A DNA stretch of 64,000 nt, taken from NCBI RefSeq assembly GCF_016862215.1, contig NZ_BOMN01000136.1:1-64000 (forward strand), written 5' to 3'. Below are positions 1 to 64,000 of the stretch, in pieces. The stretch's first letter is position 1; each line of letters starts with the position of its first letter. The DNA comes from Winogradskya humida. Its GTDB lineage: Bacteria > Actinomycetota > Actinomycetes > Mycobacteriales > Micromonosporaceae. The position numbers and the translations under genes are program-made. The notes under the pieces were generated by a model that saw only the letters and a list, made by a program, of their open reading frames with translations, was not told the DNA's origin and did not search any database.

Positions 1-2
1 CC

Positions 3-3000
3 GCGCTGACCGGCATGAAGGACATGGCCAAGGGCATGCTCGGCGCCCTCAAGGGGCTCGGCTCCGGGCTCTCCACGATCACCAAGGGTCTCGGCGACAC
101 GCTCAAGGGTGGCGTCGGGAAGATCGGTGACCTGCTCCGCAACCTCGGGAACCGCCCGCCCGACATCAAGTTCACGGCGACCGAGCTGAAGATCCGCGAC
201 TGCGTGACCGACCCCGTGGACGTCGCGACGGGCGAGGTCGTGCTGACCGACAACGACCTGGGGCTGCTGGAGCGCACGCACGTCTCGTCGTACCGCGCCG
301 GCCGCTGGTTCGGGCCGTTGTGGACCTCGGTGCTGGACCAGCGCCTGGAGCTGGACGACGAGGGCAGCTGCTACTTCGCGCCGGACGGCATGATCCTGGC
401 CTACCCACAGGCGGAGCCCGGCGAGCAGGTGCTGCCCCTCGATGGCCCGCGCCGCCCGCTGACCTGGTATTCCGACGGCGGCGCGGAGATGCACGACCCG
501 GAGACCGGTGCGACGCTGCTGTTCCGCCCGGCCGGTCCGGTGTCGGCGCTGACGGCGGTGATCGGCCCCGCCGGGCGTACCGAGATCACCTGGGAGGGAG
601 AGACGCCGGTCCGGATCGCCTTCCCCGGCGGCGAGTCCTTCGACATCACCGTCACCGACGGGCTGGTCACCGCCGTGGGTGACGTCGCCTACGGCTACGA
701 CGACGACCGGCGGCTGACGGAGGTCGTCACCGAGCGCGGCCCGGAACGTTTCGAATACACCGACGACCGCATCGCCGCCTGGCACGACTGGAGCGGCACC
801 TATCGATACGAGTACGACGACCGCGGCCGCTGTGTCCAGACCGTCAGCAGCAACGGCTACCTCGACGGGCGCATCGCCTACGACGACGAGCAGCGCACCA
901 CCACGTTCACCGATGCCCTCGGCCACACCACCGTCTACCACATCAGCCCCCAGCTACGTACGAGCAGCCGCGTCGACCCCCTCGGCCGCGTCACCGCGTA
1001 CGACTGGGACAACTGGGGCCGCCTGCTGTCCACGACCGACCCCCTGGGCAACGCCGCCGAGCAGGAGACCCCCGCGGACCACGACCTGATCTACGCCTGG
1101 ATCGATCCCGAGCGGGGCGAGATCGAGTACGGGCCGTTCAGCACCGTCGCCGCCTGGACCGATCCCGCCGGTGCGCGCACCGAATTCGGCTACGACGCGG
1201 AGCTGCAGCTCACCTCGGTGACCGACCCGCGCGGCCTGGTGTGGCGCTACGCGTACGACGCCGCCGGCCAGCTCATCGCCGAGGTCGACTTCGACGGGCG
1301 GCAACGCCGGTACGAGTACGACGCCGCGGGACGGGTCATCCGCCTCGTCGACACCGACGGCGCGATCACCGAGTTCGGGTACGACGCGTGGAGCCGGCTG
1401 ACCGAACGGCGTACGGCCACGGACACGGCGACGTTCCGCTACGACGAGGCGGGGCTGCTGCTCGAAGCGCGCAACAACGACACCGAGCTCGTCCTCAGCC
1501 GGGACGAGCGGGGCCGGCTCGTACGGCAGAGTACGAACGGCAGCGCTCTGACGTTCGAGTACGACGACATGATGATGACCCGGCACCGGCGTACCCCGTC
1601 GGCCGTGGCCAGCTCGTGGCAGTGGGAGATGATCCTCGGCCACGCCGCCTGGCTGACCGTCGGCGGGCACGAGCTGACCCTGGACCACCAGGAGGACGGC
1701 CGGGAGGTCCGGCGCAGCGTCGGCGGCGACGTCGTGCTCGAACAGATCTTCGACGACGAGGACCGGCTCGCCATGCAGCGGATCATCGGCGACCGGTTGC
1801 GCACCTTCGGATACCGCGCGGACGGCAAGCCCGAGTCGGTGACCGACGGCTCCGGGATCACGAGCCTGGAACTGGACCCGGCGGGGCGGGTTCTCGCGGT
1901 TCGCGGCGCGGGCAGGGACGAGTTCTACCGCTTCGGGCCGGCGGGCAACCTGGCCGCCGCGGGAGACCGGGAGTTCCGTTACGAGGGCACTCTGCTGCGC
2001 CAGGCGGGTGACATCGGATACGAGTACGACACCCGTGGCCGGGCGGTCACCCGTACCGTCGACGACCGGACCTGGCGGTTCGCCTGGAACGACCTGAACC
2101 AGATCGCCTGGGTGCTGACCCCCGGGGGCGACCAGTGGCGCTACCTCTACGACCCGCTGCTGCGCCGCGTCGCCAAGCAGCGCGTCGAACCGGCGACCTC
2201 ACGGGTCCTGGAGCAGACCGAGTTCGTCTGGAACGGCGCCGCGCTCGTCGAGGAGATCCACACCGGCGCTGACGGCGTCGTCCGGGTCACCACCTGGGAG
2301 CATCACCCCGACGACGACTACTGCGTGGCCCAGGTACGCGACGACGTGCTCGGTGTCGTCGTGACGGACGCCGTGGGCACACCGACCGATCTGGTCGTGG
2401 CCGGGAAGGCCGTCCCGGCGGGTGACTTCGACCTGTGGGGCCGCCAGCGTGGCCCGCATCAGCCCGCCACGCCGTTGCGCTTCCCCGGCCAGTACTTCGA
2501 CGCGGAGACCGGGCTGCACTACAACGTGCACCGCTACTACGACCCGGCGACCGCGCGTTACCTCAGCCCCGACCCGCTGGGTCTCGTCCCGGCACCCGAC
2601 CCGGCCGCCTACGTAGGCAACCCCATCGCCGACTTCGATCCGCTGGGCCTGATGCCCGCGTGCAACCTGGCAAAGGACCTGAAGTTCGAGAACCTCTCCT
2701 TCGAGAAGCAGTTCGACAAGATCACGGACGGAGCGATGGGCAACACCGTCCTGAAGAACCTTGTCTTCCGCAAGGTGCCGGACGGTGATCCGACCAAGGG
2801 CATCACCATGGGTGGCTTCAAGTTCCCCAGCCCGGCGAAGTTCGACACGAACTCCCAACTCTTCAAATGGGGCAACGGCAAGACCAACCTGATCTCGGAG
2901 CACCGGGTGGTCGACGTCAAGAATCTGAATATCGGCGCGACCGACAACATCGCCGTGCACCTCAACGTGATGGTCAAGCAGACCGGCTTCGACATGATCA

Positions 3001-3404
3001 GCAACACCGAGGGCATCGCCAAGTTCCACATCTCCGACTTCCACCTGACCGCCCGGCCGCTGAAGGAGCAGTTGACCATCACGAAGAACCAGACCTCGAG
3101 CTCGATCTTCGGCGACAACTCGGTGCACTGGAACACGGACATCGCCAAACCGGCCGGCTCCGGCGACCGCTTCACCAACCTCTCCAACCTGGCCGACAAG
3201 CTCGACATCAGTCCGGTCCAGGTCAACGACGCACTGGGCAACGTCGCGCTGCGGCCGATGGACGCGATCGACACGCTGCAACAGTTCCAGAAGGACTTCG
3301 CTGCCAAGATCATCAATGGTCTGAACGGCGAGAACATCAAGGTGGAGTTCACCTTCGACTCCACCGCGGACGTGGACGCCGCCTTGGCCCAGCTGAAGAA
3401 GTAG
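3..3404 (+). CDS. RHS/YD-repeat polymorphic toxin, start possibly outside window
   Basis: A large RHS-family protein of at least 1129 residues. The first ATG is at 15, but the frame stays open to the window edge, so the true start may lie upstream. Residues 1-60 are Gly- and Leu-rich. Around residues 62-120 is a DUF6531-like segment (DPVDVATGEVV). Residues about 220-800 are YD/RHS repeats (FEYTDDR, YRYEYDDRGR, FGYDA). The RHS core (FPGQYFDAETGLHYN, RYYDPATARYLSPDPLGL, DPLGL) ends near residue 885. The last 245 residues are a different, Lys/Asn-richer domain (FENLSFEKQFDKITDG and onward) that I do not recognise; in this family that is where the toxin sits. The known role is a shell that encapsulates and delivers a C-terminal toxin in contact-dependent competition. 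No small immunity gene follows; the next gene is an ABC ATPase behind a hairpin. Confidence 0.9.
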   Translation, partial: ALTGMKDMAKGMLGALKGLGSGLSTITKGLGDTLKGGVGKIGDLLRNLGNRPPDIKFTATELKIRDCVTDPVDVATGEVVLTDNDLGLLERTHVSSYRAGRWFGPLWTSVLDQRLELDDEGSCYFAPDGMILAYPQAEPGEQVLPLDGPRRPLTWYSDGGAEMHDPETGATLLFRPAGPVSALTAVIGPAGRTEITWEGETPVRIAFPGGESFDITVTDGLVTAVGDVAYGYDDDRRLTEVVTERGPERFEYTDDRIAAWHDWSGTYRYEYDDRGRCVQTVSSNGYLDGRIAYDDEQRTTTFTDALGHTTVYHISPQLRTSSRVDPLGRVTAYDWDNWGRLLSTTDPLGNAAEQETPADHDLIYAWIDPERGEIEYGPFSTVAAWTDPAGARTEFGYDAELQLTSVTDPRGLVWRYAYDAAGQLIAEVDFDGRQRRYEYDAAGRVIRLVDTDGAITEFGYDAWSRLTERRTATDTATFRYDEAGLLLEARNNDTELVLSRDERGRLVRQSTNGSALTFEYDDMMMTRHRRTPSAVASSWQWEMILGHAAWLTVGGHELTLDHQEDGREVRRSVGGDVVLEQIFDDEDRLAMQRIIGDRLRTFGYRADGKPESVTDGSGITSLELDPAGRVLAVRGAGRDEFYRFGPAGNLAAAGDREFRYEGTLLRQAGDIGYEYDTRGRAVTRTVDDRTWRFAWNDLNQIAWVLTPGGDQWRYLYDPLLRRVAKQRVEPATSRVLEQTEFVWNGAALVEEIHTGADGVVRVTTWEHHPDDDYCVAQVRDDVLGVVVTDAVGTPTDLVVAGKAVPAGDFDLWGRQRGPHQPATPLRFPGQYFDAETGLHYNVHRYYDPATARYLSPDPLGLVPAPDPAAYVGNPIADFDPLGLMPACNLAKDLKFENLSFEKQFDKITDGAMGNTVLKNLVFRKVPDGDPTKGITMGGFKFPSPAKFDTNSQLFKWGNGKTNLISEHRVVDVKNLNIGATDNIAVHLNVMVKQTGFDMISNTEGIAKFHISDFHLTARPLKEQLTITKNQTSSSIFGDNSVHWNTDIAKPAGSGDRFTNLSNLADKLDISPVQVNDALGNVALRPMDAIDTLQQFQKDFAAKIINGLNGENIKVEFTFDSTADVDAALAQLKK

Positions 3405-3410
3405 GCGGAT

Positions 3411-3440
3411 CCCGGCGTCAACCGATCGGTTGATGCCGGG
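3411..3440 (+). terminator. Intrinsic-type terminator after the RHS gene
   Basis: CCCGGCGTCAACC (3411-3423) pairs with GGTTGATGCCGGG (3428-3440) around a GATC loop: 13 bp with one G-U pair, starting 6 nt after the RHS stop. No T-run follows, as is common in GC-rich actinobacteria. It separates the RHS gene from the ABC operon. Confidence 0.65.
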
Positions 3441-3514
3441 GTCACTCCCGGCCGCATGCGGCCGTAGCCACGGAGGCGATTCGGTGCCCCCGTGCCGGGC
3501 GGCAGGCTTCTCGT

Positions 3515-4450
3515 ATGGCAATCATCGAGGTAGACGGCCTCGTCAAACGGTACGGCGGACACACCGCGGTCGACGGGGTGAGCTTCGCCGTCGAGCCGGG
3601 CGAGATCTTCGGCATCCTGGGTCCCAACGGGGCCGGTAAGACCACCACCGTCGAGTGCATCGAGGGCCTGCGCAGGGCTGACGGCGGGTCCATCCGGGTC
3701 TGCGGCATCGACGCGCAGAGCGGTGACGGCGAGCTGCGGCAGGTGCTCGGCGCGCAGCTGCAGGAGAGCGAGCTGCCCGACAAGCTCAGGGTCGGTGAGG
3801 CGATGGAGCTCTACAGCTCCTTCTACCGCGACCCGGCCGACTGGCGGGAGCTGATCGAGACCCTGCACCTGACCGGCAAGCTGAACGCGCCGTTCCGCAA
3901 GCTGTCCGGCGGGCAGAAGCAGCGCCTGTCGATCGCGCTCGCCCTGGTCGGCAATCCGAGGGTGGCGGTGCTCGACGAGGTCACCACCGGGCTCGACCCG
4001 CAGGCCCGCCGGGACGCTTGGGATCTCATCGAGCGGATCCGGGACCGCGGCGTGACGATCCTCCTGGTCACCCATTTCATGGAGGAGGCCGAGCGGCTCT
4101 GCGACCGGCTCGCGGTGATCGACGCCGGGCGGCTCGTCGCGCTCGACACCCCGGCCGGGCTGGTCGCGCGGGTCGACGGGCGGCAGCGGGTCCGGTTCCG
4201 GCCGTCCGCGCCGCTGGAGCACGCGGTGCTGACCGCGCTGCCCGAGGTCAGCTCGGTGGAACGGGCCGGGAGCCAGCTCGTGGTGACCGGCACCGGCAAC
4301 CTGCTGCTCGCCGTGACCACCGCGCTCGCCCGGGAGCAGATCGTCGCCGGGGACCTGCGGGTCGAGCAGACAACCCTGGACGACGCGTTCGTCGCGCTCA
4401 CCGGCCGCCGCATCGACGCCACCAACTCCGCCGGCTCTGAGGAGATCTGA
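3515..4450 (+). CDS. ABC-2 type drug-export ATPase (DrrA-like)
   Basis: A 311-residue ATPase subunit that would energise the permease encoded next. All nucleotide-binding motifs are intact: Walker A GPNGAGKTT near residue 38, Q-loop (LQESELPDKL), signature LSGGQKQR near residue 130, Walker B VAVLDEVTTGLD with the catalytic Glu, and switch His in LLVTHFMEEAE. After residue 225 there is the DUF4162-like C-terminal domain typical of DrrA/NatA-type ATPases, ending TTLDDAFVALTGRR. It is the first gene of a tight operon with permease, histidine kinase and response regulator. That layout usually means a regulated multidrug or self-resistance exporter. The substrate cannot be read from sequence. A degenerate, truncated paralogue lies at 32465-33115. 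Confidence 0.93.
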   Translation: MAIIEVDGLVKRYGGHTAVDGVSFAVEPGEIFGILGPNGAGKTTTVECIEGLRRADGGSIRVCGIDAQSGDGELRQVLGAQLQESELPDKLRVGEAMELYSSFYRDPADWRELIETLHLTGKLNAPFRKLSGGQKQRLSIALALVGNPRVAVLDEVTTGLDPQARRDAWDLIERIRDRGVTILLVTHFMEEAERLCDRLAVIDAGRLVALDTPAGLVARVDGRQRVRFRPSAPLEHAVLTALPEVSSVERAGSQLVVTGTGNLLLAVTTALAREQIVAGDLRVEQTTLDDAFVALTGRRIDATNSAGSEEI

Positions 4451-4452
4451 TC

Positions 4453-5193
4453 ATGTCCGCACTGTCGAGACTCACCGTCACCGAGACCAGGCTCTTCCTG
4501 CGCGAGCCGATCGTCGTGTTCTTCGCGGTCGCGTTCGCCCCGATCCTGCTGATCGTCCTCGGCCTGATCCCGTCGATGCGCGAACCCGTCCCGGAGCTCG
4601 GCGGGCTGCGGATGATCGACATCTACCTGCCGATCGTCGTGTCCATGGGCATCGCGCTGTTCTCGCTCAGCGGCCTGTCGCAGCTGTTCGCGTCCTACCG
4701 GGAGAAGGGCGTCCTGCGGCGGCTGCGCACCACTCCCGTCCGGCCCGTGGTCCTGATCGGCGCCCAGCTGCTGATGGCCACGATCATGTCGGTGCTGACC
4801 ATGCTGGTCATCCTCGCGATCGGGCGGCTGGCGTTCGACGTGCGGCTCCCGGGGCAGCTCACGGCGTACCTCATCGCTTATCTGCTTGTCGCTCTTGCGA
4901 TGTTCGCCATCGGTCTGCTCGTCGCGGCGCTCGCCCCCAGCTCCAAAAGCGCCAGTGCCATCGGGTCGCTCGTGTTCTTCCCGCTCATCTTCTTCGCCGG
5001 GCTCTGGCTGCCGCGGGAGGCGATGAGCGGCACCCTGCGTACGATCAGCGACTTGACCCCGCTCGGCGCCGGCGTGCAATCATTGCAGGACGCCACCGCA
5101 GGTCAGTGGCCGCAACCGCTGCACCTCGCCGTCCTGCTCGCCTGGACCGTCGTGGCCGGCGGCCTGGCCGCACGCTACTTTCGCTGGGAGTGA
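4453..5193 (+). CDS. ABC-2 type transporter permease
   Basis: A 246-residue membrane protein with about six hydrophobic segments (from FFAVAFAPILLIVLGLI near residue 20 through FFPLIFFAGLWL near residue 180), matching the ABC-2 permease family in length and topology. The motif around FAGLWLPREAM is typical of DrrB/NodJ-type permeases. The ATG is 2 nt after the stop of the ATPase gene with a GAGGAG ribosome site inside that gene's end, so the two are translationally coupled and should form the exporter together. It is followed 2 nt later by the kinase GTG. Confidence 0.92.
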   Translation: MSALSRLTVTETRLFLREPIVVFFAVAFAPILLIVLGLIPSMREPVPELGGLRMIDIYLPIVVSMGIALFSLSGLSQLFASYREKGVLRRLRTTPVRPVVLIGAQLLMATIMSVLTMLVILAIGRLAFDVRLPGQLTAYLIAYLLVALAMFAIGLLVAALAPSSKSASAIGSLVFFPLIFFAGLWLPREAMSGTLRTISDLTPLGAGVQSLQDATAGQWPQPLHLAVLLAWTVVAGGLAARYFRWE

Positions 5194-5195
5194 GA

Positions 5196-6473
5196 GTGGG
5201 CATCGAGGCCGAGCTGCGCGAGGAGTTCGACCGCTGGGAGAGCAAGGGGAACACCGCTCTCAAGCTGGTGCCCTACTTCCTGCTCGCGGTCAGCGTCACC
5301 ATCAGCCTTCTGCAGCCGTTCGGGCATTCCCGCGCCCAGCTGTTCGCCGCGCTCGGGCTCTCGGTCACGGTCGCGTGCTGGATGCTCTGGTTCCACACGC
5401 TGCATCCGCGACCGGTCATGGTTCTCTACTACGCCGGGCTCCTGGCGCTGACCGCCGCACTGGTGGCCATCGCCCCCTGGTACGGGTTCTTCGCGTTCGC
5501 CTGCTACTCCCAGGCGTACTACCTGCGGGGCCGCTGGCGTTACCTCGGTGCCGCAGCGACGGCGACGATCTCGGCGACCGCGTTCCTGGGCGGAGTGGCC
5601 GAGATCAACGCCGACGGCCTGTGGGGTGCGTGGCTCGGCGTCGGGGCGGTCTCCGCGGTGCTGGCCGTCGCTCTGTTCTACTTCGCCGAGATGGCCATCC
5701 ACCGCAACGACCGGCAGCGCCAGGCCCTCGTCGAGCTGCACCACGCCAACGTCAGGCTCGAGGACGCGCTGGCGGAGAACGCCGGGCTGCAGGCCCGGCT
5801 GATGGAGCAGGCCCGGGAGGCCGGGGTGTTCGACGAGCGGCAGCGGATGGCCCGCGAGATCCACGACACGCTCGCCCAGGGGCTGGGCGGCATCCTCACC
5901 CAGCTGCAGGCCGCCGAGCAGACCATGGACAAGCCGGAGACACTGCACCGGCACATGATCAACGCGATGGATCTGGCCCGCGAAAGCCTCACCGAAGCCC
6001 GCCAGAGTGTGTACGCCGTCCAGCCCGCGATGCTCGCCGACGCCCGCCTCCCCGACGCGATCGGCGAGGTGGCCCGGCGCTGGTCCCAGGTCAACGCCAT
6101 CGACGCCGCCCTGACCACCACCGGCGATGCCCGCCCGATGCACACCGACGTCGAGGTGACGCTGCTGCGGACAGCGCAGGAGGCCCTCGCCAACGTGGCG
6201 AAACACGCGCGGGCCGGCCGGGTCGGCCTCACCCTGTCGTACATGGAGGATCTGGTGACTCTCGACGTCCGCGACGACGGCGTGGGCTTCGACCCGGCCG
6301 CCCCTCGTGCCTCCCGCACCGGCGGTTTCGGGCTCGCCGGCATGCGCCAGCGGGTGCAACGCCTCGCCGGCCGGCTGGAGATCGAGTCGGAACCCGGCGG
6401 CGGCACGGCGATCTCGGCGACCGTGCCGGCCATCCCCGCGCTTTCCGTTTTCCCCGGCGGAGGTGCGCAGTGA
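5196..6473 (+). CDS. NarL-type sensor histidine kinase
   Basis: I choose the GTG at 5196 (425 residues). It lies 2 nt after the permease stop, is preceded by GGGAG, and the residues upstream of it in frame merely read through the permease gene. Residues about 20-175 hold roughly six membrane segments with no large extracellular domain. Then comes a HisKA_3 dimerisation domain with the phospho-acceptor His in REIHDTLAQGLGG near residue 223. The HATPase_c domain has its N-box in QEALANVAKHARAG and G-box in DDGVGFDP and GGFGLAGMRQRV. It should phosphorylate the response regulator encoded with a 4-nt overlap. An intramembrane-sensing kinase next to an ABC-2 exporter suggests it detects the exported or membrane-active compound; that is inference. 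Confidence 0.92.
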   Translation: MGIEAELREEFDRWESKGNTALKLVPYFLLAVSVTISLLQPFGHSRAQLFAALGLSVTVACWMLWFHTLHPRPVMVLYYAGLLALTAALVAIAPWYGFFAFACYSQAYYLRGRWRYLGAAATATISATAFLGGVAEINADGLWGAWLGVGAVSAVLAVALFYFAEMAIHRNDRQRQALVELHHANVRLEDALAENAGLQARLMEQAREAGVFDERQRMAREIHDTLAQGLGGILTQLQAAEQTMDKPETLHRHMINAMDLARESLTEARQSVYAVQPAMLADARLPDAIGEVARRWSQVNAIDAALTTTGDARPMHTDVEVTLLRTAQEALANVAKHARAGRVGLTLSYMEDLVTLDVRDDGVGFDPAAPRASRTGGFGLAGMRQRVQRLAGRLEIESEPGGGTAISATVPAIPALSVFPGGGAQ

Positions 6474-7120
6474 TCTCGCTGTTGATCGTCGACGACCATC
6501 CGGTGGTGCGCGACGGACTGCGCGGCATGTTCAGCGCCGACCCCCGCTTCGAGGTCCTCGGCGAGGCAGCCGACGGCACGGAAGCGGTCACCGCCGCGGA
6601 GCAGCTGCACCCCGACGTCATCCTCATGGACCTGCGCATGCCGGGAACCGACGGCGTCACCGCCATCAAGGAGCTGACCCGCCGCGGCGTGCAGTCCCGG
6701 GTCCTGGTCCTCACCACCTACGACACCGACAGCGACGTCATCCCCGCCATCGAGGCCGGCGCCACGGGATATCTGCTGAAGGACGCCCGCAAGGAGGAAC
6801 TGTTCCACGCGGTCGAGGCCGCCGCCCAGGGCCAGGCGGTCCTCTCCCCCGCCGTCGCCACCCGCCTGATGGGCCAGCTCCGCCGCCCCGCCACCGAACC
6901 CCTCTCCCAGCGCGAGCTCGAGGTCCTGCAGCTCATCGCCCAGGGCCGCACCAACCGCGACGCCGCCAAGCAACTCTTCATCAGCGAGGCCACAGTCAAA
7001 ACCCACCTCCAGCACGTGTACGCGAAACTGGACGTCAGCGACCGAGCCGCCGCCGTAGCCACCGCGTTCTCCCGCGGCTACCTGACCCCCACGCCGAACA
7101 CCCACCGGCACCAGAGCTGA
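6470..7120 (+). CDS. LuxR/NarL-family response regulator
   Basis: A 216-residue regulator starting at a GTG that overlaps the kinase stop (GTGA). The receiver domain has the acidic pair in VDDHP, the phospho-acceptor Asp in VILMDLRMPGTDG near residue 54, Thr in VLTTYD and Lys in YLLKDAR. The C-terminal LuxR-type helix-turn-helix starts near residue 145 (LSQRELEVLQLIAQGRTN, EATVKTHLQHVYAKL). It most likely controls its own exporter operon. I see no clear operator upstream of 3515. Confidence 0.94.
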   Translation: MISLLIVDDHPVVRDGLRGMFSADPRFEVLGEAADGTEAVTAAEQLHPDVILMDLRMPGTDGVTAIKELTRRGVQSRVLVLTTYDTDSDVIPAIEAGATGYLLKDARKEELFHAVEAAAQGQAVLSPAVATRLMGQLRRPATEPLSQRELEVLQLIAQGRTNRDAAKQLFISEATVKTHLQHVYAKLDVSDRAAAVATAFSRGYLTPTPNTHRHQS

Positions 7121-7160
7121 TCACGCCGTCCAGCCCGCCGCCGACCTCCGGTCGCGGGAC

Positions 7161-7231
7161 TGCCGGCCACCGACCGCCGGCCGCAGGGCTGCCGGCCACC
7201 GACCGCCGGCCGCGGGGTTGCCGGCCCGCGG
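7161..7231. repeat. Short tandem repeat between convergent genes
   Basis: The 24-mer made of TGCCGGCCACCG then ACCGCCGGCCGC-type sequence occurs at 7161-7184 and exactly again at 7190-7213 (period 29), with a third partial copy from 7219. The unit contains GCCGGC and GGCCGGC inverted motifs, so the RNA would fold strongly in either direction. It lies between the stop of the response regulator and the stop of the reductase and may serve as a bidirectional terminator. The role is inferred. Confidence 0.7.
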
Positions 7232-7233
7232 GT

Positions 7234-7857
7234 TCAGCCGGTGACTTCGTTGACGCCGAGGGCGAAGTCCCAGTGGCCGACGCCGTTACCGGCGAGGCCC
7301 ACCGTGACCACGCCGACGCCTTCCAGCCAGTGCGCCATTCTCAGGCCGCCGGCGTCCAGCGGGCGCAGGCCGAGGGTCCTGATGAATGCTGCCACGCTCG
7401 CCTTGGCCTGTTCGTTGTCGCCGGCCATGAAGACATCGGGGCGGCCCTTTTCCAGGACGCCCTGGAAGATGGTGTTGAACGCCTTCACCACGCCGGCGTC
7501 GGCCGGGGCGACCTTGGCGGCCTCTGCGGCGATCGAGGTCTCCCCGGTGTGGGCCAGGCCGTCGAATGTGGCGTTGAACGGGTTGCTGATGTCGACGATG
7601 ACCTTGCCTGCGAGGGCGTTCCCGTACTCCGCGACGACCGGGACGACCGCGGCGTACAACAGGGCCGTGATGACGATTTCCCCGGCTGGGACGGCGCCCC
7701 ACCTGCCCGTTGTCGTGTCGCCGCCCAGGGTTTTGGCCAGGGTGTCGGCCTTGGACTGATCGCGTCCCATGACCTCGACGGTGTTGCCGCCCGCCACTGC
7801 GAGCGTGCCGATGGTGCGGGCCATGGTGCCCGTACCGATGAAGGTGATCGTGCTCAT
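7234..7857 (-). CDS. NADP/F420-dependent oxidoreductase, NAD-binding
   Basis: A 207-residue protein of the F420-dependent NADP reductase-like family. It starts ITFIGTGTMARTIG with the Rossmann GxGxxA motif, then a ribose-phosphate-binding stretch VEVMGRDQSK. It continues with VDISNPFN and VKAFNTIF, typical of this family. The ATG at 7857 lies 23 nt after the SDR stop, so both are probably one transcript under the divergent TetR regulator. The redox partner and substrate are not visible; the family is often annotated NADPH-dependent F420 reductase, but many members act on other small substrates. Confidence 0.87.
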   Translation of the reverse strand: MSTITFIGTGTMARTIGTLAVAGGNTVEVMGRDQSKADTLAKTLGGDTTTGRWGAVPAGEIVITALLYAAVVPVVAEYGNALAGKVIVDISNPFNATFDGLAHTGETSIAAEAAKVAPADAGVVKAFNTIFQGVLEKGRPDVFMAGDNEQAKASVAAFIRTLGLRPLDAGGLRMAHWLEGVGVVTVGLAGNGVGHWDFALGVNEVTG

Positions 7858-7880
7858 TGGGGGTGGTCTCTTTTCTCGGG

Positions 7881-8615
7881 TCAGAGGGCGGTGGTGCCGC
7901 CGTCGGCGACCAGTTCCAGGCCGTTGACGTAACTGGAGTCGTCGGAGGCGAGGAACAGCGCGATGCTGGCGATCTCCTCGGGCCGGCCCATCTTTCCGCG
8001 GGGGATGAGGGACTCGAAGGCGCTCCTGGTCGCCTCGTCGAACAGTTCTTCCTGCTTGGCGGTGGCGACCTGGCCGGGGGTCAGGACGTTGACCCGGATC
8101 CTGCGGTCGCGCAGCTCGTTGAGCCAGACGCGGGCCCAGGCCTGCTGGACGGCTTTGCTTCCCGCATAGAGGCTCCAGCCCGGAAAGGCGCCGAGGGAGG
8201 CGTTGGATCCGGTCATGAGGATCGAGCCGTTGTCGTTGATCAGCGGCAGTGCCTTCTGCACGGTGAACAGGGTGCCGCGCGCGTTGAGCGAGAAGGCGCG
8301 CTCGAACTGCTCCTCGGTGATCTCGCCGAGGACGGCGGGTTCGCCCATCCCGGCGCTGGCCCACAGCACGTCGATCGAGCCCTTCTCCCGCTTGACGGTG
8401 TCGTACAGGCGGTCCAGGTCGGCCAGGTCGGCCGCGTCACCCTGGACGGCGGTGACGTTGCGGCCGATCAACGCGACGGCCTCGTCGAGCGCCTCCTGCC
8501 GCCGGGCCTGGATGAAGACGTGCGCCCCCTCCTCGACGAACAGTTGGGCGCCCGCCAGCGCCATACCGGTAGATGCGCCGGTGATGACCGCGACCTTGCC
8601 ATCGAGCTTTCCCAC
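7881..8615 (-). CDS. Short-chain dehydrogenase/reductase
   Basis: A classical SDR of 244 residues. The cofactor-binding motif reads TGASTGMALA near residue 12, where the usual third Gly of TGxxxGxG is replaced by Ala. The catalytic Ser is in MTGSNAS and the YxxxK pair in YAGSK. The C-terminus has the usual GRPEEIA and YVNGLELVADGG. The GTG start at 8615 has GGAG 5 nt upstream (CTCC at 8621-8624). First gene of a two-gene operon diverging from the TetR gene at 8729, which presumably represses it. The TetR-SDR-reductase layout suggests response to a small electrophile or xenobiotic. Substrate unknown. Confidence 0.9.
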   Translation of the reverse strand: MGKLDGKVAVITGASTGMALAGAQLFVEEGAHVFIQARRQEALDEAVALIGRNVTAVQGDAADLADLDRLYDTVKREKGSIDVLWASAGMGEPAVLGEITEEQFERAFSLNARGTLFTVQKALPLINDNGSILMTGSNASLGAFPGWSLYAGSKAVQQAWARVWLNELRDRRIRVNVLTPGQVATAKQEELFDEATRSAFESLIPRGKMGRPEEIASIALFLASDDSSYVNGLELVADGGTTAL

Positions 8616-8691
8616 GATTACTCCGTCCGAGTTTTATGCACACCGAGTTGTTTACTTAACGTAGGGCACGATCGACCCCGAGCGCAAGCTA

Positions 8692-8709
8692 GGTACACCG
8701 ATCCGTACC
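8692..8709. promoter_or_regulatory. Candidate TetR operator (divergent promoter)
   Basis: GGTAC (8692-8696) and GTACC (8705-8709) form an 18-bp interrupted palindrome. It lies directly upstream of the -10 of the TetR gene and about 80 bp upstream of the SDR start, so one bound dimer could control both directions. The symmetry is visible; binding is inferred. Confidence 0.5.
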
Positions 8710-8716
8710 GAACGGC

Positions 8717-8722
8717 TATGCT
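8717..8722 (+). promoter_or_regulatory. -10 element for TetR gene, probably leaderless
   Basis: TATGCT ends 6 nt before the ATG at 8729, so transcription would start on or next to the start codon. The only G-run (8723-8727) is too close to the ATG to act as a ribosome site. This fits a leaderless mRNA. Confidence 0.5.
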
Positions 8723-8728
8723 GGGGGC

Positions 8729-9313
8729 ATGACGGAGTTGGAGAAGGGTCCCCTGGGTCAGCGCCGTGGCCGGGGCGCCCGCGAGCGCATCATCGGCGCG
8801 TCCCAGCAGCTGTTCCGTGACCAGGGCATCAACCGCACCGGCATGGACCAGCTCTGCGCCGCGGCCCAGGTGTCCAAGCGCACGGCCTACCAGCACTTCG
8901 CGAACAAGGACGAACTCGTCGCCGAATACCTGCGCCGCTTCGACCCCGACGTCATGCCCGGCGTGTTCGACCGCCCCGACCTCACACCCCGCGAACGACT
9001 CCTCGCCGCCTTCGCGATGCCCGAAACCACCCCGCTGTGCCCCTACATCGCGGCGTCAGTCGAACTCCACGACCCCGAGCACCCGGCATCCGAGTACGCC
9101 CGTGAGTACAAAACCGCCATCGCCGCCCGGCTCACCGAAACAGCCCGCGAGGCCGGCGCCACCAACCCCGAACAGCTCGGCGAACAGCTGGCGCTGCTCA
9201 TCGACGGCGCCTCAGCCCGCACCCGCGTCCTCAACAGCGATTCGTTCCCCACCGCCGCCGCGATCGCCGTCGTCCTCATCGACAACGCCATCCCCGCGGC
9301 AGCCCAGCGCTGA
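8729..9313 (+). CDS. TetR-family transcriptional regulator
   Basis: A 194-residue repressor. The N-terminal helix-turn-helix is clear (ARERIIGASQQLFRDQG, MDQLCAAAQVSKRTAYQHFANKDEL). The C-terminal ligand-binding part contains the conserved PLCPYIAA region. It is divergent from the SDR/reductase operon with an interrupted palindrome in between, so it probably represses that operon and itself until a ligand binds. Its 3' end converges on the LysR gene with only 17 bp between stops. Confidence 0.92.
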   Translation: MTELEKGPLGQRRGRGARERIIGASQQLFRDQGINRTGMDQLCAAAQVSKRTAYQHFANKDELVAEYLRRFDPDVMPGVFDRPDLTPRERLLAAFAMPETTPLCPYIAASVELHDPEHPASEYAREYKTAIAARLTETAREAGATNPEQLGEQLALLIDGASARTRVLNSDSFPTAAAIAVVLIDNAIPAAAQR

Positions 9314-9330
9314 CCCGGTGACGGACGCGC

Positions 9331-10260
9331 TCAGACCACCCAGCTCGGCGTCCAGGTTCCGGGGGCGCGGTGGCCGGTTGTGGTGGCGGCGAGGTAGGCG
9401 CGGAGGGTGGCCAGGGCGGGGTGGGGGTTGTCGCGGCGCCACAGCAGTGAGTGCGGGTAGACCGGCGTCGGATCGGTCAGGGGAATCCGGCGCAGGTCGT
9501 AGCCGGTCGGCCAGACGAGCCGGGTGTGCTCCCCGATGAACGTGGCCAGCGCCGGGGTGTCGGCGATCGTGTCCAGGAGCGCGTCGGAGCCGAGGTTCGG
9601 GCCGGTGGCCTCGATCGTGAGACCGAACTCGGCCGCAAGGTCCGCGTAGTAGGCGCCCCACTCCGTGCCCGGGGCGATGCCGGGCATCCAGATCCGGTGC
9701 CCGGCAAGCTGCGCCACGCCCAGCGACCGGGCCGACGCCAGCCGGTGACCGGGCCCGGCGAGCAGCTGCAGCGGCTCATCGAGCACGCGGACGGTGGCGA
9801 CGTCGTCGGGGACGGGCCGGTCGGGCATCGCCACGGCGCGGAAGGACGCGTCGATCGCGCCGGAGCGGACGGCGTCGACCGCTGTCCCGGCATCGAACAG
9901 CTTCATCACATCAAGGTCGACTTCCGGATGCGTACGGTGAAAGCCCCGCAGCATCCCCGACGTCGCCAGCCGCGAGGCGATCACATCCACCCGCAACGGC
10001 CGGCTGCCGGGACGCACCGACGCGACCGCACGCTCGGCGACCCGCAACAACTCCCGGGCGTGAGGCAGGAACGCCTGCCCGTCGATGGTCAGCTCAGCGC
10101 CCCGCGGCGTGCGGTGGAACAGCCTTACGCCGAGGATCCGCTCCAGCGCCGCGATGCGCTTGGAAACCGCCTGCTGACTGATCGACAGCTCCGCCGCGGC
10201 CTCCTGAAACTGCCCCGCCTCCACGACGGCGGCAAACGTCCGCACGGCCTCAAAATCCAC
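9331..10260 (-). CDS. LysR-family transcriptional regulator
   Basis: A 309-residue LysR regulator. The N-terminal winged helix reads FEAVRTFAAVVEAGQFQEAAAELSISQQAVSKRIAALE. The C-terminal substrate-binding domain runs from about residue 88. I place the start at the GTG at 10260 because the HTH begins 3 residues later. A -10-like TAGGGT (10273-10268 on the minus strand) ends 7 nt before it, which fits a leaderless transcript. The open frame extends upstream, but that sequence carries the promoter palindrome and no LysR residues. No divergent target gene is adjacent, so the regulon is unknown. Confidence 0.9.
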   Translation of the reverse strand: MDFEAVRTFAAVVEAGQFQEAAAELSISQQAVSKRIAALERILGVRLFHRTPRGAELTIDGQAFLPHARELLRVAERAVASVRPGSRPLRVDVIASRLATSGMLRGFHRTHPEVDLDVMKLFDAGTAVDAVRSGAIDASFRAVAMPDRPVPDDVATVRVLDEPLQLLAGPGHRLASARSLGVAQLAGHRIWMPGIAPGTEWGAYYADLAAEFGLTIEATGPNLGSDALLDTIADTPALATFIGEHTRLVWPTGYDLRRIPLTDPTPVYPHSLLWRRDNPHPALATLRAYLAATTTGHRAPGTWTPSWVV

Positions 10261-10267
10261 GCCGCCG

Positions 10268-10273
10268 ACCCTA
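10268..10273 (-). promoter_or_regulatory. -10 element for LysR gene, probably leaderless
   Basis: Minus strand TAGGGT (a TANNNT hexamer), then 7 nt, then the GTG start. No ribosome site can be seen before the GTG, which supports leaderless translation. Confidence 0.45.
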
Positions 10274-10276
10274 TAA

Positions 10277-10295
10277 CTACAACTACTGGTTGTAG
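10277..10295. promoter_or_regulatory. Perfect palindrome upstream of LysR gene
   Basis: CTACAAC-TACTG-GTTGTAG is a perfect 7-bp inverted repeat with a 5-nt spacer, immediately upstream of the -10 of the LysR gene. It is AT-richer than its surroundings and is the likely autoregulatory site. Confidence 0.55.
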
Positions 10296-10306
10296 CTCTC
10301 CATCCC

Positions 10307-10642
10307 TCAGGAACCGTAACCAGGCGTCCATACCTCACCGCGGACCCCGTCAAGGTCGCCATCCGCGACCCGCCGGAGCAACACGAACGCTTCCCGCCGG
10401 GAGACACCCGTCCGATGCGAGGCACCCCCACCAGGACCGGTGTCCTCCAGAACGACCAGCCCACGATGCCCACCGAACACGCCCACCGACCAGCCGGAAA
10501 TGTTCTCGGCCAGCCAGACGTCCCCGTGCTCGGCGTCCACCTCGCCCTCGTCCAGTTCGGCGAGCAGGGCGGCAAGTTCCTCGTCGGAAACATCGTCAAC
10601 GGTCGACGCCGTGCCGCCGCGGTACAGCAGGGAAAATCGCAT
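10307..10642 (-). CDS. Small hypothetical protein, 111 residues
   Basis: I do not recognise this protein. It is acidic in the first half (VDDVSDEELAALLAELDEGEVDAEHGD), then has a beta-rich stretch (WSVGVFGGHRGLVVLEDT) and a C-terminal segment with REAFVLLRRVADGDLDGVRGE. The style resembles small actinobacterial immunity or hypothetical proteins, but I cannot name a family. ATG at 10642, no strong ribosome site. It lies on the same strand between the type II thioesterase and the LysR gene. Confidence 0.6.
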   Translation of the reverse strand: MRFSLLYRGGTASTVDDVSDEELAALLAELDEGEVDAEHGDVWLAENISGWSVGVFGGHRGLVVLEDTGPGGGASHRTGVSRREAFVLLRRVADGDLDGVRGEVWTPGYGS

Positions 10643-10699
10643 GCCGCCATTTTCTCTCCCGCCGCGAAGACCAATCCCCGGGCAGCGAGAGCGGGTCTC

Positions 10700-11458
10700 T
10701 CAGACGGTCGCGGCGGCGAGGTGCTGGCTGATCAGGGTGGTGATCGCGGGCTGGTGGGCGGTCAGGTAGAAGTGGCCGCCGGGGAAGGTTCGCAGGTCGA
10801 AGCCGCCGGTGGTGTGGGCCGCCCAGGCGCGGGCCTCGTCGAGGGTGACCCGGGGGTCGTTGTCGCCGGTCAGGGCCACGATCGGGCAGGTCAGTGGCGG
10901 GCCTGGCCGCCAGCGGTAGGTTTCCGCGGCGGTGTAGTCGCCGCGGATCGCGGGGAGGATCATCTCCAGGAGGTCGGGGTTGGCGAGGATCTGCTGGTCG
11001 GTTCCGCTGAGGGTGGCGAGCTCCCGGACGAGGCCGTCGTCGTCGCGCTGGTGGACGGTGTCCTCCTCACGGTGCCGGGACGGCGCCCGGCGACCGGAGG
11101 CGAACAGTGCCACCGGGGCGATTCCCGCGACGGTGCGCATCCGCTCGGCGACCTCGAAGGCCACGGTGGCGCCCATGCTGTGGCCGAGGAACGCGAGCGG
11201 CTCGTCCATCAGCGGGCGCAGCGACTGGAACGCTCCGTCGGCGAGGGCACCGATGGTGGTCAGCGGCGTCTCCCGCCAGCGGTCCTGCCTGCCGGGGTAC
11301 TGCACCGCGACCACCCGTACGGTCGATCGCAGCGCCTCGGACACGGCATGGAAGAAGCTGGCAGATCCGCCGGCGTGCGGGAAACAGACGAGGGTGACGC
11401 GGCTGTCCGGGTGATGGTCGAACCGGCGGATCCACAAGTCGTCAGCGGGCTCGGTCAT
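10700..11458 (-). CDS. Type II thioesterase (alpha/beta hydrolase)
   Basis: A 252-residue stand-alone thioesterase of the kind that edits PKS/NRPS carrier domains by removing stalled acyl groups. Visible are the N-terminal VCFPHAGGSASFF motif, the nucleophile elbow GHSMGA, the catalytic Asp region in VALTGDNDPRV and the catalytic His in FPGGHFYL. Length and motifs are standard. It lies about 22 kb from the PKS/NRPS genes in this window, so whether it serves that line or another is open. Confidence 0.92.
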   Translation of the reverse strand: MTEPADDLWIRRFDHHPDSRVTLVCFPHAGGSASFFHAVSEALRSTVRVVAVQYPGRQDRWRETPLTTIGALADGAFQSLRPLMDEPLAFLGHSMGATVAFEVAERMRTVAGIAPVALFASGRRAPSRHREEDTVHQRDDDGLVRELATLSGTDQQILANPDLLEMILPAIRGDYTAAETYRWRPGPPLTCPIVALTGDNDPRVTLDEARAWAAHTTGGFDLRTFPGGHFYLTAHQPAITTLISQHLAAATV

Positions 11459-11477
11459 CGGCCGAGTCTGCCACAGG

Positions 11478-12812
11478 TCAGTTACGGGTGTAGACGACGC
11501 CGAGCTTGTCGAGTTCGTCGCCGGCGCGGCCGTGGAAGGCGGTGATGTGCCAGCCGGTCGGGGCGGTGAAGGTGGTGCAGTCCGAGGTGGTGGTGCCGCC
11601 GGCGAGGGTGCGGCCGAGGGTGGTGGTCCAGCGGGCGTAGAAGATGCGGGTGGTGTCGCTGTACGAGCCCCGGCACAGGTACAGCGATGACAGGTGCTCG
11701 CCCGTCGCGAGGGTGAGTGTGGACTCCGTGCCGCCGGTGCCGCCGTGGGCGTACGTCAGGCCGGTGGAGAGGGTGGTGGCGATCCGGTCGACGCGGGTGC
11801 CGGCGCGCAGGGCGACCGCCGTGACCCGGCCCGTGGCCGGGACGGTGGCGACGTCGGTGAAGTAGGTGCCGTGGGGGCCACCGAACTGGTCGCTCAGTTG
11901 CAGGGCGGTGTTCGTGGACCAGGAGAAGCCGGCCGTGACCGGGTCGTGGTCCGAGAGCATGAGCCCCGACGAGGTTTCCAGGAACTTCGCGTGCTCGTTG
12001 TTGAACGCCGTCGCCGACAGGTTCACCAGGCGGCTCCCGCGATAGAGGACCTTGTCGACGGTTTCGCAGGCGTTGGTGGTCGCCGCCGGGTCGCACACCA
12101 GCGCGTCGCTGCCGGCGGCCGGGGCGGAGCCGGCGCGGATCAGCTGGACCCAGGCGTCGGTGAGGCCGTTGGCCGACACGAAGCCACGGATAGTGTCCGC
12201 GGCCCGGGTGTAGCGGGTGTTCGTGTCGCCCATGACGATGACCGCGTTGCCCGCCGAGTGGGTGGCGATGACGCTGGTCAGCTGGGCGAGGTTGTCGGCG
12301 CGGGAGGTCTGGTCGCCGCTGGTCGTGCCCGCGTTGGTGTGCAGGTTGTAGACGTCGACGTAGACGCCCTCCGCGAGGCGTACCCGCTGGAAGGTGTAGC
12401 CCTTCGGGGTGAGGCAGTCGCCCGAGTCGAGCTGGCAGGAGTTCCACCGGCCGCGTTCGAAGTCGTCCACGTCGTACGCGTTGCCCGACAGGGTGTTGAG
12501 ACCGCTGCCGATGCCCGCGCCGCCACTGGTCGGCGTGCGGTACGGGTGGGCGTCCTCGGCGTAGAGATAGCTGTGGTAATTGAAGTCTTCCTGGACCGTG
12601 ACGAGGTTGTACGCGGCGATGCGCCGGCCGATCGTCGTCGTGCTCGACTGGCGGGGCGTCGGCGCGCTGGACAGCCCCTCGGGCAGGCCGGCGATGTTGT
12701 AGGAGAGCACGGAGAACGTGCCCGTGGCGGCGGAGGCGGGGGAACTGGTGACGGCGAACGTCGCGGCGAGGGTCAGGCCCACCGCCGCGACGCTGCTGAG
12801 GACACGGCGCAT
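11478..12812 (-). CDS. Secreted endonuclease/phosphatase-fold protein with jacalin-like C-terminus
   Basis: A 444-residue exported protein. The signal peptide (MRRVLSSVAAVGLTLAATFA, ending ASA-A) is followed by an endonuclease/exonuclease/phosphatase domain: FSVLSYNIAGLPEG, the QEDF metal-binding Glu, VYNLHTNAG, MGDTNTRY and the terminal SDHDPV. The fold is shared by DNase I and neutral sphingomyelinases. The last 135 residues (QFGGPHGTYFTD, FHGRAGDELDKLGVVY) look like a jacalin-type sugar-binding domain. I start at the ATG at 12812, where the signal peptide begins; the upstream open frame is the shadow of the neighbouring gene. An AT-rich TCTATAAAG lies about 10 nt upstream. Role as nuclease or phospholipase is not resolved. 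Confidence 0.87.
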   Translation of the reverse strand: MRRVLSSVAAVGLTLAATFAVTSSPASAATGTFSVLSYNIAGLPEGLSSAPTPRQSSTTTIGRRIAAYNLVTVQEDFNYHSYLYAEDAHPYRTPTSGGAGIGSGLNTLSGNAYDVDDFERGRWNSCQLDSGDCLTPKGYTFQRVRLAEGVYVDVYNLHTNAGTTSGDQTSRADNLAQLTSVIATHSAGNAVIVMGDTNTRYTRAADTIRGFVSANGLTDAWVQLIRAGSAPAAGSDALVCDPAATTNACETVDKVLYRGSRLVNLSATAFNNEHAKFLETSSGLMLSDHDPVTAGFSWSTNTALQLSDQFGGPHGTYFTDVATVPATGRVTAVALRAGTRVDRIATTLSTGLTYAHGGTGGTESTLTLATGEHLSSLYLCRGSYSDTTRIFYARWTTTLGRTLAGGTTTSDCTTFTAPTGWHITAFHGRAGDELDKLGVVYTRN

Positions 12813-12901
12813 ACCGCGTACTTTATAGATTGAATTTGATCGATTGAAGAACGTCGGGGGCAGTGCGTGTCGCCGGGCGGTGACGCCGGCACTGACCCCG
12901 A

Positions 12902-14044
12902 TCAGTACGAGAAGGGGTCGTAGCCGTCGTTGTTGCAGGTGCGGCGCTGGACGATGCAGTTCTTCGTGCGCTGGTTCATGGCGTTGACGTCCCACATGAC
13001 GAAGGCGTCGCCGTGCATCGAGGAGGCGCTCTTGCCGGCCGGGTCGGAGGAGAGGTAGTAGCCGGCCTTGGAGCCCTTGACGCCGTACTGGATCTCGAAG
13101 GTGAGGCTGGGGATCTTCACCGGGTGGTCGGCGGGGCAGGCGTTGCCGGAGCCGTACGCCACATGGTCCTTGTGGTTGGGGCTGTCCAGGTGCTTGCCGT
13201 CCCAGCAGTCCGGGAACCGCAGCGTGAAGTGCAGGGTCGCGTCGCCGCCGCAGATGGGCCAGTTGCCGTTGGTGCTGCGGGCGACGCCGTCGATGTCGCC
13301 GGGGCCGTAGAAGGCGCAGTAGAACTGGCCCTGCGCGCCACGCGGGGTGGGTTCCTTCTTCTTCGCGTCGCCGGAGATCATGCGCAAGCCATTCGGCATC
13401 GGCATCTGACCGGCCGAGTTGTTCTGCAGGGAACGGTAGTAGACGCGGAAACCCGTGGTCTCGACCGGCTTCTTGGTCGCGTTGTCGTAGAGCGTCGGCA
13501 CCCAGTAGGCGGAACGGTCCTTGACCGGCTTGCACGTGGTCGCCGTGAACTTCGTCAGATCCGCGGTCCGGGTGTCCGCGTCGACGGCCTTGTTGCCGAC
13601 GAAGGAATGCATGTGCGACGCGCCGGGCAGGCCGGGGAACACGATCGGGTCGTCCGCGAGCCGGTGGCTGTACTTGCAGTCGGCCCGGAATTCGGGGAGG
13701 TTGCCGGCGTCGGCCGGAGGCGGGTCGGCCTTCGTCGCCTTGAACGCGGCGACCTGCTTGCGCCACGCGTCGCCGACCGGGATCCAGCCGTTGACGGCTT
13801 CCGCCTCGGGTGTCGGTTTCGGCTTCGGCTTCGGCTTCACCGATGGGGAAGGCGAAGTGCTGGGCATCGTTGAGACTGCGGCCGAGGGCAGAACAGAAGG
13901 CACAACCGATGGCTCCGCGTACGCGGAAGCACCAACCGCCGCGTCCGACGGCGCGGAACTGGTCGCCGAGCCGGAGCAGGACGCCAGGCCCGCCGCGACG
14001 ATGACAGCGACAGCGATCCCCGCGCCGGTTCTACCTCGAGACAC
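12902..14044 (-). CDS. DUF1996 lipoprotein
   Basis: A 380-residue exported protein. The N-terminus has a hydrophobic stretch and lipobox (AAGLASC), so it should be lipidated and surface-anchored. A Ser/Pro-rich linker with a KPKPKPKPT run from a hexanucleotide repeat near 13815-13840 follows. The rest is a DUF1996 domain: EFRADCKYSHRLADDPIVFPG, ASHMHSFVG, DRSAYWVPTLYD, CWDGKHLDSPNHKDHVAY. The ribosome site AGGGGAG (14056-14050) abuts a GTG at 14050 but stands 5 nt from the GTG at 14044, so I choose 14044. DUF1996 proteins are secreted and common in fungi and actinomycetes; the function is not established. Confidence 0.85.
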   Translation of the reverse strand: MSRGRTGAGIAVAVIVAAGLASCSGSATSSAPSDAAVGASAYAEPSVVPSVLPSAAVSTMPSTSPSPSVKPKPKPKPTPEAEAVNGWIPVGDAWRKQVAAFKATKADPPPADAGNLPEFRADCKYSHRLADDPIVFPGLPGASHMHSFVGNKAVDADTRTADLTKFTATTCKPVKDRSAYWVPTLYDNATKKPVETTGFRVYYRSLQNNSAGQMPMPNGLRMISGDAKKKEPTPRGAQGQFYCAFYGPGDIDGVARSTNGNWPICGGDATLHFTLRFPDCWDGKHLDSPNHKDHVAYGSGNACPADHPVKIPSLTFEIQYGVKGSKAGYYLSSDPAGKSASSMHGDAFVMWDVNAMNQRTKNCIVQRRTCNNDGYDPFSY

Positions 14045-14193
14045 GACCACTCCCCTGCGACAGCCTCAACAACACCGTCGAAAGGGTAAGTACGTAAAGC
14101 CGTGAACCGTGAGACCCCGGAGCCGGGAAAGCCCGTCCGTCCCCGGGGAAGGACCCGTCAGGTCAGACCTTGCCCGATCCGCGCGGAAAAGCG

Positions 14194-15027
14194 TTATCCG
14201 GCACCGGGCCGGACAGCCTCCTCGGGCGAGACCAGCAGGGCGAGTGCCCTGGCGGAACGGGAGCCGGGCTCGGCCTGGTAGACGACGAGGGTCTGGCCTT
14301 CCGCGCCGGCGACCTGGAACTTGTCGTAGTGCAGGTCGAGATCGCCGACCAGCGGGTGGTGCAGGTGATGGATGCCGCTGCTGGGCTGGGGGCGTACGTC
14401 GTGGCGGTCCCAGAAGCGGCGGAACAGCTCACTGCTCGCGGAGAACTCGGCGACGAGCTCGAGCAGCCGCGGATCGCCCAGGTCCCCGCCGGCGGCGGTC
14501 CGCAGGGTGGCCACCACCGTGCGGACCAGTTCCTCCGCCTCGAGCCCCACCACGGCCGGGTCGTGCAGGACAGCGCGCAGCAGGTTGGTGCCGGGCCGGT
14601 AGAGCGGGGACACCGCGAACGCCAGCCGGTTGGCCGCCAGAACATCGAAATACCGGCCCTGGACGAAGGCGGGTGTCGCCGGCCAGGACTCGATCAGCCG
14701 CACGACGCCGGCGCGGACCCGTTCGGTGCTCCGGGGTGCCTGCCGCCGGCGGGGTGCCGGGCCGGCGAGGTCGTGCAGGTGGGTGGTGGCCTCGCGGGCG
14801 AGCCCGAGCGCGTCGGCGATCGCGTCGAGGACCCGTGCCGACGGGTTACGGTCGCGGCCCTGCTCGAGGCGGGTGTAGTACTCGGTGCTGATCCCGGCGA
14901 GGACGGCCAGCTCGTCGCGGCGCAGGCCAGGCACCCGGCGGTGGCCGTTGACCGCGATGCCCACGTCCTCGGGCTGCACCTGCTCACGCCGGGCCCGCAG
15001 GTATTCACCGACCGGATTGTCCGCCAT
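14194..15027 (-). CDS. XRE-family MmyB-like regulator
   Basis: A 277-residue regulator. The N-terminal helix-turn-helix is MmyB-like (VPGLRRDELAVLAGISTEYYTRLEQGRDRNPS), followed by the C-terminal MmyB ligand-binding domain, which in this family binds fatty-acid-like ligands (NRLAFAVSPLYRPGTNLLRAVL, LVGDLDLHYDKFQVAG). Start at the ATG at 15027; the upstream open frame crosses the divergent promoter. Regulators of this family usually control the gene transcribed away from them, here the flavin-dependent oxidoreductase at 15122. Confidence 0.9.
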   Translation of the reverse strand: MADNPVGEYLRARREQVQPEDVGIAVNGHRRVPGLRRDELAVLAGISTEYYTRLEQGRDRNPSARVLDAIADALGLAREATTHLHDLAGPAPRRRQAPRSTERVRAGVVRLIESWPATPAFVQGRYFDVLAANRLAFAVSPLYRPGTNLLRAVLHDPAVVGLEAEELVRTVVATLRTAAGGDLGDPRLLELVAEFSASSELFRRFWDRHDVRPQPSSGIHHLHHPLVGDLDLHYDKFQVAGAEGQTLVVYQAEPGSRSARALALLVSPEEAVRPGAG

Positions 15028-15121
15028 GTCATGACGATACGACGGCTGGTGAGGGTGGCCCTCGTGGCACCCCTCCCGCGCCGGTCTGGTTGCGCCGATC
15101 CGGTCCTGCGAGGCTGCCCCG

Positions 15122-16270
15122 ATGGAAATTATCGACCGGCTCGACCCGTTTACCGCCGATCTGCCCATCGAGGAGGCCGAGCTCGTGGCGGCCGCGTCCG
15201 CGCTGGTGCCGATCCTCAGCGCGAACGCGGGCGTCGCGGACCGCACGGAGACGCTGCCCGCCGAGGACCTCACCGCGATGCACAAGGCGGGCCTGTTGCG
15301 CCTGGCCACGCCGCGGATCTACGGCGGGGCGCAGGCCGGCGCGGCCGCGGTCACCGCCATCGCGGCCGAGCTCGCACGCGGCTGCTCCTCGGCCGGCTGG
15401 GTGCTGACGGTGTTCTACAGCGGCGGCCTCGCCGTCTGGATGTTCCCCGACGAGGTACGCCGCCGCGTCTGGGCCAACGACCCGGACGCCACGGTGTGCG
15501 GTGCGTCCGGCGGCGCCGTGCCGGCCCGGCCCGCCGACGGCGGGTACGTGCTCAAGGGCCGCTGGGGCTGGGCGTCCGGCGCGCACCACGCGACCTGGGC
15601 GATCCTCGACGTCACCGCCGGCGACGACCGCGGTTTCGCCCTGGTCCCGGTCGGCGAGCTGTCCATCGAGGAAACCTGGCACATGGCCGGGATGCGCGGC
15701 ACGGGCAGCGACACACTGGTCGCCGCCGACGTCTTCGTGCCCCAGGACCAGGTCCTGCTGATGTCTCAGCATGCCGGCTTCGCCACCGACCTGCCACGAC
15801 CTCAAGGCCTGATGGGTACGCTCTCCGCGCCCGTCCTCGGCATGGGCATGGCGCTCTACGACCACATCGTGGCGACCCTGACCGCCGGACGGCCCCTCAA
15901 ATCCGGGCCCTACGCGCGGGCGATCGACGCTCCCGGCGTACGGTCGAATGTCGCCGACGCGGCCATGCTGATCGACAGTGCCATCCTGCAGGCCGCGCGC
16001 TCCGCCCGCCTGGTCGACCGGGCAGCCCGCGCCGGCGAACGGCTGACCCCGCTCGCCGACGCCCGCATCCGGATGGACAACGGTTTCGCCGCACGCCAGA
16101 TCCGCCGGGCGGCTGACAAACTGCTCGACGTCGGCGGCGCGAGCCGGTTCGCCGAGTCCGACCCGGCCCAGCGCATCTGGCGCGACCTCGGAACCGCCAT
16201 GCGCCACCCCGCGTACATCACGGAGATCGACCGCGAGAAGTACGCCGACCTGCTGCTTGCCGTCAGCTGA
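15122..16270 (+). CDS. Acyl-CoA dehydrogenase-fold flavin oxidoreductase
   Basis: A 382-residue protein of the acyl-CoA dehydrogenase fold, closest in style to two-component flavin-dependent hydroxylases (DszC/HpaB group D) rather than true dehydrogenases. Visible are MHKAGLLRLATPRIYGGAQAG, ARGCSSAGWVLTV, GRWGWASGAHHATWAI, the beta-barrel MRGTGSDTL, and the C-terminal helices with RRAADKLLDVGGASRF. It lacks the usual catalytic Glu context (EGTNE-like) of dehydrogenases. It would need a flavin reductase, not seen nearby. Divergent from the MmyB-like regulator; its stop overlaps the convergent VOC gene end by 8 nt. Confidence 0.82.
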   Translation: MEIIDRLDPFTADLPIEEAELVAAASALVPILSANAGVADRTETLPAEDLTAMHKAGLLRLATPRIYGGAQAGAAAVTAIAAELARGCSSAGWVLTVFYSGGLAVWMFPDEVRRRVWANDPDATVCGASGGAVPARPADGGYVLKGRWGWASGAHHATWAILDVTAGDDRGFALVPVGELSIEETWHMAGMRGTGSDTLVAADVFVPQDQVLLMSQHAGFATDLPRPQGLMGTLSAPVLGMGMALYDHIVATLTAGRPLKSGPYARAIDAPGVRSNVADAAMLIDSAILQAARSARLVDRAARAGERLTPLADARIRMDNGFAARQIRRAADKLLDVGGASRFAESDPAQRIWRDLGTAMRHPAYITEIDREKYADLLLAVS

Positions 16271-16638
16271 AGCGCAACACGTCGGAGGACGGGTCGCGTA
16301 CGGTCAAGGTCTCCGCACTGAGCTCGTGCGGGTAGCCGGTCGCGGCGACCCGCTCCGCCAGTGCGCGGAGCTCGCCCGGGTCTGACAGCACCAGTTCGGC
16401 GCTGAGCAGCCGGGCGCCGTCCTCGGGAGCGGGTTCGCTGCCGCCGAGGCTGAACCGGTTGGTGAAGACGAGCAGCGCCCGGAATTCGGCCACTCCCACG
16501 GCGAGGAAGAAGGTCCCGAGCCTGGCGACGACGGTGAAAGCCGAGCACGTCGCAGTAGCTCGACTCCGGCGCGGGCAGCGCACCGGGGATTTCGAGCAGG
16601 TCGACGAAGACCTCTGCCGTCGAGGCCGAGAGTGACAT
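16263..16638 (-). pseudogene. VOC/glyoxalase-family gene with frameshift
   Basis: Two overlapping frames together give a typical 124-residue VOC protein. The N-terminus (MSLSASTAEVFVDLL and SSYCDVLG) reads in one frame from the ATG at 16638. The rest (FTVVARLGTFFLAVGVAEFRA to the final SSDVLRFS) reads in another and stops at 16263. The switch is at a TTT run (16539-16537 on the minus strand): skipping one T restores one continuous VOC frame. This is either a real inactivating insertion, an assembly error or, less likely, programmed frameshifting. It is the last gene of the operon with the TetX-like monooxygenase, 15 nt after it. VOC proteins often bind drugs or act on small reactive substrates. 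Confidence 0.65.
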
Positions 16639-16653
16639 TTTTGTCCGCTGTGG

Positions 16654-17772
16654 TTACTCCTGGAGCATCGTGGCGAAGAAGCTCGTGAGACCCCGGGGCG
16701 AGTCCGGGGCGAAGCAGTTCTCGAGGCCCCGGGCTGAGGCCTCGGCCGAGACCGCGGCGCGGGCGAACATCGCCGTCTCATACTCGGCGAGGGCGGCCTC
16801 GACGTCGTCGCCGTGTCTGACGAGGGCGAGCGCCAGGTCGAGCCCGTCGAGCATGGCGAGGTTGGCGCCCTCGCCGGCGAACGGCGACATGACGTGCCCG
16901 GCGTCGCCGATCAGGGTCACGCCGGGCACGCGCTCCCAGCGGTGCCCGATCGGCAGGGCGAGGATCTGGCGAGCGGCGATGGTGTCGTCGCTGCGCCGGA
17001 TCAGGTCCAGCAGACCGGGGTCCCAGCCGGCGAAGCGGGTCAGCAGGAAGGCGCGTGCGGCGTGCGGGTCGCTCCAGTCCACGCCGCTGGTGGCCAGCCA
17101 GTCCTCGGGCACGCGCATCGACACGCCCAGCTCGATGTCCCGGCCGCCGTGGCCGATCATGCCCTGGTTGTCCGACAGCGCGAAGTACATCCCCGGCCCG
17201 GTGAGCGCCGCCGAGTCCGGGTACCGTTGCGCCGCATCGGTGATGCGCAGCCCCGCGTAGGTGATGCCGCTGTATTCCGGCGCTGCCCCGGAGACGAGCG
17301 GACGGATCCGCGACCAGGTCCCGTCGGCTCCGACGAGCAGGTCGGCAGCGGTGCTCGTACCGTCAGCAAAAGTGATCCTGCCCGCGACCGCCTCGACCAC
17401 CCTGTGTCCCCATTGGATCCGGCCGGGGTCGAGAGAGCCGATCAGCAGGCCACGCAGCTGTCCGCGGTCGATCTCCGGGCGGGTGCCGTGGTCGTCGCCC
17501 GGGTCGAAGCTGATGAGCGCGGTGGCGGCCTTGTCGAGAACCCGGACCGTCTGGCCCTGCGGGTGGGTGAGCGCGCGGAACTGGTCGTAGAGGCCGGCTT
17601 CCCGCAGCGCCCGCTGGCCGGCGTCCTCGTGGATGTCGAGTGACCCGCCCTGGCCCCGGCCCTGCGGAGAGCCATCGGATTCGTAGACGGTGCAATCGAT
17701 GCCGTGCAGTTGCAGGACCCGGGCGAGCACCAGACCGCTCAGTCCCGCACCGACAATGGCGACGGACCTCAT
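16654..17772 (-). CDS. TetX-like FAD-dependent monooxygenase
   Basis: A 372-residue class A flavoprotein monooxygenase. FAD-binding motifs are the N-terminal VAIVGAGLSGLVLARVL (GxGxxG), VGADGTWSRIR (DG motif) and LIGDAGHVMSPFAGEGANLAM (GD motif). The overall pattern resembles TetX and related drug- or aromatic-compound hydroxylases. Start at the ATG at 17772, overlapping the stop of the upstream 93-residue gene (ATGA). The operon diverges from a TetR regulator with tetracycline-repressor-like character, so an inducible antibiotic-modifying role is plausible but unproven. Confidence 0.88.
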   Translation of the reverse strand: MRSVAIVGAGLSGLVLARVLQLHGIDCTVYESDGSPQGRGQGGSLDIHEDAGQRALREAGLYDQFRALTHPQGQTVRVLDKAATALISFDPGDDHGTRPEIDRGQLRGLLIGSLDPGRIQWGHRVVEAVAGRITFADGTSTAADLLVGADGTWSRIRPLVSGAAPEYSGITYAGLRITDAAQRYPDSAALTGPGMYFALSDNQGMIGHGGRDIELGVSMRVPEDWLATSGVDWSDPHAARAFLLTRFAGWDPGLLDLIRRSDDTIAARQILALPIGHRWERVPGVTLIGDAGHVMSPFAGEGANLAMLDGLDLALALVRHGDDVEAALAEYETAMFARAAVSAEASARGLENCFAPDSPRGLTSFFATMLQE

Positions 17773-18050
17773 CGGCGTACGCCGGTGAGCGGCAGGGTCA
17801 TCATCGAGGCCCTCGCCTTTCCGGTCATCGTGCCGCCGTCGATCGCAGCGGTGCATTCCAGCGTCATCGCGAACGGCGACGTGATCGCGGCCTTGAACCG
17901 GATCTCCGCCCCGTCGGCGTGACCGTCCGTGATGGCGGTGCCGTCGAAGGTCCCCGTGAGAACGTCCCCGGCGGTGTGGCAGATCAGGATCGCCTGCCGG
18001 TCAGCGCCGCGAGGAGGCGTGACAGTGAGTGTCCAGGTGCCGTCGATCAT
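17769..18050 (-). CDS. Small beta-rich hypothetical protein
   Basis: A 93-residue protein beginning MIDGTWTLTVTPPRG, with repeated short beta-strand patterns (DVLTGTFDGTAI, GAEIRFKAAI, MTLECTAAIDGGTMTGKA). Similar small proteins with the DGTW...TLTF...GTMTG pattern occur in many actinobacteria without assigned function. The ATG at 18050 is preceded by GGAAGG; its stop overlaps the monooxygenase start. First gene of a three-gene operon under the twin palindromes at 18072-18119. Confidence 0.8.
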   Translation of the reverse strand: MIDGTWTLTVTPPRGADRQAILICHTAGDVLTGTFDGTAITDGHADGAEIRFKAAITSPFAMTLECTAAIDGGTMTGKARASMMTLPLTGVRR

Positions 18051-18071
18051 GACAATTCCTTCCCTTGGCAA

Positions 18072-18119
18072 CAGTCGTATACGTAGTACGCGACCAGTCG
18101 ATTACACCGTATACGACTG
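18072..18119. promoter_or_regulatory. Twin operator palindromes in TetR divergent promoter
   Basis: CAGTCGTATACG (18072-18083) and its exact reverse complement CGTATACGACTG (18108-18119) flank a 24-nt spacer. Each arm holds the self-complementary octamer CGTATACG, with centres 32 bp apart, about three helical turns. Two TetR dimers could therefore bind the same DNA face between the monooxygenase operon and the TetR gene. Confidence 0.7.
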
Positions 18120-18151
18120 CCACACGTCAACGACTGCACCTCCGGGCCGGA

Positions 18152-18157
18152 TATGGT
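18152..18157 (+). promoter_or_regulatory. Candidate -10 for TetR gene
   Basis: TATGGT lies 36 nt upstream of the ATG at 18194 and downstream of the twin operators. No convincing -35 is seen. Confidence 0.35.
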
Positions 18158-18193
18158 GTAAGCGACCCGTCACGCATCGGAAGGCCAGCCAGG

Positions 18194-18901
18194 ATGCCCG
18201 AACTGCAGCCCGTGATCTGGACCCGCCTGACGGGCCAGGGGCGCGGGCCGGCCCGCGCCCTCGACCACCGGATGATCGTCGAGGCGGCGATCGCGATCGC
18301 GGACGAGGAGGGTCTCGACGCGCTCTCCATGCGCCGGATCGGGTCGCGCATGGGCCATAGCGCGATGGCGCTCTACCGGCATGTCGGCAACAAGACCGAC
18401 CTGATCGAGCTCATGTACGACGACGTCCTCGGCGAGCTCGACCTGACCGGCGGCCCCCGCGGCGACTGGCGCGCCCGGCTGTCCGCGCTGATCCACGACT
18501 ACCGGCGACTGCACCACCGCCACCCCTGGATCATCGGGCTCGGTCAGCGGCCGAGCTTCGGCCCGAACTTCCAGAACGTCATGGACCACGCGCTCGGCTG
18601 CGTCGCCGATCTCGGTCTCGGGATCGGCGCGATGGTCGACCTGGCATTGACGCCTCTGCAGTTCGCCCGGGGCTTCGTGCAGGAGGAGCTCGCCGAGGCG
18701 GAGGAGCAGCGCCGCACCGGCCTGGACGAGGCCGGGTGGCGCCAACACGTGACACCGCTTGTCGTCCAGCTGGTCGAGTCCGACGACCACCCGCACCTCA
18801 AACGGATGATCACCGAGACGGACGGCGCCGCGGAGGAGCCCGACGCCGCCTTCGACCGCCGCCTCACGATGATCCTCAACGGTCTGGCGGCGAGCCTGTG
18901 A
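18194..18901 (+). CDS. TetR-family regulator with tetracycline-repressor-like C-domain
   Basis: A 235-residue repressor. The HTH reads IVEAAIAIADEEGLDALSMRRIGSRMGHSAMALYRHVGNKTDL, the TetR_C type in which MALYRHV is characteristic. The C-terminal domain (RHPWIIGLGQRPSFGPNFQ onward) binds the inducer in this family. I start at the ATG at 18194 (MPELQPV); the open frame upstream runs through the operator region. It probably represses the divergent monooxygenase operon and itself through the twin palindromes. Confidence 0.9.
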   Translation: MPELQPVIWTRLTGQGRGPARALDHRMIVEAAIAIADEEGLDALSMRRIGSRMGHSAMALYRHVGNKTDLIELMYDDVLGELDLTGGPRGDWRARLSALIHDYRRLHHRHPWIIGLGQRPSFGPNFQNVMDHALGCVADLGLGIGAMVDLALTPLQFARGFVQEELAEAEEQRRTGLDEAGWRQHVTPLVVQLVESDDHPHLKRMITETDGAAEEPDAAFDRRLTMILNGLAASL

Positions 18902-20087
18902 AGCCTCGGGACGACGGGACCAGGGCTGCTGCCGCGGGTGCGGCGAAACAGACCACGGCGCAGACCGCGAGCACCGTACCCATGCCAAAGGTGTTGATGG
19001 CCGGCGCGATGAGCGCGAGACCGGCGGGCGCGAGGCCGTAGGACAGCAGGAAGTCCAGGGAGGACACCCGCGCGAGCCGGTCCGGATCCACCTCGCGCTG
19101 GGTCGCGGTGAACCACGGCACGTTGAACAATTCGATGCCGAACCCGGCCACCACGTAGGTCGCCACGATGAACGCCGGGTGCACGGGCAGCAGCAGCCCC
19201 AGCGGCACAAGACCATAGAGCGAGAGCCCGGCCAGCGCGGACCACCCCGGCGTCCGCGGCCGCCAGCGCCCGATCAGAAGAGCACCCCCGAGAGCCCCCA
19301 ATGTGTACGCCGTGAGCGCCGCGGCAAGCACAGTCTCGCTGTGGTACCGATCGCGACTGATCAGCGGCAGCGCCACCCCCGTGGCCGAGTATCCGGTGGC
19401 GATCACCGCCGTCAGCGCCCCCAGCCCCGCGAGGAACCAGGGATGCCGGCGCGCCTCCCTGACGCCGTCGGCGAACTCGCTCAGCACCGCCGGCCGCCCG
19501 CCGGCCACCACCCGCACCCCGGCGCCGCCTTTCGGGGCCAGCGCCGCCACCAGCCACAGACACCCGGTCCCGAGCAGCAGCAGGGGAATGCTGACAACCA
19601 CCGCAAGCAGCGCGGTCAGCCCCGGAGCAAGCAACGTTGTCACCCGCACGGCAAGCGTGATCGCCGCATTGGCCTGCTGCCGCTGCGGCCCCGCAACAAC
19701 CTCGGCGGCCAACGCCTGAAAAGCCGGCCGGCACGCCCCCTGCCCGACCCCCGTCACAGCAACCGCAACAGCCGCCAGCACCAGCGAATGCCCCAGCCCC
19801 CACGCGGCCACGGGAGCCGCCCCGCTCGCCATCAACCCCGACCACAGCACCACCCCGCGCCGGGAATACCGATCGGCCAGCACCCCACCCACCGGAACGG
19901 CACCGACAAACCCCACGATGCGCACGGCAAGCAGCAACCCGAGCTGCGTAGCCGTCAGCGTATGGTCGAGCACGGCGAGCCCGAGCAGGAAGGGCAGTGC
20001 CCAGGTCGCCAGCCCCGAGGCCGCGGTGCCGGTCCAGAGCCGCAGGAACGGCGCGTTTCGCAGCAGCGGCCCGTCGATGACGGTCAC
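18876..20087 (-). CDS. MFS transporter
   Basis: A 403-residue major facilitator protein with about 12 hydrophobic segments. It carries the loop 2-3 motif GGVLADRYSRRGVVL (GxxxDRxGRR-like) near residue 62 and VTGVGQGACRPAFQALAAEVV in helix 4-5, typical of drug-exporter MFS. GTG start at 20087 overlaps the stop of the upstream CGNR gene (GTGA) with GGGAGG about 10 nt before it. The 3' end overlaps the convergent TetR gene by 26 nt. Substrate unknown; the position beside a TetX-like operon fits resistance. Confidence 0.88.
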   Translation of the reverse strand: MTVIDGPLLRNAPFLRLWTGTAASGLATWALPFLLGLAVLDHTLTATQLGLLLAVRIVGFVGAVPVGGVLADRYSRRGVVLWSGLMASGAAPVAAWGLGHSLVLAAVAVAVTGVGQGACRPAFQALAAEVVAGPQRQQANAAITLAVRVTTLLAPGLTALLAVVVSIPLLLLGTGCLWLVAALAPKGGAGVRVVAGGRPAVLSEFADGVREARRHPWFLAGLGALTAVIATGYSATGVALPLISRDRYHSETVLAAALTAYTLGALGGALLIGRWRPRTPGWSALAGLSLYGLVPLGLLLPVHPAFIVATYVVAGFGIELFNVPWFTATQREVDPDRLARVSSLDFLLSYGLAPAGLALIAPAINTFGMGTVLAVCAVVCFAAPAAAALVPSSRGFTGSPPDR

Positions 20088-20617
20088 GAGGGTGTGTCCT
20101 CCCGCGCCCTGCGCCGCTCCCGCAGCGAGGCCGTCTTCACCCGGTCCTGGCACCGGGTCGAGCAGAACTGCTGGCTCCTGTTCCTGGTGCTGTCGAGGAA
20201 GACCCGCTCGCACCGGGGCGCCTGGCACCCCTTGATCCGGACGAAATCCCCGCTGCCGAGCAGCATCCCCGTAGCGATGACCAGGTGGGTGCTCTCGCCG
20301 CCGGTGGACGAGACGAACTGCAGGTGCCAGAAGCCGCCCGGCCCGCGCCGCGCCATCCGCGGGCGGGCGTCCATCAGGTCCAGCAGAGCGTTCAACCGCT
20401 CCGCCGCGGCCGCCGTATCCCCGGCGGCCACGGCACGCAGAATCATCCACAGCTCGCGACCCGTGTCGCCGAGGACCGCCACCTCGGGCAGAGACCGAGT
20501 CGGCTCCGAAGGGAGCGGTTTCCCGTGCGCAAAGGCCGGGCCGACCGCATTGGCCAGCGCAAACGCATCCTGAACAGCGAGCATCCAGTGCTCGTCGAGC
20601 TCCATGCCGCCGAGCAT
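20084..20617 (-). CDS. CGNR zinc-finger (ABATE-type) regulator
   Basis: A 177-residue protein. The N-terminal part (DEHWMLAVQDAFALANAVG) matches the ABATE stress-sensing domain. The C-terminus is a CGNR-type zinc finger with Cys pairs in KGCQAPRCERVFLDSTRNRSQQFCSTRCQDR. Such proteins are thought to act as regulators, often of an adjacent transporter. ATG at 20617 or 20605 (MELDEHW); neither has a strong ribosome site. Translationally coupled to the MFS gene. An AT-rich TATATA stretch (20639-20645) about 22 nt upstream is the likely -10. Confidence 0.85.
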   Translation of the reverse strand: MLGGMELDEHWMLAVQDAFALANAVGPAFAHGKPLPSEPTRSLPEVAVLGDTGRELWMILRAVAAGDTAAAAERLNALLDLMDARPRMARRGPGGFWHLQFVSSTGGESTHLVIATGMLLGSGDFVRIKGCQAPRCERVFLDSTRNRSQQFCSTRCQDRVKTASLRERRRAREDTPS

Positions 20618-20672
20618 GCCATCATCAGCAGTTACTGTCTATATAAATTTAGCCAGTGACAGATAGCCCGCT

Positions 20673-21500
20673 TCAGTCCGTGGCCAGGAGGCGATCGAGC
20701 CAGGAGATGCGGGCTTCGCGGGCGGCCCGGCTGACGCGGGCGTCCGGGGCGGTCCAGTCGAAGACGTGGTAGCCGCCGGACCAGATGTGCAGTTCGGCCT
20801 GGCCGCCGGCCTGCCAGATGCGGGCGGCATAGGCCATGGCCTCGTCCCGCAGGGATTCGGCGGAGCCTGCGTCGGTGAACGCGGACGGGAGTCCGGAGAG
20901 ATCGGTGGCACGGGCGGGTGCCGCGTAGGGCGGGACATCCGGGCCACCGCGGGCGTCGCCGAGCAGGGCGGTCCAGCCGACGCCGTTCCAGGTGGCGTCC
21001 CAGATGTCGCGGCCGGCCATCTGGCGTACCGATCCGCTGTTGTTGCGGTCGTCGAGCATCGGGCACATCAGCCATTGCCCGAGCAGCCGGGGGCCGCCCT
21101 GATCACGGACCCGCAGGGCAAGGGCGGCGGTCAGCCCACCGCCGGCGCTCGTGCCCGCGGCGATGATGCGCTGCGGGTCGATGCCGAGTTCATCGCCGTG
21201 CTCCGCGGTCCAGAGCAGACCGGCGTAGACGTCGTCGATCGGTGCGGGGTAAGGGTTTTCGGGGGCGAGCCGATATCCGACCGAGAGCAGGGTGGCGCCG
21301 AACCGGTCGGCGGTGCCGAGCAGGTCGCCCAGGCCGATGCGGTGATCGCCGGTGAACATGCCGCCGCCGTGGGTGTGGTAGATCGCCGGGCGGGGCCCGG
21401 GTACGCCGATCGGCGTACAGATCAGCAGGGAGACACCGGGGTCACCGGGCAGGCCGGGCACCGTGCGTTCGGTGACGGCGAAACGGCCGCCATGGGTCAA
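20673..21500 (-). CDS. Alpha/beta hydrolase, HSL-type esterase
   Basis: A 275-residue esterase of the hormone-sensitive-lipase family. The oxyanion motif is HTHGGGMF, the nucleophile elbow GTSAGGG, and the catalytic His region WSGGYHVFDW. The only start in the open frame is a TTG at 21500. The protein lacks most of the roughly 40-50 residue N-terminal cap segment normal in this family, so it may be 5'-truncated. The frame is closed upstream by a stop near 21540. Activity is uncertain without the cap. Confidence 0.8.
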   Translation of the reverse strand: MTHGGRFAVTERTVPGLPGDPGVSLLICTPIGVPGPRPAIYHTHGGGMFTGDHRIGLGDLLGTADRFGATLLSVGYRLAPENPYPAPIDDVYAGLLWTAEHGDELGIDPQRIIAAGTSAGGGLTAALALRVRDQGGPRLLGQWLMCPMLDDRNNSGSVRQMAGRDIWDATWNGVGWTALLGDARGGPDVPPYAAPARATDLSGLPSAFTDAGSAESLRDEAMAYAARIWQAGGQAELHIWSGGYHVFDWTAPDARVSRAAREARISWLDRLLATD

Positions 21501-21593
21501 CGGTCGGCCGTTATCCGGCGCAGGGCACCCGGCGAAAGCTCACCGGACGCCCACGCCGCAAGTCTGCCCGCACCCCGGTCGATCGTGCCCTTA

Positions 21594-21803
21594 TTACTCA
21601 GCGATAAAAGTACGGGTGTGCCACAGCAGGACCGGCAGGCGCTCCCCCTCGACGCTCACGTAGTCGCCGGCGTGCCGGAAGTGCTCGTAGCCCGCCCCGA
21701 ACTGACACTTGTAACTGCTCTCCAGCGAATCGATCACCTGGACGCGATGCTCTTCGGGGAAGTGCCCGGGACCCCCGGATAGAAAGACTTTGATCGCTGC
21801 CAT
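21594..21803 (-). CDS. DUF5988 family small protein
   Basis: A 69-residue protein: MAAIKVFLSGGPGHFPEEHR, then GYEHF and the final LPVLLWHTRTFIAE. This pattern (GGPxxLPEEHR, GYEHF, LPVFxWxxRTxIAE) is that of DUF5988, small actinobacterial proteins often found near biosynthetic clusters. The ATG at 21803 has a strong GGAGGG 4 nt upstream, so the longer upstream frame is not used. It is transcribed away from the StrR-like gene. Function unknown. Confidence 0.85.
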   Translation of the reverse strand: MAAIKVFLSGGPGHFPEEHRVQVIDSLESSYKCQFGAGYEHFRHAGDYVSVEGERLPVLLWHTRTFIAE

Positions 21804-21938
21804 AACGCCCTCCGGATATACGTCATCCGCCGCCGGAGTCACCGCTGCGGACTCCGACCGGCAATTCTCGGGTGCGCGGGCGGCCCCGATAGGCGGGACA
21901 AGCCTGGTATTTAACGCCGGCGCGAGCTGCAACTACTC

Positions 21939-21958
21939 CCGTTGCACCGATGCAACGG
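21939..21958. promoter_or_regulatory. Perfect inverted repeat upstream of DUF5988 gene
   Basis: CCGTTGCA-CCGA-TGCAACGG, 8-bp arms with a 4-nt centre, 136 bp upstream of the DUF5988 start. It could be an operator or an RNA hairpin in the leader. Confidence 0.45.
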
Positions 21959-22083
21959 TCGGTGGAATGCGAAAGGCTTTTCACGCGCAGCCTGAATTTC
22001 TCGCAGCCGGGCTGCGCGCCCGCCCTCGTGGGGAGGCCGGCAGCGGCGGCGACTGCCACGCTACAACTCGTGACGCGGGGCTG

Positions 22084-22208
22084 GTTCAACGTTCAACTGA
22101 GTAGTCCAATTCGGTTGAACACGGCCGTTGCTACCCAGCCGAGGCAGCAAACCTCACTTTGAGCATCTGCACAACTACGCGAAGTGCGTCGATGGACCGA
22201 GGTTGAAC
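22084..22208. promoter_or_regulatory. StrR-box-like repeat cluster
   Basis: GTTCAAC occurs at 22084-22090 and 22091-22097; its reverse complement GTTGAAC occurs at 22114-22120 and 22202-22208. The pair GTTCAACTG (22091-22099) and CGGTTGAAC (22112-22120) with a 12-nt spacer closely resembles the Streptomyces griseus StrR site (GTTCGActG-N11-CagTcGAAC). It sits upstream of the StrR-like gene and of the DUF5988 gene. Confidence 0.6.
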
Positions 22209-22518
22209 ACCCTAAAAGGTACAAGTTGGAGGACATCGGCAGTGCTGCCATTAAATAACGAAATGCGACAAAGAGACAGACCGGTCGAAGCGATTCCGCA
22301 GAGCGCGCGGTTCGCGCACACCGCAATGCCCGATTTGCCCAGCCACCCGTTACCCCGCCGAGCGCCGACCGCCATGACCTGCCTTTTCTGACGGAAAACA
22401 ATGCCCCTGACACGACCGCGCAACCACAGTGACGTCGTATTTTCACTTCACGGCCGATCAATTCCTGTGAGATGCCTGCTGAACAGCTCAAATGAAGATC
22501 AAAGCTGTCACTGGGATG

Positions 22519-22548
22519 TTGACCACAGTAGATATGCCTTGCTAGGGT
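22519..22548 (+). promoter_or_regulatory. Sigma-70-type promoter for the StrR-like gene
   Basis: TTGACC (22519-22524), an 18-nt spacer and TAGGGT (22543-22548). The start site would be near 22555, giving a leader of about 70 nt to the ATG at 22624. Confidence 0.5.
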
Positions 22549-22563
22549 TTCCCCCGACCGCCC

Positions 22564-22583
22564 CTCCTGGGCTCTCGCAGGAG
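22564..22583 (+). other. Leader hairpin before the StrR-like gene
   Basis: CTCCTG and CAGGAG pair around an 8-nt loop, followed by AAAAATT. It lies in the predicted 5' leader. It is not a terminator on the plus strand, since A and not T follows. Confidence 0.4.
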
Positions 22584-22623
22584 AAAAATTTACCAGCCTT
22601 TAATAAGCGGTAGGGAAAAGGCT

Positions 22624-23838
22624 ATGTCCACATTCGTGAAGCGACACGGGGGATCGAATCGAATGAGCAAGGGCAACGGGAGTTTGCCATTGATCGAAAC
22701 CCGCCCCGCACGCGACACCGCCAAGAACGAGGCACCACAGTTCGCCTGGGACGCGGAGAGCGCGACGGTTGAGTGCGTATCGATCAGCGTGCTGCTCCCC
22801 GCGGACTCGCCGCGACTGACCGGAGAGGATGCCGAGCACGTCCGCCTGCTGGCGGCCACCGACGGCCAGCTGCCGCCCATCACCGTACACCGCCAGACCA
22901 TGCGCGTGATCGATGGTATGCATCGCCTTCAGGCAGCCGTGACGCGTGGACACGAGACCATCAACGTCCGTTTTTTCGACGGCTCCGACGAGGACGCGTT
23001 CGTCCTGGCCGTGCAGCTCAACGTCGGCCACGGGCTCCCGCTCACCCGGGCGGACCGGACCGCCGCGGCCCGGCGCATCATCTCCCTGCACTCGACCTGG
23101 TCCGACCGGCTGATCGCCTCGGTGTCCGGTCTTTCCGCGGGGACCATCCGGGCCCTGCGCAAGGAATGCGGTGAACCCAAGGCGGTGGCCGCCCGGGTCG
23201 GCCGGGACGGCCGCGTGCGCCCCACCGACGCGGCGGCGGGCCGGCTGGCGGCGAGCCGGGTCGTCACCGAACAACCCGACGCGTCGCTGCGGGAGATCGC
23301 CCGCCGGGCCGGTGTCTCACTGGGCACGGCCCGCGATGTCCGGGAGCGGATGCAGCACGGCGAGGATCCGCTGCCACCGATGCAACGCACGAACAGACGG
23401 CTCGCGGCAGCGCAGGCCGAAGGACTGCACGAACCCGGCGCGACCGCCGACCATCAGCACGAATGCACCGCGGGAGCAGCCGGCGATCCCGCCTGCTCCG
23501 GCCAGCACGTCACCATCCTGACCGGAGCGAGGAACACCTCGCCGCGGTTGGCCGGTAACAGCCGCTTCCCCGGATTCGAAGCCGACGAGCAGATCCCTGA
23601 AGTACCCGAGCTGCTCAACAGCCTGATCCGCGATCCCTCGCTGAGGTTCACCGACAACGGCCGCAAACTGCTGCGCTGGCTGTCGACGGTCTCCTCGACG
23701 CTGCCGACGTGGAACCAGGTCGCCCCGACCGTACCCTCGCATTCCGCCTACATGGTGGCCGATCTGGCCCGCAAGTGCGCGGCCGAGTGGTCGAGCTTCG
23801 CGAACGAGGTAGCGAAGATGACCGACGTCGCCATGTGA
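22624..23838 (+). CDS. StrR-like ParB-fold pathway activator
   Basis: A 404-residue regulator of the StrR family (ParB-like nuclease fold plus HTH), which activates antibiotic clusters such as streptomycin and glycopeptides. The ParB N-domain runs from about residue 55 (VSISVLLPADSPR, PPITVHRQTMRVIDGMHRLQAA). The HTH is near residues 215-250 (PDASLREIARRAGVSLGTARDVRERMQHGEDPLPP), a pattern diagnostic for StrR homologues. ATG at 22624; a second ATG at 22663 is possible. StrR-box-like repeats upstream and before the ABC exporter operon suggest autoregulation and control of export. Control of the PKS/NRPS operon cannot be tested, as its promoter is outside the window. Confidence 0.92.
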   Translation: MSTFVKRHGGSNRMSKGNGSLPLIETRPARDTAKNEAPQFAWDAESATVECVSISVLLPADSPRLTGEDAEHVRLLAATDGQLPPITVHRQTMRVIDGMHRLQAAVTRGHETINVRFFDGSDEDAFVLAVQLNVGHGLPLTRADRTAAARRIISLHSTWSDRLIASVSGLSAGTIRALRKECGEPKAVAARVGRDGRVRPTDAAAGRLAASRVVTEQPDASLREIARRAGVSLGTARDVRERMQHGEDPLPPMQRTNRRLAAAQAEGLHEPGATADHQHECTAGAAGDPACSGQHVTILTGARNTSPRLAGNSRFPGFEADEQIPEVPELLNSLIRDPSLRFTDNGRKLLRWLSTVSSTLPTWNQVAPTVPSHSAYMVADLARKCAAEWSSFANEVAKMTDVAM

Positions 23839-23862
23839 ACCGTCTCCACCGCACCACGAAAA

Positions 23863-23896
23863 CTGTGCCCCTTGCCGGGATCGGCGAGGGGCACAG
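23863..23896 (-). terminator. Terminator of the ABC exporter operon
   Basis: CTGTGCCCCT and AGGGGCACAG are perfect 10-bp arms extendable to 14 bp with one G-U pair. On the minus strand the stem is followed by TTTTCG, so it should end the ABC transcript (stop at 23920). It may also stop the converging StrR-like gene. Confidence 0.8.
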
Positions 23897-23919
23897 CCGC
23901 GTGCGGGGCGGACCCGGTG

Positions 23920-25794
23920 TCAGGACGTGGCGGCGAACTGGCTGTTGTAGAGATGGTGGTAGAAGCTCCGGCGTGCCAGCAGCTCCACGTGGGAACCCTG
24001 CTCGGTCACCCGGCCGGCGTCGATGACGACGATCGTGTCGGCGTCGCGGACGGTCGACAGGCGGTGCGCGATGACAAAACTGGTCCGGCCCGCACAGAGA
24101 CGGGTCATCGCCTGCTGGATCATCAGCTCCGTACGGGTGTCGACGCTGCTCGTGGCCTCGTCCAGGATCAGGATGTCCGGGTCGGCGAGGAATGCCCGGG
24201 CGATCGTGAGCAACTGCTTCTGCCCGGTGGAGACGCTGGAGGCATCCTCGTCGAGCACGGTGTCGTACCCGTCGGGCAGCGTGCGGACGAAATCGTCCAC
24301 GAAGGCGTCCCTGGCGGCGGCTCGAACGTCCTCATCGGACACATCCTGCCGGCCGTAGGCGATGTTCTCCCGGATCGTGCCGCCGAACAGCCAGGTTTCC
24401 TGCAGCACCATGCCGAAACAGGCGCGCACCTCGTCGCGGCTCAGGTCGCGGTAGTCGGTGCCGTCCAGCAGGATCTGACCGTCGTCGATCTCGTAGAAGC
24501 GCATGAGCAGGTTCACCAGCGTGGTCTTGCCGCTTCCGGTCGGGCCGACGATGGCGACCTTCTGCCCCGGTGCCACATCGAGGGTCAGGTCCTCGATCAG
24601 GGGAGCACCGGGCTCGTACCTGAAGGACACGTTGCGCAGCTCGATCCGGCCGGCCGTCTTCCCCGTGCGGGTCACGGTCGTCGTGGTGGTGCTCTCCTCG
24701 GGGGCGTCCAGGAACTCGAAGACGCGCTCCGCGCTGGCGAGGCCCGACTGGATCAGGCCCAGCTGCCCGGCGATCTGGGTGATCGGGGTGGTGAACCGGC
24801 GCGAATACTGGATGAACGCCTGCACCGAGCCCAGCGAGACGACGCCGGTGGCGACCTGATAACCGCCCAGCACCGCGATCGTCACATAATTCAAATTGCC
24901 GATGAGCAGGACGGCGGGCAGAATCAGCCCGGAGAAGAATTGGGCGTAGAAGCTGGCCCGGCGCAGCTTCTCATTACGTTCGCCGAAACTTTCGATCACC
25001 GTCGCCCGGCGGCCGAAAGCAAGCATGAGAGCGTGGCCGGAATACGTCTCCTCGGCCAGCGCCGTCAGATGACCGGTGTGCTCCCACTGCGCCGTGAAAT
25101 GCGGCTTGGACCGTTTACCGAAGACGGCCAGCGCCACCATCAGCAGCGGCACGGTGATCAGGGAGACGGCGGCGAGCAGCGGGGAGATCCAGAACATGAC
25201 CACCAGCACCCCGAGCACGGTGAGCACCGCCGTCGGCAGCTGACCGAGCACCTCCTGCAGGGCGACGTTGATGTTGTCGACGTCGTTGGTGGTCCGGCTG
25301 AGGATCTCGCCGTGCGGGTTCCGGTCGAAGTACCGCAGCGGCAGCCGGCCCATCTTCTCCTCGACCGAGCGGCGCAGCCCGTGGATGGTGCGCTGAGTGA
25401 TCCCCGCCATCAGGAAGCCCTGGATCCAGCTGAACACGGCGCTCAGCACAAACACCGCCGTGGCCAGGAGCAGAAGCCGCCCGAGGTGGTCGAGATCGAC
25501 GCCGTGGGTCGGGGTGACGTTCATGGTCGAGAGCATGTCGGCCAGCCGGTCGTGGCCCTGCGCGCGCAGGTCGGCCACGGCCTGGTCGCGGCCACCGATC
25601 TCCGGCAGCTCCCTGCCGATCAGACCGCTGAGCAGCACGTCGGTGGCCAGGCCGAGGATCCACGGCCCGGCGACCAGGGTGCCGACCGACGCGATGGTGA
25701 GCACGACCACGAGCAGCAGCCGCGACCGTTGCGGCCGGAGCCGCGCCGCCAGGCGCGGCAGTGCCGACCGGCGAGGCGGGGTGGACTGGGTCAT
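23920..25794 (-). CDS. ABC exporter half-transporter, canonical NBD
   Basis: A 624-residue type IV ABC exporter subunit: membrane domain residues 1-360 with six helices, then an NBD. Walker A is GPTGSGKTT, Walker B LILDEATSSVD with the catalytic Glu, switch His in IAHRLSTVRDAD. The signature reads VSTGQKQ rather than LSGGQ. It starts at an ATG overlapping the stop of the partner gene (ATGA) and forms the second half of a heterodimeric pump. Such pairs export drugs, peptides or siderophores. Its position between the StrR-like activator and the MMPL gene suggests export of, or resistance to, the cluster product. Confidence 0.92.
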   Translation of the reverse strand: MTQSTPPRRSALPRLAARLRPQRSRLLLVVVLTIASVGTLVAGPWILGLATDVLLSGLIGRELPEIGGRDQAVADLRAQGHDRLADMLSTMNVTPTHGVDLDHLGRLLLLATAVFVLSAVFSWIQGFLMAGITQRTIHGLRRSVEEKMGRLPLRYFDRNPHGEILSRTTNDVDNINVALQEVLGQLPTAVLTVLGVLVVMFWISPLLAAVSLITVPLLMVALAVFGKRSKPHFTAQWEHTGHLTALAEETYSGHALMLAFGRRATVIESFGERNEKLRRASFYAQFFSGLILPAVLLIGNLNYVTIAVLGGYQVATGVVSLGSVQAFIQYSRRFTTPITQIAGQLGLIQSGLASAERVFEFLDAPEESTTTTTVTRTGKTAGRIELRNVSFRYEPGAPLIEDLTLDVAPGQKVAIVGPTGSGKTTLVNLLMRFYEIDDGQILLDGTDYRDLSRDEVRACFGMVLQETWLFGGTIRENIAYGRQDVSDEDVRAAARDAFVDDFVRTLPDGYDTVLDEDASSVSTGQKQLLTIARAFLADPDILILDEATSSVDTRTELMIQQAMTRLCAGRTSFVIAHRLSTVRDADTIVVIDAGRVTEQGSHVELLARRSFYHHLYNSQFAATS

Positions 25795-27572
25795 GCCGCG
25801 GCCCCTTCGCCGAGCTGGGAAGCGATGATCTCCTGGTACGCCCGGCAGCCGGTCAGCAGCCGCTCATGGGTGCCGACACCGGCGATCCGTCCGGACTCGA
25901 GCACGACGATCTGGTCGGCGTGCATGATCGTGCTGGCCCGCTGGGCGACGATCACCACGGTGGCGCCCCGCGTCTCGGCCCGCAGCTCCGCGCGCAGCCG
26001 GGCGTCGGTGGCAGCGTCCAGGGCGGAGAAGCAGTCGTCGAACAGGTAGAGCCACGGCCGCCGGACCAGGGCGCGCGCGATGGACAACCGCTGCCGCTGG
26101 CCACCTGACAGGTTCGCGCCGCCCCGTTCGACGGGTGCGTCCAGCCCGCCGGGCAGGGCGGCGACAAAATCGCGGGCCTGGGCGGTCTCCAGCGCGCGCC
26201 ACAGCTCGTCGTCCGTGGCCTCGGGACGGCCGAACCGCAGGTTGCCGGCCACGGTCCCGGCGAACAGCAGGGCCGTCTGCGGCACCAGGCCGATGCTCGC
26301 TCTCAGGTCGTCGACGGACTGCTCAGGAACGCCGAGCCCGTGTACGAGCACCGTGCCGTCCGTCGCGTCGATGAACCGCGGGATCAGGTTGAGCAGCGTG
26401 GTCTTACCGCTGCCGGTGCCCCCGATGACCGCACTGGTCTGCCCCGGCCGGAACGTCAGCGTCAGATCGCTCACCACCGGACGTTCGCTGCCCGGATAGC
26501 GGAAACTGACCTGCTGGAACTCGACCTTGCCGGCCTGCGTGGACGCGGGTGCCGCGCGCGGGGGCCCGGCGCTCGACGGCATGACCGTGAGGATCTGCTC
26601 GATCCGGTTCGCGGCGGCGGCGGCGCGCGGGATCAGCACGATCACGGTCACCGCGACGACGATGTACGTCAGGATCTGCAGGATGTAGATCAGGAACGCC
26701 GTCATGCTGCCGATCTCCATCGTGCCGTCGCTGACCAGCCGGCCGCCGAACCAGACGACCCCCACGCTGGACACGTTGACGATCCCGAAGATCACCGGGA
26801 GGACCAGCGCGAAGACCCGGTTGGCCCGTAGCCCGGTCGCGGTGATGTCCTCGTTGACGGCGCCGAAGCGGACCCGCTCGGCGTCGGTGCGGCCGAACGC
26901 ACGCGTCACCCGGACCCCGGAGATCTGTTCCCGCAGGACCTGATTGAGCCGGTCGGTCTTCACCTGCACCGCGCGGAACAGCGGGAGCAGGACCACCAGG
27001 GTGACCGCGATGATCGCGACCAGCACCGGCAGTGCCACCACGAGCAGCAGCGACAACTCCCGCCCGGCCCGGACCGCCAGGATCAGCGCGCCGCCGATCG
27101 TGAAGACGACGCTGATCAGCAGCGTGAGCGACAGCTGCAGGAAGACCTGGAGCTGCTGGACGTCGTTGACCGTGCGGGTGGTCAGCGACGAGACGCCGAA
27201 GCGGTGCAGATCGGCGACCGAGAACGACTGCACCCGGGCGAAGATCGCCGCGCGCAGGTCGGCGCCGACCGTCATGGACACCCGCGACGCCAGGTACACC
27301 GCCAGCACGGCGACGATGCCCAGGCCCGCGGTGATGACGAGCATCAGGGCACCGGCGCGCCAGATGTAGCCGAGGTCCCCGCCGACCACACCGTCATCGA
27401 TGATGTCGGCGTTGAGATTGGGCAGATAAAGATTGCCCGCCGCCTGCGCGGCCATCAGCACGACCACTGCGCTCAAGGCTCGGTAATAGGGACGGATATA
27501 ACGGCGTAACAACCGGGTCAGGGCCGACCAGCCCTTGGATGTTTGCGCTTTTCTGGCGCGTCGCGATTTCAT
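25791..27572 (-). CDS. ABC exporter half-transporter, degenerate NBD
   Basis: A 593-residue partner subunit: six-helix membrane domain to about residue 320, then an NBD. Walker A is GGTGSGKTT and the signature a proper LSGGQRQR. Walker B, however, reads LYLFDDCFSALD (Asp in place of the catalytic Glu) and the switch His is replaced by Gln (VAQRAST). In heterodimeric exporters of the TM287/288 or BmrCD kind this is the usual non-hydrolytic half, so the substitutions are expected. First gene of the operon, with a StrR-box-like palindrome about 135-165 bp upstream. Confidence 0.92.
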   Translation of the reverse strand: MKSRRARKAQTSKGWSALTRLLRRYIRPYYRALSAVVVLMAAQAAGNLYLPNLNADIIDDGVVGGDLGYIWRAGALMLVITAGLGIVAVLAVYLASRVSMTVGADLRAAIFARVQSFSVADLHRFGVSSLTTRTVNDVQQLQVFLQLSLTLLISVVFTIGGALILAVRAGRELSLLLVVALPVLVAIIAVTLVVLLPLFRAVQVKTDRLNQVLREQISGVRVTRAFGRTDAERVRFGAVNEDITATGLRANRVFALVLPVIFGIVNVSSVGVVWFGGRLVSDGTMEIGSMTAFLIYILQILTYIVVAVTVIVLIPRAAAAANRIEQILTVMPSSAGPPRAAPASTQAGKVEFQQVSFRYPGSERPVVSDLTLTFRPGQTSAVIGGTGSGKTTLLNLIPRFIDATDGTVLVHGLGVPEQSVDDLRASIGLVPQTALLFAGTVAGNLRFGRPEATDDELWRALETAQARDFVAALPGGLDAPVERGGANLSGGQRQRLSIARALVRRPWLYLFDDCFSALDAATDARLRAELRAETRGATVVIVAQRASTIMHADQIVVLESGRIAGVGTHERLLTGCRAYQEIIASQLGEGAAA

Positions 27573-27652
27573 GGCAGCGCGGCTCGCTTCATTGTTGTCG
27601 CGAATTGAAGCACGCGGGCCGAACGGCCGGCCCGTTTACCGTAACCGCGAAA

Positions 27653-27679
27653 GGCGGCGCCGACAATGTCGGCGCCGCC
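27653..27679 (-). terminator. Strong hairpin after the MMPL gene
   Basis: GGCGGCGCCGAC and GTCGGCGCCGCC are perfect 12-bp arms around AAT. Minus-strand reading is followed by TTTCG. It most likely terminates the MMPL transcript. If the ABC promoter lies upstream of it, it would instead sit in the ABC leader. Confidence 0.7.
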
Positions 27680-27704
27680 CCGTTCAAGTGCATTAATTGC
27701 CCCG

Positions 27705-27736
27705 CTGTTCGACTGGCTTTTCTCGCAGTTGAACAG
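27705..27736. promoter_or_regulatory. StrR-box-like operator before ABC exporter operon
   Basis: CTGTTCGACTG and CAGTTGAACAG form 11-bp arms (one mismatch) around a 10-nt spacer. The inner halves GTTCGACTG and CAGTTGAAC match the known StrR half-site consensus closely; the spacer is one base shorter than the published 11. It lies between the MMPL stop (27739) and the ABC exporter start (27572). A StrR-like protein is encoded 4 kb away. Confidence 0.65.
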
Positions 27737-27738
27737 CC

Positions 27739-29973
27739 TCACCCCTTGACGGGGTGCTCCGTGGACTCCTCGGCGACGGCCGGCTCAGACTTCGACTCAG
27801 ATTCAGATTCAGATTCCGGCTCCGGCTCCGGCTCTGACGCCGGCTTTTCTGTGGCGGAGGCCGGCTCGTCCGATGACGGGAGCTTCTCGCGGGAGGGCCA
27901 CCAGCTCTTGTCGCCGATGGTCAGGATCGAGGCGGGGACGAGCACCGTGCGTACGAGCAGCGTGTCGAGCAGAACGCCCAGCGCGACCGCACTGCCCACC
28001 TCGGTCAGCTGAACGCTGGGCAGCTGTGCCAGCGCGGCGAACGTCGCGGCGAGCACGACCCCGGCCGCGGTGATGACGCCACCGGTGACACTGAGCCCCC
28101 GCAGCGTGCCCCGCTTCGTGCCGAGGTGACGCGACTCCTCCCGGATCCGGGCCGCCAGGAAGATGTTGTAGTCGACGCCGAGCGCAACCAGGAACACGAA
28201 GATGTAGATGGGGATGCTGGGGTCGATGCCGTCGAAGCCGAACGCGTCCTTCCACAGCAGACTGGCGAGCCCGAACGACGCGGCGAAGCTGAGCGCGGTC
28301 GTGACCACCAGGACGATCGGGGCGACCACCGCCCGCAGCAGCAGACCGATGACGATCAGGATCACGAGCAGCACGAGCGGGATGACCACGGTGGCGTCGT
28401 GCCGGGCCTGCTGCTCGGAGTCGTACTGGACGGCGGGGAAGCCGCCCACGAGCGCCTTGGGGGCGCTGCTGTCCAGCTCCGAACGCAGCTGTTTGATCGT
28501 GTCCCAGGCCTTGTCGCCGAACGGGGTGACGGACAGGACCACCGAGAAGCTGGAGTAGCCCTGCACCGCGGGGCCGGCCTCGACCGAGCTGACATTCGGC
28601 GTGCCCCGGGCGGTGGTCTCGGTCGCGGCTGCCTCGTCCGGCGGGGTGAGGATCACCAGCGGGTAGCTGATGCCGACCGGGAAGTGCTGGCTGATCAGGC
28701 GGGTGCCGACGACGCTGCCAGGGTTGCCCTTGACGTTGTTCAGCGGGTCACTGTTGAAGTTCAGTGCGAACAGGCCGGCACAGGCAGCGATCAGCAGCAC
28801 CACGGAGATCGCGGTGACCGGGGCGGGACGACGGGCGACGCCGTTGCCGATCCGGGCCCAGAACCGCGACTCCTCGTGCCCGCCCTTGCCCTCGCGGGGG
28901 ACGCGGGGCCAGAACGCGACACGGCCGAAGATCAGCAGCAGGGCCGGGTAGAACGTCACCTCGGCCACCAGGGCGGCCAGGACACCCACGACACCGACCG
29001 GGCCGAGGCCGCGTACGGCACCGGAGCCGGCCGCCAGCAGGCAGAGCATCGCGGCGACGACCGTGCCCGCGGAGGCGAGCAGGGTGGGCAGCGTGCGGCG
29101 CAGAGCGACGCTCATGGCGTCCTCCGGCAGCGCGTGCAACGACAGCTCTTCTCGATACCGGTGCGTGAGCAGCAACGCGTAGTCGGTACCGGCGCCGAAG
29201 ACGAGCACGATGAGGATGGACGTCGACAACGAGCTGATCGTGAGGCCGGCGCTGGCGAGTCCGTGCGCCCCCGCCTGTGCCACCACGACCGCTCCCCCGG
29301 CGCCGATCAGCGGCAGGGCCCACAGCACCGGGCTGCGATAGACCAGCAGCAGCACGATCCCGACGATGATCACCGCGGACAGCAGCAGACCCGTCTCGGT
29401 CTCGTTACCGCTGTCGGTGGTCGCCGCCGCCGCGCCCGTCACCGCGACCTGCAGGCCGCTCGTCGAGGCGGTCGCCTTGTCGAGCGCGTCCCGGACCGCT
29501 TTCACGGCCGCCGCGTCGTCGTCGGTGATGTCCTGCTGGGGGGCGGTGACACCGGTCCCGAAGACGGCGGCCTGCTTGTCGTCCGACACCGTGACGTCGC
29601 CCGGGGCGGTCAGCCCGGCGGTCGTACCGACCAGACCCGCGACGGCCGTGCGGGCCGCGGCGATAACCGTCGAGTCCTGCTCGGTCAGGCCGGTCTTGCG
29701 CTCGAAGATGATGACCATGTCATCGGTCTGCGGTTCACCCTTGCCACCGGCGGCGGCCTCCTCGATCTCGGCGACCTTGGTCGACGAGGCCGAGTGCGGC
29801 AGGTAGGCCGCGGGCGTGTCGTTGGTGGCCTTGGAGAGACCACCGGCTACCGGGTTGAGCAGCACGATCATCACGAACCAGAGGATCGCCACCGGCCAGC
29901 GCAGCCGGCGTATCAGCACGGCGAACCGGTCGGTCGAGCTCGCACGGCGTCGCCGGCGGGTGAACAAGGGCAT
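27739..29973 (-). CDS. MMPL/RND-family membrane transporter
   Basis: A 744-residue MMPL protein with the typical twofold layout: a first helix near residue 25, an external domain to about 195, six helices (VIIVGIVLLLVYRSPVLW onward), a second external domain and six more helices. The proton-relay motifs FGAGTDYALLL and ALGVDYNIFLAARIREE are intact. The C-terminal tail is a low-complexity Glu/Pro/Ser run encoded by hexanucleotide repeats (27783-27836 region). ATG at 29973 with GGAG upstream. In actinomycetes these proteins export lipids or hydrophobic natural products; here a polyketide exporter role is plausible. Confidence 0.92.
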   Translation of the reverse strand: MPLFTRRRRRASSTDRFAVLIRRLRWPVAILWFVMIVLLNPVAGGLSKATNDTPAAYLPHSASSTKVAEIEEAAAGGKGEPQTDDMVIIFERKTGLTEQDSTVIAAARTAVAGLVGTTAGLTAPGDVTVSDDKQAAVFGTGVTAPQQDITDDDAAAVKAVRDALDKATASTSGLQVAVTGAAAATTDSGNETETGLLLSAVIIVGIVLLLVYRSPVLWALPLIGAGGAVVVAQAGAHGLASAGLTISSLSTSILIVLVFGAGTDYALLLTHRYREELSLHALPEDAMSVALRRTLPTLLASAGTVVAAMLCLLAAGSGAVRGLGPVGVVGVLAALVAEVTFYPALLLIFGRVAFWPRVPREGKGGHEESRFWARIGNGVARRPAPVTAISVVLLIAACAGLFALNFNSDPLNNVKGNPGSVVGTRLISQHFPVGISYPLVILTPPDEAAATETTARGTPNVSSVEAGPAVQGYSSFSVVLSVTPFGDKAWDTIKQLRSELDSSAPKALVGGFPAVQYDSEQQARHDATVVIPLVLLVILIVIGLLLRAVVAPIVLVVTTALSFAASFGLASLLWKDAFGFDGIDPSIPIYIFVFLVALGVDYNIFLAARIREESRHLGTKRGTLRGLSVTGGVITAAGVVLAATFAALAQLPSVQLTEVGSAVALGVLLDTLLVRTVLVPASILTIGDKSWWPSREKLPSSDEPASATEKPASEPEPEPESESESESKSEPAVAEESTEHPVKG
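27783..27840. repeat. Hexanucleotide low-complexity repeat in MMPL tail
   Basis: Runs of GATTCA/GACTCA and then GGCTCC on the plus strand encode alternating Glu-Ser and Glu-Pro pairs at the protein C-terminus. It is prone to length change by slippage. Confidence 0.75.
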
Positions 29974-30211
29974 CGCGGACTCCCTGAAATGGAGGCGGTG
30001 TGGTCAGGAGAAGCCCCGACCCGGCGCCGAGGCCGACTTCTCACCGCAAAGGGGTACACCCTGGACGCCGGTCGGGCAACCGGTGCGGGGCCGGTCGGGT
30101 ACCCCCGCGGCGTACCCTCCAGCCCGTGGTTGGTCGCCTGGATCTGCTTACCGCACAACGGTTTCATGATCGATCGACGCGGTCCACGTGTTCAACTGCG
30201 ACCGGTCAAGT

Positions 30212-30227
30212 GTGGGGCTAGACCCAC
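30212..30227. promoter_or_regulatory. Palindrome GTGGGnCTAGnCCCAC, copy 1
   Basis: A 16-bp near-perfect palindrome upstream of the histidine kinase gene. The same 16-mer except one base recurs at 32363-32378. A related 16-mer in inverted orientation lies at 30245-30260. Candidate site for the adjacent NarL-type regulator. Confidence 0.6.
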
Positions 30228-30245
30228 CCCGGGACGCGAAATCGC

Positions 30246-30287
30246 GGGGTCTGGGCCCACCTGCCAGGGGAGCTAGCCGGATACCGG
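30246..30287 (+). promoter_or_regulatory. Conserved promoter block, copy 1
   Basis: A TCTGGGCCCAC element, 6 nt, then GGGGAGCTAGC (30267-30277) and GGATACCGG (30279-30287). The same succession recurs at 32363-32406 with nearly identical spacing. It lies 115 bp upstream of the kinase ATG. Confidence 0.6.
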
Positions 30288-30402
30288 CTGCCGGGCCGCG
30301 GCCGTAGATTCGAGCCGCCGGCCGACCGGGGGGTGAAGCCACCTCCACCATATGTATCCCGCCGGGCTGGCACAATGAACTTCGCAACGAGAGGACAGCC
30401 GC

Positions 30403-31728
30403 ATGAGAGTGCCCGTCGGCGGCAACCCCCTGCGCTGGGGTGCCGAGATCGCGCTCGGGCTGTACCGGTCCGTCGTCCTGACCCTGCTCACCGTGCTCCT
30501 CCCGACCGTCGCCGGGTTCGTCGGCTTCGGCGGTTCGCTGGTGGCCTACTCCTGGACCAAGGGCTCGACAGCACCCCTCGCCGTCCGCGCGCTCGCGTCG
30601 CTCGGCGAGACCCTGGTGATCGTCGTGTGGATCGCCGCGGGCGTCTGGATGGTGCACCTGCTGACCAGCAGGCAGCTGGCCCAGGCCGCGCGGCGGGTCA
30701 CGCGGCGCTGGCTTGCTCTGGAGCTCGAGGTCAGTTACCGGCCCGTGTTCCCGGTGACCCGGATGGCCACCGGCTACTGGTGGGACGGCGTCGAGTACCA
30801 GAAGTCCGAGCGGGAGGCGCGCCGCCGGGCCCGGATGCAGGCCCGCTTCCACGACCCGCAGCTGCACTGGGACGGGTTGTGGGGCGTCGTCGCGGGGGTG
30901 ACCGTGCTGCCGGTCGCGGCCCTGCCGCCGCTCGCGGTGGCCGGCGGCGGCTATCTGATCGCGGCCCGCGGCCTGCCCCTGCCGGGGGTCGCCGCGATCG
31001 TCGCCGGTCTCGCCGCCGCCCCGTTCGCGTGGCGGGTGCTGCGGCCCGTGGCGGTCCGGTTCCTCGGCACGACCCCGCAGTCGCTGTTCGGCCGGCGGGT
31101 CCGGCAGCTGGAAGCCATCCGGGCCGACCAGACCCAGGCCCAGGTCGCGGAGCTGGAGCGGATCGAGCGGGGGCTGCACGACGGGGCCCAGGCACGGATC
31201 GTCGCGATGGGCATGGCCATGCAGGTCGCCGAGCGGATGGTCGACACCGATCCCGCCGCCGCGAAGGCGATCCTCGCCGACGCCCGGGCGACCTCGGCCG
31301 CCGCGCTCGCCGAGCTCCGTTCGCTGGTCCGGGGCATCAATCCGCCCGTGCTGGCCGAGCGGGGCCTGGTCGACGCCGTCCGGGCGCTGGCGCTCGACGC
31401 GCCGGTCGAGGTCACCGTGCACAGCGAGGTGCCGTCCCGGGTGGAGCGCCCGGTCGAGTCGGCCGTGTACTTCGCCGTCGCGGAACTGCTCACCAACGTC
31501 GCGAAACACGCCCACGCCACCGAGGTACGCATCGAACTCGTCTACCGGTCGCGGACGCTCACCGCGACCGTCACCGACAACGGCGCCGGCGGGGCCGCCG
31601 CGGCGGCGGGGTCCGGACTGAGCGGGATCGAGCGCCGCGTGAAAGCATTCGACGGCCGGTTGCTCATCACCAGTCCCGCCGGCGGCCCTACTCACATCAC
31701 CGTGGCGGTACCGTGCGCATTGTCGTAG
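30403..31728 (+). CDS. NarL-type sensor histidine kinase
   Basis: A 441-residue membrane kinase. Hydrophobic segments lie near residues 22-50, 65-85 and 160-215. The HisKA_3 phospho-acceptor is in ERIERGLHDGAQARI near residue 258. HATPase_c motifs are ELLTNVAKHAHA (N-box), VTDNGAGGA (G1) and GSGLSGIERRVKAF (G2). ATG at 30403 with GAGAGGA upstream. The response regulator gene overlaps its end by 16 nt. Together with the downstream ABC-ATPase-like gene this mirrors the module at 3515-7120 in a different order, but without a permease. Confidence 0.9.
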   Translation: MRVPVGGNPLRWGAEIALGLYRSVVLTLLTVLLPTVAGFVGFGGSLVAYSWTKGSTAPLAVRALASLGETLVIVVWIAAGVWMVHLLTSRQLAQAARRVTRRWLALELEVSYRPVFPVTRMATGYWWDGVEYQKSEREARRRARMQARFHDPQLHWDGLWGVVAGVTVLPVAALPPLAVAGGGYLIAARGLPLPGVAAIVAGLAAAPFAWRVLRPVAVRFLGTTPQSLFGRRVRQLEAIRADQTQAQVAELERIERGLHDGAQARIVAMGMAMQVAERMVDTDPAAAKAILADARATSAAALAELRSLVRGINPPVLAERGLVDAVRALALDAPVEVTVHSEVPSRVERPVESAVYFAVAELLTNVAKHAHATEVRIELVYRSRTLTATVTDNGAGGAAAAAGSGLSGIERRVKAFDGRLLITSPAGGPTHITVAVPCALS

Positions 31729-32372
31729 CCGAGGATCTGTTTCTGCTGCGTGACGGGATGGTTCGGCTGGTCGAGGCGTACGGGCACACCGTCGTCGCGG
31801 CCGTCGACTCCGGACCGGCAACCCTGGAGGCCCTGCTCAGCACTCGGCCGGACGCGGCGATCGTCGACGTCCGGCTGCCACCGACGTTCTCCGACGAGGG
31901 GCTCAAGGCGGCACTCGCCGCTCGCCAGGTGATACCCGGGTTGCCGGTGCTCATCCTGTCGCAGCACGTGGAGCAGCTCTATGCACGCGAGCTGCTCGCC
32001 GACGGGCACGGCGGCGTCGGCTACCAGCTGAAGGACCGCGTCCTCGACGCCGACCAGTTCATGGACGCCCTGGACCGGGTCGCGGGTGGCGGCACGGCCC
32101 TCGACCCGACGGTGGTCGCGAAACTCCTGGGCCGGCCGGTCCGCGCCGATCCCCTGGCCACCCTGACCGAGCGGGAACGCTCGGTGCTCGCCCTGATGGC
32201 CGAGGGCCTGTCCAACACGGCGATCGCGGGCAAGCTGTTCCTCAGCGAGGGCGCGATCAGCAAATACACGACCACGATCTTCGCCAAGCTCGGCCTGGCC
32301 GGCGACGAGGACACCAACCGCCGCGTCCGGGCCGTGCTGACTTATCTCGACGCGGGCGCCGGGTGGGCCTAG
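31713..32372 (+). CDS. LuxR/NarL-family response regulator
   Basis: A 219-residue regulator starting at a GTG inside the kinase gene (VRIVVAEDLFLLRDG). Receiver domain: acidic residues in VAEDL, phospho-acceptor Asp in DAAIVDVRLPP near residue 52, Ser in LILSQHVE, Lys in GYQLKDRV. C-terminal HTH: LTERERSVLALMAEGLSNTAIAGKLFLSEGAISKYTTTIFAKL. Its last codons and stop are part of the second palindrome copy (32363-32378). It may therefore control both its own operon and the ABC-like gene downstream. Confidence 0.92.
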   Translation: MRIVVAEDLFLLRDGMVRLVEAYGHTVVAAVDSGPATLEALLSTRPDAAIVDVRLPPTFSDEGLKAALAARQVIPGLPVLILSQHVEQLYARELLADGHGGVGYQLKDRVLDADQFMDALDRVAGGGTALDPTVVAKLLGRPVRADPLATLTERERSVLALMAEGLSNTAIAGKLFLSEGAISKYTTTIFAKLGLAGDEDTNRRVRAVLTYLDAGAGWA

Positions 32373-32406
32373 ACCCACACTATTCGGGGAGCTAGCAGGA
32401 TACCGG
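32363..32406 (+). promoter_or_regulatory. Palindrome and conserved promoter block, copy 2
   Basis: GTGGGCCTAGACCCAC (32363-32378), 7 nt, GGGGAGCTAGC (32386-32396), one base, then GGATACCGG (32398-32406). It duplicates the block upstream of the kinase gene. It lies 58 bp before the ABC-like ATG and overlaps the response regulator stop codon. Confidence 0.65.
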
Positions 32407-32464
32407 GCAGCGAGGCCCAAAACGTACCGTCTTGGTATCAGCCAATACCGAGAAGGGACCGGCC

Positions 32465-33115
32465 ATGTCCGCAGTGATTGAGGTGCAGCACCTGAACAAG
32501 AGCTTCGGCGACCTCGTGGCGGTCGAGGATGTCTCCTTCACCGTCGAGGAGGGCGAGATCTTCGGGATCGTCGGCCCCCGCGGCTCCGGGAAGACCACGA
32601 TCGTGGAGTGCCTCGAGGGCCTGCGCGCCCACGACAGCGGCAGCATCCAGGTGCTCGGCCGCGATCCCCGCCAGGAGCGGGCCGAGGTCACCCGGCGGAT
32701 CGCCGACCGGTTGCAGGACGGCCGGCTGCCCGACCGGCTGGCGGTCGCCGAGGCCCTGACGCTGTACGGCTCGTTCTACCGCGACCCCGCCGACTGGCGG
32801 GAGCTCATGGCCGCGCTCGGGCTCACCACCTCGTCCCGGACCCGCGAGGGGGCCGGCACCAGCAGCAGCCGGCACCGGCTGTCGGTCGCGTTCGCCGACG
32901 TGGGCCGACCGCAGGTGGCGGTGCTCGACGGGCTCACCACCGGGCAGGACCCGCGGTCCCGGCGTGAGACCTGGGCCGCGGTCGAATCCGTTCGAGCCAG
33001 CGGCGTCACGATCCTGCTGGTGACACCGTTCCGGGCGGAGGCCGAGCAGCTGTGCGACCGGGTCGCGCTGATGGATCGGGGGCGGCTGACCGTTACCGGC
33101 CCGCCGGCGCGGTGA
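32465..33115 (+). CDS. Degenerate, truncated ABC-ATPase-like protein
   Basis: A 216-residue paralogue of the drug-export ATPase at 3515 (shared ALxLYxSFYRDPADWREL and ECLEGLRAHDSGSI). The Walker A is kept (GPRGSGKTT) but the other catalytic motifs are lost. The LSGGQ signature is replaced by GTSSSRHR. Walker B ends LDG instead of LDE (Gly codon 32930-32932). The switch His is Pro (VTPFRAE, codon 33026-33028). The C-terminal DUF4162-like domain of about 90 residues is absent. No permease is adjacent. The frame is intact and has its own ribosome site (AAGGGA) and promoter-like block, so it is either a decaying gene or a non-hydrolytic regulatory relic. Its end overlaps the convergent NRPS by 23 nt. 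Confidence 0.8.
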   Translation: MSAVIEVQHLNKSFGDLVAVEDVSFTVEEGEIFGIVGPRGSGKTTIVECLEGLRAHDSGSIQVLGRDPRQERAEVTRRIADRLQDGRLPDRLAVAEALTLYGSFYRDPADWRELMAALGLTTSSRTREGAGTSSSRHRLSVAFADVGRPQVAVLDGLTTGQDPRSRRETWAAVESVRASGVTILLVTPFRAEAEQLCDRVALMDRGRLTVTGPPAR

Positions 33116-36100
33116 GCAGGTCCTGAACGCGGGTGGCCAGGCCCCTCGGGGTCGGCTGCTCGAAGATCTCCCCCAGACCCAGCGAGACGCCGCTCAGGTT
33201 CTGCAGTTCCTGCAGCGCCCAGGCGGCCAGCATGGAGTTGCCGCCGGACTCGAAGAAGTTCGTGTCCGCGGTGATGTCCTCGCGCTGCAGGATGGTCCCC
33301 CACAGGGTGGTCAGCCGGCCGGTCAGCTCGTCGTCGAGGCCGGCCCCGCTCAGCTCCAGCGGGGCGCTCACGGCCTGCGCCCGCCGCTCGGCGACCAGCC
33401 GTTCCAGAGCGGGATAGTCGACCTTCCCACTGCCGTTGATCGGCATGGCTTCCACCGTCACCAGGTCACCGGGCAGCATCGACCGGGACAGCTGGGCACG
33501 GGCATGGCTCCGGACGCTGTCGAGATCGAGCGTGCTGGCGGCAGCTTCCAGACATCCGATGAGTACGGCGTCCGCGCTCGGATCCCCGATCATGACCACG
33601 GCCGCCGCGCCGACCTGCGGGTGCGCCAGCAACGTCGCCTCGATCTCGCCCAGTTCGATCCGGTTGCCGCGCAGTTTCACCTGCCGGTCACTACGGCCGA
33701 ACAGGTCGAGGACGCCGTCCGCACGCCACCGGGCCACGTCGCCCGTACGGTAGAACCTGCCGTACCGGGGGTGTTCGCCGAACCGCTGCGCGGTGAGCTC
33801 CGGGCGGTTGTGGTAACCGATCGCCACGCCCACGCCCGCGATGCAGAGTTCGCCGCGCACGCCGATCGGCAGGTCATCGCCGTGCTCGTCGACGACGAAG
33901 ACCTGGGTGTTGGCGATCGGGGCGCCGACGTCGAGCCGGGCCCCGGACGTGTCGGTGACGATCCGCGACGTCGACCAGATCGTCGTCTCCGTCGGCCCGT
34001 ACACGTGGTGGAAGGCCGCGCCGGCCGCGGCGAGCCGCTGGGCCAGCCAGACGGGCACGATCTCACCGCCGGCCAGGACGGTACGCCCGCGCAGGCTCTC
34101 CCCCGCGCGGTCGATGACGAGGCGCCACGTCGTCGGCGTCGCCTGGACGAACCGCACGTCGTGGCGCAGCACCAGGTCGCGCAGCACCCGGCCGTCGCTG
34201 CGGGCCGAGTCCGGTGCGGGCACCAGGCTGCCGCCCGAGGCCAGCGGCACGAACAGTTCGAGGCCGGAGATGTCGAACGCGAACGTGGTCAGCCACAGCA
34301 TCGTGTCGGCGGCGGTCGCGGCGAGCTCGCCGGTGAAGTGCGCGATCAGGTTCGCCAGGGCGCCGTGGCTGACGAGCGTGCCCTTCGGGCGGCCGGTCGA
34401 GCCCGACGTGTAGATCAGATAGGCGCAGGCCGCGGGGTCGACCGGCGGGGCCGCGCTCGTTGCCGGGTCCGGGACGTCGGTCACGGGTGGTGGTGTCAGG
34501 ACCGTACGGTCGTCGGCGGCGTACCGCGCCAGGTCTGCGGTGGCGAGCAGGATCTTCGCCCCGGAGTCGGCCAGCTGGTAGCGGATCCGTTCCTCGGGGT
34601 GCGCGGCATCGATGGGGAGGTACGCAGCGCCCGCCAGCCACGCGCCGAGGACGGCCGCGGCCAGCTCGGCGCTGCGCGGGAGGGCGACCGCCACCACGTC
34701 GCCCGGTTCGACACCGGCGGCCCGGATGAGGCTCGCGAGGTGGTGGGCGGCGTTCCACAGCTGCCGGTAGCTGACCCGCTGGTCGCCGTCGATGACAGCG
34801 ACGGCGCCGGGCTGCCCGGTGACGCGGTCCTGGACGGCGTGCAGGACGGATCCGGGCTGCACGGGCCGGTCGGTGTTGTTGGCCGCGTCGATGACCTCGC
34901 GGTCACGGGGGCTCCACACCGGCACGTCGCCGACAAGCACGCCGGGGCCGGACGCGAACGACGCCAGCACCGCCTCGTACCGGGCGATCAGCAGTGTGGC
35001 GTCCGCCGCGTCGAACAGCTCGCTGCGGTAGACGGCCCGCACCTCGGCGGCGGTGCCCGTAACGGTGACCCGGAGGTCGAGGTCGAACTTGCTGAAACCT
35101 GGTTCGACCTCGACGCGCCGGGCCTGCATGCCACCGATCGGGAACTCGGCACGGCCGGTGCCGGGCAGCACCTCGAAGGCGTACCGGAAGGGGGTGGTCC
35201 GCCGGGCCGAACGGGGCCGCGGCAGGAGATCGGGATACGCGTCCACGGGTACGTCGGCATGCGCGACCGCCGTCCGCAGGGTGTCGGCGCTGCGCAGGAT
35301 CAGGTCGCGCACACTCTCGGCACGGTCGATCCGCACCCGCAGTGGCACATAGTTGACGTGGTAGCCGATCGCGCGGGCGCTCTCCGCGGGACGCACGTCG
35401 ACCGGGGAGCCGAGGACGAGATCCGGGTCGGCGCCGTGCGCTGCCAACAGGGCGTAGTACCCGGCCAGCAGGATCGCGGACTCCGGCACTCCCAGGTCGC
35501 TCCCCAGCCGCCGGACACCGGTCACGACATGCTCGGGCAGTGCGCGACTGACCTGCGCCGCCGCGAGGGTCGGCCGGTCCGGTTCCGGCGCCGCGCACTT
35601 CAGCTCGGAGCCGTCGACGGTTGCGCCCGCCAGCCGGGTACGCCAGAACTCCAGGCTCGGCGTACGCGGTGGCAGCTCAACGAGGGCCGCGACCGGCGCG
35701 AGGGCCTCGTGCGAGTACGCCGCCGCGATCTCCTCGAGAAACACCCCGGCGGACAACCCGTCGAGGACCAGCTCGTGGGCGGTGACGTGGAACGTGTCGC
35801 CGGCCAGCGCCGTCCGCAGCATGGGACCGCCGTTGAACTCGAACGGCGTGCCGGCGTCGTACGGAGCCTCGCCGAGCGTGAACTCGCCGGGGCTGAGCAC
35901 CCGCTTGACCAGCCGCATACCGTCGGCGCGGTAGACCGAGCGGAGCGCGTCGTGCCGCCCCAGCACCACGGCCAGCGCCGCGGCGAGCCGGTCCGGATCA
36001 AGCTCCCCGGCCACCGTGAACGCGGCCGACCGGTTGTTCACCGGTGTGCCGGGGGCCAGCGACTCGAGCAGCCACAGCGCCTCCTCCTTGCGGGAGACCT

Positions 36101-36125
36101 CGGCATAGTCGGCCTCAGAGATCAT
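33093..36125 (-). CDS. NRPS module C-A-PCP, Gly-like code, no TE
   Basis: A 1010-residue NRPS. The condensation domain (residues about 8-430) has HELVLDG where HHxxxDG is expected, so the second, catalytic His is Glu. The A domain (about 440-900) has intact cores (LIYTSGSTGRPKGT, FAFDISGLELF, VYGPTETTIW, YRTGDVARWRADG, GRSDRQVKLRGNRIELGEIE, NGSGKVDY). Reading the specificity pocket by the PheA numbering gives D-I-L-Q-V-A-V-I-W-K, closest to known glycine codes (DILQLGLIWK-like). The PCP has FFESGGNSMLA. There is no thioesterase or reductase at the end. Last gene of the long minus-strand operon; 15 nt after PKS-D. Release may depend on the separate thioesterase at 53775. Confidence 0.92.
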   Translation of the reverse strand: MISEADYAEVSRKEEALWLLESLAPGTPVNNRSAAFTVAGELDPDRLAAALAVVLGRHDALRSVYRADGMRLVKRVLSPGEFTLGEAPYDAGTPFEFNGGPMLRTALAGDTFHVTAHELVLDGLSAGVFLEEIAAAYSHEALAPVAALVELPPRTPSLEFWRTRLAGATVDGSELKCAAPEPDRPTLAAAQVSRALPEHVVTGVRRLGSDLGVPESAILLAGYYALLAAHGADPDLVLGSPVDVRPAESARAIGYHVNYVPLRVRIDRAESVRDLILRSADTLRTAVAHADVPVDAYPDLLPRPRSARRTTPFRYAFEVLPGTGRAEFPIGGMQARRVEVEPGFSKFDLDLRVTVTGTAAEVRAVYRSELFDAADATLLIARYEAVLASFASGPGVLVGDVPVWSPRDREVIDAANNTDRPVQPGSVLHAVQDRVTGQPGAVAVIDGDQRVSYRQLWNAAHHLASLIRAAGVEPGDVVAVALPRSAELAAAVLGAWLAGAAYLPIDAAHPEERIRYQLADSGAKILLATADLARYAADDRTVLTPPPVTDVPDPATSAAPPVDPAACAYLIYTSGSTGRPKGTLVSHGALANLIAHFTGELAATAADTMLWLTTFAFDISGLELFVPLASGGSLVPAPDSARSDGRVLRDLVLRHDVRFVQATPTTWRLVIDRAGESLRGRTVLAGGEIVPVWLAQRLAAAGAAFHHVYGPTETTIWSTSRIVTDTSGARLDVGAPIANTQVFVVDEHGDDLPIGVRGELCIAGVGVAIGYHNRPELTAQRFGEHPRYGRFYRTGDVARWRADGVLDLFGRSDRQVKLRGNRIELGEIEATLLAHPQVGAAAVVMIGDPSADAVLIGCLEAAASTLDLDSVRSHARAQLSRSMLPGDLVTVEAMPINGSGKVDYPALERLVAERRAQAVSAPLELSGAGLDDELTGRLTTLWGTILQREDITADTNFFESGGNSMLAAWALQELQNLSGVSLGLGEIFEQPTPRGLATRVQDLLTAPAGR

Positions 36126-36140
36126 GACGCCATCCCCTGT

Positions 36141-39100
36141 TCAGATTCCCAGCTCTTTGTCGATCAGGTCGAAGATCTCGTCGTCGGTCGCCGCCTCGAT
36201 GTCCTCGTCGGAGGGCGCGTCGTCCGCGGAATCCGTCCGGAACTCCTCCACGATCGACTCGAGGCGCGTGATGATCTGCATTTTCCTGCCCCGGCGCCGG
36301 GCCAGCACGGACAGCAGCGACTCGAGCCGGTCGAGCTCGCGCAGGACGGGCCGGTAGTCGACCTCCTGCTCGGCGATCTTCTCGTCGAGGTATTCGGCGA
36401 GGTCGGCGGGCGTGGGGTAGTCGAATACCAGGGCCGCGGGCAGCCGCAGCCCCACCGCGTCGCTGATCCGGTTGCGCAGTTCCAGGGCGGTCAGCGAGTC
36501 GAAGCCGAGCTGCCGGAAGTAGCGGCCGGGGTCGACCGCGGCCGGTCCCGGCAGGCCGAGCACGAGCGCGGCCTGGGTCAGGATCAGCGTCCGGACCTCC
36601 TTGCGCCGTTCGAGCTCCGGCAGTGCGGCAAGCCGGTTCGCGGTTTCCTTGCCGTCCTGCGCCGCGGGCCGGCCGGCGGCGCGCCGACCCGGCCGGACGA
36701 GACCCGACATCAGGGCGGTGCCGGTCACGCCCGGGCGGCGCAGGGCGCGCAGGTCGATCCGGGCCGCCACCAGCAGGGACTCCGGCCGGCGTGCGGCGAT
36801 GTCCAACAGGGCGAGTCCGTCGGCCGCGGGCAGGGGGCGCAGGCCCTGCCGGTCCAGGCGTTGCCGCTCGGTGTCGCTGAGACCGCCGGCCATGCCGTTC
36901 TGCCAGGGACCCCAGGCCACGGACACACCGGCAAGACCCAGGCCGCGACGGTACGCGACCAGCGCGTCCAGGAACGTGTTGGCGGCCGCATAGCTCGCCT
37001 GCCCGGCGTTACCGGTGACACCCGCGATCGACGAGAACATGGTGAACGTGTCGAGTGCGAGATGCCGCGTGAGCCGGTGCAGATGCCAGGCCGCGTCGAC
37101 CTTCGGCCGCAGCACCCGCCGTACGCGTTCCTCCGTCACCGAGGCGAGCACCCCGTCGTCGAGGACACCGGCGGCGTGCACCACCCCGGTCAGCGGAACC
37201 CCGGCAAGCACGGCGGCGAGTTCGCCGGGCTCGGCCACGTCGCAGGCGCGCAGGTGGACGGAGGTGCCGCTGCGTGCCACATCGGCGGCCAGCACCGCAG
37301 CACCCGGAGCGTCGGCGCCACGCCTCGACAGCAACCATTGCCGCGTGGTCTGCCCGGTGACCGCCAGATGCCGCGCCACGAGGGCACCCAGCGCACCGGA
37401 GGCTCCCGTCACCACAACGGTCCCGGCCCGCGGCACCGGCGGGATCGTGAGCACCACCTTGCCGACCTGCCGGGCCTGGCCCAGGAACCGGAACGCGTCC
37501 ACCGCCCGGCGTACGTCCCAGCACGCGACCGGCAACGGGCCCGGGTTCAATTCCAGCACCCGGGTGAACGTCGCCGCGATCGCCTCCGGGTCCTGCCGCA
37601 GCAGATCGGTGGCCCGGTAGGTGATGCCGTACCGCTGCTGGATCTCACCGGCGTCGCGGACGTCTGTCTTGCCGATCTCGATGAACCGGCCACCGGCGCG
37701 GGTCAGCCGCAGCGAGGCGTCCAGGATCTCGCCGGTGAGCGAGTTCAGGACGACGTCGAAGCCGGGAGCGAACTGCCCGGCGAACTCCGTGGTCCGCGAG
37801 GACGCCAGATTCGCCGCTGCCACGCCCAGCTCCCGCAGTGCCGGCCACTTCGACGGGGACGCGGTCGCGTAGACCTCGGCACCCAGCCTGCGGGCCAGTT
37901 GCACCGCGGCCAGGCCGACGCCGCCCGCCGCGGCATGGATCAGCACCCGCTCTCCGGGCTGCAGATCGGCGAGCTCCACCAGCGCGTGGTACGCGGTCAG
38001 GAACGCCACCGGCGCCGCGGCTGCCTCAGCCGTCGTCCATCCCTGCGGCACGGGCCGGACCAGTCGCGCATCGGCGACCGCGACCGGGCCGAACGCTCCC
38101 TGGAACAGGCCCAGCACGGTGTCGCCGACGGCCGGGGTCGTGACGCCCGGCCCGGTCTCCAGGACGGTTCCGGCGCCTTCGAGCCCGAGCGGGCCCGCGT
38201 CACCGGGATACTGCCCCAGCACGCTGAGCACATCCCGGAAGTTCACCCCGGCCGCGCGGACGGCGATCCGGACCTCACCGGCGGCCAGGGGCCTTGCGGC
38301 GTCCTCGGCGTTCGCCATGGTGAGGCCCTCCACCGTCCCGGTGCCCGAGGACTCGAGACGCCACTGCTGTCCCTCCGGTGTGGACAGGACGTGCTGCGCG
38401 GGGCGGGCGAGCCGGGGAATCCGTACCTGTCCGTGCCGGATCGCGAACTCCGGCTCCTGCAGTGCCGCAGCGGCCAGCACGAGCACGCCGGCACCGGCCG
38501 GTGAGTCCACGTCCGCGAGCACCACGCGCTCCGGGTGCTCGCTCGCCGCCGTACGCACCAGCCCGGTCACGCCCGCGCCGGCGAGCCACACGTCCGTGCC
38601 GGGTTCGGCGTCCACCGCGCGCTGGGTGACGACCACGAGCCGGGAGCCGCTCAGCACATCCGCGGCCAGCCATTCCCGGACGACGTCGAGGACGCGTCCC
38701 ACGGCCAGCCGGGCGGTCTGTGCCACGTCGCCGGCGTCGGTGCCGGGTACGCATACCGCCAGCACGTCGGGGACCTGTGCGCCGGCCCGCACCGCGGCGA
38801 GCAGCCCGGCCACGGTGTCGTACCGGGCCGCACCGGGCACCGCGAGATCGAGGTCGTCGCCGAGCACCGCCCAACGACGGCCGGCCTCGGCCGGTTCGGC
38901 TGCCACCTCGGCGGGGATCCACTCCACGCCGAACAGCGCCTCGCGGTCCGGGCCGGTGGACCGGTCGAGCGAGCCGGCCGGGATCGGGGCCAGCGCCACA
39001 GAGGCGACCGTCGCGATCAGCCCGCCGGCCGTGTCGGTGAGGACGACGGAGACGCCGTCGCCATCGGCCGCCGGGGTGATCCGGGCCCGCGCGGTGGTCG

Positions 39101-42100
39101 CGCCGGTGGCGTGCACGGCGACACCGGTCCACCGCAGCGGGAACGCATCTGTTTCCGTGACGTGCAGTGCCGCCTCGAGCAGGGCCGGGTGGATGCCGAA
39201 CCCGGCGACGTCCGTGCGCTCCGGCAGAGCCAGCTCGGCGAAGACCTCGTCGCCGCGGCGCCAGGCCGGCTGAGCCTGGTCGATCGCCTCGGCGCCCGCC
39301 GGTGGCCAGTGCGTGTCGCCGGCGTCCAGGCTGTCCCCGGGGCCGGACGGCGCGAGCGTTCCCGTGGCCTGAGACGTCCATGGAGCTTCGGGCGTACGGG
39401 TGAAGACGGTGACCTCACGCCGGCCTGCCGGATCGGCCTCGCCGACGCTGACCTGGAGCTGGATCGCTCCCCGGGCGGGCAGGACGACGGGGGTCTCGAT
39501 GACGAGATCCTCGAGGTACGGGCACCCGGTCTCGTCCCCGGCACGCAGCACCATGTCGACGAGCGCGGCCCCGGGCAGGACCGTATGCCCGCTGATCACG
39601 TGGTCGCCGAGCCAGGGCTGACCGGCCAGGGACAGCCGGCCGGTGAGGGCGACTGTCCCGGTGCCGGGCAGTTCCACGGTCGCGCCCAGCAGCGGGTGGT
39701 GGGTGGCGGTCTGGCCGAGCCCGGTGGCGTCGGTGAGCGTGGAGCCGGCCGGGAGCCAGTAGTGCTGCCGCTGGAAGGCATAGGTGGGCAGGGCGACGCG
39801 ACGCGTGCCACCGGCGCCGAGCGGCTGCGCCCAGTCCACGGTCCGGCCCCGGACGTGCAGCCTGGCGGCGGTCGTCAGCAGCGTGGTGACCTCGTCGCGG
39901 CCACGGCGGGCGGCCGCGAGCCAGGTCTCGGCCGGATCGGTGCGGGTCTGCGGGCCCATGGCGGACAGGATCCCGTCGGGGCCGATCTCGACGAACGTGT
40001 GCACGCCGTGCTCCCGCATGGCGACGGCCGCGTCGGCGAAGCGGACGGCGTCGCGGACGTGCCCGACCCAGTAGGCGGGGTCGGTGACCTCGCTGGTGAC
40101 CACGCGCCCGGTCAGGGCGGAGACCATGGTCAGGCGGGGTTCGCGATAGCTGACGGCGGCGACCACCGCGGCGAAGCGGTCCAGCATCGGGTCCATCAGC
40201 GGCGAGTGGAACGCGTGCGACACCCGCAGCCGCCGGGTGCGCGCACCGGTCGCCGCCAGCTCCGCGGCGACGGCTTCCACATCGTCCTCGGCCCCGGAGA
40301 CCACCACGGCGTCGGGTGCGTTGACCGCGGCGATCGCGGCGAGCGGATGACCGGCGAGCGCGGCGGTGACCTGGTCCTCCCCCGCTTGGACGGCGACCAT
40401 GGCGCCGCCCGCGGGGAGCTCCTGCATGAGCCGGCCCCGGGCGGCGACGACCGCGCAGGCGTCCTCCAGGGACCAGACCCCTGCCACGTGGGCGGCGGCC
40501 AGTTCTCCGATGGAGTGCCCGGCGACGACCTGCGGGGTGATCCCCCACGACGTCAGCAGCCGGTACATCGCGACCTCGACCGCGAACAGGGCGGACTGGG
40601 CCCACACCGTCTCATCGATCTGCCCGCCGCCGATCCATTCCGGACGACCTTCACCGCGTACCACCGCGGCGACCGAACCGTCCAGATGCTCGTCCAGCCC
40701 GGCGCAGACCGCGTCGAACGCCTCGGCGAACACCGGGTACGCGTCGTAAAGTTGCTGTCCCATGCCGAGGCGCTGGGCGCCCTGACCGGTGAACACGAAG
40801 CCGACCTTGCCCGCCGGCGCGGCGCTGGTGACGACACCGGCTGCCTCGCGGCCCTCGGCGAGCGCCGCCAGCCCGGCGAGCAGTTCGTCCCGGTCGGCGC
40901 CGAGGACCACGGCCCGGTGTTCCAGCGCGGCCCGGGTGGTGGCCAGGGACCGGCCGATCTCCGCCGGTGTCGCGCCGGGCAGGTCCGCCACGAACTGCGC
41001 CAGACGCCCGGCCTGGGCGGTCAGCGCTTCGGGTGAGCGCCCGGACACCACCCACGGGACGATCCGCGGCTCGGTGTCAGGGATCTCGTCGGCCGGTTCC
41101 GGGGGTGCCTGCTCGATGATGACGTGCGCGTTGGTGCCCGAGAAACCGAACGAAGAAATGCCGGCCCGGCGAGGACGGTCACTGTCGGGCCAGGGCGTGG
41201 TTTCGGTGACCAGACGTACGTTTCCCGCGTCCCAGTCGATGTGACTCGACGGTGCGTCCACGTGCAGCGTCGCCGGGATGACACCGTGCCGCATCGCGGC
41301 AACCATCTTGATGATGCCCGCAACACCCGCAGCAGCTTGGGTGTGCCCGATGTTCGACTTCACCGACCCCAAAAGCACCGGCTCATCCTCCGGCCGAGCC
41401 TGACCATAGGTCGCCAGCAACGCCTGCGCCTCGATCGGATCGCCGAGCCGTGTGCCGGTCCCATGTCCTTCGACCACATCCACACCGTCCGCGCCGATGC
41501 CCGCACTGGCCAACGCCGACCGGATCACCCGCTGCTGCGCCGGACCGTTCGGAGCCGTCAAACCGTTCGACGCCCCGTCCTGATTCATCGCAGTGCCCGC
41601 AACCACCGCGAGGATGGTGTGTCCGTTGCGGCGGGCATCGGAGAGGCGCTCGACCACGAGTACGCCGACGCCCTCACCCCAGCCCGTACCGTCAGCAGCG
41701 TCCGCGTACGCCTTACAACGACCGTCAGCGGCGAGACCACGCTGACGGGAGAAGTCCACAAAGGTGCCCGGCGTCGACATCACCGTCACACCACCGGCGA
41801 GCGCCAGATCCGACTCACCACTACGCAGCGACTGGCAGGCGAGATGCAGCGCGACCAGGGACGACGAGCACGCCGTGTCGACGGTGATCGCGGGACCTTC
41901 GAGACCGAGTGCATAGGCGACGCGGCCCGATGCCACACCGCCTGAGCCACCCGTACCGAGATAGCCTTCGGCGTCCTGGGGCGCTCCGCCGTACTGAAGA
42001 TAGTCGTGGTAGATCAGACCGGCGAAGACGCCGGTGGACGAGCCGCGCAGCGTCATCGGGTCGATGCCGGCGTCTTCCAGGGCCTGCCAGGACGTCTCCA

Positions 42101-45100
42101 GCAAAAGCCGCTGCTGCGGGTCCATGGCCAGGGCCTCACGCGGACTGATCCCGAAGAACTCCGCGTCGAAGTCCCCGGCGCCGTAGAGGAACGCGCCCTG
42201 ATCCGTATAGCTCTTGCCCTGCACGTCCGGGTCCGGGTCGAACACGTCGGCGGGCCAGCCGCGGTCGGCCGGGAAGGCACCCACCGCGTCGTCGCCGGAC
42301 ACGAGCAGCCGCCAGAAATCCTCCGGCGACGCCACGCCACCGGGGAAGGCACAGCCCATGCCCACGATCACGAATCGTTCGTCGTCGGCCGGGACGATGC
42401 CGGTGAGCGGCTCCGCGGGGGTGGCGGCGGTGCTGCCGACAACTTCGCCGGTCACGAACGCGGCGAGCGCCGCCGGGGTCGGGTAGTCGAAGACCGTGGT
42501 GGCCGGCAGGCGCAGGCCCGTGGCGTCGTTCAGCCGGTTGCGCAGCTCGACCGCGGTCAGCGAGTCGAAGCCGACGTCGCGGAACGACCGGCCGGCGTCG
42601 ATGGTGCCGGGGCCGGACATGCCGAGCACCAGCGCCGCCTGATCGACGACCAGTTCCCGGACCGCGTCCTGTTGCTCCGCGGGGCTGAGGCCCGCCAGCC
42701 GTGCGGCCAGGGCCTGGCTGCCGCCGCTGGACCGGCCGGCCAGCCGCCGGGCGGAACCGTCACCGCGCCCGGCGTGCACGAGAGCCGACAGCAGGGGCGG
42801 GACGTGCGGCGCGCGGCGCAGGGCGGGCAGGTCGAGGTGGGCGGCTACGAGGAAGGAGTCGGCGGCGTCGGTGGCGGCGTCGAGCAGCGCCAGGCCCGCG
42901 GGCGTACCGATGGCTCGAAGGCCCTGGCGTGACATCCGCCCGCGGTCGGCGTCGGTGAGCTCGCCCGCCATGCCGCTCTCCCACGGCCCCCAGGCGATGG
43001 AGACGGCCGGCAGGCCCTGCCGGCGGCGGTGTACGGCGAGCGCGTCCAGGAACGTGTTCGCGGCGGCATAGTTCGCCTGACCCGCGTTGCCCGTCACGCC
43101 CGCTATCGACGAGAAGAGCGTGAAGAAGTCGAGGTCGAGTCCGCGGGTGAGCTCGTGCAGGTGCCAGGCGGCGTCGACCTTGGGCCGCATCACCCGGTCG
43201 AGCCGCTGCGCGTCCTGCGAGCCGATCACCCCGTCGTCCAGGACACCCGCGGCGTGCACCACGCCGGTCAGCGTGATCCCGTCGAGGATCGCGGCGAGCT
43301 GCCCGCGGTCGGACGCGTCACCGGCCAGCACCCGCGTCGTGACGCCCGAGGCGGCGAGGTCCGCGGCCAGAGCGGCGATCCCCTGGGCCCGGGGGCCGCG
43401 CCGGGAGAGCAGCAGTTCCTGACGTGCCTGACCGGTCGCGGCCAGGTGGCGGGCCACCGAAGCGCCCAGCGCGCCGGTCGCACCGGTGATCAGCACCGTG
43501 CCGGCCCGCTCGCGCCGGGCGGCGGCCGGAGCGGGAGCGGTGAGCACGACCTTGCCGATGTGCCGTGCCTGGCTCAGGAAGCGGAACGCCTCCGCCGCGC
43601 GGCGCACGTCCCAGCACGCCACCGGCAACGGCTTGAGCACTCCGCGGGCGAACAACGGCGACAGTGACGACAGCATCGCCGCGAGCGCGTCGGGTTCCTG
43701 CAGCAGCAGATCAAAAGCCTGGTAGGCGATCCCGTGCCGGTCCTGGACCGCACCGGCGTCGCGGATGTCGGTCTTGCCCATCTCGATGAACCGGCCGCCG
43801 GGGCGGGTCAGCCGCAGCGACGCGTCGACGAACTCGCCCGCCAGGGAGTCCAGGACGACGTCGACACCCCGCCCGCCGGTAGCGCCGCGGAAGAGCGCCT
43901 CGAACTCGGTGGTGCGCGACGACGCGAGCCGGTCCGCCCGGACGCCCAGCTCCCGCACGGTGTCCCACTTCGCCGCCGAGGCGGTGGCGAACACGTCGGC
44001 GCCCCGATGCGCGGCGAGCTGGACCGCTGCCATGCCCACACCGCCGGCCGCGGCGTGGATCAGCACCGACTCGCCCTCGGTCAGGGCGGCCAGTTCGACC
44101 AGGGCGTACCAGGCGGTCAGGTAGACCACGGGTGCCGCAGCTGCCTGTGCCATGGACCATCCGGGTGGCACCGGTGCCAGCAGCCGCGCGTCGGTGACCG
44201 CCTCGTCGGTGAACGCGGCGGTGAACAGGCCCATCACGGCGTCGCCGGGCTGCACGCCGGTGACCTGCGAGCCGACTTCGAGCACCACACCGGCGCCTTC
44301 GAGACCGAGCCGTCCCGCGTCGCCCGGATACATGCCCAGCACGTTGAGGACGTCGCGGAAGTTCACGCCGGCCGCCCGCAACGCGACCCGCACCTCACCG
44401 GCGGCGAGCGGCTGCGTGCGGTCCGCCTCGGGCGCGGTGAGGGTGAGGTGTTCGAGGGTGCCCCGGTCGCGGAAGCTCAGTTGCCAGGCGCCGTCCGGGG
44501 GAACGGTCAGCCCGGCGGTCGCCCGCGCCAGGCGGGGGATCCGCACCTGGCCCGACCGCACCGCGAATTTCGGCTCCCCGAGCGCGGCACCGGCCCGCAG
44601 CGTGTCCTCGAGGCCCTCGGCGGCCGGATCGTCGATGTCGGCGAGCAGGACGCGGCCGGTCTCCGAGTGTGCCGAGCCGACCAGGCCCCACACCGAGGCG
44701 GCGGCGACGTCGAGCGGGACGTCGGGTCCGGTGTCGACCGCACCCTGGGTCACCACGAGCAGCCGGGCGTCGGCGGGTGGGTCCTTGGCCAGCCATTCCT
44801 GGACGGCGGTCAGGACGCTCGCCGCGATGTCCCGGGCCGCACCGGCAACGAACGGGCCGGTCGCCGGTGGGACGCGCAGGATTTCGACGTCAGCCGCTGC
44901 GCCGTTGCCGGCGGCCGGGATCCAGTCGAGGCGGTACAGGTCCTCGGGTGCCGCGACGGCGGCCAGGCCGTCGGCGGAGACCGCCCGCAGCACCAGGGAT
45001 CCGGCGGTGGCGATCGGGTCGCCGGCCGCGTCGGCGAGCAGGAGGCTGACACCGTCACCGGACGCCGACGGGGCGATCCGCACCCGGGCGGTGACCGCAC

Positions 45101-48100
45101 CGGCGGCGTGCACCGTCGCATCGGTCCAGGCGAACGGCAGCATCAGCCCGTCACTCTTGATCGCCAGCCCGGCGACCTGCATCGCGGCGTCCAGCAGGGC
45201 CGGGTGCAGTCCGTAACCGGCGACCACCATGCCCTCGGGCAGGGCGACCTCGGCGAACAATTCCTCGCCACGCCGCCAGACCTCCCGGACCCCCTGGAAC
45301 GCGGGGCCGTAGGTGAGGCCTGACCGGGCGAGGTCCGGATAGAAGCCGGTGAGGTCGACCGGGTCGGCGCCGGCGGGGGGCCACACGGGGAACGCCACAT
45401 CCGGCTGAGCCGCATCCGGCCGGCCGGTCACTGCCGCCGGGGCGAGCACACCGGTCGCGTGCCGGGTCCAGTCGCCGTCGGCCGCGTCGTCGCCGGCGTA
45501 GACACCGAACGGGCGGCGACCGGCGTCGTCCGGGGCCTCGACGACGACCTGGACGCGGGTGCCCGCACCGGGTGCCAGGATCAGCGGGGTCTCGATGAGG
45601 AGCTCGGCGATGCCAGGGCAGCCGGTCTGGTCGCCGGCGCGGACGGCCATGTCGAGCAGTGCGGCGGCCGGCAGAACGACGTGCCCGGCGACGGTGTGGT
45701 CGGCCAGCCACGGGTGTCCGGCGAGGCTCAGCCGGCCGGTCAGCAGGTGGACGCCCGTCGTCGGCAGGTCGATGGTGGCGCTCAGCAGCGGGTGGTAGGT
45801 CGGGAACTGCCCGAGACCGGTCGCGTCGAGCAGCCCCGCGCTGTACGGCAGCCAGTACCGCTCGCGCTGGAACGCGTAACCCGGCAGGCCGACCCGCCGG
45901 AACGGTCCCGCGCTGCCCGCTTCGTGAATACGCGCCCAGTCGACGGCATGGCCCTGGCCGTGCATCCGGGCGAGGGCGGTCAGCAGCGTACGGACCTCGT
46001 CCCGGCCGCGCCGCTGGGCGGCGAACCAGTGCTCGGGGTGGCCGGTGGTGGCGGTCTGCGGGCCCAGGCCGGACAGCACCCCGTCCGGTCCGATCTCGAG
46101 GAACGTGTGGATGCCGGTCTCGCGCAGGGCCTGCACGGCATCGGCGAAGCGGACCGCGTCGCGGACGTGCCCGACCCAGTAGGCGGGATCGGTGACCTCG
46201 GCGGTGACGGGTTGCCCGGTGCGGGCGGAGACCATGCTGAGCTGCGGTTCCCGGTAGCTGACGGCGGCGACCACGCGGGCGAACTCGTCGAGCATCGGGT
46301 CCATCAGCGGCGAATGGAACGCGTGCGAGACCTGCAGCCGCCGGGTGCGCGCACCGGTCGCGGCGAGCTCCCGGGCGACGGCTTCGACGTCGTCCTCGGC
46401 GCCGGAGACGACCACGGCGCGGGGTCCGTTGACGGCGGCGATGGCGGCTCGGGGCCGCCCGGCCAGCGCGGCGGTGACAGCATCCTCGCCGGCCTCGACG
46501 GCGACCATGGCACCGCCGGTGGGGAGTTGCTGCATGAGCCGGCCCCGGGCGGCGACGACCGCGCAGGCGTCCCCGAGGGACCAGACCCCGGCCACGTGGG
46601 CGGCGGCCAGTTCCCCGATGGAGTGCCCGGCGACCGCGGCCGGGGTGAGGTTCCACGATTCGAGCAGGCGGTACAGCGCGACCTCGACCGCGAACAGGGC
46701 GGACTGGGCCCACACCGTCTCGCCGATCTGCCCGCCGCCGATCCATTCCGGACGACCTTCACCGCGTACCACCGCGGCAACCGAACCGTCCAGATGCTCG
46801 TCCAGCCCGGCGCAGACCGCGTCGAACGCCTCAGCGAACACCGGGTACGCGTCGTAAAGTTGCTGTCCCATGCCGAGGCGCTGGGCGCCCTGACCGGTGA
46901 ACACGAAGCCGACCTTGCCGGGCTTGCCGGCGATCCCGGTGACGACCGAGGGTGTCTCGCGGGCATCAGCGAGCGCGTCGAGCCCGGCGAGGAGTTCAGC
47001 CTGGTCGGCGCCCACGATCGTGGCTCGGTGGTCCAGCGCCGCGCGGGTGGTGGCCAGCGACCAGCCGATGTCCGCGGTACCGGTGTCCGGGTGGTTCCGG
47101 ATGAAGTCGGCCAGCTGTCGCGCCTGCCCGGTCAGTCCCTCCGCCGAGCGGCCCGACACCGTCCAGGGCACGATCCGCGGCTCGGTGCCGGAAGCCTCGA
47201 CGGGTGTTTCCGGGGGTGCCTGCTCGATGATGACGTGCGCGTTGGTCCCCGAGAAACCGAACGACGAGATCCCGGCCCGGCGGGGGTGATCGCTGTCCGG
47301 CCAGGGCGTGGTTTCGGTGACCAGACGTACGTTTCCGGCGTCCCAGTCGATGTGACTCGACGGCGCGTCCACATGCAACGTCGCCGGAACAACACCGTGC
47401 CGCATCGCCGCGACCATCTTGATGATGCCCGCAACACCCGCAGCCGCCTGGGTGTGCCCGATGTTCGACTTCACCGACCCCAAAAGCACCGGCTCGTCCT
47501 CCGGCCGAGCCTGACCATAGGTCGCCAGCAACGCCTGCGCCTCGATCGGGTCACCGAGCCGTGTGCCGGTGCCGTGTCCTTCGACCACGTCGACGCCGTC
47601 CGCACCGATCCCCGCACTGGCCAACGCCGACCGGATCACCCGCTGCTGCGCTGGACCGTTCGGCGCCGTCAAACCGTTCGACGCGCCGTCCTGGTTCATC
47701 GCGGTGCCGGCGACCACGGCGAGGATGGTATGGCCGTTACGGCGGGCGTCGGAGAGACGCTCGACCACGAGTACGCCGACGCCCTCACCCCAGCCCGTAC
47801 CGTCAGCAGCGTCCGCGTACGCCTTACAACGACCGTCAGCGGCGAGACCACGCTGACGGGAGAAGTCCACAAAGGTGCCCGGCGTCGACATCACCGTCAC
47901 ACCACCGGCGAGCGCCAGATCCGACTCACCACTACGCAGCGACTGGCAGGCGAGATGCAGCGCCACCAGGGACGACGAGCACGCCGTGTCGATCGTGACC
48001 GCGGGACCCTCGAGGCCCAGCGCGTACGCGACGCGACCCGATGCCACACCGCCGGAGCCACCCGTACCCATGTAGCCCTCGGCGTCGGGTGACGTGGTGC

Positions 48101-48590
48101 CGTACTGAAGATAGTCGTGGTAGATCAGGCCGGCGAAGACACCGGTGGCCGAACCCCGCAGCTTTTCCGGGTCGATCCCCGCGTCCTCCAGGGCCTGCCA
48201 GGACGTCTCCAGCAAAAGCCGCTGCTGCGGGTCCATGGCCAGGGCCTCACGCGGGCTGATCCCGAAGAACTCCGCGTCGAAATCCCCCGCGCCGTAGAGA
48301 AATCCGCCCTGATCGGTGTAGCTCTTGCCGGACAGCTCGGGGTCCGGGTCGAACACGTCGGCGGGCCAGCCCCGATCCGTCGGGAAAGGGCCCACCGCGT
48401 CGTCGCCGGACACGAGCAACCGCCAGAAGTCCTCCGGCGACGCCACGCCACCGGGGAAGGCGCAGCCCATGCCGACGATCGCCATCGGCTCCTGCCGCTG
48501 GTCCTCCAGCTCACGCAGGCGTTCACGGGTCTGGTGCAGATCGGTGGTGACCCGCTTCAGATAGTCACGAAGTTTGTCTTCGTTCGCCAT
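36141..48590 (-). CDS. Modular type I PKS-D, two modules
   Basis: 4149 residues. Order with approximate positions: N-terminal coiled-coil docking segment (48590-48495). Module 1 is KS (48494-47190, Cys in DTACSSSL), AT (46925-45900; GHSIGE and HAFH, malonyl type), DH (HTVAGHVVLP; LLDAAMQ), ER (GGVGMAAVQLA), KR (VLDDGVI, B-type; NYAAANTF) and ACP (GFDSL near 42567). Module 2 is KS (42370-41090), AT (GHSIGE, HAFH, malonyl), DH, ER (GGVGLAAVQLA), KR (VLDDGVL; SYAAANTF) and ACP (GFDSL near 36505). A C-terminal class-1 docking domain ends DDEIFDLIDKELGI. Module 1 should give a fully reduced C2 unit. DH of module 2 is damaged (YGPxFQ segment deleted, Asp to Glu), so a beta-hydroxyl is expected there and its ER would have no substrate. 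Confidence 0.95.
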   Translation of the reverse strand: MANEDKLRDYLKRVTTDLHQTRERLRELEDQRQEPMAIVGMGCAFPGGVASPEDFWRLLVSGDDAVGPFPTDRGWPADVFDPDPELSGKSYTDQGGFLYGAGDFDAEFFGISPREALAMDPQQRLLLETSWQALEDAGIDPEKLRGSATGVFAGLIYHDYLQYGTTSPDAEGYMGTGGSGGVASGRVAYALGLEGPAVTIDTACSSSLVALHLACQSLRSGESDLALAGGVTVMSTPGTFVDFSRQRGLAADGRCKAYADAADGTGWGEGVGVLVVERLSDARRNGHTILAVVAGTAMNQDGASNGLTAPNGPAQQRVIRSALASAGIGADGVDVVEGHGTGTRLGDPIEAQALLATYGQARPEDEPVLLGSVKSNIGHTQAAAGVAGIIKMVAAMRHGVVPATLHVDAPSSHIDWDAGNVRLVTETTPWPDSDHPRRAGISSFGFSGTNAHVIIEQAPPETPVEASGTEPRIVPWTVSGRSAEGLTGQARQLADFIRNHPDTGTADIGWSLATTRAALDHRATIVGADQAELLAGLDALADARETPSVVTGIAGKPGKVGFVFTGQGAQRLGMGQQLYDAYPVFAEAFDAVCAGLDEHLDGSVAAVVRGEGRPEWIGGGQIGETVWAQSALFAVEVALYRLLESWNLTPAAVAGHSIGELAAAHVAGVWSLGDACAVVAARGRLMQQLPTGGAMVAVEAGEDAVTAALAGRPRAAIAAVNGPRAVVVSGAEDDVEAVARELAATGARTRRLQVSHAFHSPLMDPMLDEFARVVAAVSYREPQLSMVSARTGQPVTAEVTDPAYWVGHVRDAVRFADAVQALRETGIHTFLEIGPDGVLSGLGPQTATTGHPEHWFAAQRRGRDEVRTLLTALARMHGQGHAVDWARIHEAGSAGPFRRVGLPGYAFQRERYWLPYSAGLLDATGLGQFPTYHPLLSATIDLPTTGVHLLTGRLSLAGHPWLADHTVAGHVVLPAAALLDMAVRAGDQTGCPGIAELLIETPLILAPGAGTRVQVVVEAPDDAGRRPFGVYAGDDAADGDWTRHATGVLAPAAVTGRPDAAQPDVAFPVWPPAGADPVDLTGFYPDLARSGLTYGPAFQGVREVWRRGEELFAEVALPEGMVVAGYGLHPALLDAAMQVAGLAIKSDGLMLPFAWTDATVHAAGAVTARVRIAPSASGDGVSLLLADAAGDPIATAGSLVLRAVSADGLAAVAAPEDLYRLDWIPAAGNGAAADVEILRVPPATGPFVAGAARDIAASVLTAVQEWLAKDPPADARLLVVTQGAVDTGPDVPLDVAAASVWGLVGSAHSETGRVLLADIDDPAAEGLEDTLRAGAALGEPKFAVRSGQVRIPRLARATAGLTVPPDGAWQLSFRDRGTLEHLTLTAPEADRTQPLAAGEVRVALRAAGVNFRDVLNVLGMYPGDAGRLGLEGAGVVLEVGSQVTGVQPGDAVMGLFTAAFTDEAVTDARLLAPVPPGWSMAQAAAAPVVYLTAWYALVELAALTEGESVLIHAAAGGVGMAAVQLAAHRGADVFATASAAKWDTVRELGVRADRLASSRTTEFEALFRGATGGRGVDVVLDSLAGEFVDASLRLTRPGGRFIEMGKTDIRDAGAVQDRHGIAYQAFDLLLQEPDALAAMLSSLSPLFARGVLKPLPVACWDVRRAAEAFRFLSQARHIGKVVLTAPAPAAARRERAGTVLITGATGALGASVARHLAATGQARQELLLSRRGPRAQGIAALAADLAASGVTTRVLAGDASDRGQLAAILDGITLTGVVHAAGVLDDGVIGSQDAQRLDRVMRPKVDAAWHLHELTRGLDLDFFTLFSSIAGVTGNAGQANYAAANTFLDALAVHRRRQGLPAVSIAWGPWESGMAGELTDADRGRMSRQGLRAIGTPAGLALLDAATDAADSFLVAAHLDLPALRRAPHVPPLLSALVHAGRGDGSARRLAGRSSGGSQALAARLAGLSPAEQQDAVRELVVDQAALVLGMSGPGTIDAGRSFRDVGFDSLTAVELRNRLNDATGLRLPATTVFDYPTPAALAAFVTGEVVGSTAATPAEPLTGIVPADDERFVIVGMGCAFPGGVASPEDFWRLLVSGDDAVGAFPADRGWPADVFDPDPDVQGKSYTDQGAFLYGAGDFDAEFFGISPREALAMDPQQRLLLETSWQALEDAGIDPMTLRGSSTGVFAGLIYHDYLQYGGAPQDAEGYLGTGGSGGVASGRVAYALGLEGPAITVDTACSSSLVALHLACQSLRSGESDLALAGGVTVMSTPGTFVDFSRQRGLAADGRCKAYADAADGTGWGEGVGVLVVERLSDARRNGHTILAVVAGTAMNQDGASNGLTAPNGPAQQRVIRSALASAGIGADGVDVVEGHGTGTRLGDPIEAQALLATYGQARPEDEPVLLGSVKSNIGHTQAAAGVAGIIKMVAAMRHGVIPATLHVDAPSSHIDWDAGNVRLVTETTPWPDSDRPRRAGISSFGFSGTNAHVIIEQAPPEPADEIPDTEPRIVPWVVSGRSPEALTAQAGRLAQFVADLPGATPAEIGRSLATTRAALEHRAVVLGADRDELLAGLAALAEGREAAGVVTSAAPAGKVGFVFTGQGAQRLGMGQQLYDAYPVFAEAFDAVCAGLDEHLDGSVAAVVRGEGRPEWIGGGQIDETVWAQSALFAVEVAMYRLLTSWGITPQVVAGHSIGELAAAHVAGVWSLEDACAVVAARGRLMQELPAGGAMVAVQAGEDQVTAALAGHPLAAIAAVNAPDAVVVSGAEDDVEAVAAELAATGARTRRLRVSHAFHSPLMDPMLDRFAAVVAAVSYREPRLTMVSALTGRVVTSEVTDPAYWVGHVRDAVRFADAAVAMREHGVHTFVEIGPDGILSAMGPQTRTDPAETWLAAARRGRDEVTTLLTTAARLHVRGRTVDWAQPLGAGGTRRVALPTYAFQRQHYWLPAGSTLTDATGLGQTATHHPLLGATVELPGTGTVALTGRLSLAGQPWLGDHVISGHTVLPGAALVDMVLRAGDETGCPYLEDLVIETPVVLPARGAIQLQVSVGEADPAGRREVTVFTRTPEAPWTSQATGTLAPSGPGDSLDAGDTHWPPAGAEAIDQAQPAWRRGDEVFAELALPERTDVAGFGIHPALLEAALHVTETDAFPLRWTGVAVHATGATTARARITPAADGDGVSVVLTDTAGGLIATVASVALAPIPAGSLDRSTGPDREALFGVEWIPAEVAAEPAEAGRRWAVLGDDLDLAVPGAARYDTVAGLLAAVRAGAQVPDVLAVCVPGTDAGDVAQTARLAVGRVLDVVREWLAADVLSGSRLVVVTQRAVDAEPGTDVWLAGAGVTGLVRTAASEHPERVVLADVDSPAGAGVLVLAAAALQEPEFAIRHGQVRIPRLARPAQHVLSTPEGQQWRLESSGTGTVEGLTMANAEDAARPLAAGEVRIAVRAAGVNFRDVLSVLGQYPGDAGPLGLEGAGTVLETGPGVTTPAVGDTVLGLFQGAFGPVAVADARLVRPVPQGWTTAEAAAAPVAFLTAYHALVELADLQPGERVLIHAAAGGVGLAAVQLARRLGAEVYATASPSKWPALRELGVAAANLASSRTTEFAGQFAPGFDVVLNSLTGEILDASLRLTRAGGRFIEIGKTDVRDAGEIQQRYGITYRATDLLRQDPEAIAATFTRVLELNPGPLPVACWDVRRAVDAFRFLGQARQVGKVVLTIPPVPRAGTVVVTGASGALGALVARHLAVTGQTTRQWLLSRRGADAPGAAVLAADVARSGTSVHLRACDVAEPGELAAVLAGVPLTGVVHAAGVLDDGVLASVTEERVRRVLRPKVDAAWHLHRLTRHLALDTFTMFSSIAGVTGNAGQASYAAANTFLDALVAYRRGLGLAGVSVAWGPWQNGMAGGLSDTERQRLDRQGLRPLPAADGLALLDIAARRPESLLVAARIDLRALRRPGVTGTALMSGLVRPGRRAAGRPAAQDGKETANRLAALPELERRKEVRTLILTQAALVLGLPGPAAVDPGRYFRQLGFDSLTALELRNRISDAVGLRLPAALVFDYPTPADLAEYLDEKIAEQEVDYRPVLRELDRLESLLSVLARRRGRKMQIITRLESIVEEFRTDSADDAPSDEDIEAATDDEIFDLIDKELGI
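40130..42360. repeat. Direct repeat, KS-AT of PKS-D module 2
   Basis: The KS and much of the AT coding sequence is nearly identical to 46240-48470 (offset about 6.11 kb, differing by whole codons). Long stretches around the KS active site match base for base. Boundaries are approximate. Confidence 0.8.
46240..48470. repeat. Direct repeat, KS-AT of PKS-D module 1
   Basis: Partner of the repeat at 40130-42360. The similarity exceeds that to the KS domains of PKS-C, which points to recent module duplication or gene conversion inside PKS-D. Confidence 0.8.
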
Positions 48591-48673
48591 CCGGGAACGC
48601 CTTCCTGGTCACGCGCTGCCACCCGGACGACCACGGGGGCTTCCGGGCGGCAGCGCACATCGAGCGGAGGTGC

Positions 48674-49777
48674 TCAGGCCACGCCGTTGACGCGCAGGGC
48701 CAGATCGGCGGCCAGTTCGGGCGAACTGACCTGCATGGTGGTGGCGCCGTCACGCCGCTCCGGCACCAGGTGCAGGCGCTGGACGCGGTCGTCGGCCAGC
48801 GGGTCGAGCCCGCCGACGCAGTCGCAGGGGTCGCCGGTGAACCCGGCGAACCGGTAGGCGATGTCCATCATCCGGTTGCGGTCGGTCGGCTTGAAATCCG
48901 CGACCAGGTGCGCGCCGGCCTGCGCGGCCTGGTCGATCAGCCAGTTCAGCAGCACCGAACCGGCGCCGAACGTCACCACCCGGCACGAGGTGGCGAGCAG
49001 CTTGAGGTTCCACACGTCGCGGTGGCAACCCAGCAGCAGCACGCCGACCGCCCCGTGCGGGCCGAACTTGTCGGTGAGCGTGACGGTGAGGACCTCGTGC
49101 CCGGGGTCGGCCAGGAGCTCACGCAGCGTCGCGTCGGAGTAGTGCACCCCGGTCGCGTTCATCTGGCTGGTCCGCAGCGTCAGTTCCTCGACCCGGGACA
49201 GGTCGTCCTCGTCGGCCCGTTTGATCGCCATGACGAGGTCCAGGCTGCGCAGGAAATCCTCGTCGGCGCCCTTGAAGTTGTCCTTCTCGGCGTCGCGGCG
49301 GAAACCGGCCTGGTACATCTCGCGGCGCCGCCGGGCGTCGACGGTCACGACCTCCGGGCTGAACTCGGGCAGGCCGGTCAGCGAGGTCGCCTGATCGAAC
49401 GCGTAGCAGCGCACCTCGGGCAGGTGGTAGTTCACCTCGGCGCGCTCGGTGGGCAGGTCGTCGATGAACGCGATCGTGCTCAGCGCGAAGTTGAGCCGCT
49501 CGGCGATCGTCGTGACCGCGTCGGATTTCGGGCCCCAGCTGATCTGCGGGTGCACGAAGTACTCGGCCAGGCCCAGCTTCTCCAGGTGCCCCCAGGCCAG
49601 GTCGAAATCGTTCTTGCTGGCGACCGACTGCAGGACACCGCGGGCATCGAGCTCGATGACCGCCTCCCGGATCCCGGGCAGCAGCTCGACCGAGGGGTCC
49701 TCGGACAGCGTGCCGTTCCAGACCGTGTTGTCGAGGTCCCACACCAGGCATTTGACGATGGTCGGTTTATCCGCCAC
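48674..49777 (-). CDS. fkbH: FkbH-like HAD-superfamily glyceryl transferase
   Basis: A 367-residue FkbH homologue. It dephosphorylates 1,3-bisphosphoglycerate and loads the glyceryl group on a discrete ACP, the first step to hydroxymalonyl- or methoxymalonyl-ACP. The HAD motif DLDNTVWNGTL is at residue 14, motif II/III regions include SVASKND and FIDDLPTERAEV. The Cys of ATSCRVVTFG near residue 290 matches the conserved Cys of the acyl-transfer half. GTG start at 49777 with GGGAG 6 nt upstream. Followed by PKS-D after an 83-bp gap; preceded by the ACAD gene. The neighbouring FkbI-, FkbJ- and FkbK-like genes make the pathway assignment firm. Confidence 0.93.
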   Translation of the reverse strand: MADKPTIVKCLVWDLDNTVWNGTLSEDPSVELLPGIREAVIELDARGVLQSVASKNDFDLAWGHLEKLGLAEYFVHPQISWGPKSDAVTTIAERLNFALSTIAFIDDLPTERAEVNYHLPEVRCYAFDQATSLTGLPEFSPEVVTVDARRRREMYQAGFRRDAEKDNFKGADEDFLRSLDLVMAIKRADEDDLSRVEELTLRTSQMNATGVHYSDATLRELLADPGHEVLTVTLTDKFGPHGAVGVLLLGCHRDVWNLKLLATSCRVVTFGAGSVLLNWLIDQAAQAGAHLVADFKPTDRNRMMDIAYRFAGFTGDPCDCVGGLDPLADDRVQRLHLVPERRDGATTMQVSSPELAADLALRVNGVA

Positions 49778-49789
49778 AGGGTTCTCCCG

Positions 49790-50899
49790 TCATCCCGTGA
49801 TGGACAGCGCGTGCTCGGCCAGGATGAGCTGGCAGATCTCGTTGCTGCCCTCAATGAGCTCCATGAGCTTCGCGTCGCGATACGCCCGGGCCACCACGTG
49901 CCCGTCCTGGGCACCGGCCGACCCGAGCAGTTGCACGGCCGTGGCCGCGCTGCCGGCGGCGTGCCCGGCGCTGGTGTGCTTGGCCAGGACCGCCATGACG
50001 GCCATGTCCGGTGACCCGGAATCCCACGAGCGGCTCGCGTGTTCGCAGATCCGGGTCGACGTCTGTTCGGCGATGAGCAGCTCGGCCAGGTGCCGCCGGA
50101 CGAGCTGGTGCTCGGCGAGCGCCACCCCGCCCTGGGTCCGGTTCCTGGTGTGCGTGCCCGCGGCCTGCAGACAGGCCCGGATGATGCCGGCACAGCCCCA
50201 GGCGATGGACATCCGGCCGTACGACAGGGCCGTGGTGAACAGCATCGGCAGGGACTGTCCCCCGCCGCCCAGCACGGCCGACGCGGGGAGCCGGATGCCG
50301 GTGAAGCGGACGTTCGCGTGCCCGGCGGCCCGGCAGCCCATCGGATCGGCCACCAGGTCGATCTCCAGGCCCGGCGAGTCCACCGGGATCATGGCCGCCG
50401 CGGCGGCGTCACCGTTGCGGCCCAGGATCAGCAGGTAGTCGGCGTAGCGGGCGCCGGTGAGCCACTTCTTCTCGCCGTTGACGACGAACCCGTCGCCGTC
50501 CGGCTCGATGCTGGTCTCCATCGAGGACAGGTCACTGCCGGCGCCCGGCTCGCTGAACCCGACCCCGGCCAGCTTCCCGCTGGTCAGCTCCGCGAGGTAG
50601 TGCCGGCGCTGGGCGCGGTCACCGAACCGCTGGACGGTGTACGCCACGATGCCCTGCGACGTCATGATGCTGCGCAGGGAGCTGTCGAGGCTGCCGGCGT
50701 ACGCCGTGAATTCGCCGTTGTCCTGGCTGGTCGCCCCGAGCCCGCCGAACGAGGCCGGGACCTGCGCGCACAGCAGCCCGCGGGCGCCGGCCTTGTGGAG
50801 CAGATCGAGCGGCAACTCCCCCGCCAGGTCCCAGGCACCCGCCCGGTCGCCGATGAGCTCGCCGAGGAAGGCGCGCTCGTCGGCGAGTGGCTCAGGCAT
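49790..50899 (-). CDS. fkbI: FkbI-like acyl-ACP dehydrogenase
   Basis: A 369-residue acyl-CoA-dehydrogenase-fold flavoprotein. It shows GVGFSEPGAGSDLSSMET and VNGEKKWLTGARYADYL (FAD and substrate contacts), AWGCAGIIRACL, and the end ELIEGSNEICQLILAEHAL, with the region equivalent to the EGTxxI motif. In methoxymalonyl-ACP pathways FkbI oxidises the alpha-hydroxy aldehyde-level intermediate on the ACP together with FkbK. The start overlaps the ACP gene by 8 nt. Distinct from the unrelated flavin oxidoreductase at 15122. Confidence 0.9.
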   Translation of the reverse strand: MPEPLADERAFLGELIGDRAGAWDLAGELPLDLLHKAGARGLLCAQVPASFGGLGATSQDNGEFTAYAGSLDSSLRSIMTSQGIVAYTVQRFGDRAQRRHYLAELTSGKLAGVGFSEPGAGSDLSSMETSIEPDGDGFVVNGEKKWLTGARYADYLLILGRNGDAAAAAMIPVDSPGLEIDLVADPMGCRAAGHANVRFTGIRLPASAVLGGGGQSLPMLFTTALSYGRMSIAWGCAGIIRACLQAAGTHTRNRTQGGVALAEHQLVRRHLAELLIAEQTSTRICEHASRSWDSGSPDMAVMAVLAKHTSAGHAAGSAATAVQLLGSAGAQDGHVVARAYRDAKLMELIEGSNEICQLILAEHALSITG

Positions 50900-51182
50900 C
50901 GCCGGCCGGGTCGTCGGCGTCCTTGAGCCGCAGCACCAGCGCGGTCATCGACTCGACCGTGCGGAAGCTGTCGAGCTTGAGGTCGGGGCCGACGATCGCG
51001 ATGTCGTAGGCCTCCTCGAGGTGCACGACGAGCTGCATGGCGAACATCGAGGACACCAGGCCGGAGCTGAAGAGGTCCTGCTCCGGCTCCACCGTGGTCT
51101 TGATGCGTTCGGCGAGGAAGCCGAGCAGTTCGTGCCGGATGGTCTCGGCGGTGGCCGCCGAGGTCGTCGATTCCGCCGTCAT
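50892..51182 (-). CDS. fkbJ: Discrete acyl carrier protein, FkbJ-like
   Basis: A 96-residue ACP. The phosphopantetheine Ser is in DLFSSGLVSSMFAMQL near residue 45; the GLVSS context is typical for FkbJ-type carriers, unlike the GFDSL of the PKS modules. It should carry glyceryl and then hydroxymalonyl units. ATG overlaps the stop of the dehydrogenase gene (ATGA); its stop lies inside the FkbI-like gene. Confidence 0.92.
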   Translation of the reverse strand: MTAESTTSAATAETIRHELLGFLAERIKTTVEPEQDLFSSGLVSSMFAMQLVVHLEEAYDIAIVGPDLKLDSFRTVESMTALVLRLKDADDPAGDA

Positions 51183-52045
51183 GACGCGCCCTTTGCGTAG
51201 TTGTAGAAACCTTCTCCGGACTTACGGCCCAGGTGGCCGTCCCGCACCTTCTGCAGCAGCAGGTCGCAGGGGTTGCAGCTCTCGTCGCCGCGGCGTTCGT
51301 AGAGCACGTTAAGCGAGTCGACCAGGTTGTCCAGGCCGATCAGGTCACCGGTGGCCAGCGGCCCGGTCGAGTGCCCGAGGCACCCTTCGAGCAGGCCGTC
51401 CACGTCCTCCACCGAGGCGACGCCCTCCTGCACGAGCATGGCCGCCGTATTGATGAGCGGGTGCAGGAGCCGGTTGATCACGAAACCGGCCGAGTCGTTG
51501 ATGACGATCGACTGCCGGCCGAGCACGCTCAGCAGGTCGGTCACGGCCGTGACCAGAGCGGGATCGGTACGCGGCCCGCGGATCACCTCGACCATCTTGA
51601 TCAGGTACGACGGGTTCATGAAGTGCACCCCGACGAGATCCGCGGGACGCTCGACCCACTCGGCCATCTCGTCGATCGGGATGCAGGACGTGTTGGAGAT
51701 CAGGATGGTGCCGGGGCGCACGAGTTTCGACGCCGCGCTGAGCACCTTCTCCTTGGCCTCGGCGACCTCCGTGACCGCCTCGACCACGGTGGTGGCGTCG
51801 GCGATGTCATCGAGCGACAGGGTGGTCGTCAGCGTGCCCGGTGTGCGGCCGGCCGGGAGCACGCCCATCAGCTGGGCGTGCCGCAGCTTCTGCTTGACGG
51901 TGGACCGGGCGGCTTCCAGCACGGATTCGTCGACGTCCACCAGGACGACGGGTACCCCGTGGCCGAGGGCCAGTGCCGAGATGTTCGTACCCATCACGCC
52001 GGCCCCGACGACGGCGAGGCGGTGCTCCCCGAAATCAGTAGTCAT
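51179..52045 (-). CDS. fkbK: FkbK-like 3-hydroxyacyl dehydrogenase
   Basis: A 288-residue 3-hydroxyacyl-CoA dehydrogenase family protein. NAD-binding motif VVGAGVMGTNISALA at residue 11, then VVLVDVDES, EAVTEVAEAK, ISNTSCIPI (Ser/Cys site), GVHFMNPSYLIKMVEV (catalytic His), NDSAGFVINRLLHP. In methoxymalonyl-ACP pathways it oxidises the glyceryl hydroxyl on the ACP. ATG at 52045 overlaps the stop of the C-PCP gene; the longer open frame upstream is the shadow of that gene. Confidence 0.92.
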   Translation of the reverse strand: MTTDFGEHRLAVVGAGVMGTNISALALGHGVPVVLVDVDESVLEAARSTVKQKLRHAQLMGVLPAGRTPGTLTTTLSLDDIADATTVVEAVTEVAEAKEKVLSAASKLVRPGTILISNTSCIPIDEMAEWVERPADLVGVHFMNPSYLIKMVEVIRGPRTDPALVTAVTDLLSVLGRQSIVINDSAGFVINRLLHPLINTAAMLVQEGVASVEDVDGLLEGCLGHSTGPLATGDLIGLDNLVDSLNVLYERRGDESCNPCDLLLQKVRDGHLGRKSGEGFYNYAKGAS

Positions 52046-53778
52046 GGTCTCTTCCCTGGGTCTGTTTCCCGCAGCTTCGCGGCGAGCGCGGCCGGGGTGG
52101 GGTTCTCGAAAATGTCGGGCAGGGCGATCGGTATCCCGGTGAGATCCTCGATCCTCTGCGCCAGTACTGCCGCCAGCAACGAGTGACCACCGGCTTCGAA
52201 GAAGCTCGTACGGGCGGTCACCTCGGTGTTCAGGAGCTGGTGCCACACCTCGATCAGGTCCTGCACGAGGTCGTCGTCGGGCGCCGGTGCCGGCTCGGCA
52301 GCCGGGTCGCCGTGGGTGCCGGGGCCGGGCGGGGCCAGCCGCTCGATCGTGCCGTCGGGGAGCCTGCGGGCCTGTTCCCCGGTGTGGTGGAGCCGGTCCG
52401 GGGCATCCGCGGGGCCGGCCAGGCACAGTTCACCACGAAGCCCGGGCGGGAGCTCCCTGCCGTCGGGTGCGACGACGTAGCTCCGCGGGGCGTCCACGGC
52501 GGCCTTGTCGACGATCTCGCGGTCCAGGTCACTCCAGCCCGCGTATTCGAGCAGCGGCCGGTCGGCGTCCGCGGCGGCGGCGACCAGCAGCGCGTCGAAC
52601 CGGCGCTGCAACGCCTCGACGTCCGCCTCGCTCAGCACGTCGCGGGCGTAGCGGAACCAGATCTCCGACATCGAGGGCGTACCGACCAGTTCGAGGTCGA
52701 ACTTGCTGTACGGGTTGTCGACGGTCAGCAGCCGGGCCGGCATGCCGTCGACGGACAACTCGCCCAGCGACGCCGCCGGCAGGTAGTTGAACAGGTGCTG
52801 GAAGAGCGCGGACTGCCACGCGGACCCGACACCGGGAAGCTCACCGGTGAGGTCGTCCACGGACACGTCGGCGTGTGCCATCGCGCCGAGGAACGCGTCG
52901 CGGGCCTGGCGGGTCAGCACCCGGAAACCGGCGGCCAGGTCGACCTGGATCCGCAGCGGGACCACGTTGACGTGATAGCCGATGCCCGCCGGGTTGGTGC
53001 CCCGGACGTCGACCGGGGAGCCGATGACGAGGTCGGGCCCGGCGCCGTGCGACGCGAGCAGGGCGCTGTAGGCGGCGAGGAGCACCGCGGCCACGGGCGC
53101 CCGCGCCACGCGCTGCAGGCTCGACAGTGCCCGCTGGGCCTCCGGGGAGAGCGCGCGGCGTGCGTTCCCGCCGCTCATCACGGGTTGCCGGCCACGCGGG
53201 GCGCCGCACCACAGGTCGAGGTTGCCCGGTGTGTAACCGCGCAGCGTCTCGCGCCAGTAGGTGAGGTCCGCCGGCCGTGGCGCGGTCTCGGTGACCGGCT
53301 GCGCCGACGCCGCGGCGGGAATGGGCAGCCCACCGCAGATCGCGTCGTAAACGGGAATGAATTCCCGCATGAAAAGGGCCATGGAGACCATGTCGAACGT
53401 TAGGTGATGCACGACGACACAGAAAACGTCACCGTCGGTACGGCTGGCATGCCCCGCCCGCAGCAAAGGCTCGCCGGTGAACGGGAAAGGCCGGTCGGCA
53501 AATGTGGTCAGATCGGTTCCCAGCGGCTCGATCTGCACCTCGAACTCGCCCGTGCCGACGATTCGCTTGGACAATTCCGCGCCGCCGGTGGACTCAAATA
53601 CCGTCCGGAGCACCTCGTGCCGGGCAAGCAGAATGGTCAGCGCGGCGCGCAACGCCTGAGGATTCAGCCGGCCGGTCACCTGAAAGGCGAGCCCGAGATT
53701 GTTGATCCCGGTGCCGGGGACGATCCGCTCGAGCAGCCACAGCGCTTTTTCCTTACCCGACGCGACGGCTACGCTCAT
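52042..53778 (-). CDS. C-PCP protein with adenylation-domain relic
   Basis: 578 residues. The condensation domain (about 1-420) keeps HHLTFDM (HHxxxD, with Met for the usual Gly). The PCP at the end has FFEAGGHSLLAAV near residue 525. Between them (about 430-490) a short stretch aligns with the A8-A9 region of the A domain in the NRPS at 33093: VVAPDGRELPPGLRGELCLAG against VVDEHGDDLPIGVRGELCIAG, then HTGE for RTGD and LPDG for RADG. The rest of the A domain (ATP-binding cores, pocket, catalytic Lys) is missing. The protein therefore looks like a C-A-PCP module after a large internal deletion whose PCP must be charged in trans. Start ATG overlaps the thioesterase stop (ATGA). Confidence 0.88.
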   Translation of the reverse strand: MSVAVASGKEKALWLLERIVPGTGINNLGLAFQVTGRLNPQALRAALTILLARHEVLRTVFESTGGAELSKRIVGTGEFEVQIEPLGTDLTTFADRPFPFTGEPLLRAGHASRTDGDVFCVVVHHLTFDMVSMALFMREFIPVYDAICGGLPIPAAASAQPVTETAPRPADLTYWRETLRGYTPGNLDLWCGAPRGRQPVMSGGNARRALSPEAQRALSSLQRVARAPVAAVLLAAYSALLASHGAGPDLVIGSPVDVRGTNPAGIGYHVNVVPLRIQVDLAAGFRVLTRQARDAFLGAMAHADVSVDDLTGELPGVGSAWQSALFQHLFNYLPAASLGELSVDGMPARLLTVDNPYSKFDLELVGTPSMSEIWFRYARDVLSEADVEALQRRFDALLVAAAADADRPLLEYAGWSDLDREIVDKAAVDAPRSYVVAPDGRELPPGLRGELCLAGPADAPDRLHHTGEQARRLPDGTIERLAPPGPGTHGDPAAEPAPAPDDDLVQDLIEVWHQLLNTEVTARTSFFEAGGHSLLAAVLAQRIEDLTGIPIALPDIFENPTPAALAAKLRETDPGKRP

Positions 53779-54620
53779 GACGCCGGGAATTCGGCGTGTT
53801 CCTCCAGGACCGCGACCGCCGAGTCCGAGCGCATCAGATCAGCGTGGCCGACCTCGAGCGCGAACCTGCTGCCGATCACCTTGGCGGCGTTCACCACGGT
53901 GGTGTCGCCGCGGCTCTCCATCAGCGCGAAGTCGGTCGACGTGATCGCGAGCGATCGCTTCCAGATCTCCGTCGGGTCGACCTGCGCGGCGGCTGCCAGC
54001 CAGGTCATGTACGACTCGAACAGCTGGACCACCTCGTCGAGGCGGGACTCGGCGAGGCCGATCCGCTTGAACGCGATCGCGGCCATCTCGCGGTAGAGCC
54101 CGACGATCTCGATGGCGGCGTCGAACAGGCCGCCGGAGTGCGTCTCGACGATCCGGGTGGCGCTCTGCCGGGCACTCTCCGCCTCGGCGGCGGTGAAGAT
54201 CGGACCGGCCATGCCGATCATCTTGTGCATCTCCATGGCGAGCAGCTGGCTGTCGGTGAGCTGCGGGTCGAACAGGATCACCCGCGGCTCGGTGCTCTGG
54301 AACGCGGCGAGCCGGCCCGCGACCTCCGCGGCGTAGACGCTGCCGACGCAGTAGCCGAGCACGGCCACCACCTCGTACTTCTCCCACTCGCCGTCGCGCA
54401 TCCAGTGCTCGGTGTAGAAGTCACCGGACGGCCGCTCGGTCACCCGCACCGGCGGCGGGACGGTCTGCAGGAAACCCAGGCCGGACCAGGCCGTTCCCAT
54501 TTTGGCCGCGAGCTCGCCGAAACCGGCTTCGTTCCGGCCGGCCGCGGGAAAGTCGACGGCCAGCACAATACGGTTCGACTCGGGCGCGGAGATGACGCTC
54601 CAGGAGTTCGGATTCGGCAC
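53775..54620 (-). CDS. Stand-alone thioesterase with Cys nucleophile elbow
   Basis: A 281-residue alpha/beta-hydrolase-like protein of the thioesterase superfamily. The elbow reads VLGYCVGSVYA, so the nucleophile position holds Cys instead of Ser (codon 54348-54350). Other visible parts are RVILFDPQL after strand 6 and a late His in LEVGHADLM that could complete the triad. GTG start at 54620, 45 nt after PKS-C. Because neither the NRPS nor the PKS genes here end in a TE, this may be the chain-release or acyl-transfer enzyme. Cys-type TEs are known from lines that make strained or acyl-transferred products, but the reaction here is unknown. Confidence 0.75.
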   Translation of the reverse strand: MPNPNSWSVISAPESNRIVLAVDFPAAGRNEAGFGELAAKMGTAWSGLGFLQTVPPPVRVTERPSGDFYTEHWMRDGEWEKYEVVAVLGYCVGSVYAAEVAGRLAAFQSTEPRVILFDPQLTDSQLLAMEMHKMIGMAGPIFTAAEAESARQSATRIVETHSGGLFDAAIEIVGLYREMAAIAFKRIGLAESRLDEVVQLFESYMTWLAAAAQVDPTEIWKRSLAITSTDFALMESRGDTTVVNAAKVIGSRFALEVGHADLMRSDSAVAVLEEHAEFPAS

Positions 54621-54665
54621 TGATTCATCCCATCGTAAAGAATCGAAAGGCGCGGCACATGACTG

Positions 54666-57600
54666 TCAGACAGCCGGGGAATCGTTGTGGGGAAGCGCCG
54701 CCGACAATTGCGCCCAGAGGAAGTCCGCGATGGCGACCGGTGAATAGAAGTCATAGATGAAACCCTCGGGCAAGTTTACGCCGGTCCGTTCGCTGATGCT
54801 TTCTCTCAGTTGAACGGCCAGCATGGAGGTCATGCCCATCTCGAACACGTCACCGTCGCCGGGAACCCAGTCGAGCGAGTCGTATCCGAGCATCTCGGCG
54901 ATGCCCTCACGGACCAGCCGGCGCATCAGTTCCTGCTGTTCGGCGGGGTCGAGCCCGTCCAGCTGACGCATCCATTCGCGGGCTCCGGGCGCCTCGGTGG
55001 CCTCCGCCGGTGTGCCGGGCTCCTGCCCGCGCCACTGCGAGAGCTTCGCCAGGACCGTGCCGAGCGGCGTGTCCTCGTTCAAGTGCCCGGCCAGCCCGAG
55101 CAGTCCGGCGAGGGCGGACATGTCCCCGCCGTCCACGGCGGCCCAGAACTTTCGTTCCCGGTCGGAGGAGGAGGGGCGCTGTACGGGGATCGTCGGCCAG
55201 TAGCGCTGGCGCTGGAACGCGTACGTGGGAAGGTCGACCTTGCGTCCCCCGGCGAGCACGGCGGCCCAGTCCACGGTGGTGCCCTGGACGTGGACCGTGG
55301 CCAGGCTGGTCAGGAACGCCTGCAGGCCGGTACCGGCGCGGTCCAGGGCTCCGGTCACCGTCCGGGTGGCCCCGTCCGGTGCGTGGTCGGCGAGCACCTT
55401 GGCGATGCGGTCGCTCAGCACCGGTTCCGGGCTGAGCTCGACATAGCCGCCGATGCCCGCGCCGGCCAGCGCCAGCACGGTCTCGGTCCACTGCGGGTCG
55501 TCCCCGGCGCCGAGCCACCAGGCGGCATCCAGCTCGGCGTCGCCGACCGGGGCGGCGTCCCGGGTGGAGTACATCGCAATCGTGCCCGGCCTGACCCGGA
55601 TGCCCGTGAGCTCCGAGCCGCTGGCCAGGGAGACGGCGATCCGGGCGGCGTCGGCGGGGGTGAGGATGCCGGCCACCTGTGCGGCAGCCACCTCGCCGGG
55701 ACCGTCACCCGCGACCGCGGCGGGGTGTACGCCCGCCGCCCGCCACATGGCCGCCAGCGAGACGAGGACCGCCCACAGCACGGGCTGCAGCACCTCGACC
55801 CGCTCGACGGCCGGGCCCCGCAGCACCTCGGTGAGCGACCAGTCCACGAGCGGCGCGAGCGCCTGTTCGCACTCGGCCATCCGCGCCGCGAACACGGGCG
55901 AATCGTCCAGCAGGGACGCCACCGAGCCGGGCCACCCGGCGTCGCTGCCGGGGAACACGAACGCGAGCTTCTGCTCCCCCGCCGCGGTGCCGGTCACCAC
56001 GTCCTTCGCCGCCACACCCGCCGACATCACGGCCAGCTCACCGAGCAGGCCGGCCCGGTCGCCACCCAGCACGACCGCCCGGCGGTTGAACACCGTCCGC
56101 GTGGTGGCCAGCGACAGGGCGACGTCGAGAGGGTCCAGCTCCGGTCGCTCGACGAGGAATTCGCGCAACCGGGTCGCCTGCGCCTGCAGGGCCTGGTCGG
56201 TGCGGGCCGACAGCGTCCACGCCACCACCTGCGGCCGCGGCTGCGGTGCGGGGCCGCCCGGCTCGGCAACCGGTGGTGCCTCTTCCACGATGACGTGGGC
56301 GTTCGTGCCGCTGATGCCGAACGAGGACACACCCGCCCGCCGCGGCCGTCCGGTGGCGGGCCACGGCACGGATTCCGTCAGCAGCCGGACGTCCCCGGCG
56401 GTCCAGTCCACGTGCGGCGACGGCTCGTCCGCGTGCAATGTCTGCGGGATCCGGCCGTGCCGCAACGCCAGCACCATCTTGATGACACCGGCGACACCGG
56501 CCGCGGCCTGGGTGTGCCCGATGTTCGACTTGACCGAGCCGAGCCACAGCGGCTGATCCTCCGGACGGTCCTGACCGTACGTCGCCAGCAGCGCCTGTGC
56601 CTCGATCGGGTCACCCAGCGTCGTGCCGGTCCCGTGCGCCTCGACGACGTCCACGTCACCGGCCGAGAGCCGCGCGTTCGCGAGCGCCGAGCGGATCACC
56701 CGCTGCTGCGCGGGGCCGTTCGGGGCGGTCAGGCCGTTGGAGGCACCGTCCTGGTTGAGCGCGCTGCCCCTCAGCACCGCGAGGACCTGGTGGCCGTTGC
56801 GGCGGGCCTGCGACAGCCGCTCCACGACGAGCATGCCGGCGCCCTCGGAGAACCCGGTGCCATCGGCATCGGCCGAGAACGCCTTGCAGCGCCCGTCCGT
56901 CGACAGCCCGCGCTGGCGGGAGAACTCGATGAACGTGCCCGGGGTCGCCATGACGGTCACGCCGCCGACCAGCGCGAGCGAGCATTCGCCGGCCTGCAGC
57001 GCCTGCGCGGCGAGGTGCAGGGCGACCAGCGCCGACGAGCAGGCCGTGTCGACCGTCATCGCCGGGCCTTCCAGGCCGAACGCGTACGACAGCCGGCCCG
57101 ACAGGATGCTGGTCGCGACGCCGGTCATCAGGTGCCCGCCGACCTCGGTGCCGTCGGCGATGACGCCCTGCTCGTACCCGGAGGTGTAACCGCCCACGAA
57201 CGCGCCGGTCTGGCTGCCGCGCAGCGTCGCCGGGTCGATGCCGGCCCGTTCGAACGCCTCCCAGGAGAGTTCCAGGAGCAGCCGCTGCTGCGGGTCCATG
57301 GCGAGCGCCTCGCGGGGGCTGATCTCGAAGAAGCCGGCGTCGAACGCGCTGGCGTCCGTGACGAACCCGCCCGACTGCGTGTACGAGGTGCCCTGGTTGG
57401 TGGCGTCCGGGTTGTAGAGGGCCTCGAGGTCCCAGCCACGGTCGGCGGGGAACTCGGAGATGGCGTCCTCCCCCGCGTCGAGCAGGCGCCACAGGTCCTC
57501 CGGGCCCGTCACGCCGCCCGGGAAGCGGCAGCTCATCCCGACGATCGCGATCGGATCGTCGGCGAGTGCCAGCGCCGGGGTCGCCGGCACCGCCGCGGCG

Positions 57601-60600
57601 GGCAGCTCTCCGATCAGCTGCGACCGCAGGTGGGTGGCCAGCACGACCGGGCTGGGGTAGTCGAACACGAGCGTGGCGGGCAGTCGCAGCCCGGTCGCCG
57701 CGGTCAGCCGGTTACGCAGCTCGACGGCGGTCAGCGAGTCGAAACCCAGGTCGCTGAACGCGCGGGCCGGCTCGATGGCATCGCCCGAGGTGTGGCCCAG
57801 CACCGCCGCGATGTGGGTGCGGGTGAGTTCCAGCAGGACCTGCTCGCCGTCGGCCGGTGCCAGCACGGACAACTGCTGCCTCAGCGAGTCCGCGGCTCCG
57901 GCGGTTGCGGATGCGGCGGTACGCCGTGCCGCGGCGGGGGCCAGCGCCTTCCACAGCGCCGGTACCTCCGCGCCGCGGGCAGCCTGCCCCCGGAGCCCCG
58001 CCAGGTCCAGCCGGGCCGCGACCAGCATCGCGTCGTCGCGGGTCAGGGCGGTGTCCATCAGGGCCAGCGCCTCACCGGCGGTCAGCGCCGTGATGCCGTT
58101 GCGGCCCATCCGTGCCCGTTCGGCCTCGGAGAGCTGCCCGGTGAGCCCGCTGACGTCGGCCCACAGGCCCCACGCCAGCGACGTGGCCGGTTGCCCGGCC
58201 GCCCGGCGGTATGAGGCCAGCGCGTCCAGGAACGTGTTGGCGGCGACGTAGTTGCCCTGCCCGGGCGCCCCGAACGTGGCGGCGGCGGACGAGAACAGCA
58301 CGAAGTGGTCCAGGTCGAGATCCGCCGTGAGCTCGTGCAGATGCCAGGCGGCGTCGGTCTTGGGCCGCATCACGGCGTCCAGCCGCTGCGGGGTCAGCGA
58401 CGCGATCACGCCGTCGTCGATGACGCCCGCGGTGTGGAACACCGATTGTGGCGGCACGCGGTCCACGATCGCGGCGAGGGCGTCCCGATCGGCCGCGTCC
58501 CCGGCCACGATCCGCACCTGCGTGCCGAGCGCGGCGAGGTCGGCGGCCAGTGTCGCGGCTCCCGTTGCCCAAGGCCCGGAGCGGCTGAGCAGGACGACGG
58601 TGCCGGCGCGCCCGGTGACCGCCAGATGCCTGGCCACCAGTGCACCGAGGGTGCCGGTGCCGCCGGTGATCAGAGCGGTTCCGGCCGGGGCCCGGCGGAC
58701 GGCGGTGCTGTCTGCGGTTCCGGCCGGGACCTCGCGGACGGTGGCGGGTGCGGGCCGGATCAGCCGGCGTCCGTAGCCGATCGCGTCGCGCAGGGCCAGT
58801 TCCGGCTCGCCGCTGTCGAGCAGATCCGGGTCCACCACACCGGTGGCTGGCACGTCGGCCAGGATCAGCCGGCCCGGGTTCTCCGCCTGCGCCGACCGCA
58901 GCAGACCCCACACCGCGGCCGCGGCCAGATCGGTCACGCCCTCGCCGGGCAGTGCGGCGACCGCGCCCCGGGTCAGCACCACGAGCGGCACGGTTTCGAG
59001 GCGGTCCTCGGCAAGCCATTCCTGCAGCAGTGCGAGCGTCTCAGCGGTGAGTTGCCGGGCCGCCTGCGCGACGTCTCCGGTCCCGCCCACGATGCTCACC
59101 AGAACCGCGCGAGGTAGTTCGGCTGCCGCGACGATGTCCGCGATGCCGGCGTAGGCGATCCCGTCGATGCCGAACGGGTTGGCACCGAGCAGCGCCAGAG
59201 CTCCGGCGGGCGAGCCGCCCGCCGGGCTGACCGGGACCCAGTCCACCGCGAACAACGCGTCACCCGGGCCCGTGTCCGTGCTGCTGCGCAGCTGGTCGAC
59301 CGCGACCGGGCGGGTGACCAGGGAGGCCACCGAGATGACCGGTGCGCCCATGGTGTCGGCCGCCGTGAACGTGAGGTCGCCCCGGTCGTCGCGGCGCAGC
59401 CGGGCCCGCAGCACCCCGGCGCCACCGGCGTGCAACTGCACCCCCGTCCAGGCGAACGGCAACCGGACCAGGCCTTCGCCGCCGGTCGCGCCCGGCTGCG
59501 GGAGCAACGCGCTGGCCTGCAGAACAGCGTCCAGCAGGGCCGGGTGCAGACCGTACGATCCGGCGTCACCGGCCGCCTCATCGGGCAGGGCCACCTCGGC
59601 GTAGACGTCCGCTCCCCGGCGCCAGGCGGCACGGACGCCCTGGAACGAGGGGCCGTATTCGAGCGCCCCGGCCGCGAACGCCTCGTACATGCCGTCGATG
59701 TCCACCACCGTCGCGTCCCGGGGCGGCCAGACGGCCAGCTCGGCGTCCGTGACAGCGTGCTCTTCCGCCGGGGCCAGGGTGCCGCCGGCGTGCTCGGTCC
59801 ACGGTTGCTGCGGGTCGGTGCGGGAGTACACCCGTACGTCGCGGCGCCCGGTGCCGTCGGCCGCGCCGAGCACGACCTGCACCTGCACGCCGCTTCCGTC
59901 CGCGGGCAGGAGCAGCGGGGCCTGCAGCGTCAGCTCCTCCACCACGCCGCAGCCGGCCTGGTCACCCGCGCTCACGGCGAGTTCCACAAATCCGGTGCCG
60001 GGCAGCAGCACCACGCCACCGACCGCGTGATCGGCGAGCCAGGGGTGCGTACGCAGCGACAGCCGTCCCGTGCACACCAGTCCGGCCCCGCCGGCGAGTT
60101 CGACCGTGGCGCCCAGCAACGGGTGCCCGACGGCGCCCAGGCCCAGGGACACGGGGTCACCGCCGGCGGCGTAGCGGGGGGCGTCGGGCCAGAACCGCTC
60201 GTGCCGGAACGCGTACGTCGGCAGTTCCACCTGGGCGGCGGCGGGCAGGACGGTGGTCCAGTCGACGGTCGCGCCGCGCACGAACGCCTCCGCGAACGAC
60301 GTCACGAGGCGCGTGACACCACCGTCGTCGCGGCGCAACGTCCCGAAGACAGCTCCGTCCTCGACGATGTCGCCCACCGCACCGAGCAGCACCGGATGCG
60401 GCGTGACCTCGACAAACAATTCATGACCCAGTTCGGCGAGTACGCGCACCGCCCGCTCGAACTGCACCGGCGCACGCAAACTGGCGTACCAGTAGGCAGC
60501 ATCCAGTTCCGTGCCCGTCAGCACCTCACCGGTCATCGCCGACACCATCGGCACCCGGCCCGCCCGCGGCGTCACACCAGCAAGCACGGTGAGGATCTCG

Positions 60601-63600
60601 TCCTTCAGGCTCTCGACCTGCGGACCGTGCGAGGCATAGTCCACGGCAACCATCCGCGCCCGGACACCCTCGTTGTCGAACTCCTGCTTCAGTTCCAGCA
60701 ACGCGGCCGGTTCACCCGAAACGACCACCGCGGCAGGCCCGTTCACCACTGCCAGCGACACGCGGTCGTCCAAGCGTGCTTCCACCGACTCGGCAGAGGC
60801 CTGGATCGACAGCATGCCGCCCGCGCCGGCGAGGGCCCGCAACGACTGCGATCGCAGCGCGACAACCTTCGCGCCGTCCTCCAGGCTCAACATCCCCGCC
60901 ACCACTGCGGCAGCGATCTCGCCCTGCGAGTGGCCGACAACAGCGTCGGGATGTACCCCGGCGGCTTCCCACACCGCCGCCAGGGACACCATCACGGACC
61001 AGAGCAAAGGCTGGACCACGTCCGCCTTGTCCCAGTCGAGCGAATCATCGAACAGCGACCAGGTTCCGTACGGTGCAAGGGCCTTCGAGCACTCAGCAAG
61101 ACGCGCGGCAAACACCTCGGAAGAGTCAGCGAGCTCGCGGCCCATGCCGATCCACTGTGAACCCTGACCCGGGAACACGAACACGGTCCGGGCGTCCGCA
61201 CGAGCGACACCGCTGATCTGATCGTCACCCACCACGACGGCCCGGTGCTCGAACACCGACCGGGTGGTCGCCAGGGACCAGGCCACGTCGGCGGGGTCGA
61301 GCTCCGGGCGTTCACTCACCCAGTCGCGCAGCCGGTCGGCCTGATCGGCGAGGCCCGCTGCGGAGCGGCTCGACAGCACCCGGGCACCGGCACCCGACAC
61401 GACCCGGGCCGGCGGTACAGCGACCGGCGCGGCGTCCTCGGCGGGGGCTTCCTCCAGGATGATGTGCGCGTTGGTGCCGCTGATCCCGAACGACGACACG
61501 CCCGCCCGCCGGACCCGGCCGTTCGACGGCCACGGCACGGGTTCGTTCAGCAGCCGGACGTCGCCGGCTGTCCAGTCCACGTGGGGTGACGGATCGGCGG
61601 CGTGCAACGTACGCGGCAACTGCTCGTTCCGCAGTGCCAGCACCATTTTCATCACGCCGGCGACACCGGCGGCGGCCTGGGTGTGCCCGATGTTGGACTT
61701 CACGGACCCGAGCCACAGGGGCCGGCCTTCCGGACGACCCTGACCGTACGTCGCCAGCAGCGCCTGCGCCTCGATCGGGTCGCCGAGCGTCGTGCCGGTC
61801 CCGTGCGCCTCGACCGCGTCCACGTCGTTGGTCGACAGCCCGGCGGTGGCGAGTGCCGCCCGGATGACCCGTTGCTGCGACGGCCCGTTCGGGGCGGTCA
61901 TCCCGTTGGAGGCGCCGTCCTGGTTGACGGCCGAGCTGCGGACCACCGCGAGCACCGGGTGGCCGTTGCGACGGGCGTCGGAGAGCCGCTCGACAACGAG
62001 TACGCCCGCTCCCTCGGCCATGCCCATGCCGTCCGCGCCGGCCGAGAACGCCTTGCTCCGGCCGTCCTCGGCGAGGCCCCGCTGCTGGCTGAACCCCACG
62101 AAGCCGTCGGGGGTGGAGATCACGGTCGCGCCGCCGGCCAGTGCCAGCGAGCACTCCCCGGACCGCAGTGCCTGCGCGGCCAGGTGCAGTGCGACCAGCG
62201 ACGACGAGCACGCGGTGTCGACGGTGACCGCCGGGCCCTCCAGCCCCAGGGTGTACGACACCCGGCCGGACAGCACGCTCGTGGCGAAGCCGGTCGTCAG
62301 GTGACCCTCGGAGCCTTCGGTGCCCATCGCCACGCCGATGCCGTACCCCGAGGCGAAACCGCCGACGAAGACGCCGGTCGGGCTGCCGCGCAACGTTCCC
62401 GGTTCGATCCCGGACCGCTCGATGGCCTCCCACGACACCTCGAGGAGCAGCCGCTGCTGGGGGTCCATGGCGAGCGCCTCGCGCGGGCTGATGCCGAAGA
62501 ACCCGGCGTCGAAACCGCTGGCGTCGCCCATGAAGCCGCCGGAGCGGGTGTAGATGGTCCCGGTGTGGTCGGGGTCCGGGTGGTAGAGATTGTCGGCGTC
62601 CCAGCCGCGGTCGTCCGGGAAACCGGAGACGGCGTCCGTGCCGCCGGCGAGCAGCTGCCAGAACTCGTCCGGGCTCGTCACGTCGCGGGGGAACCGGCAG
62701 GCCATGCCGACGATCACGATCGGGTCGCCGTCCACGGGCACGGCGTGCGCCGGGGGGCGGTCCACGGCCGGGGCGTCGTCGCCCACGAGCAGGTCGCGCA
62801 GGTGACCGGCGAGCACGGTGAGGTTGGGGTAGTCGAAGACGAGCGTGGCGGGCAGGCGCAGACCGGTGACGCCGTTGAGCCGGTTGCGCAGCTCGACCGC
62901 CGTCAGCGAGTCGAAGCCCAGGTCGGTGAAGTTGCGGGTGGCCTCGATCGCGGTGGCGGTGGTGTGGCCGAGCACGGCGGCGACGTGCGTGCGGATCAGG
63001 TCGGACAGCAGCCGGATCCGCTCGGCGGCGCTCAGCGGGGCCAGCTGCCGGTGCAGGGAGTCCGCACCGGCGGGACCGGATGCGGCGGTGCGCCGGGTGC
63101 CGCCGGTGTGGATCAGCGCCCGCCACAGCGCGGGCACCTGGCTCGTGTCGGTGGCCTGGGCTGCCTGGGCGCGCATCTTCGGCAGGTCGAAGCGTGCCGG
63201 GACGAGCACTGCCTCGTCGCGGCTCACGGCCAGGTCGAAGAGCGCCAGGCCCTCCTCGGCGCTCAGCGCGGCGACACCGCGGCTGATCCGGGCCCGTTCC
63301 GCGTCACTGAGCTGCCCGGTCAGCGCGCTGAGCTCGGCCCACATCCCCCAGCCCAGCGAGGTGCCCGGCAGTCCGGTGGCACGGCGTTCGGCCGCCAGCG
63401 CGTCCAGGAACGCGTTCGCCGCCACGTAGTTGCCCTGCCCGGGTGCGCCCGTCGCGGACGCCGCCGAGGAGAACAGCACAAAATCGGTCAGGTCGTAGCG
63501 CTGGGTCAGCTCGTGCAGGTTCCATGCGCCGTCGGCCTTCGGGCGCATGACGGTCGCGACCCGTTCCGGGGTGAGCGAGGCGATGACGCCGTCGTCCAGG

Positions 63601-64000
63601 ATGCCGGCGGTGTGCACCACGCTTGTCAGGTCGGAGATGCCGGCCAGAACCGTGCTGAGGGCGTCGCGATCGGCAGCGTCGCACTCCAGGACCCGTACCG
63701 TTGCGCCCTGCCCGGCCAGGTCCGCGCTCAGCACGGCGACGTTCGCCGCGCCCGGTCCGGAGCGGCTCGTCAGCACGAGACTGCCGGTGGCCGCCCGGTG
63801 CCGCGCGACCAGGGCACCCAGCGTGCCGGTGCCACCGGTGATCAGGGTGGTGCCGGTCCCCGTAGCGGCGGGCATCGGGGCGGCGGGCATCGTCAGGACG
63901 AGCTTGCCGGTGTGCCGCGCCTGCGACATGAACCGGAACGCCTCCGGTGCCCGGCGCACGTCCCAGGCCCGCAGCGGCAGCGGGTTCAGGTCGTGTGCGG
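54666..64000 (-). CDS. Modular type I PKS-C, 5' part outside window
   Basis: At least 3110 residues, open to the right edge. Order: end of an ER (AWDVRRAPEAFRF), KR (GILDDGVI, NYVAANAF) and ACP (GFDSL near 62915). Next module: KS (62725-61450), AT (61190-60190; GHSQGE and YASH, methylmalonyl type), DH (HAVGGVVLLP; YGPSFQG; LLDAVLQ), KR (GVIDDGVI, NYVAANTF) and ACP (GFDSL near 57750), which should give a 2-methyl-2-enoyl unit. Last module: KS (57560-56270, intact DTACSSAL), a dead AT (55975-55195; GDGPGE in place of GHSxGE, about 65 residues short), a KR-linker remnant (FWAAVDGGDMSALAGLL, LGTVLAKLSQWR) without KR, and an ACP with MGMTSMLA. There is no C-terminal docking domain. Confidence 0.95.
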   Translation of the reverse strand, partial: AHDLNPLPLRAWDVRRAPEAFRFMSQARHTGKLVLTMPAAPMPAATGTGTTLITGGTGTLGALVARHRAATGSLVLTSRSGPGAANVAVLSADLAGQGATVRVLECDAADRDALSTVLAGISDLTSVVHTAGILDDGVIASLTPERVATVMRPKADGAWNLHELTQRYDLTDFVLFSSAASATGAPGQGNYVAANAFLDALAAERRATGLPGTSLGWGMWAELSALTGQLSDAERARISRGVAALSAEEGLALFDLAVSRDEAVLVPARFDLPKMRAQAAQATDTSQVPALWRALIHTGGTRRTAASGPAGADSLHRQLAPLSAAERIRLLSDLIRTHVAAVLGHTTATAIEATRNFTDLGFDSLTAVELRNRLNGVTGLRLPATLVFDYPNLTVLAGHLRDLLVGDDAPAVDRPPAHAVPVDGDPIVIVGMACRFPRDVTSPDEFWQLLAGGTDAVSGFPDDRGWDADNLYHPDPDHTGTIYTRSGGFMGDASGFDAGFFGISPREALAMDPQQRLLLEVSWEAIERSGIEPGTLRGSPTGVFVGGFASGYGIGVAMGTEGSEGHLTTGFATSVLSGRVSYTLGLEGPAVTVDTACSSSLVALHLAAQALRSGECSLALAGGATVISTPDGFVGFSQQRGLAEDGRSKAFSAGADGMGMAEGAGVLVVERLSDARRNGHPVLAVVRSSAVNQDGASNGMTAPNGPSQQRVIRAALATAGLSTNDVDAVEAHGTGTTLGDPIEAQALLATYGQGRPEGRPLWLGSVKSNIGHTQAAAGVAGVMKMVLALRNEQLPRTLHAADPSPHVDWTAGDVRLLNEPVPWPSNGRVRRAGVSSFGISGTNAHIILEEAPAEDAAPVAVPPARVVSGAGARVLSSRSAAGLADQADRLRDWVSERPELDPADVAWSLATTRSVFEHRAVVVGDDQISGVARADARTVFVFPGQGSQWIGMGRELADSSEVFAARLAECSKALAPYGTWSLFDDSLDWDKADVVQPLLWSVMVSLAAVWEAAGVHPDAVVGHSQGEIAAAVVAGMLSLEDGAKVVALRSQSLRALAGAGGMLSIQASAESVEARLDDRVSLAVVNGPAAVVVSGEPAALLELKQEFDNEGVRARMVAVDYASHGPQVESLKDEILTVLAGVTPRAGRVPMVSAMTGEVLTGTELDAAYWYASLRAPVQFERAVRVLAELGHELFVEVTPHPVLLGAVGDIVEDGAVFGTLRRDDGGVTRLVTSFAEAFVRGATVDWTTVLPAAAQVELPTYAFRHERFWPDAPRYAAGGDPVSLGLGAVGHPLLGATVELAGGAGLVCTGRLSLRTHPWLADHAVGGVVLLPGTGFVELAVSAGDQAGCGVVEELTLQAPLLLPADGSGVQVQVVLGAADGTGRRDVRVYSRTDPQQPWTEHAGGTLAPAEEHAVTDAELAVWPPRDATVVDIDGMYEAFAAGALEYGPSFQGVRAAWRRGADVYAEVALPDEAAGDAGSYGLHPALLDAVLQASALLPQPGATGGEGLVRLPFAWTGVQLHAGGAGVLRARLRRDDRGDLTFTAADTMGAPVISVASLVTRPVAVDQLRSSTDTGPGDALFAVDWVPVSPAGGSPAGALALLGANPFGIDGIAYAGIADIVAAAELPRAVLVSIVGGTGDVAQAARQLTAETLALLQEWLAEDRLETVPLVVLTRGAVAALPGEGVTDLAAAAVWGLLRSAQAENPGRLILADVPATGVVDPDLLDSGEPELALRDAIGYGRRLIRPAPATVREVPAGTADSTAVRRAPAGTALITGGTGTLGALVARHLAVTGRAGTVVLLSRSGPWATGAATLAADLAALGTQVRIVAGDAADRDALAAIVDRVPPQSVFHTAGVIDDGVIASLTPQRLDAVMRPKTDAAWHLHELTADLDLDHFVLFSSAAATFGAPGQGNYVAANTFLDALASYRRAAGQPATSLAWGLWADVSGLTGQLSEAERARMGRNGITALTAGEALALMDTALTRDDAMLVAARLDLAGLRGQAARGAEVPALWKALAPAAARRTAASATAGAADSLRQQLSVLAPADGEQVLLELTRTHIAAVLGHTSGDAIEPARAFSDLGFDSLTAVELRNRLTAATGLRLPATLVFDYPSPVVLATHLRSQLIGELPAAAVPATPALALADDPIAIVGMSCRFPGGVTGPEDLWRLLDAGEDAISEFPADRGWDLEALYNPDATNQGTSYTQSGGFVTDASAFDAGFFEISPREALAMDPQQRLLLELSWEAFERAGIDPATLRGSQTGAFVGGYTSGYEQGVIADGTEVGGHLMTGVATSILSGRLSYAFGLEGPAMTVDTACSSALVALHLAAQALQAGECSLALVGGVTVMATPGTFIEFSRQRGLSTDGRCKAFSADADGTGFSEGAGMLVVERLSQARRNGHQVLAVLRGSALNQDGASNGLTAPNGPAQQRVIRSALANARLSAGDVDVVEAHGTGTTLGDPIEAQALLATYGQDRPEDQPLWLGSVKSNIGHTQAAAGVAGVIKMVLALRHGRIPQTLHADEPSPHVDWTAGDVRLLTESVPWPATGRPRRAGVSSFGISGTNAHVIVEEAPPVAEPGGPAPQPRPQVVAWTLSARTDQALQAQATRLREFLVERPELDPLDVALSLATTRTVFNRRAVVLGGDRAGLLGELAVMSAGVAAKDVVTGTAAGEQKLAFVFPGSDAGWPGSVASLLDDSPVFAARMAECEQALAPLVDWSLTEVLRGPAVERVEVLQPVLWAVLVSLAAMWRAAGVHPAAVAGDGPGEVAAAQVAGILTPADAARIAVSLASGSELTGIRVRPGTIAMYSTRDAAPVGDAELDAAWWLGAGDDPQWTETVLALAGAGIGGYVELSPEPVLSDRIAKVLADHAPDGATRTVTGALDRAGTGLQAFLTSLATVHVQGTTVDWAAVLAGGRKVDLPTYAFQRQRYWPTIPVQRPSSSDRERKFWAAVDGGDMSALAGLLGLAGHLNEDTPLGTVLAKLSQWRGQEPGTPAEATEAPGAREWMRQLDGLDPAEQQELMRRLVREGIAEMLGYDSLDWVPGDGDVFEMGMTSMLAVQLRESISERTGVNLPEGFIYDFYSPVAIADFLWAQLSAALPHNDSPAV

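Follow-up and report, generated by a model that had tools for sequence, protein, structure and literature searches.

The 64,000-nucleotide stretch of Winogradskya humida DNA analysed here (contig NZ_BOMN01000136.1; hereafter the window) encodes an NRPS protein in which a condensation (C) domain and a PCP domain are joined by a short linker where an adenylation (A) domain would be expected. This raises the question of where the linker came from and which A domain would supply the carrier.

The linker of M1 is a relic of an adenylation domain

The protein, which we call M1, has the following parts; genes were called by codon GC bias, so start codons are uncertain.

52042-53778, minus strand: M1, C-(A relic)-PCP protein, 578 aa (Pfam C and PCP; orthologues in 7 further genomes)
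52528-53757, minus strand: C domain of M1 (C1), HHLTFDM at residues 124-130 (Pfam; HHxxxD in 7/7 orthologous clusters)
52327-52485, minus strand: A-domain relic of M1, A6 part 52411-52485, A7 part 52327-52395 (profile against shuffles; orthologues with full-length pseudo-A)
52063-52278, minus strand: PCP of M1 (PCP1), GGHSLL, Ser533 at 52180-52182 (Pfam; GGHSLL in 7/7)

Pfam places Condensation at residues 13-417 and PP-binding at residues 507-567, and gives no AMP-binding match in M1 of the window at E<=0.001; the relic is also invisible to Pfam at E<=0.1 in M1 of two genomes with related clusters, G445 and G076. Two segments of the linker, residues 432-456 (RSYVVAPDGRELPPGLRGELCLAGP, window 52411-52485) and residues 462-484 (RLHHTGEQARRLPDGTIERLAPP, window 52327-52395), align with the A6 (GELCIAG) and A7 (YRTGD) regions, respectively, of a second NRPS encoded from 33093 and of its homologues. 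Scored against a profile built from 55 A domains with a preserved P-loop motif, the linker (418-507) reached 27.7 bits, compared with a maximum of 9.2 bits when the same linker was shuffled 20,000 times, and the G445 linker reached 24.7 bits. Most of the score came from the A6 part; the A7 part alone gave no separate match in the window and 2.6 bits in G445, so the A7 assignment draws on collinearity and on the orthologues. Four of these orthologues hold a complete pseudo-A domain at the same place, which relates the linker to A domains. Judged by its sequence, the 53-residue stub in the M1 linker is an A-domain relic.

The initial annotation had read the linker at 52320-52485 as what remains of a C-A-PCP module that lost most of its A domain. 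The profile scores and alignments confirm the relationship, the pseudo-A orthologues support the loss, and the coordinates agree with ours to within a few bases; its motif label, A8-A9, was wrong, the alignment identifying the two parts as A6-A7 in the numbering that we assume. The pseudo-A orthologues also speak against a linker that is conserved yet unrelated to A domains. A second complete A domain in a corrected sequence was not found either: in G445, a single-contig assembly from the same genus, a similar stub lies in an open frame, so an A domain hidden by sequencing error is unlikely. The reciprocal decay of M2, the cyclase-like neighbour and the dead AT of the terminal PKS module, described below, go beyond the initial annotation.

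Related clusters show graded loss of the adenylation domain

M1 was found together with the second NRPS (M2), a cyclase-like gene and methoxymalonyl genes in seven clusters, namely those of the window, G445, G076, Streptomyces cellostaticus, Kitasatospora humi, K. aureofaciens and Actinomadura violacea, the methoxymalonyl genes of A. violacea lying on M1's contig without adjoining M1. An eighth M1, from Streptomyces sp. FH025 (L075), is cut by a contig end and stands outside all counts of seven. M1-like C domains were sought in overlapping genome samples: 11 of 397 genomes of the order had a match at E<=1e-40 and 2 of 67 of the window's genus at E<=1e-60 (own genome included in both), as did 19 of 80 of G076's genus at E<=1e-60 (G076 included), 16 of 354 and 35 of 390 in two families at E<=1e-75, and 1 of 394 of the class at E<=1e-115, this one being the window's own. 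A contig scan with the single M1 protein returned no relative; with an eight-sequence C-domain alignment, 80 of 100 relatives were kept, and a cyclase-like gene was present in the examined stretch of 72 of these 80 loci (counted by eye).

Within the seven clusters, loss of the M1 A domain is graded. M1 measures 991-1031 residues in S. cellostaticus, both Kitasatospora species and A. violacea, and its AMP-binding region is still recognised by Pfam. None of these four full-length pseudo-A domains retains the P-loop, A5, A8 or A10 motif, and all four carry TGE for TGD; their P-loop variants read YASAPDGEPVA, HTCGEAGQPVA and similar, and they keep 0.56 of 192 columns conserved in working domains. 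In G076, little beyond the part from A6 onward (the C-terminal half of A) is left, with the A10 Lys changed to Ser, and in G445 and the window the A6-A7 stub alone is left. HHxxxD of C1 is kept throughout.

A tree of eight concatenated protein segments from the seven clusters placed G076 with Kitasatospora and the window and G445 with S. cellostaticus, every labelled node having UFBoot 100; it was rooted on A. violacea in line with the larger C and A trees (0.985 and 0.977). This tree rejects one shared loss of the A core for G076 and the window lineage, as do AU tests, in which the three constrained trees tried, placing G076 with the window and G445, gave p-AU values of 2.8e-10, 4.0e-36 and 8.6e-07. 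C1 alone leaves the place of G076 unsettled (support 0.293). Together, the concatenated tree and the AU tests imply that the dead A core of M1 was removed on at least two occasions, barring gene movement between clusters. As an origin of the M1-M2 pair, the simple tandem duplication of a single module found no support: the C and A trees recover M1 and M2 as each monophyletic and not as sisters; only the PCP tree joins them, with a support of 0.144. M1 and M2 may thus be two modules that were brought together.

M2 keeps a complete adenylation domain beside a decaying condensation domain

33093-36125, minus strand: M2, second NRPS, (C)-A-PCP, 1010 aa (Pfam; motifs; pocket DILQLGVI)
35757-35777, minus strand: decayed C motif of M2 (C2), HELVLDG
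33414-34880, minus strand: A domain of M2 (A2)
33129-33317, minus strand: PCP of M2 (PCP2), GGNSML

The P-loop, A5, A8, A10 and TGD motifs are intact in M2 of all seven clusters, and its A domains keep 0.93 of the same 192 conserved columns, close to the 0.94 kept by ordinary modules. At E<=1e-40, M2 holds the sole A domain found on the 88 kb contig, past which the cluster may extend. Its pocket in the window, read by motif anchors, is DILQLGVI, a string assigned to glycine in the available text of the nocamycin paper (PMC5466765). The pockets of G445 (DMVQLGCI, L049:6984-9272) and G076 (DMVQIGAI, L025:10377-12665) depart from this glycine code, and these are the same two M2 proteins that lack the N-lobe of the C domain.

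HHxxxD of C2 is kept in one of the seven clusters, S. cellostaticus, where the motif reads HHLIFDG and alone retains the second His. HE or HQ replaces it in four (Glu in the window, Gln in both Kitasatospora species and A. violacea), and M2 of the remaining two, G445 and G076, lacks the motif-bearing N-lobe and gets no Condensation match from Pfam. According to the available part of a review (PMC11546977), C domains can in some cases remain active with an altered second His, so HE and HQ are no proof that C2 is dead; the missing N-lobes are stronger evidence of its loss than the His changes. The initial annotation had offered the NRPS at 33093 as a possible source of A activity for PCP1. This proposal is strengthened by the finding that its A domain is the only one found on the contig at E<=1e-40 and that its own C domain is decaying. 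Direct acyl transfer onto PCP1, the other route that had been suggested, found no support here.

Constraint differs between the two modules

The Ser of both carrier motifs is kept in all seven clusters. PCP1 reads GGHSLL in each of them, and PCP2 reads GGNSML in five, GGSSML in one and GGHSML in one. The motif His is therefore N or S in PCP2 of six of the seven clusters, against His in 40 of the 45 modules whose A and C motifs are intact (Fisher p 0.00014, an optimistic value because the tips are related).

Across 264 pairs of ordinary modules, C was less conserved than A by a mean of 8.5 points (sd 5.2). C1 was more conserved than A1 by 9-15 points in 6/6 pairs, and the 10 pairs for M2 showed C2 to be less conserved than A2 by 6-21 points, only a modest excess over the ordinary mean. 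A simple Nei-Gojobori count between the window and G445 gave dN/dS values of 0.29 for C1 and 0.21 for PCP1, which are rough at synonymous distances of 0.5-0.9.

The neighbourhood of M1 suggests a polyketide-tetramate assembly line

53775-54620, minus strand: Dieckmann cyclase-like protein, 281 aa, NcmC type (phmmer to NcmC 6e6t, E 2.9e-27)
48674-52045, minus strand: methoxymalonyl-ACP genes (Pfam and NCBIfam; homologues in all 7 clusters)
51179-52045, minus strand: FkbD-like member
50892-51182, minus strand: ACP member
49790-50899, minus strand: FkbI-like member
48674-49777, minus strand: FkbH member
54666-57100, minus strand: terminal PKS module KS-AT(dead)-ACP, expected donor to C1 (motifs; KS from the active-site region on)
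57039-57041, minus strand: KS Cys of this module
55692-55709, minus strand: AT motif GDGPGE
54825-54827, minus strand: ACP Ser

The cyclase-like gene adjoins M1, the methoxymalonyl genes flank M1 on the opposite side, and both are present in all seven clusters. The 281-residue protein had no Pfam or NCBIfam match at E<=0.001. Its match to NcmC, the nocamycin Dieckmann cyclase, with Cys, Asp and His aligned, places it by homology with the NcmC/TrdC type and predicts cyclase activity. This resemblance makes a glycine-derived tetramic acid the probable product.

The PKS ends beside the cyclase gene. Its terminal module keeps the KS Cys and the ACP Ser in 7/7 clusters, and its AT is without the Ser of GHSxGE in 7/7 (window, G445, G076, L072, L073, L074 and L076), so the extender unit may come in trans; a pattern search of the module found no KR motif. 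As a control for the AT, GHSxG was sought after the last KS motif at 18 loci with a PKS frame upstream of an NRPS (4 without a KS motif) and was present in 18/18 of these loosely chosen frames.

A type II thioesterase-like gene (CFPHAGGSA) lies at window 10700-11458, about 22 kb from M2. By motif, such genes occur in the window, G076 and K. humi, and none was seen in the stretches examined of the other four clusters. It is possible that this gene encodes a proofreading or shuttle enzyme, or that it is unrelated. In the A-less modules of WS9326A and legonindolizidine, the shuttle is a type II thioesterase by which the aminoacyl group is moved. No shuttle enzyme was identified in the clusters examined.

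A glycine module probably split over two proteins

From the motifs kept and lost, the phylogeny and the neighbourhood, all of them observations at the level of sequence, we infer each catalytic step, which amino acid is used and how it gets to PCP1. We propose, with a probability of about three in four, that M1 and M2 form one functional glycine module, split over two proteins by complementary decay. M1 would give an apparently working C domain and PCP, with a dead A domain, and M2 an apparently working glycine-type A domain and PCP, with a dead or dying C domain. A2 would activate glycine and load PCP2; glycine would then pass to PCP1, transfer from PCP2 being a likelier route than direct loading; C1 would couple glycyl-PCP1 to the beta-ketoacyl chain supplied by the last PKS module; and the tetramic acid would be released by the NcmC-type cyclase.

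Several points stand against this proposal: the pockets of G445 and G076 deviate, the drop in C2 conservation is modest, M1 and M2 are not sisters, C2 of S. cellostaticus keeps its motif, HE and HQ may leave C2 active, the search for a shuttle enzyme identified none, and the cluster may extend past the contig.

In one variant of this proposal, A2 would load PCP1 directly in trans, with PCP2 as a leftover. PCP1 does carry a common acceptor motif, GGHSLL, and trans A domains serving A-less C-PCP proteins are known from WS9326A (PMC7539972, available text), but this variant is doubtful in our view, as the Ser of PCP2 is kept in 7/7 clusters even though C2 of the same protein decays. The available text on bripiodionen (PMC10956176) points the same way. 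That pathway uses BpdC (C-A-T with a silent A domain) and BpdD (A-T); Ser-to-Ala changes in either T domain gave no product, mutating the silent A domain of BpdC did not abolish it, and transfer between the T domains was proposed. The pair thus needs both T domains, and by analogy the retention of both PCPs here would fit a bripiodionen-like transfer better than direct loading.

The presence of A2 and PCP2 in one protein, and the kept PCP2 Ser, would also suit a scheme in which C1 acts in trans on glycyl-PCP2, so that chain assembly takes place on M2, with no acceptor role for PCP1. We consider this quite improbable, given the strong constraint on PCP1 (dN/dS 0.21, window against G445) and the invariance of its GGHSLL motif, from which PCP2 departs in six clusters of seven. 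It is more improbable still, to the point of being hard to credit, that M1 is a gene in decay and that glycine is added by M2 alone, as happens in ordinary tetramate clusters: the C, A and PCP motifs of S. cellostaticus M2 are all intact, its HHLIFDG meaning that M2 could still work alone there, but the second His of C2 is lost in four of the seven clusters and the N-lobe in two, and C1 and PCP1 are under constraint (dN/dS 0.29 and 0.21).

A possible structural role for the stub

A further explanation concerns why any of the A domain remains in M1, and holds that the stub is kept as a small folded beta piece covering the surface where the A domain met C. The A6 block does stand out: in the four full-length pseudo-A domains it keeps 0.88 of its 14 conserved columns compared with 0.56 overall, the best of all blocks with at least 5 conserved columns, and between the window and G445 its dN/dS is 0.37 over 24 codons. 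The A7 part gives 0.93 over 22 codons in the same comparison, and the stub is absent from other cyclase-linked C-PCP proteins (G393, L145).

AlphaFold2 bears on both sides of this question. A first model of M1, based on 38 sequences of which nearly all contained the A region, reached a mean pLDDT of 88.7 and predicted strands at 433-436, 448-454, 463-472 and 478-481; with such A-containing relatives, the stub is modelled as beta strands with a block pLDDT of 76-95. When A sequences were left out of the alignment, the stub was unfolded, with a block pLDDT of 26-46 at residues 431-480. Several solved C-A structures align with the M1 model to residue 485, in an alignment known as a range (first and last residue only) and to a model that drew on A-domain sequences. 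Because the first model folded and the control did not, the folded stub was moved from main claim to alternative, and we now regard it as unlikely.

Comparison with known systems

The working logic proposed for M1 and M2 is already known from bripiodionen. According to the available text, the BpdC/BpdD/BpdE system of Streptomyces reniochalinae LHW50302 (the strain of L147) shares a silent A domain, a second protein with working A and T domains, intact T domains in both proteins, a free-standing TrdC/NcmC-type cyclase and a tetramate product, which is predicted here. As described there, BpdC (900 aa) keeps a long silent A region, whereas M1 in the window keeps a stub, and BpdD is an A-T protein for Asn, whereas M2 is a C-A-PCP protein that belongs to M1's family and combines a glycine-type pocket with a C domain in decay. 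Like BpdC, M1 combines an HHxxxD C domain and a PCP with a silent A domain, whose motifs are erased in 4/4 full-length M1 proteins and whose core is absent from the other three; like BpdD, M2 supplies intact A motifs and a PCP Ser in 7/7 clusters. M2 is not an A-T protein free of a C region, as it has a C domain in 5/7 clusters (decayed in four) and a remnant in two, and the pair would therefore work like a BpdC/BpdD pair without being classed as one.

Nocamycin (NcmB, NcmC) and tirandamycin share the cyclase type, the pocket string DILQLGVI, read as glycine in the accessible part of PMC5466765, and a PKS followed by one C-A-PCP step. Their step is performed by one intact C-A-PCP protein of the NcmB type; neither window protein holds intact C, A and PCP domains together, and here two proteins would share the step. 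In WS9326A, as far as the available text of PMC7539972 describes it, a C-PCP is likewise served by the A domain of another protein, as we propose here; there, the trans A domains are separate genes of a peptide cluster, whereas here the donor, M2, is a former full module in a polyketide-tetramate line, and M1 shows a relic of its lost A domain.

A domains have been silenced elsewhere in the loci aligned here. Eleven of 71 other A regions are motif-poor (L091, L093, L103, L113, L121, L131, L133, L139, L143, L144 and L147), and a separate A protein of 564-596 aa adjoins ten of these eleven C-A-PCP proteins (all but L143). A silencing in tetramate modules is hence not rare; the M1/M2 arrangement is.

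Two loci show other layouts. In Actinophytocola xinjiangensis (L145:9986-11473 and 11470-13224), a 495-aa C-PCP gene overlaps a 584-aa A gene by four bases, with a cyclase-like gene adjoining. In G393 (L023:10051-11658), a stand-alone C-PCP protein of 535 aa without an A relic is followed by a 1638-aa protein that starts with an A domain; this C-PCP protein shares 31.5% identity with M1 over residues 1-569.

Our literature search, which covered few subscription journals and used Actinoplanes as the only species-name query, found no paper on the cluster, and bripiodionen was the only close precedent; within the same limits, it returned no reciprocal C-A-PCP decay, graded series or repeated physical loss. 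What may be new is tentative: that two complete modules became mutually dependent through losses of opposite halves, each loss repeated across lineages, with A6 as a structural remnant. On this reading, in which we have less than even confidence, M1 would have shed its dead A domain on two or more occasions, and the changes that disabled the C domain of M2 would vary between clusters.

Implications

Split and A-less NRPS modules are known, and their origin is mostly inferred. The seven clusters show stages, from loss of A motifs through loss of the core to a stub on one side, and from a change of the catalytic His to loss of the N-lobe of C on the other, and such intermediate stages make the order of events testable by mutation. 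They also show how far an A domain can be eroded with C and PCP still under selection, a point of practical use to enzyme engineers. With the terminal AT dead in the same clusters, both ring building blocks may arrive in trans, and the analysis predicts an uncharacterised family of tetramic acids with a methoxymalonate unit. If the proposal is true, these clusters would document, naturally and in graded steps, the origin of A-less modules and trans-acting A domains.
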